Positions 1 to 64,000 of a stretch of 64,000 nucleotides of DNA are shown in pieces. Positions within the stretch are counted from its first letter, which is position 1. Every line of letters begins with the position of its first letter. The notes under the pieces are model-generated. The model did no database searches. It was given only the letters and a program-made list of their open reading frames with translations, and was not told the origin of the DNA. This DNA comes from Clostridiaceae bacterium (GTDB lineage Bacteria; Bacillota; Clostridia; Peptostreptococcales; Tindalliaceae): assembly GCA_011390155.1 (NCBI GenBank), contig JAABSW010000003.1:1-64000 (forward strand), written 5' to 3'. The position numbers were made by a program, and so were the translations under genes.

Positions 1-2
1 TC

Positions 3-230
3 GATATACTTTTGATATCAACATTAATACTGCCCACCGCCTTGAGAGTTAAAGAGGTTGTTGAGAAACTTCGGAAAAATGGTTCATCTGTTAAAGTTGT
101 TGTGGGCGGCGCTCCCTTCAGAATGGACCCTGGTCTATGGAAAAAAGTGAACGCTGATGCCGTGGGGAAAAATGGCACAAAAGTGAGAGAGATCATTGAA
201 AAGCTTGAGGAGGGAGGAAAATACTCATGA
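3..230 (+). CDS. Cobalamin (corrinoid)-binding protein, C-terminal fragment (5' end outside window)
   Basis: Frame is open to the window edge; VVVGGAPFRMDPGLWKKVNADAVG resembles the end of a B12-binding Rossmann domain and the C-terminus of the 8327-9397 protein (VIVGGYPFNLDTNLWKTTGADGYA). Confidence 0.7.
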   Translation, partial: DILLISTLILPTALRVKEVVEKLRKNGSSVKVVVGGAPFRMDPGLWKKVNADAVGKNGTKVREIIEKLEEGGKYS

Positions 231-1249
231 ATTCAATGGAGCGAGTCATGACGGCTTTAAGCTATCAAGAACCTGACCGGGTCCCTTTGTTCTTAAACAT
301 AACCATTACCGGGGCAAAAGAATTGGGCATGTCAATTAAAGAGTATTATTCCAGCGCAGATCATGTTGTTAAAGGCCAGCTCCTCATGAATAAAAAATAT
401 AGCAATGACATGGTGACAAATTTTTTATATTCTGCTGCTGAAATCCAAGCCTGGGGTGGAGAAGTTATCTTTAGCGAAGACGGGCCGCCCATGACTGGCG
501 AACCTTTCATAAAAAAGATAGACGACATTTACAAAATGGAAATACCCAACATCAAGCATACCGCCGGCTTTTTAAAAGAGCTTGAAATAATAGAAAAGCT
601 TAAAAAAGCAGTCAAGGAAGAGACGCCTATTATTGGCGCTGTTACGGCACCCTTCTCTTTACCCGTTATGCAGATGGGGTTTGAGAAATATTTAGAACTA
701 ATATACTTTAGAAAAGATGCCTTTCATCACCTGATGAAAATCAATGAAGCATTCTGTGCAGCCTGGGCCAATGCACAGCTGGCAGCAGGTGCCACTGCCA
801 TCGGATATGCGAATCCCCTGGCTTCTCCCAACATCATTGAGCGTGAGACCTATATTTCCACAGGATTCGAAGTGGATAAAAGGACCATTGCCAGGATAAA
901 AGGACCCGTTGCAACAAAGTTGGCATCTGGCATTGCGTTACCAGTGATGAAGGATTTGATGCAAACAGGCACGAAGGCAGTTAATGTCAGCGTGGAAGAC
1001 GACATTGTTGAAGTCAAAAAAATAGCCGACAAAAAAGTCACCATCATAGGAAACCTTAATGCCGTGGACATGATTAACTGGGACAAAGAAAAAACCAGAA
1101 AAGAAGTGAAGGACCTGATCAATAAAGCAGCCGTGGGAGGCGGATTTATTCTGTCTGACAACCATGGTGAAATACCATGGCAGGTGTCGGAAGATGTGTT
1201 ATTGGCAATTGGTGAAACAATAAAAGAACATGGCACTTATCCAATTTAA
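227..1249 (+). CDS. Uroporphyrinogen decarboxylase (UroD/MtaA-like) family corrinoid methyltransferase protein
   Basis: 340 aa; MERVMTALSYQEPDRVP start and IIGAVTAPFSLPVMQMGFEKYLELI typical of the UroD/MtaA family; 4-nt overlap with the upstream corrinoid protein. Confidence 0.8.
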   Translation: MNSMERVMTALSYQEPDRVPLFLNITITGAKELGMSIKEYYSSADHVVKGQLLMNKKYSNDMVTNFLYSAAEIQAWGGEVIFSEDGPPMTGEPFIKKIDDIYKMEIPNIKHTAGFLKELEIIEKLKKAVKEETPIIGAVTAPFSLPVMQMGFEKYLELIYFRKDAFHHLMKINEAFCAAWANAQLAAGATAIGYANPLASPNIIERETYISTGFEVDKRTIARIKGPVATKLASGIALPVMKDLMQTGTKAVNVSVEDDIVEVKKIADKKVTIIGNLNAVDMINWDKEKTRKEVKDLINKAAVGGGFILSDNHGEIPWQVSEDVLLAIGETIKEHGTYPI

Positions 1250-1261
1250 GAGGTGGAATAA

Positions 1262-2407
1262 ATGGATAATGACAAGGTTATTCAAGAACTGAAAAATAAG
1301 ACGGCAGACGACGCAGCTGTTTTCCATATGATGGGGAAAATATCGTCCTGTACAAGCACAAGAGATGTGGTTGATGAAGTGAATAATCTCTTTGTGAGGG
1401 TCTTTGGTGCCCACAATTTTACGTTCTGGAATGAAACTGCCAAACCAATGCCTGTGGAATTGCGAGAGCTTATATCAAAAAATGACAGCTTCATGTTCTT
1501 TAAAAACGAAAATAGGTTTTGTATTAAGATTGTATGGGATAATAAACTGTATGGTATTTTAGATGTCAGTGAATTTTTGTTCCCTGAATACATTGAAAGA
1601 TACCTTAGCCTGGCACTGGAAATCAGCAGATTTTTAGGCTTGGTTTTTCAAAATCTAGAGCAGAACAAAGCAATTGTGAAATCTCGGGAAGAAGCCAATG
1701 CTAAAAGCCGCTACTTTGCACACATGAACCATGAAATTCGAACCCCGTTAAACGGTTTTATGGGTTTTCTTATGCTGATGGATTCAACCAGCCTGGACCA
1801 AGAGCAGCAGGAGTATATGGTCTATATGAAACAAACCACTAAATACATGCTGAACATCATCAACAATGTGCTGGACATTGCCAAAATTGAAGCCGGTGAA
1901 ATGAAACTGTCAAACCGAGTCTTTAACCTGAAGGAAGAAATCGAGACAGCATTAGCCCCCCTTTATTCCCTGGCCAGACAAAAGAACATTAACCTGCAGC
2001 TGACAATAGAGGGAAACCTGCCTCAACAAGTGGAAGGAGATCCGGACCGGCTTGGACAAATCATTCTGAACCTGGGAGGAAACGCAGTGAAGTTCACCCA
2101 GGAAGGTCAGGTGCTTGTCACTGTTCAATGTCCGGAAACCACAGCGAAACACCATGTGCTGCGACTGGTGGTGGAAGACACCGGCCCAGGCATGACCCAG
2201 GAGTCCCTGGACAAACTCTTCCTGCCCTTTTACCAGACAGATGATGGCGCAACACCCCAGTCAAAAGGCACTGGTCTGGGGATGACCATCACGAAGGAAC
2301 TGGTGGAGCTGATGGATGGCAAAATTCAATTGGAAAGCACTCTGGGGGAAGGAACGCGTATAGAAGTAAATGTGCAATTAAGCAAGAACACAAAAAGAAA
2401 TGAATAA
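1262..2407 (+). CDS. Sensor histidine kinase (GAF-like N-term, HisKA, HATPase_c)
   Basis: HMNHEIRTPLNGFMGF H-box, GNAVKFT N-box, DTGPGMT and GTGLGMTI G-boxes. Confidence 0.9.
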   Translation: MDNDKVIQELKNKTADDAAVFHMMGKISSCTSTRDVVDEVNNLFVRVFGAHNFTFWNETAKPMPVELRELISKNDSFMFFKNENRFCIKIVWDNKLYGILDVSEFLFPEYIERYLSLALEISRFLGLVFQNLEQNKAIVKSREEANAKSRYFAHMNHEIRTPLNGFMGFLMLMDSTSLDQEQQEYMVYMKQTTKYMLNIINNVLDIAKIEAGEMKLSNRVFNLKEEIETALAPLYSLARQKNINLQLTIEGNLPQQVEGDPDRLGQIILNLGGNAVKFTQEGQVLVTVQCPETTAKHHVLRLVVEDTGPGMTQESLDKLFLPFYQTDDGATPQSKGTGLGMTITKELVELMDGKIQLESTLGEGTRIEVNVQLSKNTKRNE

Positions 2408-2482
2408 CCCTTTCAGGTGAAAGGACTTCTTCAGAAAGCAGTTACTTGGTAAAGCAGAGCACAGGAAAAGGACGGGATCCTT

Positions 2483-6214
<3,732 letters not shown>

Positions 6215-6247
6215 GTGCTGTGAACGGAAACCAGATGAAGTACTGCT

Positions 6248-7024
6248 TTACAAGTCTTTTTCCTGGGTTCGTAAACTTTTCAAGACGGCTGCCATCTTGT
6301 TGATGTCTTCGTCTGTTAAACTGTCTAAATCATCTAATTTCGTTTGAATTGAATCGATGGTCTTATCACGGTATGTTATCGATTCTTTTTTGCCCAGGAA
6401 GTAGGTAGCAATCGTACCGGTCACCATACCGAAAAAACCGATGCCAACCAATATGAGTGCTGATGCCAGAAGTTTTCCCCCAGTTGTGGCGGGAGAAGTA
6501 CCCCCGGTGGTGATGGTTAAAAAACTCCACCACAAGGAATCAATCATGCTCAGGTCTTCTATCAGATAAATACCAATAGCGCCTATCAAAGTAACAACCA
6601 CTGTAATGAAGATCATGTAGTTCAATCCATTGGTGTGAATAAAGACGTTGAATTTGCCTTTGAACCGGGAAAGCCAGAGAGCAACACGCAAAAGTCGTAC
6701 TGTACGTGTCAGACGGATGAGCCGGGTCAGGCGTGCAAGCCTGGCAACTCGGAACAGAGAAGAAAAAGGGATAATGGCAATTAGTTCAGGAATGTTAGTT
6801 TTGATAAAATCTTTCTTTCTCTCGGCCATGTAAAAACGAATGAAATAATCGACAGCAAAAATAAGCAGGATACCGGTGTCTACACGTTTAAACAAGATGG
6901 CCATCTCAGGTGACAGGTCCATTCGAAGCTCTATAAAAAGCATGACCACGACAACTAATACCAGCATGACCATGATCCATTCATAAACATTAACCCATCG
7001 TTTTTTTGAAACCAAGAAGCTCAC
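6248..7024 (-). CDS. Six-TM voltage-gated-like ion channel (ion transport family) with atypical pore motif
   Basis: S4-like RVARLARLTRLIRLTRTVRLLRVALWLSR; pore helix SLWWSFLTITTGGTSPATTGGK followed by GIGFFGMVTGTIATYFLGKKE. Confidence 0.85.
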   Translation of the reverse strand: MSFLVSKKRWVNVYEWIMVMLVLVVVVMLFIELRMDLSPEMAILFKRVDTGILLIFAVDYFIRFYMAERKKDFIKTNIPELIAIIPFSSLFRVARLARLTRLIRLTRTVRLLRVALWLSRFKGKFNVFIHTNGLNYMIFITVVVTLIGAIGIYLIEDLSMIDSLWWSFLTITTGGTSPATTGGKLLASALILVGIGFFGMVTGTIATYFLGKKESITYRDKTIDSIQTKLDDLDSLTDEDINKMAAVLKSLRTQEKDL

Positions 7025-7115
7025 CTCTTTGCCATTGTAATGAACTCGTGGAGAGTCGTCTTTCCCTGCCTATGTTTTTCAACAACTCGATGATTCTTAC
7101 GATAAAACCATGGAT

Positions 7116-8327
7116 TTAAGACATATCTTTTGTCGGCAATGTAAAGGAAAAGGTTGTCCCTTCTCCAGGAATACTTTCAGCATGTATGGTACCCCCATTG
7201 TTTTCCACCAGATCATGTACCAAGATAAGACCAAATCCATTTCCTTTCTCACCGGATAGCCCAGGGGTGGATTTGTTTTTTTGCAAATTGAACAAACCTT
7301 TTAACTGAGCAGGGGACATACCGATACCAGTGTCTTTTATCGTCACCCTACAATACTGATCTTCTTTCACAGCCTTAATGGTGATTGATTTTCCTTTTGG
7401 TGTAAATTTAAGAGCGTTGGAAATAAGGTTTCGCAGCACGGTGGAGACCATGTTAGGGTCAACATAAACAGGGACTGACTCTTTAACATCAGCGACAAGA
7501 TGGATTTCTTTTCTGGTTGCTTCACTTTTGAATAGCTTTACAACAGAATTGATCAAATCATGAATGTCATACATTTGCTTCATAATTTGGCTGTCATTAT
7601 CACTGTACTTGTACCATTGAAGCAGGTCTTCCAATAAACGCAAAGCACTGGATGCTGAATCTTTGACATGGGTAAACAAGTGGTGGTCAATGGCTTCCTG
7701 ATAACTGTCTTTATCCAGGGTTACCAGGTTCATAAGGTTCATGACGCTGGCCAGGGGAGAACGTAAATCATGGGCTATGATGGAAAACAGCAGGTCTTTT
7801 GTACGCACCAATTCTTCTAACTCACCTGTTAACGTTTCCTGTTTTTGCAGTAATTGTGTGATTTCAACATTTTTTTTGACTAATTCCCGTTTGGTATTGA
7901 TCAGTTCATTGTTTAAGCCGCTAAGTTGATCCATGTATTCCGTTGTAGGTGTGATTTCTTTCGTTTTTAAACGCAGCGCATTGGTTAATTCCTGGTTGAT
8001 GGCAAGAAGTTCATCCTGGAAAGCCATTTCTTTTGAGACGCCCATGAGCAAATAGAGGCCCTCATGACGAATACAGCTAATCTCCAGCAGGTGAGACTGT
8101 CCTTTCGCGTCAAGGATATTCAGTTCCTGCAGAAACACAGATTTTCGTTGTTGCATGTCCAGCACAAAATTGAAATACTTATCTAAACAACTGGGGTCCA
8201 CAAGGGTGACAAGAGCATCCTTTTTCTTCAGTGGAAGAACCAGGTTATGTTCATTGACGATTCGGTTCACTGTAAAATCCATGTTACACAGGATGACACA
8301 CCACTTAGGTTCTGTTGTCGAATGCAT
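7116..8327 (-). CDS. PAS-containing sensor histidine kinase
   Basis: IAHDLRSPLASVMNL H-box, NALKFTPKG N-box, DTGIGMS, NGFGLILV; start overlaps the stop of the upstream B12-binding gene. Confidence 0.9.
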   Translation of the reverse strand: MHSTTEPKWCVILCNMDFTVNRIVNEHNLVLPLKKKDALVTLVDPSCLDKYFNFVLDMQQRKSVFLQELNILDAKGQSHLLEISCIRHEGLYLLMGVSKEMAFQDELLAINQELTNALRLKTKEITPTTEYMDQLSGLNNELINTKRELVKKNVEITQLLQKQETLTGELEELVRTKDLLFSIIAHDLRSPLASVMNLMNLVTLDKDSYQEAIDHHLFTHVKDSASSALRLLEDLLQWYKYSDNDSQIMKQMYDIHDLINSVVKLFKSEATRKEIHLVADVKESVPVYVDPNMVSTVLRNLISNALKFTPKGKSITIKAVKEDQYCRVTIKDTGIGMSPAQLKGLFNLQKNKSTPGLSGEKGNGFGLILVHDLVENNGGTIHAESIPGEGTTFSFTLPTKDMS

Positions 8328-9397
8328 CAGCGATCCCTCCCGGCCACTGTTTCCGCCAAAGCATGAATGTCATCAAAGCTGGCGGCATAACCGTCTGCAC
8401 CCGTTGTTTTCCAGAGGTTCGTGTCCAGGTTAAAGGGATATCCCCCAACTATCACAGGCATGGTAAAACCATTAGCACGCAGCGTGCTGATGAGTTTAAT
8501 GACTTTTGGGATCTGATAGGTCATGGTACAGGAAATGGCCATCACATGAGGATTTTTATCTTTTGCCATTTGAAAGATGCCATGATCTGGCATATTTGAT
8601 CCCAGAAAATAAGTATTCCAACCATAACATTCCAAATAGTCGCAGATCATACGAAGGCCCATCTCATGCAGCTCACCTGAAACACAAGTGGCCAGCAGAG
8701 AACGGTCTGTTTTCGGTGTTGTTAGAATTTTATCGTACATGAGTGACATGATGTATTGGGTAGCTGCAGTAGAATAATGTTCCTGGGCAACAGAGATTTT
8801 ATTCTGATGCCATAAGTTTCCCAACTCAATCTGGAATGGGTAAAATAAATGCTTGTAGATGCTTTTGGGGTCGGTGCCGTTATGAAGCATTGTCTGAACC
8901 AGACGAGCAGCGGCATGCCGGTCTGCATCCAGCAGATAGCGGGTGTAATCTGATAATTCCTTATGGAGGGGGTTGTTTCTCGTAATGAAAGAACCTACAT
9001 CGTTCGTTGATACTCTTATGGATGACAAGGCGCTATCAATGGCGTTGACGATGCGATTGACAGTGTTTTCAGTGAACTGGTGCTGCGAGGGGTCGTGAAG
9101 CACCTGTTTAAAGGCTTCAAAGAATACCTCCAATGTGTTGTCGGGTAAGCGTAAGTGACTGAACAGGGTTTTTGCCCATTGAAGGTATGCCTGGAACAAT
9201 ATGGGGCTCTCGGTGGACAGAGAAACAATCAGATAGTTTAAATGATAATTGGCATCTTCTACAGCGCGTTGGTGAGCCACAGGGTCCTTCGGATCAAACT
9301 CAGTGGGCATTTTATCATACTGAAGTGCAAGTGTTTCCATTGCCAGTTCCTGCTGTTTTATGATGAGTGGTTCCAACCAGGCTGTGTCCGTGGTCAT
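8327..9397 (-). CDS. Cobalamin-binding sensory protein with CarH-like Wx9EH and ExHxxG motifs
   Basis: LWHQNKISVAQEH (W-x9-EH), SGELHEMGLRMICDYLECYGW (ExHxxG), C-terminal B12-binding Rossmann fold ending VIVGGYPF. Confidence 0.8.
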   Translation of the reverse strand: MTTDTAWLEPLIIKQQELAMETLALQYDKMPTEFDPKDPVAHQRAVEDANYHLNYLIVSLSTESPILFQAYLQWAKTLFSHLRLPDNTLEVFFEAFKQVLHDPSQHQFTENTVNRIVNAIDSALSSIRVSTNDVGSFITRNNPLHKELSDYTRYLLDADRHAAARLVQTMLHNGTDPKSIYKHLFYPFQIELGNLWHQNKISVAQEHYSTAATQYIMSLMYDKILTTPKTDRSLLATCVSGELHEMGLRMICDYLECYGWNTYFLGSNMPDHGIFQMAKDKNPHVMAISCTMTYQIPKVIKLISTLRANGFTMPVIVGGYPFNLDTNLWKTTGADGYAASFDDIHALAETVAGRDR

Positions 9398-9597
9398 GGT
9401 GCAACACCTTCTTTCCTAATGAAAATATATACTGTAAAACAATAATATCATTAATTGTGTATGATGTAACGGATTATGACTAAATTTGGTTATGGAGTAA
9501 GATATTCTTTTTCTGTACATCATGATAAGCTGTTACTGGTGAGATAGTCGAAGAGAAAACCATTATAGATAAATAACCGGCAATGGAGGAATAACAC

Positions 9598-10557
9598 ATG
9601 AAAGTATTTGATGGACATACAGACATCATGGCAGACGTTGTTACCCGGCGAAAAATGGGTGAAGAAAATGTGATTAAAACCCATCACTTGCATAAACTGA
9701 AAAGTGGTGGTGTTACAGGGGCTAATTTTGTACTGTGGCTGGACCCGGAAACCAGTGTGTGGGAAGAAGTGGAAATGGGCATGAAGTTGATTCATGACGA
9801 ATTGACAGCTGCATCAGGGATCTGTCACCTGGTAAAGGACAAGGAGGATTTCGGTTTTGGCATAAATAAAGAAGGGATTGACGTTGTATTAGGAATGGAA
9901 GGTTTGGCGGCGATGGGTTCAAACATTGAAAGACTGGAATGGTTGTATGGACAGGGAGTTCGATGTGCCAGCCTCACCTGGAACGAAGCCAATTCTCTGG
10001 CCACGGGAATTTCAGGGGATGAAACAAGGGGTTTTACCAGTGAAGGTATTCAGGCGGTAAAAATGATGGAAAACCTTGGTATTTTGCTGGATGTTTCTCA
10101 TTTGAACGAAACCAGCTTCTGGGACGTTACCCAAACGGCAACCAAGCCCTTTATGGCTTCTCATTCCAATGCGTATGCCTTGTGTGAACATCCCCGTAAT
10201 CTAAAAGATGAGCAGCTTAAGGCCATCAAAGAGACTGGTGGACTAGTGGGCGTCAATGCAGTGGCAGCTTTTCTCCACCCCAGCAAACCGGACATTCATC
10301 ATTATATTCAACAGATTGATTATATGGTTGAATTACTGGGCATTGACCATGTGGCCCTGGGGTTTGATTTTTGTGATTTTCTTCACCTGGACGAACAAAA
10401 CCCCCCCGAAGAGGTGCATGTGACAACCTCCCTTGAAACGTCAGTGCACGTTCAAAATGTGATTGAAATGCTGGATCGGAAAGGTTATCGCCATGAGGAT
10501 CTGGTTAAACTGACAAAGGATAACTTTAAAAGACTCTACGACCATCTCTTGAAATAA
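9598..10557 (+). CDS. Membrane dipeptidase / renal dipeptidase family (M19)
   Basis: 319 aa; FDGHTDIM metal-binding start, VLGMEG, LLDVSHLNE, SHSNAYALCEHPRNL, GFDFCDF. Confidence 0.9.
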   Translation: MKVFDGHTDIMADVVTRRKMGEENVIKTHHLHKLKSGGVTGANFVLWLDPETSVWEEVEMGMKLIHDELTAASGICHLVKDKEDFGFGINKEGIDVVLGMEGLAAMGSNIERLEWLYGQGVRCASLTWNEANSLATGISGDETRGFTSEGIQAVKMMENLGILLDVSHLNETSFWDVTQTATKPFMASHSNAYALCEHPRNLKDEQLKAIKETGGLVGVNAVAAFLHPSKPDIHHYIQQIDYMVELLGIDHVALGFDFCDFLHLDEQNPPEEVHVTTSLETSVHVQNVIEMLDRKGYRHEDLVKLTKDNFKRLYDHLLK

Positions 10558-10582
10558 GAGACAAAACAATCATATAAATGCA

Positions 10583-10608
10583 CGAAAGCCCCTGGTCAGG
10601 GGCTTTCG
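10583..10608. terminator. Perfect hairpin downstream of the dipeptidase gene
   Basis: CGAAAGCCCCTG GT CAGGGGCTTTCG; no strong T-tract, so termination is likely but unproven. Confidence 0.55.
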
Positions 10609-10641
10609 ATATAAGAGAGGGAGAATCTGGAATTTGTGGTT

Positions 10642-10766
10642 TTATTTTTCTTGTTTAAGTTTTTCATTCATGATGGCACGAATTTTAAGGGGCAGTGAGA
10701 ACAGGTTGATAAAGCCTTCAGCATCGTTTTGGTTATACACTTCGTCTGCTCCAAAAGTGGCAAAAT
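10642..10766 (-). pseudogene. C-terminal relic of a gene resembling argininosuccinate synthase
   Basis: Minus-strand reading [40 protein letters not shown], resembling an ArgG C-terminus; an in-frame stop lies two codons upstream (TGA AAA GAT TTT GCC) and no longer ORF exists. Confidence 0.5.
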
Positions 10767-11066
10767 CTTTTCAATAGGAACATTATAAATCAGAATGAAT
10801 AAAAATTCAACATATTTTATAAAAATACTTTTTGAATCCTGTTTATAAGAATCTATAAAATGTACAATGTTTATATATTAATGTTTATATATTAAAGATG
10901 GACACGAAAAACGATGAGCATAACACACAGAGTGACATGACATAATTAAGCCGTATTTGATAATATAATGATTATTTTATGCATTTATGACATTCTCTTC
11001 TCTTAGCGTCGATGGAATGGTATAATGAAAGAACAACTGTTGTGGTTGCATTAAAGTTGATCAGGG

Positions 11067-11903
11067 GTGGACTCCATGCAGGATATAATCATCATTTTTC
11101 GCAACATCGGCATTTGGGATGTTGTGGACATGGCCATTGTGGCCTTTGTTTTCTACAAACTATATACACTGATCCGTGAAACGCGTGCAGAACAACTGAT
11201 CAAGGGTATATTCGTCCTTTTGCTGGCGACCCCCCTCAGTGGCGTGTTACAATTGCATGTGATTAACTGGATCCTGCGAAACACCATGACCGTCGGACTT
11301 ATTGCCCTGCTCATTGTCTTTCAGCCGGAATTACGTCGGGCACTGGAATACATCGGCAGAACAAAATTTCTGACAAAATCCATCGCAGACATTGAACAGG
11401 AAGAAATCCAACGGCTGGTGGAAGAGGTTGGTGAATCGGCAGCTTCTTTGTCGCGTCAAAAAATCGGAGCGTTGATCGTTATCGAAAAAGAAACAGGGCT
11501 GAATGAAGTGGTTGAAACGGGAACGCGTATTGCGGGCTTAATTTCCCGTGCATTGCTCATCAACATTTTTATCCCCAACACACCCCTTCACGACGGTGCT
11601 GTTGTGATTCGTAAAAACAAAATCATGGCTGCTGGTTGTTTTCTGCCGTTGACAGAGAACGCTACACTAAACAAGGAGCTGGGTACACGGCATCGGGCGG
11701 GCCTTGGCATTACAGAAAAATCAGATGCATTGGTGGTTATTGTGTCAGAAGAAACCGGGGCCATCTCTGTGGCAGAAAATGGACAACTATACCGCTACCT
11801 TGATGTGGATACATTGAAGAAACGCATTGACAACAGTTTTGAAGTGAATGAAGCGCAGCAGTGGAAGTTCTGGAAATATAAGTGGAGGCGGAAAAATGAA
11901 TAA
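11067..11903 (+). CDS. cdaA: Diadenylate cyclase CdaA (c-di-AMP synthase)
   Basis: N-terminal TM helices; DAC motifs LHDGAVVI and GTRHRAGLGITE. Confidence 0.95.
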   Translation: MDSMQDIIIIFRNIGIWDVVDMAIVAFVFYKLYTLIRETRAEQLIKGIFVLLLATPLSGVLQLHVINWILRNTMTVGLIALLIVFQPELRRALEYIGRTKFLTKSIADIEQEEIQRLVEEVGESAASLSRQKIGALIVIEKETGLNEVVETGTRIAGLISRALLINIFIPNTPLHDGAVVIRKNKIMAAGCFLPLTENATLNKELGTRHRAGLGITEKSDALVVIVSEETGAISVAENGQLYRYLDVDTLKKRIDNSFEVNEAQQWKFWKYKWRRKNE

Positions 11904-13119
11904 GTTGATGAATCGTAATTTTGCTGCGAAGTTGATATCCATCTTTTTTGCGATGATCCTATGGTTGTATGTCATGAATGTGATCAATCCCAGGGTTACC
12001 CGGGAAGAACTGAATATACCGGTTCAGTTGATGAATGAATCAATTGTACGCCAATCTGACCTGGTGGTGTTTGGCCAACCAGAACCCACTATCAGGGTCA
12101 GGTTATCAGGCAACCGGGACCAGGTACACACCATCACCAGAGAAAACATTGAAGCAAGAATCGACTTACGCGGATATACAGAAGGAACCAATTCCATCCC
12201 CATCGAAGTGAATGTGCCTGTGGGGGTTGAGGTCGACTGGAGTCCCAAATTTGCTACCATTGAACTTGAACGCATTGTCAGCAAGCAAAAAGAAGTGGTT
12301 GTTCAAATTGAAGGTCAACCTGCTGAAGGATATGTGTTGGGCGAACCCCAGTTGAGACCTAACCTTGTTTGGGTGGAAGGGCCTGAAAGTAACGTGAATT
12401 CAGTGGAAAATGTGGTTGCGCAGATGAACCTGGAGGGCCAGGAAGATAATGTATCATTGAGTTTGCCGTTGAAAGCTGTTAACAGCAGAGGTGAAGAAGT
12501 GACAACAGTAACGGTGCGCACCACTTTGGTGGACGTTTTTGCACCGATTGATCAACTGAAGACTGTTGGAATTGACCTGAACCTGGAAGTAGAGCCGGCA
12601 GAAGGCTACCGCATACTGAGTATTATCAGTGAACCGGTGACCATCACTGTAAAAGGTCAACAGGACATATTGGCAGGGATCAATACATTATCAACAGAAC
12701 CATTCCCGCTGGAAGAACTTTCAGAGAACACTGAAGTGATTATTCCCATTGTTTTCCCGGGGGGCGTCAGTGCATTTGACCAAGAGAATGTGACCGTTAG
12801 GATCGATGTGGAAGAAGTGCTGGAAGAGACCTATGTAGTGCCTAGAGAAGAGTTTAGAACCCTGAACCTCGATGAAGATCTGGTGCTCAACCAGGAAATT
12901 CTGCCTGAACGCCTTGAAATAACCCTTAGCGCTTTAGAAAGCATCATGGAAAACCTGGACCCCCGCACCATACAGGTAATCATCGATGCAGAAGACTTGG
13001 AAGAAGGTGTTCACCAGGTTAACCCACGCATACAACTTCCGATAAACATGGAAAACAGTGTAACAATCATGGAAATAACACCTGAAATCTTTGACATCCA
13101 GTTGGAACAGCGGGAATAG
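11896..13119 (+). CDS. cdaR: YbbR-domain protein CdaR, regulator of CdaA
   Basis: Single N-terminal TM (NFAAKLISIFFAMILWLYVM) and YbbR repeats; ATG at 11896 overlaps the cdaA stop (ORF listed from 11848). Confidence 0.9.
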   Translation: MNKLMNRNFAAKLISIFFAMILWLYVMNVINPRVTREELNIPVQLMNESIVRQSDLVVFGQPEPTIRVRLSGNRDQVHTITRENIEARIDLRGYTEGTNSIPIEVNVPVGVEVDWSPKFATIELERIVSKQKEVVVQIEGQPAEGYVLGEPQLRPNLVWVEGPESNVNSVENVVAQMNLEGQEDNVSLSLPLKAVNSRGEEVTTVTVRTTLVDVFAPIDQLKTVGIDLNLEVEPAEGYRILSIISEPVTITVKGQQDILAGINTLSTEPFPLEELSENTEVIIPIVFPGGVSAFDQENVTVRIDVEEVLEETYVVPREEFRTLNLDEDLVLNQEILPERLEITLSALESIMENLDPRTIQVIIDAEDLEEGVHQVNPRIQLPINMENSVTIMEITPEIFDIQLEQRE

Positions 13120-13147
13120 ACGGGCTAGAGTTTGGAGGGATGAACCC

Positions 13148-14869
13148 ATGGACCAATTAATGGAAGCGATCCTTCAAACGACAAAAGAAGGCGTGATGGT
13201 TGTTAACGAACAGGGTCTTATTACACTGTTTAACAGGGCAGCGGAACACATCACAGGATGGCTGGTGAAAGATGTTGCAGGCCAACAGGTGAACAACATA
13301 TTCCCAGAAAGTCGTTTGATGAACGTGATTAAATCAAAAATACCTGAAATGGAACAGCATCAGCAACTGAGTGGTGTGGACATCATCGTCAGCAGAATTC
13401 CGCTGATGGAAGAAGAAAGAATCGTAGGGGCAGCGGCTGTATTTCGAGACGTCAGCGAAGTGACAGATTTAAGCCGGCAAATCGATCGTTTGAAAGAAAT
13501 GCAAAGCTTATTGGAAGGCATCCTTCATTCAACGCAGGATGCCATTTCCGTTTGCGATGAGAATGGTATACACGTTCTCATTAATCCGGCCTATACCCGT
13601 TTAACAGGCTTGTCGGAAGAAGAGATCATCGGCAAACCCGTCACCGTTGACATTGTCGATGGGGAAAGCATCCACCTGCAGGTGCTGAAAAGTAAACGCC
13701 CTGTTTCCAACGCACGATTAAGTGTTGGACGACACCAGAAAGATATCATTGCCAGTGCCGCGCCCATTATCGTAGACGGAGAACTAAGGGGCAGTGTGGG
13801 AATTTTGCAGGATTTAACTGAAATGAAAAAATTGAGTCGTGAATTGATGTTGGCCAGGCAAATTATTCGCAAATTGGAAGCAAAATATACTTTTGACGAC
13901 ATCATTGCCCATGATCCACGGACAAAATTGTTGGTTGAAAAAGGAAAACAGGCCGCTTTGACACCGGCCAGCATCCTGTTACGTGGTGAAAGCGGTACCG
14001 GCAAGGAATTATTTGCCCATGCCATTCATAACCTGTCAGAGAGAAGGTACAACCAGTTTGTCAGGGTCAACTGTGCGGCAATTAATGAAAACCTTTTAGA
14101 AAGCGAACTGTTTGGGTATGAAGAGGGAGCCTTTACAGGAGCCCGCAAAGGCGGGAAAAATGGCTTGTTCCTGGAAGCCCACAATGGCACCATATTCCTG
14201 GACGAAATCGCAGAAATTCCCATTAGTACACAGGTGAAGCTGCTGAGGGTTTTGCAGGAAAAAGAAATCATGCCTGTGGGTTCAACAAAAACCTTCAGCG
14301 TTGATGTAAGAGTGATCACCGCAACCAATGTGAACCTGGAAAGGGCGGTTGAATCAGGCAAATTCCGCGAAGATTTGTATTATCGTCTAAACGTGATTCC
14401 CATTGAAATTCCTCCTTTGAGAGAACGAAAAAAAGACATTCAGCCACTCGTTATGAGCCTGGTTCATAAGTACAACCAGGAGTACGGCCGGAGTGGACGC
14501 GGGATATCACCGGAAGCGCTTAATCGTTTATCTGCTTATGATTGGCCGGGAAATGTAAGAGAACTTCAAAATTATATTGGCCGTGCCATGTTGAACATGA
14601 AGCTTAATGAAACCATGTTGGAAGAAAGACACCTTCCCAGATTCTTTGACGGTGCCCAGGGATTGGCGGGTAAACCTGGGGTTCAACAGGTGGATGGACG
14701 AAAAAACAAACGACTGTCAGACATCGTTGAAGAGGCTGAGCGGCAGGCCATTGAAGAGACGTTGCAGCGAAATGGCGGAAATCGTTCATTAACTGCCAGG
14801 GAGTTGAACATATCCATCCGAAATTTATACTATAAAATGGAAAAATATCACCTTACGAACACCAAGTGA
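13148..14869 (+). CDS. Sigma54-dependent transcriptional activator (PAS-PAS-AAA+-Fis HTH)
   Basis: GESGTGKELFAHAIHN Walker A, ESELFGYEEGAFTGARKGG (GAFTGA), C-terminal LTARELNISIRNLYYKMEKY HTH; start MDQLMEA at 13148. Confidence 0.93.
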   Translation: MDQLMEAILQTTKEGVMVVNEQGLITLFNRAAEHITGWLVKDVAGQQVNNIFPESRLMNVIKSKIPEMEQHQQLSGVDIIVSRIPLMEEERIVGAAAVFRDVSEVTDLSRQIDRLKEMQSLLEGILHSTQDAISVCDENGIHVLINPAYTRLTGLSEEEIIGKPVTVDIVDGESIHLQVLKSKRPVSNARLSVGRHQKDIIASAAPIIVDGELRGSVGILQDLTEMKKLSRELMLARQIIRKLEAKYTFDDIIAHDPRTKLLVEKGKQAALTPASILLRGESGTGKELFAHAIHNLSERRYNQFVRVNCAAINENLLESELFGYEEGAFTGARKGGKNGLFLEAHNGTIFLDEIAEIPISTQVKLLRVLQEKEIMPVGSTKTFSVDVRVITATNVNLERAVESGKFREDLYYRLNVIPIEIPPLRERKKDIQPLVMSLVHKYNQEYGRSGRGISPEALNRLSAYDWPGNVRELQNYIGRAMLNMKLNETMLEERHLPRFFDGAQGLAGKPGVQQVDGRKNKRLSDIVEEAERQAIEETLQRNGGNRSLTARELNISIRNLYYKMEKYHLTNTK

Positions 14870-14888
14870 TAAGAATTGTAAAACGATC

Positions 14889-14945
14889 TTAGCATGCAAC
14901 AAATTGCATGCTAAGATGCAATTTGTTGCATGCAATTTGTTGCAA
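14889..14945. promoter_or_regulatory. Probable upstream activator sequences: three copies of ATGCAACAAATTGCAT (one forward, two inverted)
   Basis: 14894-14909 ATGCAACAAATTGCAT; 14916-14931 ATGCAATTTGTTGCAT; 14930-14945 ATGCAATTTGTTGCAA; about 110-140 bp upstream of a -24/-12 promoter. Confidence 0.7.
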
Positions 14946-15037
14946 TCCCACTTCGCCCTAAACACATTGAGAAGCACCAATATACGACAGACCTGTGGTA
15001 CCAGTCTACAGGACAAATAGTTTTATAAATATCAAGA

Positions 15038-15053
15038 TGGCACATCTTTTGCA
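15038..15053 (+). promoter_or_regulatory. Sigma54 (-24/-12) promoter of the ptb-buk-2-oxoacid oxidoreductase operon
   Basis: TGGCAC-ATCTT-TTGCA matches consensus TGGCAC-N5-TTGCW exactly. Confidence 0.85.
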
Positions 15054-15143
15054 TGTATATGTAAAGAGATGTGCTGTTTTTATTCCTGTTTAATTCCTGT
15101 TTAAGAACAGCCAATCAAATATGAGGAGAGAGGTGCATACTGC

Positions 15144-16052
15144 ATGATTAAAAATTTAGCGCAGGTTATGGAAATCGCCAGAGAAAGAGGACCGAAGGTT
15201 GTGTCGGTTGCTTGTGCTCAGGATTCAGATGTATTGATGGCCGTTACAAAAGCAAAGGAAGCAGGCGTGGCTGACGCCATCCTCGTGGGTGACAAAGACC
15301 AGATCATGGACATTGCAGCAGACCTTACGCTGGACTTACAAGGATTTGAAATTATTGACATTAAAGACCCCATGGAAGCTTCTCTGAAAGCGGTTGAATT
15401 GGTATCAACAGGGAAAGCACACATGGTTATGAAAGGCATGGTTGACACATCGATCATCCTGAAAGCAGTCTTAAACAAAGAAATTGGATTAAGAACCGGA
15501 AATGTGCTCAGTCATGTGGCAGTTTTCGAAGTTAAAGGTTTTGACAGACTGTTCCTGGTGACCGATGCTGCCATGAACATTGCGCCTGATTTGAACACTA
15601 AAAAACAAATAATTGAAAACGCAGTGGTGGTGGCTAAAGCCCTTGATATTGATGAACCCAAGGTCGCTCTGATTTGTGCAAAAGAAAAAGCCAACCCGGC
15701 AATGCCTGCCACCATGGATGCTGCAGCGTTGACTGAAATGAATGTTAAGGGAGAAATCACCGGTTGTATGGTAGGTGGTCCCTTTGCTATAGACAACGCA
15801 GTTTCCGTGGAAGCAGCAAAACACAAAGGCATAGATCACCCTGTTGCCGGGTATGCAGACGTGTTGGTGGCGCCAGATATCGAAGGTGGAAACATCCTTT
15901 ATAAAACATTGGGCTTCATGGCGTTTGCCAAGAATGCATCGGTCATTCTCGGAGCCAAAGCGCCTATTGTACTGACTTCGAGAGCAGACAGCGATGAATC
16001 AAAGTTGAACTCCATCGCCCTGGGTGTTTTATGTGCAGCAAAATTATTCTAA
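15144..16052 (+). CDS. ptb: Phosphate butyryltransferase
   Basis: 302 aa phosphotransacetylase/Ptb family; followed directly by butyrate kinase. Confidence 0.92.
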   Translation: MIKNLAQVMEIARERGPKVVSVACAQDSDVLMAVTKAKEAGVADAILVGDKDQIMDIAADLTLDLQGFEIIDIKDPMEASLKAVELVSTGKAHMVMKGMVDTSIILKAVLNKEIGLRTGNVLSHVAVFEVKGFDRLFLVTDAAMNIAPDLNTKKQIIENAVVVAKALDIDEPKVALICAKEKANPAMPATMDAAALTEMNVKGEITGCMVGGPFAIDNAVSVEAAKHKGIDHPVAGYADVLVAPDIEGGNILYKTLGFMAFAKNASVILGAKAPIVLTSRADSDESKLNSIALGVLCAAKLF

Positions 16053-16071
16053 AACGGGAAGTGATGATTGA

Positions 16072-17172
16072 ATGGAAGTATTGAGAACTTTAGCCATTAA
16101 TCCAGGCTCAACTTCAACAAAAATTGCCATCTATGACAATGAAAAACCATTGTTCGAAGAGGTGTTGCGACATTCAGCGGAAGAAATCGCTCAATACAAA
16201 AGCATTTTCGACCAATACAGCTTCCGTAAGGAAGTGATCCTTGAAACATTAAGCCAGAAAGACATTAACATCACTAAACTGGCAGCAGTTGTAGGAAGAG
16301 GCGGTTTATTGCAACCCATTCCAGGGGGCAGCTATGATGTGAATGATGTGATGCTGGAAGATTTAAAAAAAGGGGTGCAGGGAGAACATGCCTCTAACCT
16401 GGGAGGGGTACTGGCCCATGAAATAGCCTCTCAGCTCAACATTCCGGCGTTTATCGTAGACCCCGTTGTGGTAGATGAGATGGAAGAAGTTGCCAGGTAC
16501 TCAGGCAATCCTGAACTCCCACGAAAAAGCATATTTCATGCATTGAATCAAAAAGCAGTTGGTCGCCGGGCAGCCAGGGATCTGGGAAAAAAATATGAAG
16601 AAGCCAGACTGATTGTGGCCCATTTAGGCGGCGGTATTTCAGTGGGTGCCCATTGTTTAGGCAGGGTGATTGACGTGAACAATGCCCTGGACGGAGACGG
16701 CCCTTTTTCCCCTGAACGTTCAGGAGGCGTACCGTCAGGGGAATTGATGCGAACCTGTTTCTCCGGTAAGTATACACAGCAGGAAATTTATAAAAAAATT
16801 GTGGGCAAAGGCGGTTTGGTGGCATACCTGAACACCAATGACGGCCGGGAAGTCGTTGCCAGAATCAATGAAGGCGATGAACAAGCTGAACTTATCTATA
16901 AAGCCATGGCTTATCAGGTGGCGAAAGAAATTGGCGCCTGTGGAGCCGTGCTGAAAGGACAGATTGACGCCATTGTGCTAACCGGCGGATTGGCCTATGA
17001 TCATTTGCTGACTGGTTGGATCAAAGAACATGTCGCGTTTTTATCACGTGTGCTGGTATACCCGGGAGAAGATGAGATGATTGCCCTTGTGGAAGGTACA
17101 CTGCGTATTTTAAGAGGCGAAGAAGAAGCTAAAACCTATGAACGAAAAAAGGAAACTGATTATGCTGAATGA
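16072..17172 (+). CDS. buk: Butyrate kinase
   Basis: [18 protein letters not shown] acetokinase signature; [13 protein letters not shown]. Confidence 0.95.
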
Positions 17173-17836
17173 TCATCGAATCCGAGTGGTTATTGGCAGC
17201 TATGGAACAGGTAAAACGGAATTTTCAGTGAATTATGCCCTAAAATTGGCTGAGCAAGGACAAAAAACGTCTCTGGTGGACTTGGACGTGATTAATCTAT
17301 ATTTTCGCAGCAGGGAAAAGCAGGAAGAGTTGGAGGCTGCAGGTGTTCATGTGATATCCAGCTCCATTAAAGGAAGGGCAGTTGACCTGCCTGCCATATC
17401 AGCAGAAGCTGTGTCACCCTTGCAGGATGACCTTTGCCAGGTGGTGATGGACATTGGCGGCGATGCCATGGGCGCCCGTACATTAAGCCGTTACCGGCAA
17501 TACATGGTGCCGGGAGCCTACGACATGTTTTTTGTCATCAATGCCAACCGACCGGAAACAGCCACCCTTCAAGGTGCGCTCTCTCACCTGGAATCAATTG
17601 AAAGGGTGTCCCAGATTAAAGCAACAGCCCTGGTGAACAACACACACCTGGTGAAACAAACAACCATTGAAGACGTGATGAAAGGGTACCATCTTTGTGA
17701 GCAAGTCTCTGAAGCGACGGGGTTGCCCGTTAAATATAACAGCCTGTTGGAACACCTGGTGGACCAAATGCCCCAGCAGTTGCAAGGTACATTGTTTCCC
17801 ATAAGGCTCATCATGAGAGAAGCCTGGATGTCATAA
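17162..17836 (+). CDS. P-loop ATPase (MinD/ParA-like NTPase), function unknown
   Basis: [15 protein letters not shown] Walker [27 protein letters not shown] at 17162 overlaps the buk stop (ORF listed from 17138). Confidence 0.75.
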
Positions 17837-17884
17837 CAGGATCATCCTCATATGAACATATAAACGAAAGTAGGAGGTAAGAAA

Positions 17885-18112
17885 ATGGCAAAAGTAAAAG
17901 GCCGTGTTGAATTTGACATTGAAAGATGTAAAGGATGCGGATTATGTGTGACAGCCTGTCCAGTAAAAATTGTTGAGTTGGACGAGGGTCGCATTAACAG
18001 CAAAGGATATCACCCTGCAAATGTACAGGAAATGGATAAGTGCATTGCATGTACCAACTGTGCAACAATCTGTCCGGACCTGGTAATTACAGTTTTTAAG
18101 GAAGATCAATAA
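17885..18112 (+). CDS. 2-oxoacid:ferredoxin oxidoreductase, 4Fe-4S ferredoxin (delta) subunit
   Basis: [14 protein letters not shown] and [13 protein letters not shown]. Confidence 0.9.
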
Positions 18113-18133
18113 GATCGCGAGGAGGATTTCACC

Positions 18134-19195
18134 ATGAGCAAGGTTTTAATGAAAGGGAATGAAGCAATAAGTGCGGCCGCCATTAAGGCTGGTTGTAAGG
18201 CTTTTTTCGGATACCCCATTACACCCCAAAATGAAATTCCTGAATATATGTCACGTGAAATGGCCAAAAGCGGCGGGGTTTTTGTGCAGGCAGAATCAGA
18301 AGTATCTGCCATCAACATGGTATATGGTGCAGCAGGTGCTGGTGTGCGTGTCATGACATCATCTTCTTCACCTGGTATCGCGCTGAAGCAGGAAGGCATT
18401 ACCTACATTGCCGGTGCAGAACTGCCCTGTGTCATCGTGGATGTGAGCCGTGGCGGTCCAGGACTGGGTAGCATCCAGCCATCCCAGGGTGACTATTTCA
18501 TTGCCACCCGGGGCGGCGGAAACGGTGACTACCGGCACATTGCTTTGGCACCAGCCAGTATTCAGGAAGCGGTTGACCTTGTAATGGAAGCTTTTGACAT
18601 TGCAGACTATTACCGCAACCCAGTATTTGTACTGGTTGACGGCATGATCGGTCAAATGATGGAACCCGTAGAATTTAACGAGATGAGACCCCGAGAATTA
18701 CCAGAAAAAGACTGGGCCACTGACGGCACCAAAGGAGCCAGAAAACCCAACATCATTAACTCCCTGTTCCTTGACCCGGAGTTGCTGGAAGAACATAACA
18801 ATAAATTAGACAATAAATACAAGATAATGGAAAAAAATGAAGTGCGGGTGGAAGCCTTCAACATGGAAAACGCTGAGATTGTTTTGACAGCTTACGGCAC
18901 CACCTCCCGTGTTGCCAAGAATGCCATTGAACTCTTGGAAGCTGAAGGCATCAAGGCAGGCCTGATCCGCCCTATCACCCTGTGGCCTTTCCCCAGCCAG
19001 GCCTTCCGGGATATTCCTGATACCGCAAAAGCAATCTTAACCATCGAAATGAGTATGGGCCAGATGATCGACGATGTAAAAATCGCCAACGAAGGCCGCT
19101 TACCGATTGGTTTCTACGGTCGAACCGGCGGCATGTGCCCGGAACCACAGGCCATTGTTGATAAAGTGAAAGAAATGTTGGGAGGTGTTAAGTAA
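18134..19195 (+). CDS. 2-oxoacid (probably branched-chain):ferredoxin oxidoreductase alpha subunit
   Basis: LMKGNEAISAAAIKAGCKAFFGYPITPQNEIPEYM; VorB/KorA-like. Confidence 0.9.
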   Translation: MSKVLMKGNEAISAAAIKAGCKAFFGYPITPQNEIPEYMSREMAKSGGVFVQAESEVSAINMVYGAAGAGVRVMTSSSSPGIALKQEGITYIAGAELPCVIVDVSRGGPGLGSIQPSQGDYFIATRGGGNGDYRHIALAPASIQEAVDLVMEAFDIADYYRNPVFVLVDGMIGQMMEPVEFNEMRPRELPEKDWATDGTKGARKPNIINSLFLDPELLEEHNNKLDNKYKIMEKNEVRVEAFNMENAEIVLTAYGTTSRVAKNAIELLEAEGIKAGLIRPITLWPFPSQAFRDIPDTAKAILTIEMSMGQMIDDVKIANEGRLPIGFYGRTGGMCPEPQAIVDKVKEMLGGVK

Positions 19196-19944
19196 TGGAA
19201 ACAAATGTTTTTGAAAAAACCAACGGCTTAACGGATAAACGGTTCCATTACTGCCCAGGATGTACCCATGGAATCATTAACCGATTAGTGGCAGAGGTAC
19301 TGGAAGAATTAGACATTTTAGGAGACACCATCGGTGTTGCTCCAGTTGGCTGTTCTGTGCTGGCCTATGACTATTTCAACTGTGACATGCACGAAGCGTC
19401 ACATGGTAGAGCTCCGGCTGTTGCAACGGGCATCAAACGTGTTCGTCCTGACAAAGTGGTGTTTTCTTACCAGGGTGACGGTGACTTAGCTGCTATTGGT
19501 ACAGCGGAAGCTGTTCATGTTGCATTGCGCGGTGAAAAGATCACGACAATTTTCGTGAACAACGCCATCTACGGTATGACAGGAGGTCAAATGGCCCCCA
19601 CCACGTTGATTGACCAAAAATCCACCACTTCTCCCTATGGACGTAGTGAAGAGCTGGCAGGCAAACCCCTGAAAGTTAGTGAAATGCTGGCTACCATTGA
19701 TGGGGCAGTGTTTGTGGAACGTGTTTCAGTTCATGACGTGCCCAATATTCGAAAAGCAAAAAAAGCCATTAAAAAAGCTTTTGAAGTTCAATTGCGCGGC
19801 GAAGGTTTTGGTATCGTTGAAGTGCTTTCGACCTGTCCAACAAACTGGGGTATGACACCGGTAGATTCCCTGGCTTGGTTAAAGGAAAACATGCTGCCAT
19901 ATTTTCCGCTGGGAAATTTCCGAACAACAGAGGAGGCGAAATAA
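19195..19944 (+). CDS. 2-oxoacid:ferredoxin oxidoreductase beta (TPP-binding) subunit
   Basis: HYCPGCTHGIINRL; YQGDGDLAAIGTAEAVH; NNAIYGMTGGQMAPTT. Confidence 0.92.
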   Translation: METNVFEKTNGLTDKRFHYCPGCTHGIINRLVAEVLEELDILGDTIGVAPVGCSVLAYDYFNCDMHEASHGRAPAVATGIKRVRPDKVVFSYQGDGDLAAIGTAEAVHVALRGEKITTIFVNNAIYGMTGGQMAPTTLIDQKSTTSPYGRSEELAGKPLKVSEMLATIDGAVFVERVSVHDVPNIRKAKKAIKKAFEVQLRGEGFGIVEVLSTCPTNWGMTPVDSLAWLKENMLPYFPLGNFRTTEEAK

Positions 19945-20493
19945 ATGGCAACTGAAAAAATAATTATGGCTGGATTTGGAGGCCAGGGCGTTATGTCCAT
20001 GGGCCAACTCCTGACCTACGCAGGTATGATCGAAGAGAAACAGGTTTCATGGCTGCCGGCTTACGGCCCGGAAATGCGTGGAGGAACAGCCAATTGTTCA
20101 GTCATTGTATCTGACAGCCTGGTGGGATCACCAATCATTACCGAAGACGCCACGTGTGCCATTGTTATGAATCTCCCTTCCATGCTTAAGTTTGAAAACA
20201 ACTTGGTACCAGGAGGAAAATTGCTGATCAATTCATCCTTGGTTGATCGTGAACCTTTAAGAAGTGACATAGATGTGTATAAAGTGCCGGCAAACGAAAT
20301 CGCTGCAAAGGTGGGCAATCCCAAAGTGGCCAACATGGTTATGCTGGGCGCGTACCTGGCCCTGACTGGTGTTGTGTCAATAGAAGCTGTTGTTGAAACC
20401 CTTAAAAAAGTGTATGGTGCGGGGAAAGAACATTTTATCCCCCTGAACCAAAAAGCCTTGGAAGAAGGCGCTGCTGTTATTAATAATGCATGA
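19945..20493 (+). CDS. 2-oxoacid:ferredoxin oxidoreductase gamma subunit
   Basis: MAGFGGQGVMSMGQLL; YGPEMRGGTANCSVIVSD. Confidence 0.92.
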   Translation: MATEKIIMAGFGGQGVMSMGQLLTYAGMIEEKQVSWLPAYGPEMRGGTANCSVIVSDSLVGSPIITEDATCAIVMNLPSMLKFENNLVPGGKLLINSSLVDREPLRSDIDVYKVPANEIAAKVGNPKVANMVMLGAYLALTGVVSIEAVVETLKKVYGAGKEHFIPLNQKALEEGAAVINNA

Positions 20494-20527
20494 AGCATAG
20501 TGGACTTTCAATATGAGTGAGGGAATG

Positions 20528-20566
20528 GGATTCTGGCGGTGAGCTGCTAGGATCCTTTTCCTTTTT
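20528..20566 (+). terminator. Rho-independent terminator between the oxidoreductase operon and the Ubl cassette
   Basis: GGATTCTGGCGG-TGAG-CTGCTAGGATCC pairs over 12 positions (three G:U) and is followed by TTTTCCTTTTT. Confidence 0.75.
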
Positions 20567-20642
20567 ATGTTAGAATGGAATAAAAATATGAACGTCTTGT
20601 ATGTACCGAAGATAATCAAAATTGTCGAGGAGGCGTGGATTC

Positions 20643-20912
20643 ATGGGTAAAGTAAATGTGTACATTGTTGATACTACAGGGAACAAAGAGCAACAGGCAA
20701 GTTTACCGGACGATATCCCGGTTAACCGTATTTTAGTCAAATTAGCTGAAAAAATGGAGTTGCCGGTAACTGGGCCGGATGGCAACCCCATCAGTTACAA
20801 GTTTATTCATAAAGCATCAGGCAAGCAGCTGACTGATGAACAAACATTGGGAGAAGCAGAGGTTCAGGAAGACGATGTCCTGCGCCTTCAGCCTGAAATT
20901 ACGGCTGGGTAA
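20643..20912 (+). CDS. Ubiquitin-like protein (YukD/EsaB-type beta-grasp), C-terminus EITAG
   Basis: 89 aa from ATG 20643 with RBS GAGGAGG; beta-grasp-like pattern VNVYIVDTTGN...PVNRILVKLAEKMELP...YKFIHKASGKQLTDEQTLGEAEVQEDDVLRLQPEITAG; next to E1/E2/JAB/RING genes. Confidence 0.82.
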   Translation: MGKVNVYIVDTTGNKEQQASLPDDIPVNRILVKLAEKMELPVTGPDGNPISYKFIHKASGKQLTDEQTLGEAEVQEDDVLRLQPEITAG

Positions 20913-20923
20913 CACGGTAAGCC

Positions 20924-22126
20924 ATGGGCAAGATTGTTCAGCCAGGGGGAAAAAGAGTGAAACCAATCAACATCGACATTGAAGAAGAAGACCGTTATGC
21001 AAGATTTCGACTGATCCCGTGGTGGGACCAGGAAAAACTGAAAAAAGCAGTGGTGATGGTGGTTGGTGCAGGAGCCATTGGTAATGAAATACTTAAGAAC
21101 CTGGCACTTCTGGGTGTGGGCACCATCCTCATTGTCGACATGGACACCATTGAGAACTCTAACCTTTCCAGGGCAGTACTCTACAGAGAAGAAGATGAAG
21201 GCAGTTATAAAGCCCAGACCGCTGCCCGGCAGGTGCGGGAACTAAACCCGGATGTGAAGGCAATTCCTATCAATGGCAGTGTTATCACAGATGTGGGAAC
21301 AGGCTTTTTTCGTCACGTAGATTTGGTTTTGGGAGGTCTGGACAATCGGGAGGCCAGGCTGGTCATCAACCAAAAATGCTGGCACACCTCAACTCCGTGG
21401 ATCGATGGTGCTATTGAGGTGTTTCAAGGATTCGCCAGGGTTTTTGTACCGCCTGGCAGTGCCTGTTATGAATGCACCATGAATGAAATCGACTACAAAC
21501 TTCTGAATTTCCGTAAATCCTGTTCCTTACTGTCAAGAAAAGACCTGCTGGAAGGCAAGGTGCCAACAACACCCACCACTGCATCAGTGATTGCAGGCCT
21601 GCAGGTGCAGGAAGCTGTAAAGCTGCTTCATGGCGATCGCAATCTTCATCCATTGTGTGGCCAGGGTATTGTTTTCAATGGCCTCACCCATGACACTTAC
21701 CAGGTGAACTATACCAGAAATAATAATTGTTTGAGCCACGATACGTGGGAAAACATTGTTGAAATGAATTGGAGCTCAAAGGAAACAAGCTTAAAGGAAG
21801 TCTTGGTTGAAATCAAAAAACGATTATCTCCAAAGGCTGTTTTGGAGACGAGTGTTGAAATTTTGTTAAATGGTACATGTGTCTGTGGCCACGTGCAACA
21901 CTATTATCGACCCTTGATAACAGTGGCAGAAGATGAAGTACTCTGTCCTGGCTGCGGAAATGAACTGGACTTACAATTGACTCACCGGTTTGAGGGGGAT
22001 GAACCCTTTGTTGAAAAAAAACTGGCAGACATCGGGTTCGCACCAGGAGAAATTCTGGTAGGCTGTGAGGGCTCACGGGTGATCTACCTGGAATTAACAG
22101 GGGATATTATCCAAATGATAAAATGA
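20924..22126 (+). CDS. E1-like ubiquitin-activating enzyme (ThiF/MoeB/UBA family) with C-terminal Zn-ribbon and extra domain
   Basis: VMVVGAGAIGNEILKNLALLGVGTILIVDMDTIENSNLSRAVLY; CYEC at 181-184; candidate catalytic Cys200 in FRKSCSLLSRKD; Zn ribbon CVC...CPGC at 319-344. Confidence 0.92.
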   Translation: MGKIVQPGGKRVKPINIDIEEEDRYARFRLIPWWDQEKLKKAVVMVVGAGAIGNEILKNLALLGVGTILIVDMDTIENSNLSRAVLYREEDEGSYKAQTAARQVRELNPDVKAIPINGSVITDVGTGFFRHVDLVLGGLDNREARLVINQKCWHTSTPWIDGAIEVFQGFARVFVPPGSACYECTMNEIDYKLLNFRKSCSLLSRKDLLEGKVPTTPTTASVIAGLQVQEAVKLLHGDRNLHPLCGQGIVFNGLTHDTYQVNYTRNNNCLSHDTWENIVEMNWSSKETSLKEVLVEIKKRLSPKAVLETSVEILLNGTCVCGHVQHYYRPLITVAEDEVLCPGCGNELDLQLTHRFEGDEPFVEKKLADIGFAPGEILVGCEGSRVIYLELTGDIIQMIK

Positions 22127-22148
22127 GTAAGAAGGGAGGAGGCAGTCT

Positions 22149-22718
22149 ATGAATGCACGGCTGAGGAGACTGGCGTCCGACTATGAAAACCTTAAATTGG
22201 AATTTTCAAGGCATCCATACATTGACGTTGAACCATTATCCGGTGATCCACCGGATAAATACCTGGTCACCTACAAGGTGAGAGGATATAAATTGGACGA
22301 AAAAACCAACACACCGGTATTAATCAACCGACACCAGGTTGAAGTATACTTGCATGCAGCATACCCACGGGAAAAGCCCCGCTGCCAAATGAAAACACCT
22401 ATTTTTCATCCCAATTTCCGGTACCAGGTATGCATTGGCGATTACTGGGGAGCAGGTGAAAAATTGACCGATATCATCATCCAAATTGGCGATATGATTC
22501 AATATAAAAATTACAATCCCAAAAGTCCACTGAACATCGAAGCTTCCCACTGGGCAAAAGAACACACCCATTTATTTCCGGCAGACAATGTTGATTTATG
22601 GCAGGCTGAACCGGACATTAAAATGGGTAAAACGGATGATTTCAGCATCACATTAAAACCTTCCCAACGTAACAGGAATAATAAAAGGGAAACTGAACCG
22701 GACATCCAGCTGTTCTAA
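22149..22718 (+). CDS. E2-like ubiquitin-conjugating enzyme (UBC fold)
   Basis: FHPNFRYQVCIGDYWGAGEKLTDIIIQIGDMIQYKNYNPKSPLN: HPN motif, catalytic Cys95 (TGC at 22431-22433), Trp, and P-x-x-P-L-N end as in eukaryotic UBC domains. Confidence 0.9.
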   Translation: MNARLRRLASDYENLKLEFSRHPYIDVEPLSGDPPDKYLVTYKVRGYKLDEKTNTPVLINRHQVEVYLHAAYPREKPRCQMKTPIFHPNFRYQVCIGDYWGAGEKLTDIIIQIGDMIQYKNYNPKSPLNIEASHWAKEHTHLFPADNVDLWQAEPDIKMGKTDDFSITLKPSQRNRNNKRETEPDIQLF

Positions 22719-22740
22719 TAATAGTGATGGAGGCGATCAA

Positions 22741-23760
22741 ATGCAGGGAGACCAGAAGGTAAATGAAGGCCTGGAGGTTGGTTTTGAAATCGAACTGGGA
22801 GAAAAGGTTATACAAAAATCAATGGTAAGTGAAAAAACCATCCTTATAAAAAAACAGGTTCAGCAACAAATTGACGAATTCGGCTCTTTAGATACCACCC
22901 GAGAAGTGGGGGGTGTTTTGCTGGGCATACCTGAAGAGGGTGATGAGGGAGTACACCTGTCAATCACAGCCATGCTGAAAGCAAAAAAAACGGCTGCCAA
23001 TAAAACATCCATTACCTTTACCCATGAAACCTGGGATCAAATTCACCACGAAAAGGACATACTCTATCCAGACCTGAAAATTGTGGGGTGGTTTCATACC
23101 CATCCAGGTTTCGGTGTATTCCTGTCAAATTACGACTTGTTTATACAACAGAACTTTTTTAACCTGCCATGGCAAGTGGCGTATGTGGTTGACCCTGTAA
23201 ACAAGGAAACTGGTTTTTTTGCATGGGAAGGCGAAGAAATCAAAGCATCACATTACCGTGTATTGGATAATGGACAGGAAGTGCTCATTTCCCTTCCCCT
23301 TGAGGAAAGACCAGCCCCAGTCAATTCGGCTGAAGATGATGGTCATGAAAAGGCAAAAAGTTCAAACTGGTACAAAGTGATGCTGATTGTGATGGCTTTA
23401 CTATTGATTCTTACAAACCTTCACCGCATTGAAAAGCCTGAGATTGACCGCGAACAACAGGAAACGCTTCTTGCCAAGGAACGGCAGATCGAAACGTTAT
23501 TGGCCGAGCTGAACCACCAGGAAGAAAAAGTGACATCACTTCAGAATGAAACAGCGAGGCTGGAAGAAGTGGTAAACCAATTATCCGGAGAATACTTTTA
23601 TGTGTACACCGTGATGCAGGGTGATACGCTGTGGTCCATCAGCAGTCGTTTTTACAATGACCCTTCAGAGCATGAATTTATCATGAAGTTGAATGACCTG
23701 AACGACCCTGACAGCCTGGAAGTCGGACAAGACATATTATTATACAAAAAAGGTGATTAA
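22741..23760 (+). CDS. JAB/JAMM (MPN+) peptidase with TM helix, coiled coil and C-terminal LysM domain
   Basis: E55 plus GWFHTHPGFGVFLSNYD (HxHx7Sx2D); TM WYKVMLIVMALLLILTNL; LysM YTVMQGDTLWSISSRFYND...LNDPDSLEVGQDILLY. Confidence 0.92.
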   Translation: MQGDQKVNEGLEVGFEIELGEKVIQKSMVSEKTILIKKQVQQQIDEFGSLDTTREVGGVLLGIPEEGDEGVHLSITAMLKAKKTAANKTSITFTHETWDQIHHEKDILYPDLKIVGWFHTHPGFGVFLSNYDLFIQQNFFNLPWQVAYVVDPVNKETGFFAWEGEEIKASHYRVLDNGQEVLISLPLEERPAPVNSAEDDGHEKAKSSNWYKVMLIVMALLLILTNLHRIEKPEIDREQQETLLAKERQIETLLAELNHQEEKVTSLQNETARLEEVVNQLSGEYFYVYTVMQGDTLWSISSRFYNDPSEHEFIMKLNDLNDPDSLEVGQDILLYKKGD

Positions 23761-23761
23761 T

Positions 23762-24112
23762 ATGCAGCCTCATCGATCCAAATCCCACGTAGAGAATACA
23801 GTTTGTCCTTACTGCCAGACACCCATTCGTCTGGGAGAAAACACAGTGGTGTGTTCCTGCTGCAAAATGCCCCACCACCTGGAATGCTGGATCGAAAATG
23901 GACAATGCACCACCTATGGCTGTCGGGGAGAAAGAATGGCCAACGCTGGCATAAGGTCTCACAGAAAACAACAGCTTCCCCTTATTGAAATTACCTTTGA
24001 AGAACCGTCAAAAAACACGCTAAAAAGCGGTTTTAAAGGCCATGCCTGGAAAGTGGCGGTCTTGGTGGCATTCCTGCTGGGAGGCAGTTATTACCTATAC
24101 AGATTTCTATGA
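23762..24112 (+). CDS. RING-like (prokaryotic RING finger) protein with C-terminal TM tail anchor; candidate E3
   Basis: CPYC-x12-CSCC-xxxH-HLEC-W-x5-C-x4-C gives eight possible Zn ligands; C-terminal AWKVAVLVAFLLGGSYYLYRFL. Confidence 0.82.
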   Translation: MQPHRSKSHVENTVCPYCQTPIRLGENTVVCSCCKMPHHLECWIENGQCTTYGCRGERMANAGIRSHRKQQLPLIEITFEEPSKNTLKSGFKGHAWKVAVLVAFLLGGSYYLYRFL

Positions 24113-24130
24113 ATATTTATCGAAAATTCA

Positions 24131-24159
24131 TTGCACTTTAGCGTGAAAAAGTTTACAAT
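24131..24159 (+). promoter_or_regulatory. SigmaA-type promoter upstream of the 24220 gene
   Basis: TTGCAC-N17-TACAAT. Confidence 0.6.
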
Positions 24160-24219
24160 GAATGTGAGTAAATTTGTAACAAGTCCATACATAGAATCTT
24201 TTCAATCAGGGAGGGCATC

Positions 24220-24732
24220 ATGGAATTATCAACTTATATAGATTTGATTCAAGACAGACTGACGGCCTATTTTGACATATACCGACCTTTTGAGTATCAT
24301 GAAAAATCCTTTGATTTATATGCAAAGTCCGATATGCGTAACGAGCGTTATTTTGCATCCAAAAAGATAAAAGTATACGCCATCGAGAACAAAGAACATG
24401 TCTTTATTCAATTCATTAAGACACCCTCGTTAAAAGTGGTGGATGATTTCTGGGAAACAATGGTGAAAGCGGCAGAAGAATTACCTGAACCACATGAGGA
24501 GCATATGTCCACCATCATCAACGGAGTACTGGTAACACCCAATGGTGTTGATGCAGAAATACAAAGAACTGTGGAAAAAATGAAGTATGAAAAGTCATTC
24601 TTATTTGGGCTGAAAGGCTGGGTTTATATCCGACTGGCAGTGGTGGACCTTGCAGCAGAAACACTGGTTCACAATAAGCGGGGAAAGGAGGTTAGGGAAT
24701 TATACAGTCCCGGTAAACCCGTTAATTTATAA
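24220..24732 (+). CDS. Hypothetical protein (170 aa)
   Basis: Complete ORF with RBS (GGGAGG); no recognised domain. Confidence 0.75.
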   Translation: MELSTYIDLIQDRLTAYFDIYRPFEYHEKSFDLYAKSDMRNERYFASKKIKVYAIENKEHVFIQFIKTPSLKVVDDFWETMVKAAEELPEPHEEHMSTIINGVLVTPNGVDAEIQRTVEKMKYEKSFLFGLKGWVYIRLAVVDLAAETLVHNKRGKEVRELYSPGKPVNL

Positions 24733-24756
24733 TCAGAACATTGAAGGAGGGTCAAT

Positions 24757-26370
24757 ATGAATGCATTAGTTCTTATTCTTATTGCTATTATAGCTTTTTC
24801 CATTGCCTATGTGACCTATGGTGCTTGGCTGACAAAGCAGTGGGGTGTTAACGACGCCATTGCAACTCCTGCACATACACGTCCAGATGGTGTTGACTAT
24901 GTGCCAGCGTCAGCACCTGTATTATTGGGTCATCACTTTGCTTCCATTGCAGGTGCAGGACCAATTGTTGGGCCTATCGCTGCAGCTATTTTTGGCTGGG
25001 TGCCAGTCTTGTTGTGGATCATTGTCGGAAGTATCTTTTTTGGAGGGGTGCAGGATTACAGCTCATTGTTTGCATCCATTCGCCACGAAGGTAAATCCAT
25101 TGGTGAAGTCATCCATGTGAACATGGGAACCAGAGGTAAGCAAATGTTCTCAGTTTTCGCCTGGTTGACACTGCTCTTGGTAGTAGCTGCCTTTACCAAT
25201 ATTGTGGCAAACACCTTTGTTGCCGTTCCAGCCGCCGCGACAGCATCCCTTTTGTTTATTGTGCTTGCGGTAGGATTTGGATATGCCATTTACCGTAAAG
25301 GTGTATCATTAACCGTAGGCACTGTGGTAGGCGTTGTTTTATTGCTGATCTGCATTGCACTGGGCAACATGTTCCCCTTGGCATTATCACGGAATGTATG
25401 GATTGTCTTCCTGCTGGTGTACATCTTTGTTGCTTCCACCACACCTGTATGGATTCTGCTTCAGCCCCGTGACTACCTAAACTCTTTTCTGTTATATGGA
25501 ATGCTGGCAGGTGCAGTGCTAGGCCTGTTGATTTCCAGACCCACCATTCAGTTGACACCCTATGCAGGTTTTGTTGTGAATGGTCAGTTTTTATTTCCCA
25601 TTCTCTTCATCACCATTGCCTGTGGAGCGATTTCAGGATTCCATTCTTTGGTGGGTTCGGGAACCACTTCAAAACAGCTCACCAAAGAAAGTGACGCCAA
25701 AATCGTTGGTTATGGCGGCATGCTGATTGAAGGTGTATTGGCAACAGTGGCCATAATTACGGCCGCCTATATAGCAGGTCCCAAATTGACTGAATTACTG
25801 GCGAATGGTGGACCGGTTAACGTGTTCTCAGACGGTATCGGGGTCTTTATGACCAGCTTCGGTGTTCCTTTTGAGATAGGGAAATCATTTGTCGCCCTCG
25901 CAGTTTCAGCTTTTGCACTAACAAGCTTGGATACCGGTACCCGACTTGGCCGATTCATTCTTCAGGAATTCTTTGAGCCTGAAGATGTGAATGCACCTAA
26001 ACCAATTTTAACCAATATGTATGTTGCAACAGGAATCACAGTTGTATTCGGCGGACTATTGGCCATTACCAGCTGGCAGCAAATCTGGCCTGTGTTTGGT
26101 TCTGCCAACCAGTTATTGGCAGCGTTGGCCCTTATGGCAGTGGCTGTGTGGTTGAAGAAATCGGGCAAAAATAACAAAATGTTTACAATTCCCATCGTGT
26201 TCATGTTTGCAGCAACCATATTTGCTTTAGTGTTACTGGCGCAGGCAAATCTTGCAGTCGGAAATATTGTCCTTGTGATATTCCCTGTGATCTTGTTAAT
26301 CTTGGCAATCGTTTTATTGGTTCAAGGATTTGGTATCTTGTTTAAAACCGAAGCGAAAACCGAGGAGTAA
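24757..26370 (+). CDS. cstA: Carbon starvation protein CstA family transporter
   Basis: 537 aa polytopic; GHHFASIAGAGPIVGPIAAAIFGWVPVLLWIIVGSIFFGGVQDYSSL. Confidence 0.92.
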   Translation: MNALVLILIAIIAFSIAYVTYGAWLTKQWGVNDAIATPAHTRPDGVDYVPASAPVLLGHHFASIAGAGPIVGPIAAAIFGWVPVLLWIIVGSIFFGGVQDYSSLFASIRHEGKSIGEVIHVNMGTRGKQMFSVFAWLTLLLVVAAFTNIVANTFVAVPAAATASLLFIVLAVGFGYAIYRKGVSLTVGTVVGVVLLLICIALGNMFPLALSRNVWIVFLLVYIFVASTTPVWILLQPRDYLNSFLLYGMLAGAVLGLLISRPTIQLTPYAGFVVNGQFLFPILFITIACGAISGFHSLVGSGTTSKQLTKESDAKIVGYGGMLIEGVLATVAIITAAYIAGPKLTELLANGGPVNVFSDGIGVFMTSFGVPFEIGKSFVALAVSAFALTSLDTGTRLGRFILQEFFEPEDVNAPKPILTNMYVATGITVVFGGLLAITSWQQIWPVFGSANQLLAALALMAVAVWLKKSGKNNKMFTIPIVFMFAATIFALVLLAQANLAVGNIVLVIFPVILLILAIVLLVQGFGILFKTEAKTEE

Positions 26371-26393
26371 ACAAGAAATAAGAACAAATACAC

Positions 26394-26424
26394 TGAGAGA
26401 GATCACAATGGTCTCTCTCTTTTT
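26394..26424 (+). terminator. Rho-independent terminator after cstA
   Basis: GAGAGAGATCACAATGGTCTCTCTCTTTTT. Confidence 0.75.
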
Positions 26425-26558
26425 AATGCAAACATTGGCTATAATGCCATGTCCTTCAATCGCCTTTCAATCAGCCTTTCAATCAGCTGTTGCCAAGCAA
26501 AACCCTCTATGTTACAATGAACCCAGTTCATTTAAGAGTTATTAAAGGGGAGAGATCG

Positions 26559-27902
26559 ATGGCCAGATTGTTTGGAACTGACGGTGTTCGAGGTATTGCG
26601 AATCAGGATTTAACCGCCACATTGGCTTTTCAGTTGGCCCAGGCTGGGGCGGCCATATTGGGAAACGATGACCTTTCTCCATTGGTCTTGATTGGAAAAG
26701 ACACCCGTCAATCCTGTGATATGCTGGAAGCAGCCTTAAGTGCCGGTTTTATGAGCATGGGATTTTCAGTGATGCGCCTGGGTGTGATTCCTACTCCAGG
26801 AGTGGCCTGGCTGACCAAGTCAACAGATGCTGCCTGTGGTGTGATGATCTCTGCTTCCCACAACCCGGCCAACTACAATGGCATAAAATTTTTCAGCCAT
26901 AATGGCTATAAATTGGGGGATGAAGTGGAAGACAGTATTGAAGTTTTGATAAGAGAAGGTACTACCAATATGAATACCAGGGAAGATGCCATTGGCACGT
27001 GGACAAAGGACTCTGTGCTGGCAAAAACGTACCTTGAACATGTTAAACATTCAATTAATGTTGATTTAACGGGCATGAAAATTGTGTTGGACACTGCCAA
27101 TGGGGCAGCTTATGAAATGGCCCCAGCTCTTTTTACTTCTCTGGGAGCAGAGGTACATGTCATTCACCATCATCCTGATGGCCTGAACATCAATCGACAA
27201 TGCGGTTCAACCCATACAGAAGATTTGCAGCATGAAGTGGTTGAAACCAAAAGCCATATCGGTTTTGCGTTTGATGGTGACGCTGACAGATTAATTGCAG
27301 TGGATGAGACGGGGCAAGTGGTGGACGGAGACCGGGTCATGGCACTGCTGGCAATTCGTTTAAAAAAGCAGCATAAACTGTCGGAAAACACGCTTGTCAC
27401 AACAGTGATGAGTAATTTAGGACTTGAACTGGCCTTGAAAGAGGCAGGTTGCCGCCTTGTGAGGACTAAGGTGGGAGATCGCTATGTGTTGGAAGAAATG
27501 GTGAAGAACAAATATACCCTGGGAGGCGAACAATCAGGGCATATCATTATGTCTGAACACGGCACCACAGGAGATGGCATGTTAACGGCAGTTCAACTGG
27601 CGGCTTTGCTGAAGGAATCGACAGAAACCATGTCAGTTCTTGCAAAGATTATGACTTCTTACCCACAGGTATTGGTCAACGCAAAGGTTCAGAATCAACG
27701 AAAATACGACTACCAGCAGGACCCGGTGATCTGTGAGGAAATACGCCAACTAGAAGAAAAGATGTCGGGTAAAGGCAGGGTCTTAATCCGGCCATCAGGT
27801 ACCGAAGCGCTGGTAAGGGTAATGCTGGAAGGCGAAAATCAACAGGAATTGGACAGCATGGCCCACCATTTGGCACAAATCATGGAAAAACAATTGGGAT
27901 AA
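26559..27902 (+). CDS. glmM: Phosphoglucosamine mutase
   Basis: MARLFGTDGVRGIAN; ISASHNPANYNGIKFF; FDGDADRLIAVD; start ATG 26559 (ORF listed from 26490). Confidence 0.95.
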   Translation: MARLFGTDGVRGIANQDLTATLAFQLAQAGAAILGNDDLSPLVLIGKDTRQSCDMLEAALSAGFMSMGFSVMRLGVIPTPGVAWLTKSTDAACGVMISASHNPANYNGIKFFSHNGYKLGDEVEDSIEVLIREGTTNMNTREDAIGTWTKDSVLAKTYLEHVKHSINVDLTGMKIVLDTANGAAYEMAPALFTSLGAEVHVIHHHPDGLNINRQCGSTHTEDLQHEVVETKSHIGFAFDGDADRLIAVDETGQVVDGDRVMALLAIRLKKQHKLSENTLVTTVMSNLGLELALKEAGCRLVRTKVGDRYVLEEMVKNKYTLGGEQSGHIIMSEHGTTGDGMLTAVQLAALLKESTETMSVLAKIMTSYPQVLVNAKVQNQRKYDYQQDPVICEEIRQLEEKMSGKGRVLIRPSGTEALVRVMLEGENQQELDSMAHHLAQIMEKQLG

Positions 27903-27923
27903 GCTAACAGACTAGGGTATAAT
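27894..27923 (+). promoter_or_regulatory. Putative promoter for glmS ribozyme/glmS
   Basis: TTGGGA-N18-TATAAT overlapping the 3' end of glmM. Confidence 0.45.
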
Positions 27924-27969
27924 GTGAACATAGAGGAGTGATGCCCAAGGCCATGGAATACAACTGAAT

Positions 27970-28150
27970 AGTATAATCAAGCGCCTGGACTTTCGGGAAT
28001 TTTGAAAGTTGACGAGGAACAGGGAGTATCGAATCATCGGCGGATGCCCTGCGGTGAGTTCACCACCGACAAGGAGCCTACAAAGCTGGCAAGTAATTGG
28101 CAGTACAAAGTGGCCCGTGTGAATGACCTGTGATCATTTCAGAGGTCCTG
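27970..28150 (+). ncRNA. glmS ribozyme/riboswitch; predicted self-cleavage between 27980 and 27981
   Basis: AAGCGCCTGGACTTTCGGGAATTTTGAAAGTTGACGAGGAACAGGGAGTATCGAAtCATCGGCGGATGCCCTGCGGT matches the glmS ribozyme core as remembered; immediately upstream of glmS. The 3' boundary is approximate. Confidence 0.9.
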
Positions 28151-28229
28151 TTGGTGTGCAGTAAAAAACGCAAGAACAAAGAAAAACGAATGAGCAACTT
28201 CATGAAAGAATGAAAGGAGCGACCCGCAT

Positions 28230-30059
28230 ATGTGTGGTATCGTTGGATATATTGGAGAAAAACAAACAGTGCCTATTTTAATGGAAGGTTTGGAAAAGCT
28301 TGAATACAGAGGTTATGATTCAGCAGGGGTGGCCATTTACAGCCAGGATGACATCATTGTTAAAAAGTTTAAAGGCCGCCTGTCAGTGTTGGCAGACTAT
28401 TTGGAGGAACACCCATTGCCAGGCGTGTTGGGCATCGGTCATACCCGGTGGGCTACCCATGGAGAACCGAATGACATCAATGCACATCCACACGCCAGCC
28501 ATCATGGAAAAATTGCCGTGGTGCACAATGGCATCGTTGAAAACTACATGAAACTGAAAAGCTGGTTAACGGACAAAGGCATTGTGTTCAAATCAGAGAC
28601 AGACACCGAGGTCATTGCTCAGCTCATTGAGTACTACTATGACGGCAACCTGGTTGAAGCGTTGCAAAAAGCCATTCAAAAAATGGAGGGGGCCTATGCC
28701 ATTGGGGTCATCTGCAAAGATGAACCGGAGACATTGATCGGTTACCGAAAAGACAATCCACTGGTTGTGGGAATTGGTAACGGTGAAAATTTTATTGCCT
28801 CAGACATTCCGGCTCTGTTGAAGCATACCAGGGATGTATATTTTCTGGAAGATGGAGAAATGGCCGTTTTAACCCGGGATCACATTACGATCCTCAATGA
28901 ATTGGGAGATGAGATGGACCGAGATCCATTCCACGTTACCTGGGACATTGAGTCAGCAGAAAAAGGTGGTTACCAGCACTTCATGCTGAAAGAAATGCAT
29001 GAGCAGCCAAAGGCAGTAAGAGACACTTTGTTTCCAAGGATAGACGAGGAAAACCGTATAAAATTGGACGAACTTCACTTGACAGGAGAAGAATTAAACC
29101 AGTTCAACAAAATCACCATTGTGGCCTGCGGCACTGCCATGCATGCTGGTTTGGTAGGCAAATACGCCATCGAAAAATTTGCCCGTTTGCCGGTGGAAGT
29201 GGAAATTGCCTCAGAATTTCGGTACAAAGACCCTTTTGTTGATGAAAAAACCCTGCTGATTGCCGTCAGTCAGTCAGGTGAAACCGCAGACACGCTGGCT
29301 GCTTTGAGGGAAGCCAAAGGCAAAGGAGCCCACGTTCTCACGGTGACAAATGTGGTGGGCAGCAGAATTTCCAGGGAAGCCCATGACGTATTTTACACCT
29401 GGGCAGGACCTGAAATTGCGGTGGCCAGCACAAAAGCCTACATTACTCAAATCATTGCCTTGTACCTGGTGGGCCTCTACCTGGCAGAACTGAAAGGTAC
29501 CATGTCAAGAAGTGAAGTGGCGGATAAGGTGACGGAACTCAAAAACCTCCCTGACAAAATCCAGTCCATACTGGATCATCAGGAAAACATCCAGTCAATT
29601 GCTAACAAGCAGTTTAATCAGCAAAGTGTTTTCTTTATCGGTCGAGGCATCGACGATTACACAGCCAAGGAGGGATCCCTTAAACTCAAGGAAATCTCCT
29701 ATATTCATTCAGAAGCCATTGCAGCAGGTGAACTGAAACATGGCACCATCGCATTGTTGGAAGAAGGAACACTGGTAATGGCCCTTGCCACCCAGGACCA
29801 GTTATATGACAAGATGCTGTCCAACATGAAAGAAGTGAAGGCGCGTGGGGCTTTCGTGGTAGCGATTACCAAAGAAAAAACCAGGGAGGAAGTAGAGCAA
29901 TCAGCCGACGTGGTGCTGTCCATTCCCGACACAGACAATGTCTTCACCCCGGTATTAGCCGTAGTTCCACTGCAGCTTTTTGCCTACTACACAGCAGTGG
30001 CAAGAGGGGCCGACGTTGATAAACCCAAAAATCTGGCAAAATCTGTCACGGTAGAATAG
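28230..30059 (+). CDS. glmS: Glutamine-fructose-6-phosphate aminotransferase (isomerizing)
   Basis: MCGIVGYIGEKQ N-terminal Cys glutaminase; two SIS domains; ends in PKNLAKSVTVE. Confidence 0.97.
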   Translation: MCGIVGYIGEKQTVPILMEGLEKLEYRGYDSAGVAIYSQDDIIVKKFKGRLSVLADYLEEHPLPGVLGIGHTRWATHGEPNDINAHPHASHHGKIAVVHNGIVENYMKLKSWLTDKGIVFKSETDTEVIAQLIEYYYDGNLVEALQKAIQKMEGAYAIGVICKDEPETLIGYRKDNPLVVGIGNGENFIASDIPALLKHTRDVYFLEDGEMAVLTRDHITILNELGDEMDRDPFHVTWDIESAEKGGYQHFMLKEMHEQPKAVRDTLFPRIDEENRIKLDELHLTGEELNQFNKITIVACGTAMHAGLVGKYAIEKFARLPVEVEIASEFRYKDPFVDEKTLLIAVSQSGETADTLAALREAKGKGAHVLTVTNVVGSRISREAHDVFYTWAGPEIAVASTKAYITQIIALYLVGLYLAELKGTMSRSEVADKVTELKNLPDKIQSILDHQENIQSIANKQFNQQSVFFIGRGIDDYTAKEGSLKLKEISYIHSEAIAAGELKHGTIALLEEGTLVMALATQDQLYDKMLSNMKEVKARGAFVVAITKEKTREEVEQSADVVLSIPDTDNVFTPVLAVVPLQLFAYYTAVARGADVDKPKNLAKSVTVE

Positions 30060-30105
30060 TCGATCACATAGGTTTTGAAACTTGTGTCCCCTTATACAAA
30101 ACATC

Positions 30106-30153
30106 TACACTGCCGCAAAAACATTTACACTGTGACACAATAGTTTTACACTG
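30106..30153. repeat. Three direct repeats of TACACTG at 20-21 bp spacing; possible IS21-like terminal-region relic
   Basis: TACACTG at 30106, 30126 and 30147; no transposase ORF nearby. Confidence 0.35.
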
Positions 30154-30328
30154 AGAACATAAAACCGCCCCAGGCACATCCTTCCCAGGATATCCCTGGG
30201 GCTACTTTCATTGCTTCGGAAGTTGGAAGCCTTGCTGTTTTTCCAATCATCTTTTTCCATTACGCTTTCACAATATCCAACGGAAGCCAACTTAGCTTGA
30301 TAAAAACACAAAAGTGACCGACATAGAG

Positions 30329-30392
30329 ATAAACAGGATTCTAACCTTCTGGTGGAGTTTTAACTCTATCAGAAGGTTAGAATCCTGTTTAT
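30329..30392. repeat. 64-bp palindromic element with perfect 23-bp inverted repeats (element A, copy 1)
   Basis: ATAAACAGGATTCTAACCTTCTG-N18-CAGAAGGTTAGAATCCTGTTTAT; related copy at 62955. Confidence 0.85.
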
Positions 30393-30410
30393 ACTCTTGT
30401 AAGCTGCTTA

Positions 30411-31667
30411 TTAGTTGCGTATTTGTCCGTTCCCCTGAATCATGTATTTTATGCTTGTGAGGGCTTCAAGGCCCATGGGCCCCCGGGCATGAAGTTTTTG
30501 TGTGCTAATGCCAATTTCAGCACCAAAACCAAACTGATGGCCATCAGTATAGCGTGTGGAAGCGTTTACATAAACAGCTGCTGCATCCACCTCCCGTTGA
30601 AACTGCCTGGCATGGCTGTAGTTTTCTGTTACAATGGCTTCTGAATGTTGGGTACCATACCGACGGATATGTTCAATGGCTTCCTCCACAGAATTTACCA
30701 CCTTCACTGCCAGAACCAGGTCCAGGTATTCTGTTTCCCAGTCAGATTCTTTTGCTGGTAATATGTTATTTACCAAAGCACGGGTTTTTTCACAGCCACG
30801 CAACTCAACGCCTTTTGCCATAAGGGCATCAGCGATGTTTCCGAGATGTTGTCCAGCAAAATCTTTGTGTACCAGTAACGTTTCAGTAGCGTTGCAAACA
30901 CCTGGCCGGTGGGTTTTTCCATTGATCACAATTTTTTCAGCCATGACCGGTTCTGCACTGGCATCCAGGTAAACATGGCAATTACCGACCCCGGTTTCAA
31001 TGACAGGCACAGATGAATTCTCCACCACGGCTTTGATCAATCCGGCGCCGCCCCGGGGAATCAACACGTCGATCAGCCCATTGAGTTTCATCATCACCTT
31101 AACAGCTTCTCTGTCGGTGGAGGTAATAAACTGAATGCATCCCTCGGGCAGACCGGCTTCTACGGCAGATCGGCTGATAATACTAGCAATGATGGTGTTG
31201 GAGTGTATGGCTTCAGAGCCTCCCTTAAGCATCACCGCATTGCCTGCCTTCAGACAAAGTGCAGCTGCATCCACAGTAACGTTGGGACGAGCCTCATAGA
31301 TCATCCCTACCACACCAATTGGTGTGCTTATTTGGGTGATCTGGATGCCGTCAGCCCCAATCCATACCTTGTTACCTTCTCCAATGGGATCCTTCAGTGA
31401 GGCTACCTGTCGTAATCCTGATGCCATGCTCTCAATACGATCATCGTTTAGCATCAACCGGTCAAGGAGTGCCAGGGAAAGTCCCTGGTGGCGTCCTGCT
31501 TCCATGTCTTTTTCATTTTCGGAAATAATCTGTGAAGCGTGGTTCGTTAATGCATCTGCCATGGCCAACAATGCCGTATTTTTGGTATTGGTTTTCAGCA
31601 AGGCCATACGTTGTGCAGCTGCTTTAGCAGCCTTGGCTTGTTGTATGAGTTGTTCCTGCATCGTCAT
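30411..31667 (-). CDS. proA: Gamma-glutamyl phosphate reductase
   Basis: MIYEARPNVTVDAAALCLKAGNAVMLKGGSEA; ends GLEALTSIKYMIQGNGQIRN. Confidence 0.95.
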   Translation of the reverse strand: MTMQEQLIQQAKAAKAAAQRMALLKTNTKNTALLAMADALTNHASQIISENEKDMEAGRHQGLSLALLDRLMLNDDRIESMASGLRQVASLKDPIGEGNKVWIGADGIQITQISTPIGVVGMIYEARPNVTVDAAALCLKAGNAVMLKGGSEAIHSNTIIASIISRSAVEAGLPEGCIQFITSTDREAVKVMMKLNGLIDVLIPRGGAGLIKAVVENSSVPVIETGVGNCHVYLDASAEPVMAEKIVINGKTHRPGVCNATETLLVHKDFAGQHLGNIADALMAKGVELRGCEKTRALVNNILPAKESDWETEYLDLVLAVKVVNSVEEAIEHIRRYGTQHSEAIVTENYSHARQFQREVDAAAVYVNASTRYTDGHQFGFGAEIGISTQKLHARGPMGLEALTSIKYMIQGNGQIRN

Positions 31668-31688
31668 GATTCCACCCCTTTACGATTG

Positions 31689-32816
31689 TTATACGATCAC
31701 CAAATTGTTTCGGTGAACGACTTCGTCATAAGCTTTATACCCAAGTTTTCCGTCGATTTCAGAAGTGTTGAGTCCTTTGATCAGGTCAATGTCAGCTGAA
31801 CTGTAATTGGTGACGCCTCTCGCAAGTTCCTGGCCATCCTGGTTGACCACTGAAACAATCTGCCCTTCACGAAACTCTTGGTTCACCTGGATGATACCGC
31901 TGGGAAGAAGGCTTTTTTGTCGCAGCACAAGGGCTTTCGCTGCACCTTCGTCAATGACCAGTACCCCTGATGGTGTACTGCCAAAGGCAATCCAATGTTT
32001 TCGGGCCTGCAAGGGATGCTGCTTTTCCTGAAACCAGGTGCCAACATCATCGCCACGAATGATTTCATTGATCACACCAGGCCGTGAGCCGTTAACAATA
32101 ACCATGGCAGTGCCGGAAGCGGTGGCAATTTTAGCAGCATTCACTTTCGTAATCATACCCCCTGTTCCCAGGCTTGAACCGGCGCCACCTGCCAGTTTTT
32201 CGATGTGTGGGCTGATTTCTGCAACCGTATGAATCAGCGGAGCGTCCGGTTGTATCCGTGGGTCTGCCTCGCACAAACCTTCGATATCTGATAACAGGAT
32301 CAGCAGATCTGCCTCAGAAATGCTGGCCACGATGGCGGACAACGTATCATTATCGCCCAATTTTATTTCATCAACAGCAATGGCATCATTTTCATTAACG
32401 ATAGGCACAACACCCTGGTCAAGGAGAGAGAAAAAGGCATTGCGCACATGTAGAAATCGGGTGCGATGGTGAATGTCTTCTTTTGTGATCAGAATCTGGG
32501 CCACGATTTTGCCATATTCTGAAAAAAGTTTTTCATACATATGAATCAGGATACCCTGGCCTACCGCTGCTGCCACCTGCTTTTCAGGAATGGTTTTGGG
32601 TCTTGTTTTCAGACCAAGTTTGCCAATGCCGGCACCAATGGAACCTGAAGACACCAGGATGACTTCGTACCCCTGGTTATGAAGATCGGCTATTTGTCGT
32701 ACCACCGATTCCATCTGGGTCAGGTTTAACAACCCGTTGGCATGCGTAATCGTGGAAGTGCCAACTTTGATGACAATGCGTTTCATTTTATTTATACGGT
32801 TTAAACGGTTCATCAA
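31689..32816 (-). CDS. proB: Glutamate 5-kinase (with PUA domain)
   Basis: [46 protein letters not shown]; directly upstream of proA. Confidence 0.95.
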
Positions 32817-33015
32817 TGCACAACCCTTTCTGTGTTGAAAATTATCCGTGTTTTAACTAATTATTTTAACACAATAAAAGAAGAACGTCACTGAGAATAT
32901 GTTGATGATAATAGGTTGAGGTGCCATCACTTCCATCTCTGATTCATTTTAAAAACAGGATGCTAAATATGATACAATAAAGTGAAATAAACAGGATTCC
33001 AAGAAGGAGACTTCT

Positions 33016-33963
33016 ATGATTAACAATTTTGTGTTTAGCATCAATACGGCGCTACCAATATTTATTGTGATGCTGGTAGGCTTTGGACTGAAGAAGGGCC
33101 GTGTCATTAATGACTTATTTGTGAAAACGGCAAATACATTGGTGTTCTACGTGGCATTGCCAATAAAATTATTTTATGACGTGTCTCAAACAGATTTTTT
33201 AGAATCCTTTGACCGCCACCTTCTGTCTTTTCTCATTGTCGCCACCATGGCAGGGATCGTGCTGAGTTGGCTGGTGGGAAAAACAATTACAAATAATGCG
33301 GCTCAACTAGGGGCGTTTATCCATGGAAGTTTCAGAGGAAATTTTATTTACATAGGGTTTTCATTGGTGGAAAACATTACCGGCAGCCTACACCCCAAAG
33401 TACCAATTATTGCGGCAGTGATGGTACCCCTTTTCAACATATTAGCGGTCTTAATTCTATCCTATACAGCGACGGCTACCAATGCGAAAGGTCGCCTTCG
33501 AAAAACCGTGACCAGTATTTTTCGAAACCCAATGGTTTTGTCCATTGGAGCAGGCATTGTTGCATCCTTATTGTCCTTACGCATACCAGTGTTTATGGCT
33601 AGAACCATGAGCTATTTTTCTGCGTTGACAATCCCTTTGGCATTGATCGCCATCGGGGCTTCCTTTGTAATCAGCAAATCGATGAAAAGCATGAAATCCT
33701 CTCTGGCAGCCAGTATGTTAAAATTGGTGATCCTTCCCCTGGCGGCTGTGACAACAGCCTTCTACCTGGGGTTTCGGGGAGAAGACCTATTGTTAGTATA
33801 TATCTTTTTTGGTGTTCCCACAGCCACCACTTCCTACATCATGACTGTGGCTTTAAAAGGTGACAGCGAAATGGCAGCCAACATCATTATGATCACCACT
33901 GCACTTTCGGTTGTCACCATGACCTTATTTGTCTTTGCCTTTAAGACAATGGGTATTATCTAA
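33016..33963 (+). CDS. AEC family (auxin efflux carrier-like) transporter
   Basis: 315 aa polytopic protein with AEC-type pattern (TALPIFIVMLVGFGLKKG...NTLVFYVALPIKLFYDV). Confidence 0.8.
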   Translation: MINNFVFSINTALPIFIVMLVGFGLKKGRVINDLFVKTANTLVFYVALPIKLFYDVSQTDFLESFDRHLLSFLIVATMAGIVLSWLVGKTITNNAAQLGAFIHGSFRGNFIYIGFSLVENITGSLHPKVPIIAAVMVPLFNILAVLILSYTATATNAKGRLRKTVTSIFRNPMVLSIGAGIVASLLSLRIPVFMARTMSYFSALTIPLALIAIGASFVISKSMKSMKSSLAASMLKLVILPLAAVTTAFYLGFRGEDLLLVYIFFGVPTATTSYIMTVALKGDSEMAANIIMITTALSVVTMTLFVFAFKTMGII

Positions 33964-33981
33964 AAGTGAAGGAGAATGATC

Positions 33982-34815
33982 ATGAAACTGACAGTGTTGA
34001 TGGACAATAACACCTTTGTCGACCAGTATTACCTGGCAGAGCCCGGCCTGTCTTATGAAATTCAGGCAGAAGAAGAGCATATACTTTTTGACGCAGGCTA
34101 TTCTGAAGCAACTTTAAAAAATGCTGAAAAAATGGACCTTAACTGGAAAAACTGGAAAACCATTGTTATTTCCCATGGCCATGCGGACCATACATGGGGA
34201 CTCATACCATTGCTTCAACGGTACAATGAAGAAGCAATGAAAAACAAAGCGCTGCCCAAAGCCACATTGATGGCTCACCCGGAAGCTTTTATCAGTAAAT
34301 GGGAAGGGAATATGGAACTGGGTCTAAATGTGACAACGGAAAGCCTTGAACGGGTTTTTAAACTTGAACTTTCTGCAATGCCTCAATCCATCACTCCGCG
34401 ACTTTTCTATTTGGGGCAAATTCCACGCTCCAACGATTTTGAAAACGCACAGCCCTTTGGAACTGTTGCAGGTAAAGGTGGGCCGGTTGAAGATAAAGTG
34501 GTGGACGACACAGCCCTGGCTTATAAAACGGATAAAGGGCTGGTGGTGATCACCGGGTGTGCCCACGCGGGAATTTGCAACACCATTGAGCAGGCAAAAA
34601 AAGTCTGCCGGGAAGAACGAATCCTTGATGTTATCGGAGGCTTTCACCTGCAACAGGCGTCCCAGTACGTATTGGATAAAACCATCGATTACCTGGAAGT
34701 GCAGGGAATCCGACATCTTTATGCGGCTCATTGCACTGATCTGGCAGCCAAAGTCGCATTGTCAGCAAGGTTAAACGTGAAAGAAGTGGGTGTTGGACTC
34801 GTACTCACCTATTAA
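33982..34815 (+). CDS. Metallo-beta-lactamase fold hydrolase
   Basis: ISHGHADHTWGLIP (HxHxDH), ITGCAHAGICNTIEQA, IGGFHL. Confidence 0.88.
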   Translation: MKLTVLMDNNTFVDQYYLAEPGLSYEIQAEEEHILFDAGYSEATLKNAEKMDLNWKNWKTIVISHGHADHTWGLIPLLQRYNEEAMKNKALPKATLMAHPEAFISKWEGNMELGLNVTTESLERVFKLELSAMPQSITPRLFYLGQIPRSNDFENAQPFGTVAGKGGPVEDKVVDDTALAYKTDKGLVVITGCAHAGICNTIEQAKKVCREERILDVIGGFHLQQASQYVLDKTIDYLEVQGIRHLYAAHCTDLAAKVALSARLNVKEVGVGLVLTY

Positions 34816-35242
34816 CAAAGGCTTTGGCATTTATTACCATTTGGTAAACAAAACCCTTGAAATGACACTCTTTTTAAAAAAGATTCATATAGTTTTATTT
34901 GACTTTTTTTCGGATATGATGTAGAATTTTGACAGAAATAAACAGAAAATTGATGCAATATGAAGTAGTAACAACATTCAACCTGTTTTGTTGCATTTGC
35001 TTAATCAGAAGAACATAATATGCTGAAAAACAATGTGGGTTGAGTGTCATATAAATTCAAAAGAAAGGAGGTAAAAGGCTGTTTGTGAAAAAAAGGGGAT
35101 GCAGGTGTGGAACATTGTTTTATGAAGGTAATTACACTCCTGTTGATAATGGTTATACCTGACTGTCTTTATGAATATTCTTTAATCCCCTTTTATCTGT
35201 CAATGCGAGACAACAACAAACAACAATAAGGGAGGATAATAC

Positions 35243-36706
35243 ATGGATGCATTATTAAATACCCTCGTAGGTTGGTTATGGGGACCCGCAATGCTGGTTT
35301 TGGTACTTGGTTTGGGCGGATATTTCACCATCCGTAGTGGCTTTTGGCAGTTCAGACATTTTGGTCATTCCGTAGGTTATGTCTGGAGCAACTTAACAAG
35401 AGATAAAGCGGACAAAGACGGACAGGGGATCCTGTCTTCCTTCGAGGCCTTCAGTGTGGCCACCGCCGGTGCCATCGGTGTTGGTAACATCGGTGGTGTA
35501 GGTGCCGCCATTGCAGTCGGCGGACCCGGTGCTCTTTTCTGGATGTGGGTTACTGCAATCGTTGGTCTAATGACCAAAATGGTTGAGGTAGCCTTAGCCG
35601 TTCACTATCGCCAGGAGTACAAAAATGGGGATACGTACGGTGGACCCACATACTACCTGGACAAAGGCTGGCACGGCCAGTTAGGCCTTCCCTTCTGGAA
35701 GCCCCTGGCAGTTATCTTTGGCGCTGGTATCTTGTCTTCCTGGTTATTGACCATGCAAACATTCACCGTTGCTGAGTCCATCTCTGCCACCTTTGGTGTT
35801 AACCAGGTGATTGCTGCAACAGGTATTGGTATCTTTATGTACGCTGTAGTACTGGGTGGTATTCCACGGATCGGGCGATTCGCCTCCTACGTGGTACCGT
35901 TCATGGCCGTTTTCTACATTCTTGGTGGTTTGTTCATCATCATCACCAACATCGGACAACTGGGCATGGCCCTTGGCTTAATCTTCAAACATGCATTCCA
36001 ACCCATGGCAGCTGTCGGCGGCTTTGCCGGTGCCACTTTCATGATCGCCATCCGCATGGGTGTTGCCCGTGGGGTATACAGTAATGAAGCTGGTTGGGGT
36101 TCTGCACCAATGGCTCATGCTACCGCGCAGGTTGACCATCCCATTAAGCAGGGTATGTGGGGAATCTTTGAAGTATTTATTGATACTTTATTAGTATGTT
36201 CCATCACCGGTCTGGTTATCATCATGACAGGTGCTTATGACACAGGACTTGCAGGTGCTACCTTAACACTTAACGCCTTCGAAGAGGGTATTGGTTACTG
36301 GGGTGTTGTACTGGTTACCATTGGGGTTGTGCTCTTTGGTTTTACAACCCTTACCGGTTGGTATGCATACTACGAAACGGTACTGGTACACGGATTTGGT
36401 CGTGATTCTCAATTTGCAAAAGTTGTGCTGAACGTCCTAAAGTATGGTTATCCGATTCCTGGCTGGGCACTGGTTGTTTATGCCAACTGGGTAGGTATGC
36501 CGACGGGTACTGTATGGCTGTTTGCTGACTTCAGTGTGGCCATTCCAGTATACGTTAACCTGATTGCCTTGATTCCTCTTAGCCCCAAATTCTTTGAACT
36601 GCTGCGTCACTACAACGCAACTGTTTTGGGTAAAGAGCCTGTTACAGATCAGATTAGAGCTACCAACCTGTTCTGGGTGGAAGGACAACCTTTCAAGTCT
36701 TACTAG
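35243..36706 (+). CDS. Sodium:alanine/glycine symporter (AGCS family)
   Basis: GIGVGNIGGVGAAIAVGGPGALFWMWVTAIVGLMTKMVEVALAVHYR; RGVYSNEAGWGSAPMAHATA. Confidence 0.93.
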   Translation: MDALLNTLVGWLWGPAMLVLVLGLGGYFTIRSGFWQFRHFGHSVGYVWSNLTRDKADKDGQGILSSFEAFSVATAGAIGVGNIGGVGAAIAVGGPGALFWMWVTAIVGLMTKMVEVALAVHYRQEYKNGDTYGGPTYYLDKGWHGQLGLPFWKPLAVIFGAGILSSWLLTMQTFTVAESISATFGVNQVIAATGIGIFMYAVVLGGIPRIGRFASYVVPFMAVFYILGGLFIIITNIGQLGMALGLIFKHAFQPMAAVGGFAGATFMIAIRMGVARGVYSNEAGWGSAPMAHATAQVDHPIKQGMWGIFEVFIDTLLVCSITGLVIIMTGAYDTGLAGATLTLNAFEEGIGYWGVVLVTIGVVLFGFTTLTGWYAYYETVLVHGFGRDSQFAKVVLNVLKYGYPIPGWALVVYANWVGMPTGTVWLFADFSVAIPVYVNLIALIPLSPKFFELLRHYNATVLGKEPVTDQIRATNLFWVEGQPFKSY

Positions 36707-36757
36707 ACACAGGAGTCCTACTATAGTAAGCAAGAACTAAAACATTTCACAAAAAAG

Positions 36758-36790
36758 AAAAGCATAAATTCCACCGGAATTTATGCTTTT
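36758..36790. terminator. Bidirectional-looking intrinsic terminator after the AGCS symporter
   Basis: AAAAGCATAAATTCC-ACC-GGAATTTATGCTTTT perfect 15-bp stem. Confidence 0.8.
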
Positions 36791-36892
36791 CGTATGTGGA
36801 AGGGTGATAATCCTCTTTTGTTTACAGGTTGGATTTTCCAGAGGCAAAAGAGGGTACAACAACCATAGGATAGATCACAGGGAGGAATGAAC

Positions 36893-38269
36893 ATGATTGA
36901 GCGGATGATTACCCATGCGTACCTGCTCACCATGACAGATGAACAGGGTGGCTTGATTTTAGATGGTGCGGTGGCCATGGAGGGTAATGAGATTTTAGCA
37001 GTGGGCCCCACTGATCAATTGAAGGCCGACTTCCAGGCCAAAGAAGAAATTGATGCAAGGGGCAAGGTGGTTATGCCCGGATTGGTAGATGCTCACATTC
37101 ACACCAGTATGGCCTTATACCGAGGTGTTGCCCAGGACACGCATCATTGGTTACAAAAAGGAGTAGGACCCTTTTTTGGTAATATTATGGCTGCTGAAGC
37201 TGTCATAGGGTCCAGGCTAAACATCGTGGAAGGTATTAAGGCGGGCACCACTACTTTCAGCGACTTTGACAACCCCATGCCCCTCATTGCAGAGAACTAT
37301 CAACAGGCAGGGGTTCGTGCCCGCATGACATCAACTGTCAACGCCTTACCCTCCACCCTGCATAAATTGGGCGTGGGTGAATTGTATCCCCTGGACGTTG
37401 CCATCGAACAGGAAAAACTGAAGGAAGCAGTCGCGCTTCTGGAAGAATGGCATGGAAAGGAAAATGGCCGTTTAACCGTGATGATGGGTCCCCAGGGACC
37501 AGACATGGTCACCAAAGAAATGCTTCAGGAAATAAAGAAACTGGCGCAGCAATATAAAACAAAAGTACACATGCATGTGGCCCAGGGAGACCGTGAAATT
37601 AATCAGGTCATTAAGCGGTATGGGGTACGAACCATTCCCTGGCTTGATGAAATTGGCTACCTGGATCACCAGTTAATCGCCATTCATTTGACAGAAGCCT
37701 ATGACGAAGAAGCAGCCCTTCTGGCCAGGCGAGGGGCCAGTATGATCCACTGTCCAGGAAGTATCGGAGTCATTGACGGCATAGTACCTCCCGTAATGGC
37801 ATTTCTGGACGCCGGTGGAACGGCAGGGTTGGGATCGGACAATGCCCCGGGAAATAATTGTAATAATATCTTTAATGAAATGAAAGCCGCTGCAGTATAT
37901 AATAAAATAAAGGCAAAGGATCCAACGGTGATGACAGCTTATAAGGTTATGCGCATGGCCACCATTGAAGGCGCCAAGGCCATTGGACTTGACCATGAGA
38001 CGGGTTCCCTGGAACCGGGTAAGAAAGCAGACATGATCATCATCAACATGAAAGAACCGAACCTATCGCCTGTCATCCTGGAACCTGTCTGCAACATTAT
38101 TCCTAACCTGGTTTATTCCGGTAGAGGGCATGAGGTTGAAACGGTTATTGTTGATGGCAGAAAAATTATGGAACACCGTAAAATACTCACCCTAAATGAA
38201 GAGCAGGTGGTGAACGAGGCCCAGGAAGCTGCTACAAAGCTGGCAGAAAGGGTTTCAACGTTATTGTAG
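36893..38269 (+). CDS. Amidohydrolase / TrzN-AtzA-like deaminase family
   Basis: GLVDAHIHTSMALYRGVAQD; HMHVAQ; GLGSDNAPGNN; LEPGKKADMIIINM. Confidence 0.88.
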   Translation: MIERMITHAYLLTMTDEQGGLILDGAVAMEGNEILAVGPTDQLKADFQAKEEIDARGKVVMPGLVDAHIHTSMALYRGVAQDTHHWLQKGVGPFFGNIMAAEAVIGSRLNIVEGIKAGTTTFSDFDNPMPLIAENYQQAGVRARMTSTVNALPSTLHKLGVGELYPLDVAIEQEKLKEAVALLEEWHGKENGRLTVMMGPQGPDMVTKEMLQEIKKLAQQYKTKVHMHVAQGDREINQVIKRYGVRTIPWLDEIGYLDHQLIAIHLTEAYDEEAALLARRGASMIHCPGSIGVIDGIVPPVMAFLDAGGTAGLGSDNAPGNNCNNIFNEMKAAAVYNKIKAKDPTVMTAYKVMRMATIEGAKAIGLDHETGSLEPGKKADMIIINMKEPNLSPVILEPVCNIIPNLVYSGRGHEVETVIVDGRKIMEHRKILTLNEEQVVNEAQEAATKLAERVSTLL

Positions 38270-38291
38270 GAAACCATAAGGAGGAAATTAC

Positions 38292-39482
38292 ATGGATTGG
38301 CTTACGAACATCAAGGAAGAAATCAATGAACTGAAAGATGAATTGATTGGCATCCGAAGAGACCTACACCAACATCCGGAACTGGGATTTGAAGAACACC
38401 GAACGGCTGACATTGTTGAAACCTATCTGGAAAAAAATGGTATCCAAGCCAGTCGCGTGGGAGGCACTGGCGTGGTGGGATTGTTGGAAGGCAGCTCCCC
38501 GGGCCCAGTCTTAATGCTGCGGTGTGACCTGGACGCCCTTCCTGTTCAGGAAACAGCAGATGTCCCTTTCAAATCTGCCATTGATGGAAAAATGCACGCC
38601 TGTGGCCATGACGGTCACACCTCCATGATGATGGTGGCAGCCAAGGTTCTGGCACGGCACCGGGAAGAATTGGCAGGGACTGTGAAGTTTGTCTTCCAGC
38701 CCAACGAAGAGGATGCCGGCGCCGACATCATCATTGAAGAAGGGGTTATGGAAAATCCTAGAGTGGATGCAGCAGTGGGACTGCACCTGTGGTCACCACT
38801 GCCAACGGGAAAAGTGGGCATAACAGCAGGGCCCCTTATGGCATCAAGCTATTACTTCTGGCTCACCATTCATGGCAAGGGAGGTCATGGCGGTGCCCCG
38901 CACCTGTCAAAAGACCCGGTATACTGTGCCAATCAGGTGATGAATGCGGTTCAGTCCATCCAAACACGGGAGTATGATGTGTTGGAACCCACACTTATCA
39001 CTTTTTGTCAGGTGAACGCCGGATCATCACCCATCATCATTCCGGACAAAATTCAGATGGCAGGGTCAATACGATGCCTTCATGATAAAGACGAACAAGT
39101 ACGTGAACGCTTCGAAGCCATCACGTCACACATGTGCGACCTGCACGGAACAACCTATGAGCTGACCTTTAAATGCGGCAATGAATTACTGGACAATGAC
39201 CTGGAAATGACCAAAATGGTCAGGGAAGCAGCCATTGATGCGGCAGGAACTGACTGTTTGGTTGAAAACAACCTTCAGGTGATGCTGGGTGAAGATTTTG
39301 CAGCTTTTGCAAAACTGGTTCCCAGTACCTTCATTTTCCTGGGAATTGCGGATGAAGAGAAACAAACCAACATGCCCCATCATCATCCGGCTTTCAAGCT
39401 GGACGAGGATGCATTACCCATGGGAGTTGAACTGCATGTTAGAACTGCTGCCGCCTACTTAAAACCACAACAGAAGTTTTAA
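38292..39482 (+). CDS. M20 family amidohydrolase / aminoacylase-like peptidase
   Basis: IRRDLHQHPELGFEEHRT; MHACGHDGHTSMM; GEDFAAF. Confidence 0.92.
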   Translation: MDWLTNIKEEINELKDELIGIRRDLHQHPELGFEEHRTADIVETYLEKNGIQASRVGGTGVVGLLEGSSPGPVLMLRCDLDALPVQETADVPFKSAIDGKMHACGHDGHTSMMMVAAKVLARHREELAGTVKFVFQPNEEDAGADIIIEEGVMENPRVDAAVGLHLWSPLPTGKVGITAGPLMASSYYFWLTIHGKGGHGGAPHLSKDPVYCANQVMNAVQSIQTREYDVLEPTLITFCQVNAGSSPIIIPDKIQMAGSIRCLHDKDEQVRERFEAITSHMCDLHGTTYELTFKCGNELLDNDLEMTKMVREAAIDAAGTDCLVENNLQVMLGEDFAAFAKLVPSTFIFLGIADEEKQTNMPHHHPAFKLDEDALPMGVELHVRTAAAYLKPQQKF

Positions 39483-39580
39483 GATGTATTTTCAATAATA
39501 GTAATTCTCTTATGGCTGTAGATATCGCCTGGGTGATTGTCACCGGATCAATGAGATGTAGTGGGAAAGAGGTTGGATGA

Positions 39581-40834
39581 ATGAATGTATATTTGCATCG
39601 TGGGAAGGATAGAATTCCAGGAGGGTGGCTGGCAGTTTATTTGCTTTTATTGTCCCTCGTAATATTTCTGAACACAGCCTGCACTGCACCTGAGGATCCA
39701 GTGGAAAAAACCATTCGACCTGTGAGGGTAATCCTGGCTTCCCTGGAAGAACATGAAGAGACCATCATGATGACGGGAGAAGTTTTGCCAGGGGAAACAA
39801 GGCATATTAGTTTTTTGGTCTCCGGACGTATTGATGAGTTGTTTGTGGAAAAAGAAGAGGTTATCAACCCTGATACAGTACTTGGCACAGTGGATGACCT
39901 TGATTACCAGAGGGCATTACAAGGGGCCCGGGCCAACTTTCAGGCTGCCCAGGCAAACCTTGATAAAGCGGTGGCCGGAGCCACCCAGGAAGAGTTGCTT
40001 GAGATGGAGCTCCAGCTAAAAAAAGCCAGGGAGGCCTATGAGTATGCCAACCAACAATTAGACAGGCTGGAAAACCTATACCAGGCTGGTGGTATATCCC
40101 AGGCAGACCTTGACCGGACAACAATGGAAACTGCAGCAGCTGAAGCTTCTTATCAACAGGCTGAAGCCCAGTATCAGCAATTGGTTAATGGAACCAGACC
40201 TGAAGATATATCTGCGCTGGCAGCCCTGAGAGATGCAGCGGGGGCCGAAGTGAGCCATTTTGATACCCAGGTGGAGAGAACAACACTTTACGCGTCACAC
40301 AATGGTACGGTGGCAGAATTGTTTTATCAGCAGGGTGAAATCTATCGCCAGGGCACTCCTTTTTTGACATTGAACAGCCATGACAATATTGTTCGTGTCA
40401 GCGTCAGTCGTCAACAACTGGCACATGTTAACACCGGGGACAGTGTGAATGTGCTGCATGATGAAGGGGGCATTGAAGGGGTGATCACTATGGTTTCAAG
40501 CAACCCTGATCCGTTAACCCGGACTTATCGTGTTGAGGTGGAATTGCCCGCCCCCTCCCTTACCCTGGGAGAACTGGTACAAGTTGAATTTACTACAAAA
40601 GGTGCGTTAGGGACACCATTACCAATGAAAGCGGTGCTGGCAGGAAACCCTGATTATGTCTACGTCATTGAAAAAGAAACGGCAAAACAGGTCCCAGTAA
40701 ACCTTCAGCAACTGGATGGTTCCACCATATGGGTGACGGGTTTGTATGAAGGTCAACATGTTGTGGTTGAAGGAATGCACCTTCTTTCTCACGGTGAAAC
40801 AGTGCGGGTGGTGGAAATAGGTGATAGCCCATGA
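39581..40834 (+). CDS. RND efflux periplasmic adaptor (HlyD/MFP)
   Basis: Lipoprotein-like N-terminus (LNTACTAPE), long coiled coil and barrel-sandwich hybrid pattern; overlaps the RND permease gene. Confidence 0.88.
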   Translation: MNVYLHRGKDRIPGGWLAVYLLLLSLVIFLNTACTAPEDPVEKTIRPVRVILASLEEHEETIMMTGEVLPGETRHISFLVSGRIDELFVEKEEVINPDTVLGTVDDLDYQRALQGARANFQAAQANLDKAVAGATQEELLEMELQLKKAREAYEYANQQLDRLENLYQAGGISQADLDRTTMETAAAEASYQQAEAQYQQLVNGTRPEDISALAALRDAAGAEVSHFDTQVERTTLYASHNGTVAELFYQQGEIYRQGTPFLTLNSHDNIVRVSVSRQQLAHVNTGDSVNVLHDEGGIEGVITMVSSNPDPLTRTYRVEVELPAPSLTLGELVQVEFTTKGALGTPLPMKAVLAGNPDYVYVIEKETAKQVPVNLQQLDGSTIWVTGLYEGQHVVVEGMHLLSHGETVRVVEIGDSP

Positions 40835-43800
40835 CAAGAATCTTACGCGCTGTTTTGCGTCATCGATTGGTAGTAGGTTTACTGGCGGTGATCATTGTCA
40901 TCGCAGGTCTTCTCAATTATTACATCACACCGAAACAGGAATACCCGGACATTAAACCACCCATGGCCATGGTCACAACCCTTTATCCGGGAGCCATCCC
41001 GGAAGACGTGGAACGGCTGGTCACGAGAAAAATTGAAGAAGAAGTTGAAACCATTCCAGGGTACAAAAGATCCCAGTCAAGGTCGATGAATGGTTTTTCC
41101 GTTGTGGTGGTTGAACTTGAGTATGGAACACCCGTGGATGAAACCTGGCAGGATCTGAGAAACCAGATGGCAGATCTGCGAAGTGAATTACCCAGTGAAA
41201 TACAGGAGATACACATCAATACAGAGTTGGATAAAACAGCCGGTTTTATTTTTGCTTTGTCCAGCGACGTCCACGATATGAGATTATTGATGCCTCTTGC
41301 AGAGCAACTAAAGGAATCATTAACAGAGCTCTCAGGGGTGACAAATGTTGAAGTAATGGGAGATATTGAAAAGCAGATACGGGTACGCATCAATACCAGT
41401 GAATTAAACCGGTTGCCAGTATCCCTGAACCAAATCAGTGAGATGATTCAGGCCCAGGCAGCGTCAATCCCACTGGGAGAACTGTCCCCCTCGCCAGGTG
41501 AAAGGGTTCGGGTCAATGTCAGCAGGGGCATTCAGAGTGTGGAGGATGTTTCACAGTTGATTGTTTTGGCGTCTCCAGAAACAGGAGAAACACTATCTCT
41601 TGGTCAAATTGCAGATATTCAGCTGATAGAAAAGGAAGACCAGCAAGAAATCTGGCATGAAGGTAAGCCGGCAGTGATCATCACTGGGTACTTTGCAGAA
41701 GAGCGAAACGTGCTTTTCATTGGTAACGAAATCCAGGGCGTTTTTGATGATTATCTTCATTCGTTGCCCCAGGGAGTGTTGTTGGAAAAGCTGCTTTTTC
41801 AGCCGGATGATATTTCGCGGAATGTCAATTCGTTTGCCTTGAATCTACTGCAGGGCATTGTATTTGTGGTCATTGTTGTGTTTCTTGGTATGGGTTTGAG
41901 AAATTCCATGGTCGTGTCCAGTGCCATACCTTTATCCATACTTATGACCTTTACATTATTGCAGATGTTTGACATTATGATACACCAAATGTCCATTGCA
42001 GCACTGATCATTGCGTTAGGTATGTTGGTAGACAATGCCATCGTTGTGTCGGATGCCATTCAGGTACGGATCGATTTAGGTGAGGAACGGGTGGTTGCCT
42101 GTATACGAGGCACAAGAGATGTTTCAGTGCCAGTACTCACGTCCACACTGACAACAGTAGGTGCTTTTTTACCACTGCTCATGTTGAATTCCATCGCTGG
42201 TGAATACATAAAGAGTGTCCCACAGATAGTGATCATTGCCTTGGCATCATCTTACCTGGTTTCTGTCTTTTTTGTACCGACAGCGGCGTTGCTGTTTTTT
42301 AAACCTCAAATAAATAAAGGGCGCACACAAAAAGTTAGGGAAACATTTTACCGTCTGGTAGACAGAGGTATTAACAATCCACGCAGCAGCCTAACACTCT
42401 TGGCACTGATGGCTGTCATAACAGTGTTCCTGGGACTTCAACTGGGGTTACAGTTTTTTCCCAAGGCAGACACAGATTTGGTTTACATTGATATTCATAC
42501 CGAATTGGACCAGGGTTCTTCCCACACGGCTCATGTAGCCCATCAAGTGGATGAAATACTGGCACAATACCCGGAAGTGACACAACAAAGTATCTCTGTC
42601 AGCCATGGATTTCCTAAATTTTACAACACTCTGCCTGTCCCCAGTCAGTCCAGGAATTATGGACAGATTGTCTTCCGTACAGACCTTGAAAAAAGCAACC
42701 AGTTCAAAAACATGATGCAGTTTACCAATGCCCTGCAGCGACAGATGGATCATGAAATTCTTGGCGCCCGGGTGGAGGTTAAACTCCTGGAACAGGCGGA
42801 TCCCATTGCAGCCCCTGTGTTGGCGCGGGTAAGTGGCGGATCAGATGAAGAAAGACAACAGGCGGCCCAATACATACGCCATGAACTGGAAGCCATAGAA
42901 GGCACCATCAATGTGCAGGATGATTTCAGGGAGTTTGTGTACGAGTACCAGGTTACACCGAATGATCTGGCTTCATTGCGATTGGGCATAACACGCCAGC
43001 AAATAGCGGGAGAGCTTAGCCTGGCCATGATGGGGCGAGAGGTGACCAATGTGACCATGGACGACAGTGAAGTGGACGTTTACCTGGAAAGTGATTTGCG
43101 TGATGATGATCAACTGGCCTCCTTTGGCATTATGTCAAATATTACAGGACAGAAGGTGCCACTGCATCAAATGGCGGTCATTGATGCCCTTCCCCGGTTA
43201 ACGGAAATTCGTAAAGAAAGTGGGTTAAAAACCATCATTGTCAAAAGTGACGTGGTGGATGGCTACAACGCTGTGGCAATCCAGAGCAGACTCCAGCAGA
43301 TCATTGAAGACAAAATGCCGGAGGGTATTGTTATCACCTACGCGGGAGAACGGGAAGAAATTGTTAAGTATTTTGGTGAAGTAGGTGTTTCAGCTATTTT
43401 TGCTGTGATGATCATTCTCATGATCCTTGTGCTGCAGTTTGGAGGTTTGAGGCTGCCCCTGTTGATTTTGCTGACAATACCATTTTCAGCCGTTGGATCA
43501 ATCGCTGGGCTGTGGGTCTTCAACCAGCCCTTGTCTTTTACTGCCTTATTAGGGTTGGTCAGTTTGTTTGGAATTGTTGTTAACAATGCCATTATCTTAC
43601 TGGACTACATTGAATATGAAGTTAAACAAGGTAAACTGCCCCTGGAAGCCTGTCGGCGTGCAGTGGCACTGAGACTAAGACCCATCCTGCTGACCACTAC
43701 CACCACCATTATGGGGCTGGTTCCCCTGATTTTGTCAGGAAGCCATCTGTTTACTCCCATGGCCGTAGCCCTCATGTCCGGGCTGGCCGTGTCTACATTT

Positions 43801-43872
43801 CTAACACTGGTGGTATTACCAATTGCATACATTATGACAGCCAATCCGGTGCAAAGAGAAGAAAGCGTGTAA
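40831..43872 (+). CDS. RND family efflux transporter permease (AcrB-like)
   Basis: 1013 aa; YYITPKQEYPDIKPPMAMVTTLYPGA; IIALGMLVDNAIVVSDAI; GIVVNNAIILLDYI. Confidence 0.93.
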   Translation: MTRILRAVLRHRLVVGLLAVIIVIAGLLNYYITPKQEYPDIKPPMAMVTTLYPGAIPEDVERLVTRKIEEEVETIPGYKRSQSRSMNGFSVVVVELEYGTPVDETWQDLRNQMADLRSELPSEIQEIHINTELDKTAGFIFALSSDVHDMRLLMPLAEQLKESLTELSGVTNVEVMGDIEKQIRVRINTSELNRLPVSLNQISEMIQAQAASIPLGELSPSPGERVRVNVSRGIQSVEDVSQLIVLASPETGETLSLGQIADIQLIEKEDQQEIWHEGKPAVIITGYFAEERNVLFIGNEIQGVFDDYLHSLPQGVLLEKLLFQPDDISRNVNSFALNLLQGIVFVVIVVFLGMGLRNSMVVSSAIPLSILMTFTLLQMFDIMIHQMSIAALIIALGMLVDNAIVVSDAIQVRIDLGEERVVACIRGTRDVSVPVLTSTLTTVGAFLPLLMLNSIAGEYIKSVPQIVIIALASSYLVSVFFVPTAALLFFKPQINKGRTQKVRETFYRLVDRGINNPRSSLTLLALMAVITVFLGLQLGLQFFPKADTDLVYIDIHTELDQGSSHTAHVAHQVDEILAQYPEVTQQSISVSHGFPKFYNTLPVPSQSRNYGQIVFRTDLEKSNQFKNMMQFTNALQRQMDHEILGARVEVKLLEQADPIAAPVLARVSGGSDEERQQAAQYIRHELEAIEGTINVQDDFREFVYEYQVTPNDLASLRLGITRQQIAGELSLAMMGREVTNVTMDDSEVDVYLESDLRDDDQLASFGIMSNITGQKVPLHQMAVIDALPRLTEIRKESGLKTIIVKSDVVDGYNAVAIQSRLQQIIEDKMPEGIVITYAGEREEIVKYFGEVGVSAIFAVMIILMILVLQFGGLRLPLLILLTIPFSAVGSIAGLWVFNQPLSFTALLGLVSLFGIVVNNAIILLDYIEYEVKQGKLPLEACRRAVALRLRPILLTTTTTIMGLVPLILSGSHLFTPMAVALMSGLAVSTFLTLVVLPIAYIMTANPVQREESV

Positions 43873-43884
43873 AGGAGCTGAGTC

Positions 43885-46800
43885 ATGGAAGAACAAGCTA
43901 AGATAGAACACCTGGAAGATGCGCTTCAAAAATACAGACTGATTTTTCAGCATGCCCCATTGGGCATCTACCATGTTGACATGCAGGGTTTTATCACCGA
44001 TTGTAATAAACAACTGGCAGAAATTATGGGAACCGAACCAAGTGCCATCATTGGTATTAATGTGCTGGCGTTGGAAGACCAGGCCTACATGGATGCTGTG
44101 CAAGATGCCATGGCAGGTAATCTGTCTGTTTATGAAGGCACCTATGAATCCATCCTCGGCGGTAAAAACATTTGTCTGAGAGCGCTCTTTGCCCCAGCTG
44201 AAAAAAACAGCCAGGGAACCCATGAAGTGGTGGCCATTCTTGAAGATGTGACAGAGGCAAAGGAAGCCGAGGAGAAACTTCGAAAAAGTGAAGAACGCCG
44301 GCAAATTGCCCTTGAAAACAGTGGCGACGGCGTCTGGGACTGGCATATTCCTTCTGGCGAAACCCATGTGACAGAAAACTGGCTGGAGATTCTTGGCTAC
44401 CAGCAAGAGGAGATTGATTATAAAATTAAGGGTTTTAATGCCTATGTTCACCCGGAAGACCGCGCCGCTGTGGTGACCCAATTGGAGGCGTTCAGCCGGG
44501 GCCAGGTGGAGCGGTTGAACATGCTTTTTCGAATGCGCTGTAAAAATGGCGCCTATAAATGGTTTTCCACCATCGGAAAAATGGTGGAGTGGACCGGCCT
44601 GAAAGAACCCTTGCGGGCCATTGGCACGCACCGGGATGTGACAGAGCAACAGCAGATGGTGGAAGCCTTGAGCGAAAGCGAACGCAGCAAATCAGTCCTG
44701 TTGTCCAACCTACCCGGAATGGCATACCGTTGTGAGTACAAAGACCATCAATGGGAGATGACCTACATTTCCGAAGGCTGTTACGACTTGACGGGCTATC
44801 ATCCCGAAAAACTGCGACTGAACAGCTCCTCCCTGAAAACCCTCATTCTTCCAGAAAACATGATTCACCCTGACTATCGGGAAGCCCTTTGGGAAAAGTG
44901 GCTGCAGATGATGCGTGAAGAGCACGTCTTTCGCAGCGAATACCCCATTATCACAGCCAACCAACAGATCCGATGGGTGTGGGAACAGGGCAGAATACTA
45001 ACAGATGACCTGGGCCGGGTTAAAGCGCTGGAATGTTTTGTAACGGACATTACGGAACGAAAAGCGGCAGAAGAAAAAAACAGGCAGCTGGACCAGCTTA
45101 AAGACGAGTTTTTGGCCAACACCTCCCACGAACTGAGAACACCTTTGAATGGCATCATTACCATCGTTGAATCTTTGATCAAGGGCATAGGCGGACCATT
45201 ATCACCAGAACAGGAAAAAAACCTGCAACTGGTGAGAATCAGCGCCCGCAGGCTGTCGGCCCTTGTCAATGATATTCTTGATTTTTCCAGGATTAAGCAC
45301 CATGATTTACGATTGCACCTGAGACCTGTGGACCTTTACAGCCAGGTTGAAATTATCATAGAACTTCTGAAAAATCAGGCATCAATGAAGCACATTGTAT
45401 TATTGAACAAAATGCAAAAAGAAAGTCCCATGGTATTGGCCGATGAGAACAGGCTGAGCCAAATTCTGTTCAACCTGGTGGGCAACGCTCTTCGTTATAC
45501 CCAGGAAGGAACTGTGGCCATCACGGGTAAAGTGAAGGAAGACATGATGACTGTCACTGTAACAGATACGGGAATTGGCATACCGGAAGATCGACTAGAC
45601 AGTCTGTTTGAGTATTATGAACAGGCAGGATTGTCTCCAGAGCGGGAATACATGGGTACTGGCCTTGGGCTTCCCATCAGCAGAAAACTGGTGGAACTTC
45701 ACGGCGGCAAACTTGAAGTATCCTCTATAGTTGGCCAGGGGAGTGCTTTTACTTTTTCGCTGCCTTTGATGAAAAGTGTTCCGGATGAAACATGGGAAAG
45801 ATTGCCGGATGAAGCCAAGTCTGATACTGATCATACTGACCAGTCTATGACAGTGCCCGTACTCTTTGATAACGAGGAACTATTAATGAGTCACCCCACT
45901 GGTAAATCAGGAGAATTTACAGTGATGGTGGTGGACGATGAACCCGTTAACATCCAATCGCTGATGAATGTATTATCGCTAAAGGGCATTAATGTAGTAC
46001 CAGCTTCCAACGGTGAACAGGCATTGAAAATTTTAAAAGGAAGCGCAAGACCTGATTTGTGTATTATTGACATAATGATGCCGAAGATGAATGGGTTTGA
46101 ACTCTGTAAACAGATTAGAAAACGTTTCACTGGTTTTGAAGTGCCCGTCATTTTTTTGACTGCCAGGTATGGTGAAGATGACATTCGGGCAGGCTTTGCA
46201 GCCGGCGGCAATGATTTCTTACATAAACCTTTTGAAGAAGCAGAATTAATTGCCAGGGTGGAGACATTGCTTAACCTTAAGAAATCTGTGGAAAAAGCCA
46301 TGGCAACGGAAATTGCTTTCCTGCAGGCACAAATTAAACCTCATTTCTTGTACAATGCGCTAAACACCATAGCAGCCTATTGTGAAACAGAAAGTGAAAA
46401 AGCGGGAGAGTTGATCTTATCCTTGTCCACTTATTTGCGGGGCAGTTTATCCTTTGAGAACCTGCAGGACACCATATCCCTGGCCCAGGAACTTGGCTTG
46501 ACCAAAGCTTATGCAGAAATTGAGAAAGCAAGGTTTCCTAATTTAAAAATAGAGTATAACATCGAAGTGGACGATCAACTGACACTTCCACCACTGACAA
46601 TACAACCCCTTGTTGAAAACGCCATAAGGCATGGGGTCTGCAAGAAAAAAACAGGGGGTACAGTAAGGGTACATGTTACGACAAACCCGGAAGGAACAGT
46701 CATTCTTGTGGAAGACGATGGTGTGGGAACGGAAGTTGAAAAACTGAAAAAAAGCATCAATCAGGGCATGTGCGGTAAACATGTAGGACTTTGCAACATA

Positions 46801-46905
46801 CAGAACCGACTTAACAGAATGTATGGAAAAGGTCTTGAAGTGGAAAGTGAACCTGGTCAGGGAACCAGAATGAAATTTTTCATTCCCAGTGAGCACAGAT
46901 CATAA
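43885..46905 (+). CDS. Hybrid histidine kinase with two kinase cores (PAS repeats, HisKA-HATPase, REC, LytS-type His_kinase-HATPase)
   Basis: NTSHELRTPLNGIITIV; REC VMVVDDEPVN...DIMMPKMNG; second core QIKPHFLYNALNTIAAYC...LVENAIRHGV. Confidence 0.93.
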   Translation: MEEQAKIEHLEDALQKYRLIFQHAPLGIYHVDMQGFITDCNKQLAEIMGTEPSAIIGINVLALEDQAYMDAVQDAMAGNLSVYEGTYESILGGKNICLRALFAPAEKNSQGTHEVVAILEDVTEAKEAEEKLRKSEERRQIALENSGDGVWDWHIPSGETHVTENWLEILGYQQEEIDYKIKGFNAYVHPEDRAAVVTQLEAFSRGQVERLNMLFRMRCKNGAYKWFSTIGKMVEWTGLKEPLRAIGTHRDVTEQQQMVEALSESERSKSVLLSNLPGMAYRCEYKDHQWEMTYISEGCYDLTGYHPEKLRLNSSSLKTLILPENMIHPDYREALWEKWLQMMREEHVFRSEYPIITANQQIRWVWEQGRILTDDLGRVKALECFVTDITERKAAEEKNRQLDQLKDEFLANTSHELRTPLNGIITIVESLIKGIGGPLSPEQEKNLQLVRISARRLSALVNDILDFSRIKHHDLRLHLRPVDLYSQVEIIIELLKNQASMKHIVLLNKMQKESPMVLADENRLSQILFNLVGNALRYTQEGTVAITGKVKEDMMTVTVTDTGIGIPEDRLDSLFEYYEQAGLSPEREYMGTGLGLPISRKLVELHGGKLEVSSIVGQGSAFTFSLPLMKSVPDETWERLPDEAKSDTDHTDQSMTVPVLFDNEELLMSHPTGKSGEFTVMVVDDEPVNIQSLMNVLSLKGINVVPASNGEQALKILKGSARPDLCIIDIMMPKMNGFELCKQIRKRFTGFEVPVIFLTARYGEDDIRAGFAAGGNDFLHKPFEEAELIARVETLLNLKKSVEKAMATEIAFLQAQIKPHFLYNALNTIAAYCETESEKAGELILSLSTYLRGSLSFENLQDTISLAQELGLTKAYAEIEKARFPNLKIEYNIEVDDQLTLPPLTIQPLVENAIRHGVCKKKTGGTVRVHVTTNPEGTVILVEDDGVGTEVEKLKKSINQGMCGKHVGLCNIQNRLNRMYGKGLEVESEPGQGTRMKFFIPSEHRS

Positions 46906-48038
46906 TGACCAATCAGGAGGAACCAAGGATGCTAAACGTAATTGTGATTGATGATGAACCCATGTCAGTCAATCGACTAACGGGTTTGCTCAATAAAACC
47001 GGCATGGTTAAAGTGGTTTGTGGTTTCACAGACCCGGAAGAAGCATTGTTGTCCAGGGTGGCTGGAAACATTGACATAGCTTTTGTTGACATCGAAATGC
47101 CAACGATGACAGGTTTAGTGTTGGCAGAGAAATTGCAAGAACAAAATCCCGGGTTGGAGGTCGTCATGGTAACGGCCCACGACCATTATGCCCTGGAAGC
47201 CTTTCAGGCCCACGCAGTTGGTTACCTGTTAAAGCCTGTGGCCCTTGAAGCCGTGATCCGTCAGTTAGAGAAGATGAATCAAAAAAGGGTGAGTAGAAAT
47301 TATTCAACTGAGACAATGTTATTAACCATCCAGACATTTGGGCAGTTTCAATGTTTCACTGACAATGGCAAACCAGACTATTTTAGTTGGCGAACAGCCA
47401 AGGCGAAAGAATTGCTGGCTTTTCTTCATTACCACCAGGGAAGTCCTGTCTCAAGGGATGTCATACTGGAAAACTTGTGGCCGGACATGGCGTTGGACAG
47501 AGCTGTTAAAAATTTTCACGCAACAAACTACTATTTGCGAGAGACCCTGAAAAAGCGAAACATGGATCACCTGTTGGAACGTAAAAACGGCACCTATCGA
47601 CTGAAGTGGGAAGAAGTGATGAGTGACGAGAGCACATATATTGAAGCTGTTACAAAAATGGTCAAAGGCAAGTGCTCTGTTGAAATTTTGGAAAATATTC
47701 TTAAGCTCCATAAATACACTTATTGCGGCCATGATGATTATCGCTGGGCAGATGACAGACGTAATCACTATGAAAGCATGTACCTGCGAGCGCTGGATAC
47801 CTTGTCAGAAATACTTGACGATATTGATGATGATAAACGAAGGCTCCACATACTGTTGGAAATGGCCAAACAAGATCCCTACAATGAGAAAGTCCATGAG
47901 CAAATCATCGAGGTACACCTGAAAACAAAACACATTGAAGCTGCCAGGCAGCATTTTGACCATTTGGAAAAATTGTTCAAGGAAGAATTAGGCATTGAAG
48001 TACCAAGTCATTTGCGTCAAAAAATCAGGAACGCTTAA
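46905..48038 (+). CDS. Response regulator, REC + winged-helix + BTAD (SARP-like)
   Basis: VIVIDDEPMSVNRL...FVDIEMPTMTG...GYLLKPV; LLAFLHYHQGSPVSRDVILENLWPD; C-terminal TPR-like BTAD. Confidence 0.88.
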   Translation: MTNQEEPRMLNVIVIDDEPMSVNRLTGLLNKTGMVKVVCGFTDPEEALLSRVAGNIDIAFVDIEMPTMTGLVLAEKLQEQNPGLEVVMVTAHDHYALEAFQAHAVGYLLKPVALEAVIRQLEKMNQKRVSRNYSTETMLLTIQTFGQFQCFTDNGKPDYFSWRTAKAKELLAFLHYHQGSPVSRDVILENLWPDMALDRAVKNFHATNYYLRETLKKRNMDHLLERKNGTYRLKWEEVMSDESTYIEAVTKMVKGKCSVEILENILKLHKYTYCGHDDYRWADDRRNHYESMYLRALDTLSEILDDIDDDKRRLHILLEMAKQDPYNEKVHEQIIEVHLKTKHIEAARQHFDHLEKLFKEELGIEVPSHLRQKIRNA

Positions 48039-48058
48039 CGACATATGTGACATTCATG

Positions 48059-48115
48059 AACCCTTTCAGGTCAAGCAGATGAAACGCTGCAGGCCTGAGG
48101 GGTTTTCTTTTTTGA
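48059..48115 (+). terminator. Likely terminator after the response regulator gene
   Basis: AACCCTTTCAGG...CCTGAGGGGTTTTCTTTTTT. Confidence 0.6.
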
Positions 48116-48146
48116 CTTTGTGCAGGGAAGTTATGCAGGGAAGTGA

Positions 48147-48175
48147 TTGACAACCTATACCTTAACCAGTAAAAT
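48147..48175 (+). promoter_or_regulatory. SigmaA-type promoter upstream of the MCP gene
   Basis: TTGACA-N17-TAAAAT. Confidence 0.65.
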
Positions 48176-48235
48176 AGGGATTTGTGAGCCAGGTTATTTA
48201 GTAAAAACTACACAAAAAACAATAGGAGTGAGAAA

Positions 48236-50239
48236 ATGAAATTATCAACAAAAATATTCGTGTCTGTGTTGTTGGTTGCAGCACTGATTTCAGCGGTCAT
48301 GGGAAGTTATGGTTATCGCTACAGCCGTCAATTGGCGATGGACTTGGTAAGGGACCAAATGTCTTCAGAAATTCATGGGATTAAAGAGATCATTGAATCC
48401 AGTGAGCAGACCATGGCCATTACAAGGGCCGAATTAGACAATAAAAACACAGCATTGGCCTGGAGTGTGGCAGAGCTGATAGCAGAAAATCCGGAAAGAA
48501 TGGATACTGATTCATTGGCAGCCTATGCACAACTGTTGAATGTGGACGAAATTCATGTCACCGATGAAAATGGGGTGTTGATGTACGGGAATATACCCGA
48601 TTTTTTTGGATTTGATTTTCGCGAAACAGACCAGACAAAGCCCTTCTTATTTTTGCTTGAATCCACTGATGCTTTTTTTGTACAAGAACCTGAGGCAAGG
48701 GGCACTGATGGGCTGGCTTTTCAATATGTGGGCGTTTCCAGGATTGATGAACCCGGTATTGTGCAAATTGGTATTACAGCAGAAACCATTGAATCACTCA
48801 TGAGCTTAATGGATGTGCAAAGTGCCATGGAAGGGGTCCAGGTTGGACAAAGCGGCTATGGCTACATCATTGATGAAGAAGGAATTGTCACAGTTCACAG
48901 TGACCCTGAACAGGTGGGACTGGATATTCGTACAATGCCCTGGGGTGCTGAAGTTTTGGACAATGGAGTGAGGGAAATCACTTACCTGCATCAGGAAGAA
49001 GAAATATTTACTACTTTTCAGGAATACAATGGTCGATTAATTGCTGCAGCAATCCCAACAGAAGAGTTTGACAGCCGGGTGGTGGCTTTCCGTAACCAGA
49101 TGATTCTTTTTGCCTTGGCGGTTCTTCTCATCAGCGGAATAGCCTCTTGGGTTTTGGTTAGGAGACAGCTGACAAGGCCCCTTAATCGCTTTATGGAAGT
49201 GGTTGGGAAATTGGGTGAAGGTGATCTGACAGTGGTGTTTGACAGTCAGTCAAAGGATGAAATCGGACAGCTGGGTACTCATTTCAACCGGACTGTAAAA
49301 GGCATGCGTGAGATGATTCATGCAACAAAAATGCAGTCACAACAATTGATTGAAAACGCGGCGCAATTGAACAAAAATACAGAGGAAACAGCCCTGTCCA
49401 TCGATGAAGTGGCCCGTGCGGTGGAAGAGCTTGCCAATGGTGCAGCAAGTCAGGCTGAAGAAGCTGGTGAAAGCACACAACGCTTAATGGAGCTGGAAGA
49501 ACAGGTGCAAAATCTGAAAGACAGTGCAGAGAAAATGAAAGAACAGTCGGTTAAAGCGGCTACTACCAGTCAGGAATCGATGAAAACATTGGAAAAACTG
49601 GCTGATGATTTTAAAACCAATGCAGCTGTATCAGGAGAAGTTGCTGTACAAATCCAGGAATTGGAACAGAAATCTGCTTCAATTGGACAAATTGTCAATG
49701 TCATCCAAAGTATTGCAGAGCAGACCAACCTACTGGCGTTGAACGCCGCCATTGAAGCTGCCAGAGCAGGAGAAGCTGGCAGAGGGTTTGCCGTGGTGGC
49801 GGATGAAGTACGAAAACTGGCAGAACAAACGACTGAATCAACAGCGAGCATTGAACAGATTACTTCAGAAATACAACACGATATCCAGGTTGCCAGCGAA
49901 AAGATGGATGAAGCCAAGCGAATGGTCCACCTTTCAACAAGCGCAGTTCGTGAAGTGGATGAAGCTTTCAAATCAAACGATGCTTCGTTGCAGCAAATTA
50001 TTGGAGAAGTTGAAACCTCTTTCGGTCATGTGGAGAAAGTATCAGCATGCAAAGACGCATTGTCTGTTTCTGTAGAAACCATTGCCTCTGTGACGGAAGA
50101 ATCTTCTGCTTCATCACAGGAAGTTTCAGCCTCTGTGGAAGAGCAAACAGCGACCATCTCAGAAATTGCAAGAATGACGGAAGTGCTAAAGGGAATCGCT
50201 GAAAAGCTGGATGCCAGCATGCAAGGATTTAAAGCGTAA
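48236..50239 (+). CDS. Methyl-accepting chemotaxis protein (dCache-like sensor, HAMP, MA domain)
   Basis: [29 protein letters not shown]; signalling hairpin [40 protein letters not shown]. Confidence 0.95.
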
Positions 50240-50264
50240 AGATAAACAATAAATAAACCATGAC

Positions 50265-50325
50265 ATAATCCCTCTATGGTCTGCAGAAGCATCTCTGCAG
50301 GTCTGAGAGGGATTATATTTTCGTC
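50265..50325 (+). terminator. Likely terminator after the MCP gene
   Basis: ATAATCCCTCT...AGAGGGATTAT long hairpin followed by a T-rich stretch. Confidence 0.6.
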
Positions 50326-50371
50326 TTTCTGACAGAGAAGTGATTGATAACCTATTGAAGGGTATTTAAGA

Positions 50372-50459
50372 AAGTAGATGCCGCAAATGTACCATTTGAT
50401 GGCAGATACTTAGTTTGGTCATCGAGAGACGTAGCGGTAGTTATCGGATCAAAGATCCA
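50372..50459 (+). repeat. Element B copy 1: conserved 5'-UTR element upstream of nfo
   Basis: AAGTAGATGCCGCAAATGTACCATTTGATGGCAGATACTTAGTTT...GACGTAGCGGTAGTTATC; near-identical blocks at 63021-63137. Confidence 0.7.
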
Positions 50460-50481
50460 ATTTAATCGAAGGAGGCTTTCA

Positions 50482-51312
50482 ATGTTCACAATAGGTTGTC
50501 ACTTATCCATCTCAAAAGGATTCTATCAGGCAGGTTTGAACGCAGTTTCCATCGGGGCCAATACCTTTCAGTTTTTCACAAGAAACCCTCGTGGTGGAAA
50601 AGCGAAGGAAATAGATACCGAAGATGTGAAACAACTTCAGGATCTAATGATCCAGCAGCGGTTTGGTCCACTTGTGGCGCATGGGGCCTACACCATGAAC
50701 CTTTGCTCTGACAAACCTGCTACACGTGGGTTTGCGAAAATGATTTTCAAAGATGATTTGGAAAGACTGAAACATTTTCCAGGCACCAGGTATGTGTTTC
50801 ACCCTGGATCCCATGTGGGTCAGGGAAAAGAGCAGGGGGTGGAGCTGATCGTAGCGGCACTGAATGAACTGTTGCCAGAAGACCTGGATAACTGGGTGTT
50901 GCTTGAAGGAATGTCCGGTAAAGGTTCGGAAGTGGGGGGAACCCTGGAAGAACTCAAAGCAATCATAGAAGGTGTAAAACATTCAGACCACCTGGGAATT
51001 TGTCTGGACAGCTGTCATTTATATGCTGCCGGTTATGATGTGGTCAATGACCTGGAGGGGGTAATCAAACAGGTTGATAAAACGGTGGGTTTACATAAAC
51101 TGAAAGCCTTTCACCTGAATGACAGCATGACGGATTTTGCATCAAACAAAGACAGGCACGCTGTCATTGGAGAGGGTTCTTTAGGGCTTGAGGCCATTGA
51201 GAACATCATCAACCATTCAGCCTTGAATCATCTTCCCTTCAACCTGGAAACCCCCAACGAATTGGATGGTTACAAGGAAGAAATAAAGACGTTGAAGGCA
51301 TTGATCAGGTAA
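50482..51312 (+). CDS. nfo: Deoxyribonuclease IV (AP endonuclease, Nfo family)
   Basis: IGCHLSISKGFYQAGLNAVSIGANTFQFFTRNPRGGKAK; FHPGSH; LEGMSGKGSEVGG; CLDSCHLYAAGYD. Confidence 0.95.
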   Translation: MFTIGCHLSISKGFYQAGLNAVSIGANTFQFFTRNPRGGKAKEIDTEDVKQLQDLMIQQRFGPLVAHGAYTMNLCSDKPATRGFAKMIFKDDLERLKHFPGTRYVFHPGSHVGQGKEQGVELIVAALNELLPEDLDNWVLLEGMSGKGSEVGGTLEELKAIIEGVKHSDHLGICLDSCHLYAAGYDVVNDLEGVIKQVDKTVGLHKLKAFHLNDSMTDFASNKDRHAVIGEGSLGLEAIENIINHSALNHLPFNLETPNELDGYKEEIKTLKALIR

Positions 51313-51420
51313 TAGCACTTGCTATCCCATGCTTTTCTTTTTTTCAGATATAATCGAAAAGGAAACAAACTGCCAGGGCAATACGTCATAATAAGTAAGA
51401 TCCGAAAGGAGGTACAGCCG

Positions 51421-51873
51421 ATGGTGGTTTCACTACTTATTCCACTGGGCGTCATAGCAGTGATCATTTTGGTCATTGCAGGGGCTAAAAGTGGATCACA
51501 ACAGGGAGGGGAAGACATGATAAAAAATGTTTACATTTACGTGGTACTTTTTGCAACGCTAATGATGTCTATTGGCGGAAGTGTCGGCGTGTTTATGGCT
51601 GCAGCAGATATGGTGGCACCGGCGCCCTATTATCAATCCTATGAAGAGTATCGACGCTGGGGGTTGGAGGGTGAACTGAAGGGCATTGAGGATGCTGAAG
51701 TTCCGGTCGAGGAAGAAGAGATTCGCCAACGCTATGAAGAGATGATCGAGACTGAAAACAGAAGACAAGTGGAGAGGGCCAAAAATTCATTGATAAAAAG
51801 CTTGGGTTGGATTGCCATACCACTACCTGTTTTTATTTTCTTTTCGAGAAAGTTAAGAACGCGGGAGGCATAA
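51421..51873 (+). CDS. Hypothetical membrane protein
   Basis: Multiple TM segments, RBS AAAGGAGGTACAGCC; ATG at 51421 (ORF listed from 51319). Confidence 0.65.
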   Translation: MVVSLLIPLGVIAVIILVIAGAKSGSQQGGEDMIKNVYIYVVLFATLMMSIGGSVGVFMAAADMVAPAPYYQSYEEYRRWGLEGELKGIEDAEVPVEEEEIRQRYEEMIETENRRQVERAKNSLIKSLGWIAIPLPVFIFFSRKLRTREA

Positions 51874-51875
51874 CC

Positions 51876-52466
51876 GTGGCTAAATACAGCGTTAAACAAG
51901 AATTATCCCTGGAAGACTTTCAGAAAATGGAAGAGATGGAAGCTGCTTATTATAGCCAGGACTATATCACACCTGCTGAGGAAGCATATCAATGGCATCT
52001 GCATAAACCCTATACAGGCGTTGTGTTGGCTGACGGCGAAGTTATTGTGGGATTTCTGGACATTTTGCCCGTTGGACATGATCTGTTTAAATCAATTGTG
52101 GATGGCAGGTTTAATGACAGGGATCTCAGGGTGGAAAATGTACTCACGAAAGAACAAATGCTCGCAGAGGATCATCAACCCATTTCTTTGTTTGTGTCAT
52201 GCGCAGTTATTCATCCGAATTACAGAGGCAAAGGTGTTATGGCACAATTGTTCATGGAATATAGAAAGCAACTAATCAGGATGATCAACTGGGGTGTCGT
52301 ATTTCATCAGGTAGTGGGAGACTGTGTGACCCTTGAAGGCGAAATGTTTTCCCAAAAAATAGGCATGGCATTTATAGTTGAATCTGATCATGGGACAAAA
52401 ATATTCGCTGGACCATTTTCCCTGTTTGATAAGCAAACAAGTTTATTGGCTTCAACGCCTCGGTGA
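51876..52466 (+). CDS. GNAT-like N-acetyltransferase
   Basis: SCAVIHPNYRGKGVMAQLFMEYRKQLI resembles the acetyl-CoA binding motif; GTG start 51876 (ORF listed from 51807). Confidence 0.65.
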   Translation: MAKYSVKQELSLEDFQKMEEMEAAYYSQDYITPAEEAYQWHLHKPYTGVVLADGEVIVGFLDILPVGHDLFKSIVDGRFNDRDLRVENVLTKEQMLAEDHQPISLFVSCAVIHPNYRGKGVMAQLFMEYRKQLIRMINWGVVFHQVVGDCVTLEGEMFSQKIGMAFIVESDHGTKIFAGPFSLFDKQTSLLASTPR

Positions 52467-52645
52467 TTCTGGACAATAGAGCACCTAACTTACGTTTCTT
52501 TTAATGACCGTACCCTGTTGTGCGGTTTTTTTTTGCAATCAGGGGAGTATGATCATGAGAACGCTGTTTCAGGACATAGTATTACATTGAGAGTGTTGAT
52601 TACACTGTGATATAATTAAGAAAAGCAAGGGGGAAGGGTTGTTCC

Positions 52646-53776
52646 ATGAAACATGAAATAAACCAAATAACTGAACATTATGTGGTTGAACTCTACAAAA
52701 AACTTCATTTGATACCGGAAAAATCCTTTCAGGAGTATGAAACAGCCAAATTTGTGGCTGCGGAAATGGTCAAGTTAGGTATTAAAGTTAAAACCGGAAT
52801 TGCAGGTACAGGCGTGATTGGAACACTCACCACAGATAATCCCGGTCCGGTCATTGCTCTAAGGGCAGACATGGATGCCCTTTGTTTTGTGCACGATAAA
52901 AAAGAAGAGATGATACATGCCTGTGGCCACGATGCACATTCAGCCATGGTGCTGGGTGCAGCAAAACTACTGGTGGATGATCCGCCGGAGTGTGGAAGTG
53001 TGGTATTCCTTTTTCAACCTTCTGAAGAGAAACAGGATGGCTCCCGGCAGGTTATTGCCACAGGAGAGTTGGACCATGTAGATGAAATGGTGGGCATACA
53101 CGTTCGCCCGGCGGATGAACTGCCAGCCGGTCAGGCCACGCCTGCCCTGCTCCATGGTGCAGTTCAGATCATAAAAGCTGAGATCAAAGGGAGAAATGCC
53201 CATGGCGCAAGACCTCACTTGGGTGTGAATGCATTGGAAGCTTCAGTGTTGGCCGTTAACGCAGTCAATATGCTTCACTTTGATCCCAAGGTTCATCATT
53301 CCTTAAAAGTAACCCGGTTATTGGTGGAGGGAGAAACCTATAATCTAATACCAGACAAAGCTGAGTTACACATCGATGTGCGTGCCCAAACCAATACACT
53401 GATGCATGAAATGACAGAAAAAATCAGTCAGGCCATTTCCAGAAGTGCAGCTGCCCTGGAGGCAGAAACCATTATCGAAACAGTTGATTATACTCCTGCA
53501 GCCGAATACGATGAAAGTTTGGTGCAAACTGCTGCTGGTGCCATACGACATATAATGGGCACTTCAAGGCCGCCATTGTTGACACCAGGAGCAGAGGATT
53601 TCCATTTTTATGCTACCTATCTTAAGGTTAAGACCGCCTACATTGGATTGGGGGCAGGAGTAACACCGGGGCTTCATCATCCGAATTTTAAGCTGGAACA
53701 GGGTCAGCTTATAAAAGGAAGCATGATTTTAAAAACCATCGTGAAAGAACGGTTAAAAAATTCTCAGAAAGAGTAA
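52646..53776 (+). CDS. M20 family amidohydrolase
   Basis: LHLIPEKSFQEYETAKF; ALRADMDAL; HACGHDAHSAMVLGAAKLL; TPGAEDFHFY. Confidence 0.92.
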   Translation: MKHEINQITEHYVVELYKKLHLIPEKSFQEYETAKFVAAEMVKLGIKVKTGIAGTGVIGTLTTDNPGPVIALRADMDALCFVHDKKEEMIHACGHDAHSAMVLGAAKLLVDDPPECGSVVFLFQPSEEKQDGSRQVIATGELDHVDEMVGIHVRPADELPAGQATPALLHGAVQIIKAEIKGRNAHGARPHLGVNALEASVLAVNAVNMLHFDPKVHHSLKVTRLLVEGETYNLIPDKAELHIDVRAQTNTLMHEMTEKISQAISRSAAALEAETIIETVDYTPAAEYDESLVQTAAGAIRHIMGTSRPPLLTPGAEDFHFYATYLKVKTAYIGLGAGVTPGLHHPNFKLEQGQLIKGSMILKTIVKERLKNSQKE

Positions 53777-53821
53777 CAATGGACAACAGATTCATAACAA
53801 TAAAGGAGTGGGAACGTGGAC

Positions 53822-55459
53822 ATGAAGGAACGTATTAGGCACAACATGGAGAATTACATCAAAGCGGTAACAGACACAGGTACAGAGAAAGAACGCAATA
53901 ATGAAGCATTTTTTACGGAGTGGTTTAAAAGCCAGGAGTATTTTAAAAAGAACCCGGAAAACTGGGGGCTCTATCCCATCGAAAAAGACAGTTTGGGTCG
54001 TCATGTGCCTTGGGGTCTACTGAAAGGGGAGGGTCAGGATACGGTGGTTTTGGTGCACCACAGTGACACAGTTGATACCCAGGATTATGGCAAACTATCA
54101 CACTTGGCCACTGACCCACAGGCACTGATGGAGCATTATGCAAAAAATGGTGTTGCAATGGATGCTGGAAGCAAAAAAGACCTGGACAGTGGCAATTGGA
54201 TCTTTGGCCGTGGTGTTTGTGATATGAAAGGCGGAGGGGCCATTCACATGGCACTGATGGAAGAATATTGTCAAAAACAAGATTTTAAAGGCAATTTACT
54301 GCTGATAGCTGTGCCGGATGAAGAGAACTTGTCTGCAGGCATGCGAGGGGCCATACATCTTCTAAAAGCACTAAAGGAAGAACATGAACTTAATTACATA
54401 CTTATGATGGACGTGGAGCCCCATGAACGGAAAAAGGATGACACAGGGGTTCTGTACCAGGGCGCTGTGGGTAAACTAATGCCCGTGGTGTATGTGAAAG
54501 GAAAACTGGCCCACGTTGGGCAAGTGTACAGTGGTCTTAACCCCACCAACCTATTGTCTGAAATTATTCGTAAAACAGAAGTAAGTGCAGATTTTATCGA
54601 ATCCGTGGGAAATACAACCACCATGCCGCCAACCTGGCTGTATGCTAAAGACCAGAAACAGGTCTACGATGTGTCGTTGCCCATTGCAGCGGCAGGTTAC
54701 ATGAACTTATTGACCCTTGATCGGTCACTCAGGGATATTTTTAAACAACTACGGGAGATTTGCCTCAATGCGTTTAATGCCGTCATTGATGATGTGAATA
54801 ACAGCTACAAACGGTACAGGGATATTAGCGGCCTACAGCTGCCAGATCTTCAATGGAAACCAAAGGTGCTGCTCTTTGCTGAAGCGGCAGCGGAAGCCGA
54901 AAGAGATGCCGGAGATGTATACCTGGAAGCCATGGAAAAGATGACACAGCACATTAAAAAAGCCATTGCGTCCAATGAAATGACATTGATTGATGGCGCA
55001 TATAAAATGATTGAAACCACCCTTGAACATATCAATGATCCCTCTCCCATGGTCATCATTGCATTGGCACCTCCTTATTACCCCAATGTTCACAATCAGA
55101 TGTTGGCAGAAAAATCAAAACCCATAAACAAGGCAACCGCCATGATCATGAAGTATGCCAAAGACACATGGGGTGAGGCCTATGAAATGCAGGATTATTT
55201 TACAGGTCTCTGTGATTTAAGCTACGCCATGTTCCAGGCAGATGACCAGAGCATCTCCTACATCGAAGAAAACATGCTGATGTGGAAAGAGATGTACTAC
55301 ATCCCCCTTGAGACGATTCGCGAACTGTCCATGCCCATTATAAACCTTGGACCATGGGGTAAAGATTTTCATAAATATACAGAGAGGGTTTATGCACCAG
55401 ATTTACTGGAAAGAACACCTGAGTTGATTGACAGATTACTGAAGGACCTACTTTCATAG
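53822..55459 (+). CDS. rocB: RocB-like M20 family peptidase/hydrolase
   Basis: About 547 aa; VLVHHSDTVDTQDYG; GRGVCDMKGGGAIHMALMEEY; ALAPPYYPNVHN; consistent with RocB-like arginine-utilisation proteins. Confidence 0.8.
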   Translation: MKERIRHNMENYIKAVTDTGTEKERNNEAFFTEWFKSQEYFKKNPENWGLYPIEKDSLGRHVPWGLLKGEGQDTVVLVHHSDTVDTQDYGKLSHLATDPQALMEHYAKNGVAMDAGSKKDLDSGNWIFGRGVCDMKGGGAIHMALMEEYCQKQDFKGNLLLIAVPDEENLSAGMRGAIHLLKALKEEHELNYILMMDVEPHERKKDDTGVLYQGAVGKLMPVVYVKGKLAHVGQVYSGLNPTNLLSEIIRKTEVSADFIESVGNTTTMPPTWLYAKDQKQVYDVSLPIAAAGYMNLLTLDRSLRDIFKQLREICLNAFNAVIDDVNNSYKRYRDISGLQLPDLQWKPKVLLFAEAAAEAERDAGDVYLEAMEKMTQHIKKAIASNEMTLIDGAYKMIETTLEHINDPSPMVIIALAPPYYPNVHNQMLAEKSKPINKATAMIMKYAKDTWGEAYEMQDYFTGLCDLSYAMFQADDQSISYIEENMLMWKEMYYIPLETIRELSMPIINLGPWGKDFHKYTERVYAPDLLERTPELIDRLLKDLLS

Positions 55460-55510
55460 ACACATATAGGACGTGTATGGAACACCAAAATGATACAGGG
55501 AGGGAGCAAT

Positions 55511-55849
55511 GTGAAAAAAATAATTATGTACTCCACTCAAACCTGACCCCATTGCCGCACAGCGAAAGAGTTTCTTTCCAAAAATGGTTTACTGCACGAA
55601 ATACGGGATGTGAACACAAACCAGGTAGCAAGGGCTGAATTCAATAAATTGGAGGCACAGGGCGTGCCCACTTTTGTGATTGATGACCAGGTAATTGTGG
55701 GTTTTGATGGTCAGCGTATTTTGGATTTACTGGATTACAGCGTGGAACCATGCCCCTCATGCGGGGCAAAAATGAGAGTGCCAAAGCATAAGGGTAAAAT
55801 AAGGGTAACCTGTCACCAATGCCAGCACAGGTTTATCCTTACCACGTAG
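55511..55849 (+). CDS. Putative selenoprotein: glutaredoxin-like domain (U-P-H-C, TGA at 55544-55546) fused to a C-terminal zinc ribbon
   Basis: GTG start with RBS GGGAGGGAGCAAT; translation MKKIIMYSTQT[U]PHCRTAKEFLSKNGLLHEIRDVNTNQVARAEFNKLEAQGVPTFVIDDQVIVGFDGQRILDLLDYSVEPCPSCGAKMRVPKHKGKIRVTCHQCQHRFILTT; hairpin GAAAG-AGTTT-CTTTC just after the TGA. The ORF track shows only the part from 55610. Confidence 0.8.
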
Positions 55850-55887
55850 AACATCGATCAAACAACCCCGTCGTAGGAGGTGAAAGT

Positions 55888-57792
55888 TTGCAGTCGGACA
55901 ACAGTCATTCGTTTATTAATCATTTGCCAATGGGGTATGCTCGTCATAAGATACTCTGTGACGCAATGGATCAACCGATAGACTATGAGTTTTTGGAGGT
56001 AAACCCTGCCTATGAAAGGATGACAGGATTAAGGGCAGACCAGGTGATTGGTAAAAGAGAGAGTGAAGTTTTTCCTGCGGAATCCAGCTCAGATTTTAAT
56101 TGGGTGATGGTTTTTGGAGAGGTTGCCTTAAAAGGTAAAGATATTAGCTTCACCCAGTATTCACTTGCCCTGGAAAGATGGTTGAAAATGACTGTCTATT
56201 CTCCATGTCAAGGCGAATTTATCACACTGTTCCAGGACATTTCAACTGAAAAAAAGATGGAAGAATCTTTGCGTGGAGCACTTCAGTTTAACCGGGAAAT
56301 TATTCAGTATGCCAACAATGGGATCATCGTCTATGACAGGGATTTGAGGTATAAGGTCTTCAACCCCTATATGGAAAAACAAACAGGTATACCCGCGAAG
56401 GATGTCATCAACCAACATCCCTGGCAATTATTCCCTGAATCACTAAGTAACGGTGTGATGGAGTATTTACACAACGCTCTGGAAGGTGTAAGCAGTTCAG
56501 ACGTTGAGTTGCATTTTACCAATGCAAAAACAGGTGACCCCCTATGGTCTTTACAAAATTTCAGTCCCTTGAAAGACATTGATGGTAACATCACCGGTGT
56601 GATCGTGACAATACAGGACATTACAGACAAAAAGAGGGCGATGGAAGAAAGAGATAAATTGAACGAATTTATGCAGTTAACCCTGACACATCTACCTATC
56701 GGAGTTGCTCTAAATGACATTGAAACGGGAAAAGCAATTTATATGAACAACCAATTTGAAGCAACCTATGGATGGCCTTATGAAAAATTAACAGGGATTG
56801 ACAATTTTTTTGAAAATGTATACCAGGATCCTGACTACCGGAGTCGAATGAAAAATCGTATTCTTGAAGACATCGCCAGTGGTGATGTTGAAAGAATGAG
56901 GTGGGAGGGAATTACCATCACAACGGAAAAAGGTGAAACGAAATATGTAAACGCTGTAAACATACCCATACCTGAACAAAACATTATGGTTTCAACAGTA
57001 TGGGATGTCACACATATAAAAGCCCATGAGAGAGAATTGCTGCTGGAAAAAGAAAAAGCAGAATCGTCTAATACTGCAAAGAGTCTGTTTCTCGCCAACA
57101 TGTCTCATGAAATAAGAACACCAATGAATGGATTTATGGGAATGCTCCAATTGTTAGAAACAACAGATCTAGATGAAGAACAGCAAGAACTGCTGGACTT
57201 AACAAAAAGATCTTCAGATGTTTTGCTGAATGTGTTAAATGATATTTTAGATTTTTCCCGAATAGAAGCAAATAAAATACAACTGCATCCACTATTATTT
57301 GATTTCCATCTTCTGGTTAAAGATGTCATGGGGCTGTTTAGAGTGGCAGCAATGAAAAAAAACATTTCTTTGGAACATGATATTGAACCAGATCTACCTG
57401 AGAAACTCATTGGAGACAGTTTTAGGCTGAGACAGGTTATTGTCAACCTGGTGGGCAATGCAATTAAATTTACCGAAGAAGGCCGGGTAATCCTTCGTGC
57501 AAAATGCAAAAACTGTCTTGATGATGAAAAAACCAACCTGTTGATTTCCGTGGAAGACACAGGTATTGGGATCGATGAAAGCAAAATAGAGCATGTGTTT
57601 GACAGGTTTGTGCAATCTGACAGTTCCGATAGTCGGTTATATGGTGGAACAGGTCTTGGACTAGCTATCAGCAAAGGTTTGGTTGAGCTGATGGGGGGCG
57701 AAATTTCAGTTGAAAGCCAGGTGGGTAAAGGCAGCCGATTCTCATTTAATTGTTTACTTGAGAACAATCGTAATTCAGGAGATCAGACATGA
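55888..57792 (+). CDS. PAS-domain sensor histidine kinase
   Basis: [50 protein letters not shown] start at 55888 with AGGAGG RBS (ORF listed from 55819). Confidence 0.92.
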   Translation: MQSDNSHSFINHLPMGYARHKILCDAMDQPIDYEFLEVNPAYERMTGLRADQVIGKRESEVFPAESSSDFNWVMVFGEVALKGKDISFTQYSLALERWLKMTVYSPCQGEFITLFQDISTEKKMEESLRGALQFNREIIQYANNGIIVYDRDLRYKVFNPYMEKQTGIPAKDVINQHPWQLFPESLSNGVMEYLHNALEGVSSSDVELHFTNAKTGDPLWSLQNFSPLKDIDGNITGVIVTIQDITDKKRAMEERDKLNEFMQLTLTHLPIGVALNDIETGKAIYMNNQFEATYGWPYEKLTGIDNFFENVYQDPDYRSRMKNRILEDIASGDVERMRWEGITITTEKGETKYVNAVNIPIPEQNIMVSTVWDVTHIKAHERELLLEKEKAESSNTAKSLFLANMSHEIRTPMNGFMGMLQLLETTDLDEEQQELLDLTKRSSDVLLNVLNDILDFSRIEANKIQLHPLLFDFHLLVKDVMGLFRVAAMKKNISLEHDIEPDLPEKLIGDSFRLRQVIVNLVGNAIKFTEEGRVILRAKCKNCLDDEKTNLLISVEDTGIGIDESKIEHVFDRFVQSDSSDSRLYGGTGLGLAISKGLVELMGGEISVESQVGKGSRFSFNCLLENNRNSGDQT

Positions 57793-58850
57793 CCTATCCG
57801 AGAATAAACATTGACTTATTCAAAATCAAATACAATACTGAATCCATGGTACAGCAGTGTCATCAGGCCAATGTACAAGTTGCAGGGGTAACAAAACTAT
57901 TTGGCGGGAACCCTAAAATTGCACAAATTTTCGTTGATGGGGGCGTAGACATGTTGGCAGATTCCCGCATTGAAAACCTGGCGAAAATGAAAGACTTGCC
58001 ACTGTCTAAAATGCTGCTGCGAATACCTATGATGAGCCAGGTTTCAGACATTATTGCTTATTCAGACATTGGGCTGGTGTCTGAGCCAGTAACCGTACAG
58101 GCATTGTCCAATGAAGCACAACGCTGCAATAAGGTGTACAAGGTGATATTGATGCTTGATTTGGGGGATCTGCGAGAAGGAATTTTCCATGAAGGAGAGA
58201 TTCGTCAAGCGGTTGATGAGATCAGTAGAATGAAATCCATTTCTTTGGAAGGCATTGGGACCAATCTTACCTGCTATGGCGGCGTTAAACCCACCAGGGA
58301 GAATCTATCATGTTTAAAAACCTGGAAAGAATCTATTGAAAAGCAAACAGGTCAGCCGCTCAGGGTGATCTCTGGAGGAAACGGTTCAACACTGAGTTTG
58401 CTGCCTGCGCCAGGAATTCCCCCTCACATTAACCAGCTGCGGCTGGGTTCTTCCCTGACCATGGGAATAGGATTGAACGACGAACCCATAAAAGGGTTGT
58501 ACCAGGACGCCTTCACACTGGAGGCAGAGGTGGTGGAAATCAGGGAAAAACCCTCAAAGCCGGTGGGGGAAATTGGGTTGGATGCTTTTGGTAACCAACC
58601 GATGTTTGAAGACAAAGGTTTTCGGCGCCGGGCCATCTGTGCTATTGGACGACAGGACATAAAACCTGAACATTTATCTCCTTTGGATCATGGCAGTAAA
58701 ATCCTTGGTGCCAGCAGTGATCATCTTTTGCTGGACATCACTGACACGCTGCAAGATCTGAAAGTGGGAGACCCGCTTACCTTTTATATGACCTATGGAG
58801 GTTGTTTGTCTGCAATGACATCTCCCTATGTACAAAAGTATTATGTATAA
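57789..58850 (+). CDS. Alanine/ornithine racemase family PLP-dependent enzyme
   Basis: YPRINIDLFKIKYN; VAGVTKLFGGNPKIAQ (PLP Lys); SGGNGSTLSLL. Confidence 0.85.
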   Translation: MTYPRINIDLFKIKYNTESMVQQCHQANVQVAGVTKLFGGNPKIAQIFVDGGVDMLADSRIENLAKMKDLPLSKMLLRIPMMSQVSDIIAYSDIGLVSEPVTVQALSNEAQRCNKVYKVILMLDLGDLREGIFHEGEIRQAVDEISRMKSISLEGIGTNLTCYGGVKPTRENLSCLKTWKESIEKQTGQPLRVISGGNGSTLSLLPAPGIPPHINQLRLGSSLTMGIGLNDEPIKGLYQDAFTLEAEVVEIREKPSKPVGEIGLDAFGNQPMFEDKGFRRRAICAIGRQDIKPEHLSPLDHGSKILGASSDHLLLDITDTLQDLKVGDPLTFYMTYGGCLSAMTSPYVQKYYV

Positions 58851-58911
58851 TAGTAAAAAAAACACGGTGGTTGCCATCGGAGAATGGGAAAAATCGTAAC
58901 AGGAGGCGCAC

Positions 58912-59241
58912 ATGAAAACAATACAATACAACAAACTGATCCGAGACCGGATTCCGGAAATTCTTAAATCCAAGGGAAAAGAAGCTATCACAGAAGTTCT
59001 CGCACCTCAAGATTACCTGGACAGGCTCCATGAAAAATTGGATGAAGAACTTGAAGAATACCACGAGACCTGTAGCATTGATGAGCTGGTTGATTTAGTG
59101 GAAGTGATTTATGGCATACTGGACTACCGGTGTGTTACAAAGGAAGAATTCGAAGAGATTCGGTGGCTTAAAAAAGAGAAAAGAGGGTCTTTTGAAAAAA
59201 GGCTGCTATTAAAGGGCGTTATTGAGCCTGACTCAGAATAA
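58912..59241 (+). CDS. Phosphoribosyl-ATP pyrophosphohydrolase-like / MazG-like protein
   Basis: YNKLIRDRIPEILKSKGK...KLDEELEEYHE...DELVDLVEVIYGI. Confidence 0.8.
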   Translation: MKTIQYNKLIRDRIPEILKSKGKEAITEVLAPQDYLDRLHEKLDEELEEYHETCSIDELVDLVEVIYGILDYRCVTKEEFEEIRWLKKEKRGSFEKRLLLKGVIEPDSE

Positions 59242-59257
59242 AGGGGATTAGAAACCT

Positions 59258-59650
59258 ATGAATAAAACACTGGTGACAGTGGTGATCGTTGTTTTGCTGG
59301 CTGCTTTTTTTCAGGGAAGAAGCAATGACCAGCAACCACGATTGGAATTATATCAACAAATTGAAGCGGGAAAGGTGGAGATGGTGGGAGAAGTGACAGA
59401 TGAACAAGCCATCAATGCGTACCTGGAGCTATACGATCAACTGGAATTTAACCTTGAACCCACGCTGCAGGACTATCCGGACGTGGCGATTTACCGACAC
59501 GACAGCAATGGTAACATTCATCATACCAATGTATGGTTTTCCCGTGACAATGGAAGCTATGTACAGCAAATAAAGGATAACCGCCAAATGGCGTTGTTAT
59601 CAGCAGAAGAAGTGAACACCTTAAAGGACATATTACCGGATTTTGAGTAG
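59258..59650 (+). CDS. Hypothetical secreted/membrane-anchored protein
   Basis: 130 aa, N-terminal hydrophobic segment TLVTVVIVVLLAAFF; complete ORF. Confidence 0.6.
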   Translation: MNKTLVTVVIVVLLAAFFQGRSNDQQPRLELYQQIEAGKVEMVGEVTDEQAINAYLELYDQLEFNLEPTLQDYPDVAIYRHDSNGNIHHTNVWFSRDNGSYVQQIKDNRQMALLSAEEVNTLKDILPDFE

Positions 59651-59677
59651 TCATTTATCTGGCAGGAGGGAAAGCCT

Positions 59678-60904
59678 GTGAAGGAAGCAATGGAAATCGT
59701 TCAGACAATGGATTTTTGGGGTGCCCGTATCGCCAATCCTCTTCCCGTGGTGCTTGTAAAGGGGGAAGGGGTTTGGGTAACAGATGTGGAAGGTAATCGC
59801 TACCTGGATATGCTGGCCGGGTTTTCTGTGCTCAACCAGGGGCATCGTCATCCACAAATTATTAATGCATTAATGGAGCAGGCACAAAGGCTTACGTTAA
59901 CGTCCAGGTCTTTTTATAATGACCAAACAGGAACTTTCTTTAAAAAAATATGTGAACTAACGGGGTTCGAAAAAGTGCTTCCCATGAACACAGGTGCAGA
60001 AGCAGTCGAAACAGCCGTCAAAGCAGTTCGAAAATGGGCCCTGACTGTGAAAGGCATTCCCGAAAACATGGCCGAGATCATTGTGTGTGCCAATAATTTT
60101 GCCGGCCGCACCATCACCCTCATCAGTTTTTCCACTGTTCAGCAATATCAACACGGTTTTGGTCCCTTTACCCCAGGGTTTACCATTGTACCCTTTGGCG
60201 ATGCCGTAGCGTTGGAAGAGGCGATCTCTCCCAATACGGCCGCAGTTTTGATGGAACCCATTCAGGGAGAGGGTGGCATCATCGTTCCGCCTGCCGGTTA
60301 TTTGCGTCAAGTACGTGAAATAACTCAAAAACACGGTGTTTTAATGGTGCTTGATGAAGTGCAGACAGGATTTGGTCGAACAGGCAAGCTGTTTGCCTGC
60401 CAACATGAAGGCGTTAAACCGGATATTTTAGTGGTGGGTAAGGCCTTGGGAGGAGGCGTTTATCCCGTTTCGGCGGTGTTGGCTGATGATTCGATTATGT
60501 CAGTCTTTTCTCCTGGTGACCACGGCTCCACCTTTGCAGGAAACCCTCTTGCTGCTGCTGTGGGACTGGCGGCCATGGAAGTGGTGGTTAATGAAAAGCT
60601 GTCAGAGCGATCCGCTGAACTGGGTGATTACTTCATGGAAAAGCTGGTTGACATAAACAGTCCCTACGTCAGGGAAATCAGGGGCAAGGGTCTCTTTGTG
60701 GGTGTTGAAATTAAACCGGAAAGCGGTTATGCCAGGTATTTCTGCGAGAAATTACTTCATCAGGGGATTTTATGCAAAGACGCTCATCAGCAAGTCATTC
60801 GATTTGCTCCACCGCTGGTTATCACAAAAGATGAGCTGGACTGGGCTCTGGAAATCATCCAGCGGGTATTGACAGAGCCTCTATACAGTAATGCCAATGG
60901 TTGA
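59678..60904 (+). CDS. Class III aminotransferase, ornithine aminotransferase-like
   Basis: MNTGAEAVETAVKAVRKW; VLDEVQTGFGRTGKLFA; DILVVGKALGGGVYPVSAVLAD; GSTFAGNPLAAAV. Confidence 0.9.
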   Translation: MKEAMEIVQTMDFWGARIANPLPVVLVKGEGVWVTDVEGNRYLDMLAGFSVLNQGHRHPQIINALMEQAQRLTLTSRSFYNDQTGTFFKKICELTGFEKVLPMNTGAEAVETAVKAVRKWALTVKGIPENMAEIIVCANNFAGRTITLISFSTVQQYQHGFGPFTPGFTIVPFGDAVALEEAISPNTAAVLMEPIQGEGGIIVPPAGYLRQVREITQKHGVLMVLDEVQTGFGRTGKLFACQHEGVKPDILVVGKALGGGVYPVSAVLADDSIMSVFSPGDHGSTFAGNPLAAAVGLAAMEVVVNEKLSERSAELGDYFMEKLVDINSPYVREIRGKGLFVGVEIKPESGYARYFCEKLLHQGILCKDAHQQVIRFAPPLVITKDELDWALEIIQRVLTEPLYSNANG

Positions 60905-60929
60905 TGTGTAGCAGTAATGTTGTAACGAA

Positions 60930-60960
60930 GAAAGCCGCGGGTCACATTGACCTGCGGCTT
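60930..60960. terminator. Hairpin between convergent genes
   Basis: AAGCCGCGGGTCA-CAT-TGACCTGCGGCTT (one mismatch). Confidence 0.6.
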
Positions 60961-60971
60961 CATCTATTATA

Positions 60972-62060
60972 TCAGGACTTCACAAACCAATCCACCGGTT
61001 CCCGGTTGACAGGCCGCAATTTATGGCGTTGGTTAAATTCCCTTATAAGTTGGTGCATCATCTCAGGCGATGAAGCCATGGCTTCCACCTTTTGCTGGTC
61101 AAGTTCATTGGTGAAGGGGCAGCTGGCCAGGCAAATGCCACAATCTGTTCCCAACATTCGCCATCGCTGGTGACAGGCTGTGTCACTGATTTTCCAACGC
61201 AGCACACCATCTATTTCAGTTCGCTCTCCACTTGGAATGGCCTTGCCGGGGCATGAGGCAGAGCATCGGTTACAAATGCGGCAAAATTCAGGTATGCCAA
61301 AAGGGTGAGGAGAATCTGACACCAAAGGAAGATCGGTTGTGACAACTCCAAGGCGTACCCGGGGACCGTACTTTTTTGTAATCAACAGACCATGTCGTCC
61401 AATTTCGCCCAATCCGGCCTCCTGTGCCACCAGAGGTGCAATCAGCAGGTAATTGCCATCCATGTGGTTGCGTGCCTCAAAACCCAGGGACCTGATGTAA
61501 TAAGACAGAACCATGCCAATCACTCCGGCATCCACATAACCCTTTACAGCCGCAAGGCTTTCTGGTATGCCGGGGGCCCGCAGGATCATGTCCTTTTCCA
61601 TTTCAACTGCAAAAACGAACCCATAGGGATGAACAGGTTCCACGATATCGCCATAGTTGACATTTTCCCTGCCACGGTGAGAGTAATAGTAATCTGGCTT
61701 CATGGCAGCAACACCCGTCAATTTTGCACCATAATAACTGGCGAGACCTTGAAGCAGTTCTGTCGCTTCCTGGGGAGAGGGTGCCTTAATTCTATCAGCA
61801 GCGGCAGCCCCTTCACTTAAATGCTTTATGTCGGCTAAAAACGCATACGCTGAGCCTACAAGTGGCGAGTGAACCGGGTGATAAGTGGCACTGCCTTCTT
61901 CGCCTAAAGCGGGCATTGCCCGCAGTGAATCATCAACTTCTTTGAGTTCGGGATGGCGTTGGTAGTAATCTTCATATTCGGGTGAACCAGGTTTGTAGTT
62001 CATACGTGCAAACATGATATCTCTTTCATCAAAGCGCTTCATAAGTCTCCTCCTTATCAT
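60972..62060 (-). CDS. Double 4Fe-4S protein related to epoxyqueuosine reductase / reductive dehalogenase-like proteins
   Basis: CRICNRCSASCPGKAIPSG and CGICLASCPFTN; IAPLVAQEAGLGEIGRHGLLITKKYGPRVRLGVVTTDLP. Confidence 0.78.
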   Translation of the reverse strand: MIRRRLMKRFDERDIMFARMNYKPGSPEYEDYYQRHPELKEVDDSLRAMPALGEEGSATYHPVHSPLVGSAYAFLADIKHLSEGAAAADRIKAPSPQEATELLQGLASYYGAKLTGVAAMKPDYYYSHRGRENVNYGDIVEPVHPYGFVFAVEMEKDMILRAPGIPESLAAVKGYVDAGVIGMVLSYYIRSLGFEARNHMDGNYLLIAPLVAQEAGLGEIGRHGLLITKKYGPRVRLGVVTTDLPLVSDSPHPFGIPEFCRICNRCSASCPGKAIPSGERTEIDGVLRWKISDTACHQRWRMLGTDCGICLASCPFTNELDQQKVEAMASSPEMMHQLIREFNQRHKLRPVNREPVDWFVKS

Positions 62061-62253
62061 TGCGATCCACTACTCACAGCATACCAGAAAACAAAAGTAG
62101 AATCACCGTGGAATAAACATTCTCGTTATTTACTTTTCCTGCTATGACTGAAAAATGCCTTCAGATAAGCTATAATACAAATATGTTAAGTTTAATCTGG
62201 AAAACAGGCATTAAAAGGTGACTGACAATAAAATCCTGGACAGGAGTGAGAAC

Positions 62254-62853
62254 ATGTGCGGCCGATTTGCCTTATTTGATGAAAAAGAAACCAAAGAGAT
62301 CAATGAAATCATTCAGGAAATTGAGCAAAGAAAAAACATTACCATCAACAGGGGAGAAATATTTCCAACTCATCTGGTTCCTACAGTTGCCAAAGAATCA
62401 GATCACCAGGGTGTTGATGCCATGGTCTGGGGGTTTCCTCACTTTAAAGGCAGTGGTGTGATTATCAATGCCCGGTCTGAAACAGCTCACGAAAAGCCCA
62501 TGTTCAGGAAACACCTGGCAACAAGAAGATGCCTGATCCCTTCCACAGGTTTTTTTGAATGGTCAAAGAAAGATCCCAAACGTAAAACGAAATACCTGTT
62601 TCAACTCTCAGAAACCCCTGTGTTATACATGGCAGGGATCTACAGTGAGTTTAGCGGAGAAAAAAGATTTGTCATTCTGACAACCAATGCCAATGACTCA
62701 TTAAAGGACATTCATGATCGAATGCCTGTGATTGTTCGTAAAGAGTATTTTGATGACTGGCTGCATGATGAGGACCGTGCCAGGGCGTTACTAAAGAGTG
62801 ATGTGGCAAGACCGCCGCTGGTTAGACGAGAAGCGATGGCAGACATGGGATAA
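62254..62853 (+). CDS. SOS response-associated peptidase (YedK/HMCES-like, SRAP domain)
   Basis: MCGRFALFDEK (N-terminal Cys), INARSETAHEKPMFRKHLATRRCLIPSTGFFEWSK; start ATG 62254 (ORF listed from 62218). Confidence 0.9.
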   Translation: MCGRFALFDEKETKEINEIIQEIEQRKNITINRGEIFPTHLVPTVAKESDHQGVDAMVWGFPHFKGSGVIINARSETAHEKPMFRKHLATRRCLIPSTGFFEWSKKDPKRKTKYLFQLSETPVLYMAGIYSEFSGEKRFVILTTNANDSLKDIHDRMPVIVRKEYFDDWLHDEDRARALLKSDVARPPLVRREAMADMG

Positions 62854-62954
62854 AAAACATAAAATAACCTTTTTCAAGGTGTTCGCAGTTCACACTGTTA
62901 CAGATAATACTTGCATTTAATCTCCACAAAAGGCATACTAATACGTAGTATTTC

Positions 62955-63020
62955 ATAAACAGGATTATTAACTTCTGGTGGAGCTTTAACGCCATCAGAA
63001 GGTTAGAATGCGTTATCCAT
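62955..63020. repeat. Element A copy 2 (degenerate)
   Basis: ATAAACAGGATTATTAACTTCTGGTGGAGCTTTAACGCCATCAGAAGGTTAGAATGCGTTAT; compare 30329-30392. Confidence 0.75.
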
Positions 63021-63137
63021 AAGTAGATGGCCCAAATGTACCATTTGGTGGCAGATACTAAGTTTTTTCACCTGGGAACGTAGCATCGCTTATCTCCCTC
63101 TTGCAGACAGAGGGAGTCTTAGTGGTGGTAGTTATCA
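63021..63137 (+). repeat. Element B copy 2: conserved 5'-UTR element upstream of an EamA transporter
   Basis: AAGTAGATGGCCCAAATGTACCATTTGGTGGCAGATACTAAGTTT...GAACGTAGC...GGTAGTTATC, with an extra hairpin CTCCCTCT...AGAGGGAG inserted relative to copy 1. Confidence 0.7.
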
Positions 63138-63156
63138 TATAAAGGAGATCTGGCAG

Positions 63157-64000
63157 ATGAATCAGCGCAAAGCATGGATATTGTTAACATTGTGCACTTT
63201 GTTTTGGGCAGGCAATTACGTGTTTGGACAATTTGTTGTGGGAGAATTGACACCCTTGGTGCTTACCTTTCTCAGGTGGTTCTTTGCTACTGTGTTGCTT
63301 CTTTTAATCGCTTCACACATGGAAAAACCCAACTGGCGTGAAGTAATAAAGTCATGGCCAATGCTGCTGGCCATGGCGGTATCCGGGATTGTTGCCTATA
63401 ACATGATCCTTTACACAGCCCTCACCTATACATCCTCTGTGAATGCCAGTGTGGTGAGTGCGTTAAACCCAGCCCTTCTGGTTGCTTTTTCGGCACTGTT
63501 ACTTCGTGAAAAACTATCACTTATTCAAGTGGCAGGGGTTCTGGTTTCTTTCTCAGGAGTGCTGGTGATCATTACTCAGGGAAATGTAAATCGGCTTATG
63601 CAGTTTCAGATCAATCGGGGGGATTTATTGATGCTGGCAGCCATCACAGTGTGGACGGTGTATTCTATTTTAGGAAAGCGGTTGACGAAAGTGCCGCCAA
63701 TAACGGCAACGGCTTGCAGTGCGTTAATGGCAACGCTTATATTGGCTCCCTTTGCCCTCTACCAGGGAATATCATTTGATCATGTCAGCGGACTGGCATT
63801 GGTGGGGGTGCTATACATTGTTCTTTTTCCTTCGGTTGGTTCATTTATTTTCTGGAACCTGGGCGTTAGGGAAATTGGTGCAGGAAGGGCTGGCATCTTT
63901 TTAAATCTGATCCCTGTTTTTACAGCGTTGATCAGTCTGGTCTTAGGTGAACCTGTGACCCTTGTCCAGCTTACTGGAGGCCTGTTGGTGTTTTTTGGCG
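63157..64000 (+). CDS. EamA/DMT family transporter (3' truncated by window end)
   Basis: ATG 63157 with AAAGGAG RBS; MNQRKAWILLTLCTLFWAGNYVFGQFVVGELTPLVLTFLRWFFA...; open to the window end, so absent from the ORF track. Confidence 0.88.
   Translation, partial: MNQRKAWILLTLCTLFWAGNYVFGQFVVGELTPLVLTFLRWFFATVLLLLIASHMEKPNWREVIKSWPMLLAMAVSGIVAYNMILYTALTYTSSVNASVVSALNPALLVAFSALLLREKLSLIQVAGVLVSFSGVLVIITQGNVNRLMQFQINRGDLLMLAAITVWTVYSILGKRLTKVPPITATACSALMATLILAPFALYQGISFDHVSGLALVGVLYIVLFPSVGSFIFWNLGVREIGAGRAGIFLNLIPVFTALISLVLGEPVTLVQLTGGLLVFFG

Follow-up and report, generated by a model that had tools for sequence, protein, structure and literature searches.

Bacterial operons that join an E1, an E2, a RING protein and a JAB protein to a YukD-like ubiquitin-like protein (Ubl) were reportedly predicted by Burroughs, Iyer and Aravind in 2011, and in operons of that type the E2 is presented by a ubiquitin-fold domain at the C-terminus of the E1. 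The experimental bacterial Ubl systems, Bil, CBASS and Bub, have been studied chiefly as defence, and we know of no RING-type E3 in any of them. Complete bacterial Ubl operons have been mentioned in print, and an operon of Caldiarchaeum subterraneum holds ubiquitin, E1, E2, a small RING protein and an Rpn11-like JAMM, the last of which cuts off a C-terminal extension ahead of activation (PMC5654768). In Bil, BilD is made of one inactive and one active adenylation domain (PMC11354881).

The locus described here lies in a stretch of 64,000 nucleotides, called the window below, from a free-living Clostridium relative. Reading of open reading frames and a Pfam search gave five plus-strand ORFs at 20643-24112, every one of them over the Pfam curated cut-off. 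A sequence-only reading had claimed a complete Ubl-E1-E2-JAMM-RING cassette for conjugation and deconjugation here, and all of its ORFs, families and named catalytic residues were recovered, namely a ThiF-type E1 with a zinc ribbon, a UBC-fold E2 with HPN...C, a JAMM peptidase with HxHx7Sx2D and, as far as sequence can tell, an eight-ligand RING-like finger. It was also right that the general class is already known, as shown by the Pfam RING family and by published bacterial E1/E2/E3 operons. We consider it likely that the operon encodes a working, reversible Ubl conjugation system on the cytoplasmic side of the membrane. The features, all on the plus strand, are as follows.

20527..20556, plus: terminator-like hairpin from a consensus scan (13 pairs, loop 4, T-rich tail)
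20643..20912, plus: Ubl, 89 aa, YukD-like beta-grasp (Pfam YukD 1e-8), C-terminus exactly ...LRLQPEITAG
20924..22126, plus: E1, 400 aa, single ThiF adenylation domain (Pfam ThiF 6e-57)
within 20924..22126, plus: E1 zinc site C181/C184/C269/H272, invariant in 7 relatives
21521-21523, plus: codon of E1 catalytic Cys200, invariant in 7/7 E1s
within 20924..22126, plus: zinc ribbon C319/C321/C341/C344 in the E1 C-terminal domain
22149..22718, plus: E2, 189 aa, UBC fold with H87-P88-N89 (Pfam UQ_con 2e-8)
22431-22433, plus: codon of E2 catalytic Cys95; HPN and C95 invariant in 6/6 relatives
22635..22655, plus: DDFSITL, acidic-hydrophobic motif variant in the E2 tail (pattern comparison of tails)
22695-22715, plus: EPDIQLF, second variant, at the E2 C-terminal end (pattern comparison of tails)
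22741..23760, plus: JAMM protein, 339 aa, with JAMM domain, membrane helix, coiled coil and LysM (Pfam JAB 2e-11)
22783..22803, plus: FEIELGE, motif at the JAMM N-terminus (pattern comparison)
23374..23420, plus: predicted membrane helix of the JAMM protein (VMLIVMALLLILTN region), from reading the sequence
23605..23736, plus: LysM domain, residues 289-332 (Pfam LysM 3.3e-9)
23762..24112, plus: RING-type protein, 116 aa, C4HC3 zinc module (Pfam Prok-RING_1 1e-9)
23975-24004, plus: LPLIEITFEE, in the linker of the RING-type protein

The five-gene order was kept in 4 further genomes of the window's family and is thus not a chance arrangement. In this family the site is fixed, with a 2-oxoacid:ferredoxin oxidoreductase operon on one side and a CstA-type gene on the other, and no regulator gene adjoins it. 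The hairpin at 20527..20556 probably terminates the vor operon upstream and makes the cassette a separate transcription unit, a signal that is weak taken alone, as the scan of the region gave 6 such sites against 4.3 expected.

The E1 profile matched the eukaryotic Ub/Ubl E1s UBA7, UBA1 and UBA3 in the PDB at 1e-46 to 1e-38, with weaker matches to ThiF and MoeB (about 1e-30). A ubiquitin-fold domain had no sequence support in the E1 C-terminus, where the zinc ribbon was the sole detection. A profile built from six E2 relatives matched yeast Ubc13 at 9e-6. In the JAMM protein, E55 and H119-x-H121-x7-S129-x2-D132 were invariant in 11/11 relatives, and its closest solved relative in the PDB was Rpn11. 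The zinc ligands of the RING-type protein (C15, C18, C31, C34, H39, C42, C49 and C54) were all invariant in 10/10, and all 10 family RINGs matched Prok-RING_1, the best at 7e-15, with weak PHD and C1 matches besides. Prok-RING_1 also matched many proteins of about 330 aa in other Clostridia, which stand in a different context and were excluded from the cassette counts. A PDB search with the RING alone gave no meaningful match. AlphaFold2 models from 3-row alignments had a mean pLDDT of 38 for the E1 and 57 for the RING, and the C-terminal fold of the former and the RING fold of the latter are therefore predictions from sequence. A membrane helix is also predicted at the C-terminus of the RING protein and, with the helix and LysM of the JAMM protein, agrees with the membrane-tethered version proposed by the earlier reading. 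If the JAMM protein is N-in, its LysM would lie on the outer side.

The Ubl is the most conserved gene of the cassette. It was 92-95% identical across two genera, with silent sites saturated, in comparison with 64-70% for E1, 73-82% for E2, 45-54% for JAMM and 50-55% for RING, and the flanking genes were also below it (CstA 80-87%, VorC 81-84%). The tail LRLQPEITAG was invariant in the 6 sequences compared and closes with a single G (TAG) rather than GG. After ITAG, the precursor forms carried 0 (window, L008), 1, 3, 4, 10 or 107 residues, the longest extension being a zinc ribbon plus helices. Since other lineages have these 1-107 residues beyond the final G, the JAMM probably also matures the Ubl precursor there. 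No orphan Ubl copies were found in the window's genome and 4 relatives.

Two natural losses bear on what holds the Ubl constant. In two sister genomes from two genera (G056 and G047, both fragmented drafts, with completeness of 75% and 96%), the locus keeps Ubl and JAMM, the E1 and E2 are deleted with scars left, and the RING zinc core is also gone. Within the family the conjugating half was thus lost independently, and at least twice. After the loss, 11 Ubl replacements fell on the G056 branch and none on that of the window (p 0.001), and 6 fell on the G047 branch and 0 on the G039 branch; they included A88T and I86M, both in the tail that is invariant elsewhere. In comparison, the counts were symmetrical for the flanking genes (10:12 for the G056 pair and 9:13 for the G047 pair) and for JAMM (6:6 and 4:5), and Fisher tests of Ubl against flanks gave 0.013 for the G056 pair and 0.14 for the G047 pair. 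Because the Ubl alone drifts once E1, E2 and the RING core are lost, we believe these genomes give good evidence that its constraint is tied to conjugation and that the operon functions in conjugation. The JAMM, being retained despite the loss of E1 and E2, may serve another purpose as well, one independent of conjugation.

In the reversible conjugation system that we favor, the Ubl would be adenylated by the E1 at its C-terminal glycine (..PEITAG), loaded onto Cys200 as a thioester and handed to the separate E2 at Cys95. Acting as an E3 from its membrane anchor, the RING protein would carry the charged E2 to membrane targets, where the Ubl would be attached to a lysine or another nucleophile. 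The JAMM, anchored in the membrane with its LysM reaching the cell wall, would take the Ubl off again and would trim the precursor where residues extend past ITAG. A search of the window's genome gave no proteasome subunit, and it is therefore more likely that the tag changes the activity or placement of its target, or feeds another protease, than that it marks proteins for the proteasome.

As to what such a system serves, envelope maintenance is a serious candidate, if short of an even chance: the Ubl would tag membrane or wall-synthesis proteins, and the JAMM-LysM protein would read the state of peptidoglycan and set deconjugation by it. In the window's family the JAMM carries LysM, as does one JAMM in some other Clostridia, and in the wider cassettes the E2 forms a fusion with membrane helices and an FHA domain, accompanied by a membrane trypsin whose protease domain is predicted to lie outside; against this, the LysM may be no more than an anchor, and the system can be lost.

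Anti-phage or stress-induced defence, in which damage would trigger the same chemistry and its targets would be proteins of phages or of damaged cells, on the pattern of Bil, is possible but on balance doubtful. The earlier reading had concluded from a housekeeping site free of defence or mobile hallmarks that the role is physiological. The fixed site amid metabolic genes stood, as did the absence of Ubl or E2 relatives from viral sequences (searches found no E2 relatives in phage records and, with Ubl and E2 profiles, no relatives in viral contigs, where the E1 profile found 2 distant E1s, one adjoining phage tail genes), and the extreme constraint on the Ubl also differs from the rapid change often seen in arms races. 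The conclusion itself is not fully borne out, since the cassette is rare and patchy (7/391 genomes of the class, with the Ubl confined to exactly the 7 genomes that have a cassette-type RING, and 5/398 of the phylum), has been lost repeatedly, and has one cyanobacterial relative on a mobilizable plasmid. Additionally, an HTH and M78-peptidase pair (weak CapP match, 2e-5) or WYL-type regulators adjoin cassettes in other lineages; these are kinds reported for CBASS and Bub operons, the latter using CapH/CapP, CapW or CapK/CapS (PMC13373217). Together these features keep a defence or stress function under consideration, although the window's family has no such adjoining regulator.

A sulfur-carrier or other non-conjugating YukD-type function, with E2 and RING as scaffolds, is very improbable, for although B. 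subtilis YukD was reported to be unconjugated (PMC1779556) and the Ubl has a single terminal glycine, the E1 cysteine at the catalytic position, the E2 HPN and Cys and all JAMM ligands are kept, the operon has no sulfur-transfer gene, and the branch counts make the Ubl constraint dependent on E1 and E2.

A short motif, F-[DE]-I-x-[IL], recurred in three unrelated protein families, at JAMM N-termini, in E2 tails and in the tails of the membrane trypsins. The core pattern was matched in 9/10 E2 tails, with the two E2 copies of the window being variants and no strict match, and copies found afterwards matched in 3/3 cases. Because the tails are homologous, shuffle P values for the motif are inflated, and the weight lies on its presence in three unrelated families and on the 3/3 later matches. 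This recurrence suggests a possible common docking site. A more speculative extension, which we hold to be rather unlikely as a whole, is that F-[DE]-[IV]-x-[ILF] corresponds in bacteria to the SUMO-interacting motif. The peptide would form a strand and dock its carriers onto the Ubl (or the E1): the E2 tail, the JAMM, the cytoplasmic tail of the wider-cassette trypsin and, probably, the linker of the RING protein. The outcome would be a Ubl signalling platform bound to the membrane, from which proteolysis on the outer side of the cell membrane could be driven.

As far as the literature could be checked, the loss-based evolutionary test, the Ubl precursor series and the shared motif are new. 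The two losses are evolutionary evidence that what keeps a bacterial Ubl constant is its E1 and E2, as in the case of ubiquitin, and from the motif comes a hypothesis, open to testing, on the assembly of such a system. The cassette has every enzyme class, is small enough to be rebuilt in E. coli, and occurs in a lineage from which alkaliphilic anaerobes have been cultured, one of its carriers being Anoxynatronum buryatiense; it bears on the pre-eukaryotic origin of ubiquitin signalling.

Compared with known systems, the locus is neither Bil nor CBASS nor type VII secretion. The type VII secretion YukD belongs to the same Pfam family as the window's Ubl, but the ORFs read between 13 and 32 kb included no WXG100 or FtsK-type ATPase neighbour. 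CBASS type II Cap2/Cap3 and 6A-MBL likewise combine E1 and E2 chemistry with a JAB; E1 and E2 are fused there and are separate ORFs in the window, no CD-NTase or MBL gene is nearby, and NF058523, which tests for CBASS/6A-MBL, scored 41.9 bits against a cut-off of 320. Bil (BilABCD) also has Ubl, E1, E2 and JAMM within one operon, but to our knowledge no RING, and the window's E1 has a single ThiF domain in 400 aa, of which the BilD profile covers residues 45-154 only (3e-7). The Caldiarchaeum subterraneum operon is archaeal with a GG tail, whereas the window has a YukD-like Ubl ending in TAG and predicted membrane helices in JAMM and RING. The Burroughs 2011-type operons have the same five components, with a RING of the Prok-RING_1 family, and the window shares their YukD-like Ubl with C-terminal G, E1 Cys, E2 HPN and Cys, Prok-RING_1 and intact JAMM, differing from them in its separate LysM-JAMM and minimal 116-aa RING.

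The cassette consists of five plus-strand ORFs separated by intergenic gaps of 1 to 22 bases, and their Pfam assignments, YukD (Ubl), ThiF (E1), UQ_con (E2), JAB with LysM (JAMM) and Prok-RING_1 (RING), each exceeded the curated cut-off. The following features were annotated in the window:

20527-20556: terminator-like hairpin dividing the cassette from 2-oxoacid:ferredoxin oxidoreductase genes upstream
20643-24112, plus strand: the five-gene cassette
23762, plus strand: ATG immediately 3′ of the JAMM stop, possible RING start codon
27969-28128: ordinary glmS ribozyme upstream of glmS (Rfam RF00234, 97 bits)

Downstream, a gap of about 100 bases precedes a gene without assigned function and a CstA-type carrier. 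These genes were excluded from the cassette because two extra genes, judged by eye to resemble a LytS/LytR-type sensor and regulator pair, intervene there in some relatives. No proteasome subunit was found in the window's genome.

E1 C200 and zinc ligands C181, C184, C269 and H272 were invariant across 7 relatives, including a cyanobacterial plasmid protein, as were C319, C321, C341 and C344, and the E1 profile matched UBA7, UBA1 and UBA3 at 1e-46 to 1e-38, with ThiF and MoeB behind at about 1e-30. Among compared relatives, H87, P88, N89 and C95 of E2 and E55, H119, H121, S129 and D132 of JAMM were likewise invariant, the top matches among solved structures being Ubc13 and Rpn11, respectively. 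The eight RING ligands, in C4HC3 order, were invariant across 10 sequences, all of which matched Prok-RING_1; matches to PHD and C1 were weaker.

Comparison of the window with 4 intact relatives from two genera gave 92-95% identity for the Ubl, even with silent sites saturated, against 64-70% for E1, 73-82% for E2, 45-54% for JAMM and 50-55% for RING; the final ten residues of the Ubl, LRLQPEITAG, were invariant. Two sister genomes, G056 and G047, one per genus, retain the locus without the conjugating enzymes. G056 has the Ubl, a scar fusing an E1 remnant (GFRVQEAVEQLHGDRNP) to the E2 end, an intact JAMM and a RING gene lacking its zinc core, while in G047 the Ubl is followed by a scar that retains the tail of E2 (SDKSDVEIELL), the JAMM is intact and the RING is reduced to its first few residues. 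Since the two deletions differ, the losses were independent, and each took E1, E2 and the RING core and spared JAMM. With outgroups used, Ubl replacements were counted as 11:0 for the G056 branch and 6:0 for that of G047, including A88T and I86M inside the elsewhere invariant tail; replacements were symmetrical in flanking genes (10:12 and 9:13) and in JAMM (6:6 and 4:5). Significance was moderate (Fisher test, 0.013 for G056 and 0.14 for G047). This drift of the Ubl only suggests that E1 and E2 hold the Ubl constant; E1, E2 and RING behave as a single unit. Because its rate was unchanged, JAMM may have a separate function, or else the losses may be recent.

A short motif shared among cassette proteins was first seen by eye, and the pattern [FVIWY][DE][IV]x[ILVF] was then derived from JAMM N-termini. 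It was present in 5 of 5 trypsin tails, compared to 4.7% of background tails, in 9 of 10 E2 tails (background 8%), and in all 3 later-found tails. Copies in the window are FEIEL in JAMM and the variants DDFSITL and DIQLF in the E2 tail, and LIEITFEE is conserved amid the otherwise variable RING linker. In its alternation of hydrophobic and acidic residues the pattern is similar to SUMO-interacting motifs. Given the inferred topology, every copy would be cytoplasmic, and the Ubl or E1 are natural candidates for the binding partner. As a predicted mechanism, reversible conjugation on the inner side of the membrane has good support from sequence and from the loss pattern.

A count by E2 placed the cassette in 5 of the order's 198 genomes, every one within the window's family, and in 5 of 398 phylum genomes, where one hit is an E2 fragment only; by Ubl, it was counted in 7 of 391 class genomes, and the cassette-type RING selected the identical 7. 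In other Clostridia the cassette is larger. Besides Ubl and E1, it has an E2 to which an FHA domain and membrane helices are fused, and a trypsin-like protease bearing a signal peptide and, at its C-terminus, a membrane helix; there are also one or two JAMMs, of which one carries LysM in locus L044, and the RING is longer. Among other lineages, in locus L060 a separate RING is followed by Ubl, E1, JAMM and E2, and in L058 and L086 E2 is placed 34 kb from the rest. The cyanobacterial Crinalium plasmid pCRI9333.03 (L062, 8421-8998) carries a ThiF E1, two small tandem Ubl-like ORFs, E2 and Mov34/JAMM, adjoined by a conjugation gene. Directly 3′ of phage genes of baseplate and tail-fibre-like type, a 4.7-kb viral contig carries an E1 (L063, 4246-4758) that belongs to the same broad family and has 45% identity across the matched region. 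In other lineages, 1, 3, 4, 10 or 107 residues follow the Ubl glycine. One 196-aa Ubl protein (L045, 10757-11347) continues past ITAG with a zinc ribbon and hydrophobic helices, resembling a ubiquitin fusion precursor. FHA-like membrane proteins at L060 (6611-7954) and L059 (98-1441) contain repeated sequences, for example WEITAEELD and WEITGAELD, which resemble the Ubl tail PEITAG and are possibly a mimic of it.

The sequence-only reading had argued for a physiological role from quiet housekeeping surroundings. That description holds for the window's family, with no HTH and M78-peptidase pair or WYL-type regulator beside the window's cassette, but not beyond it, where such regulators appear next to cassettes of other lineages; CBASS and Bub operons reportedly have regulators of these types (PMC13373217). 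The cassette may serve to maintain the envelope, or it may act in defence against stress or phage.

Burroughs 2011 reportedly describes this kind of operon by comparative genomics. In the literature searched, outside which lay Burroughs 2011 and the main Bil and Bub papers, no description was found of the JAMM variant with LysM, of the enzyme losses and the accompanying Ubl relaxation, of the series of precursors or of the shared motif; some of these points may already be described in those papers. Comparative genomics has already described operons of this kind (Iyer 2006, PMC1779556), and complete bacterial operons have been mentioned (PMC5654768). The extended Ubl forms look like what a precursor trimmed to ITAG would resemble. 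The archaeal Caldiarchaeum JAMM performs such C-terminal trimming (PMC5654768).
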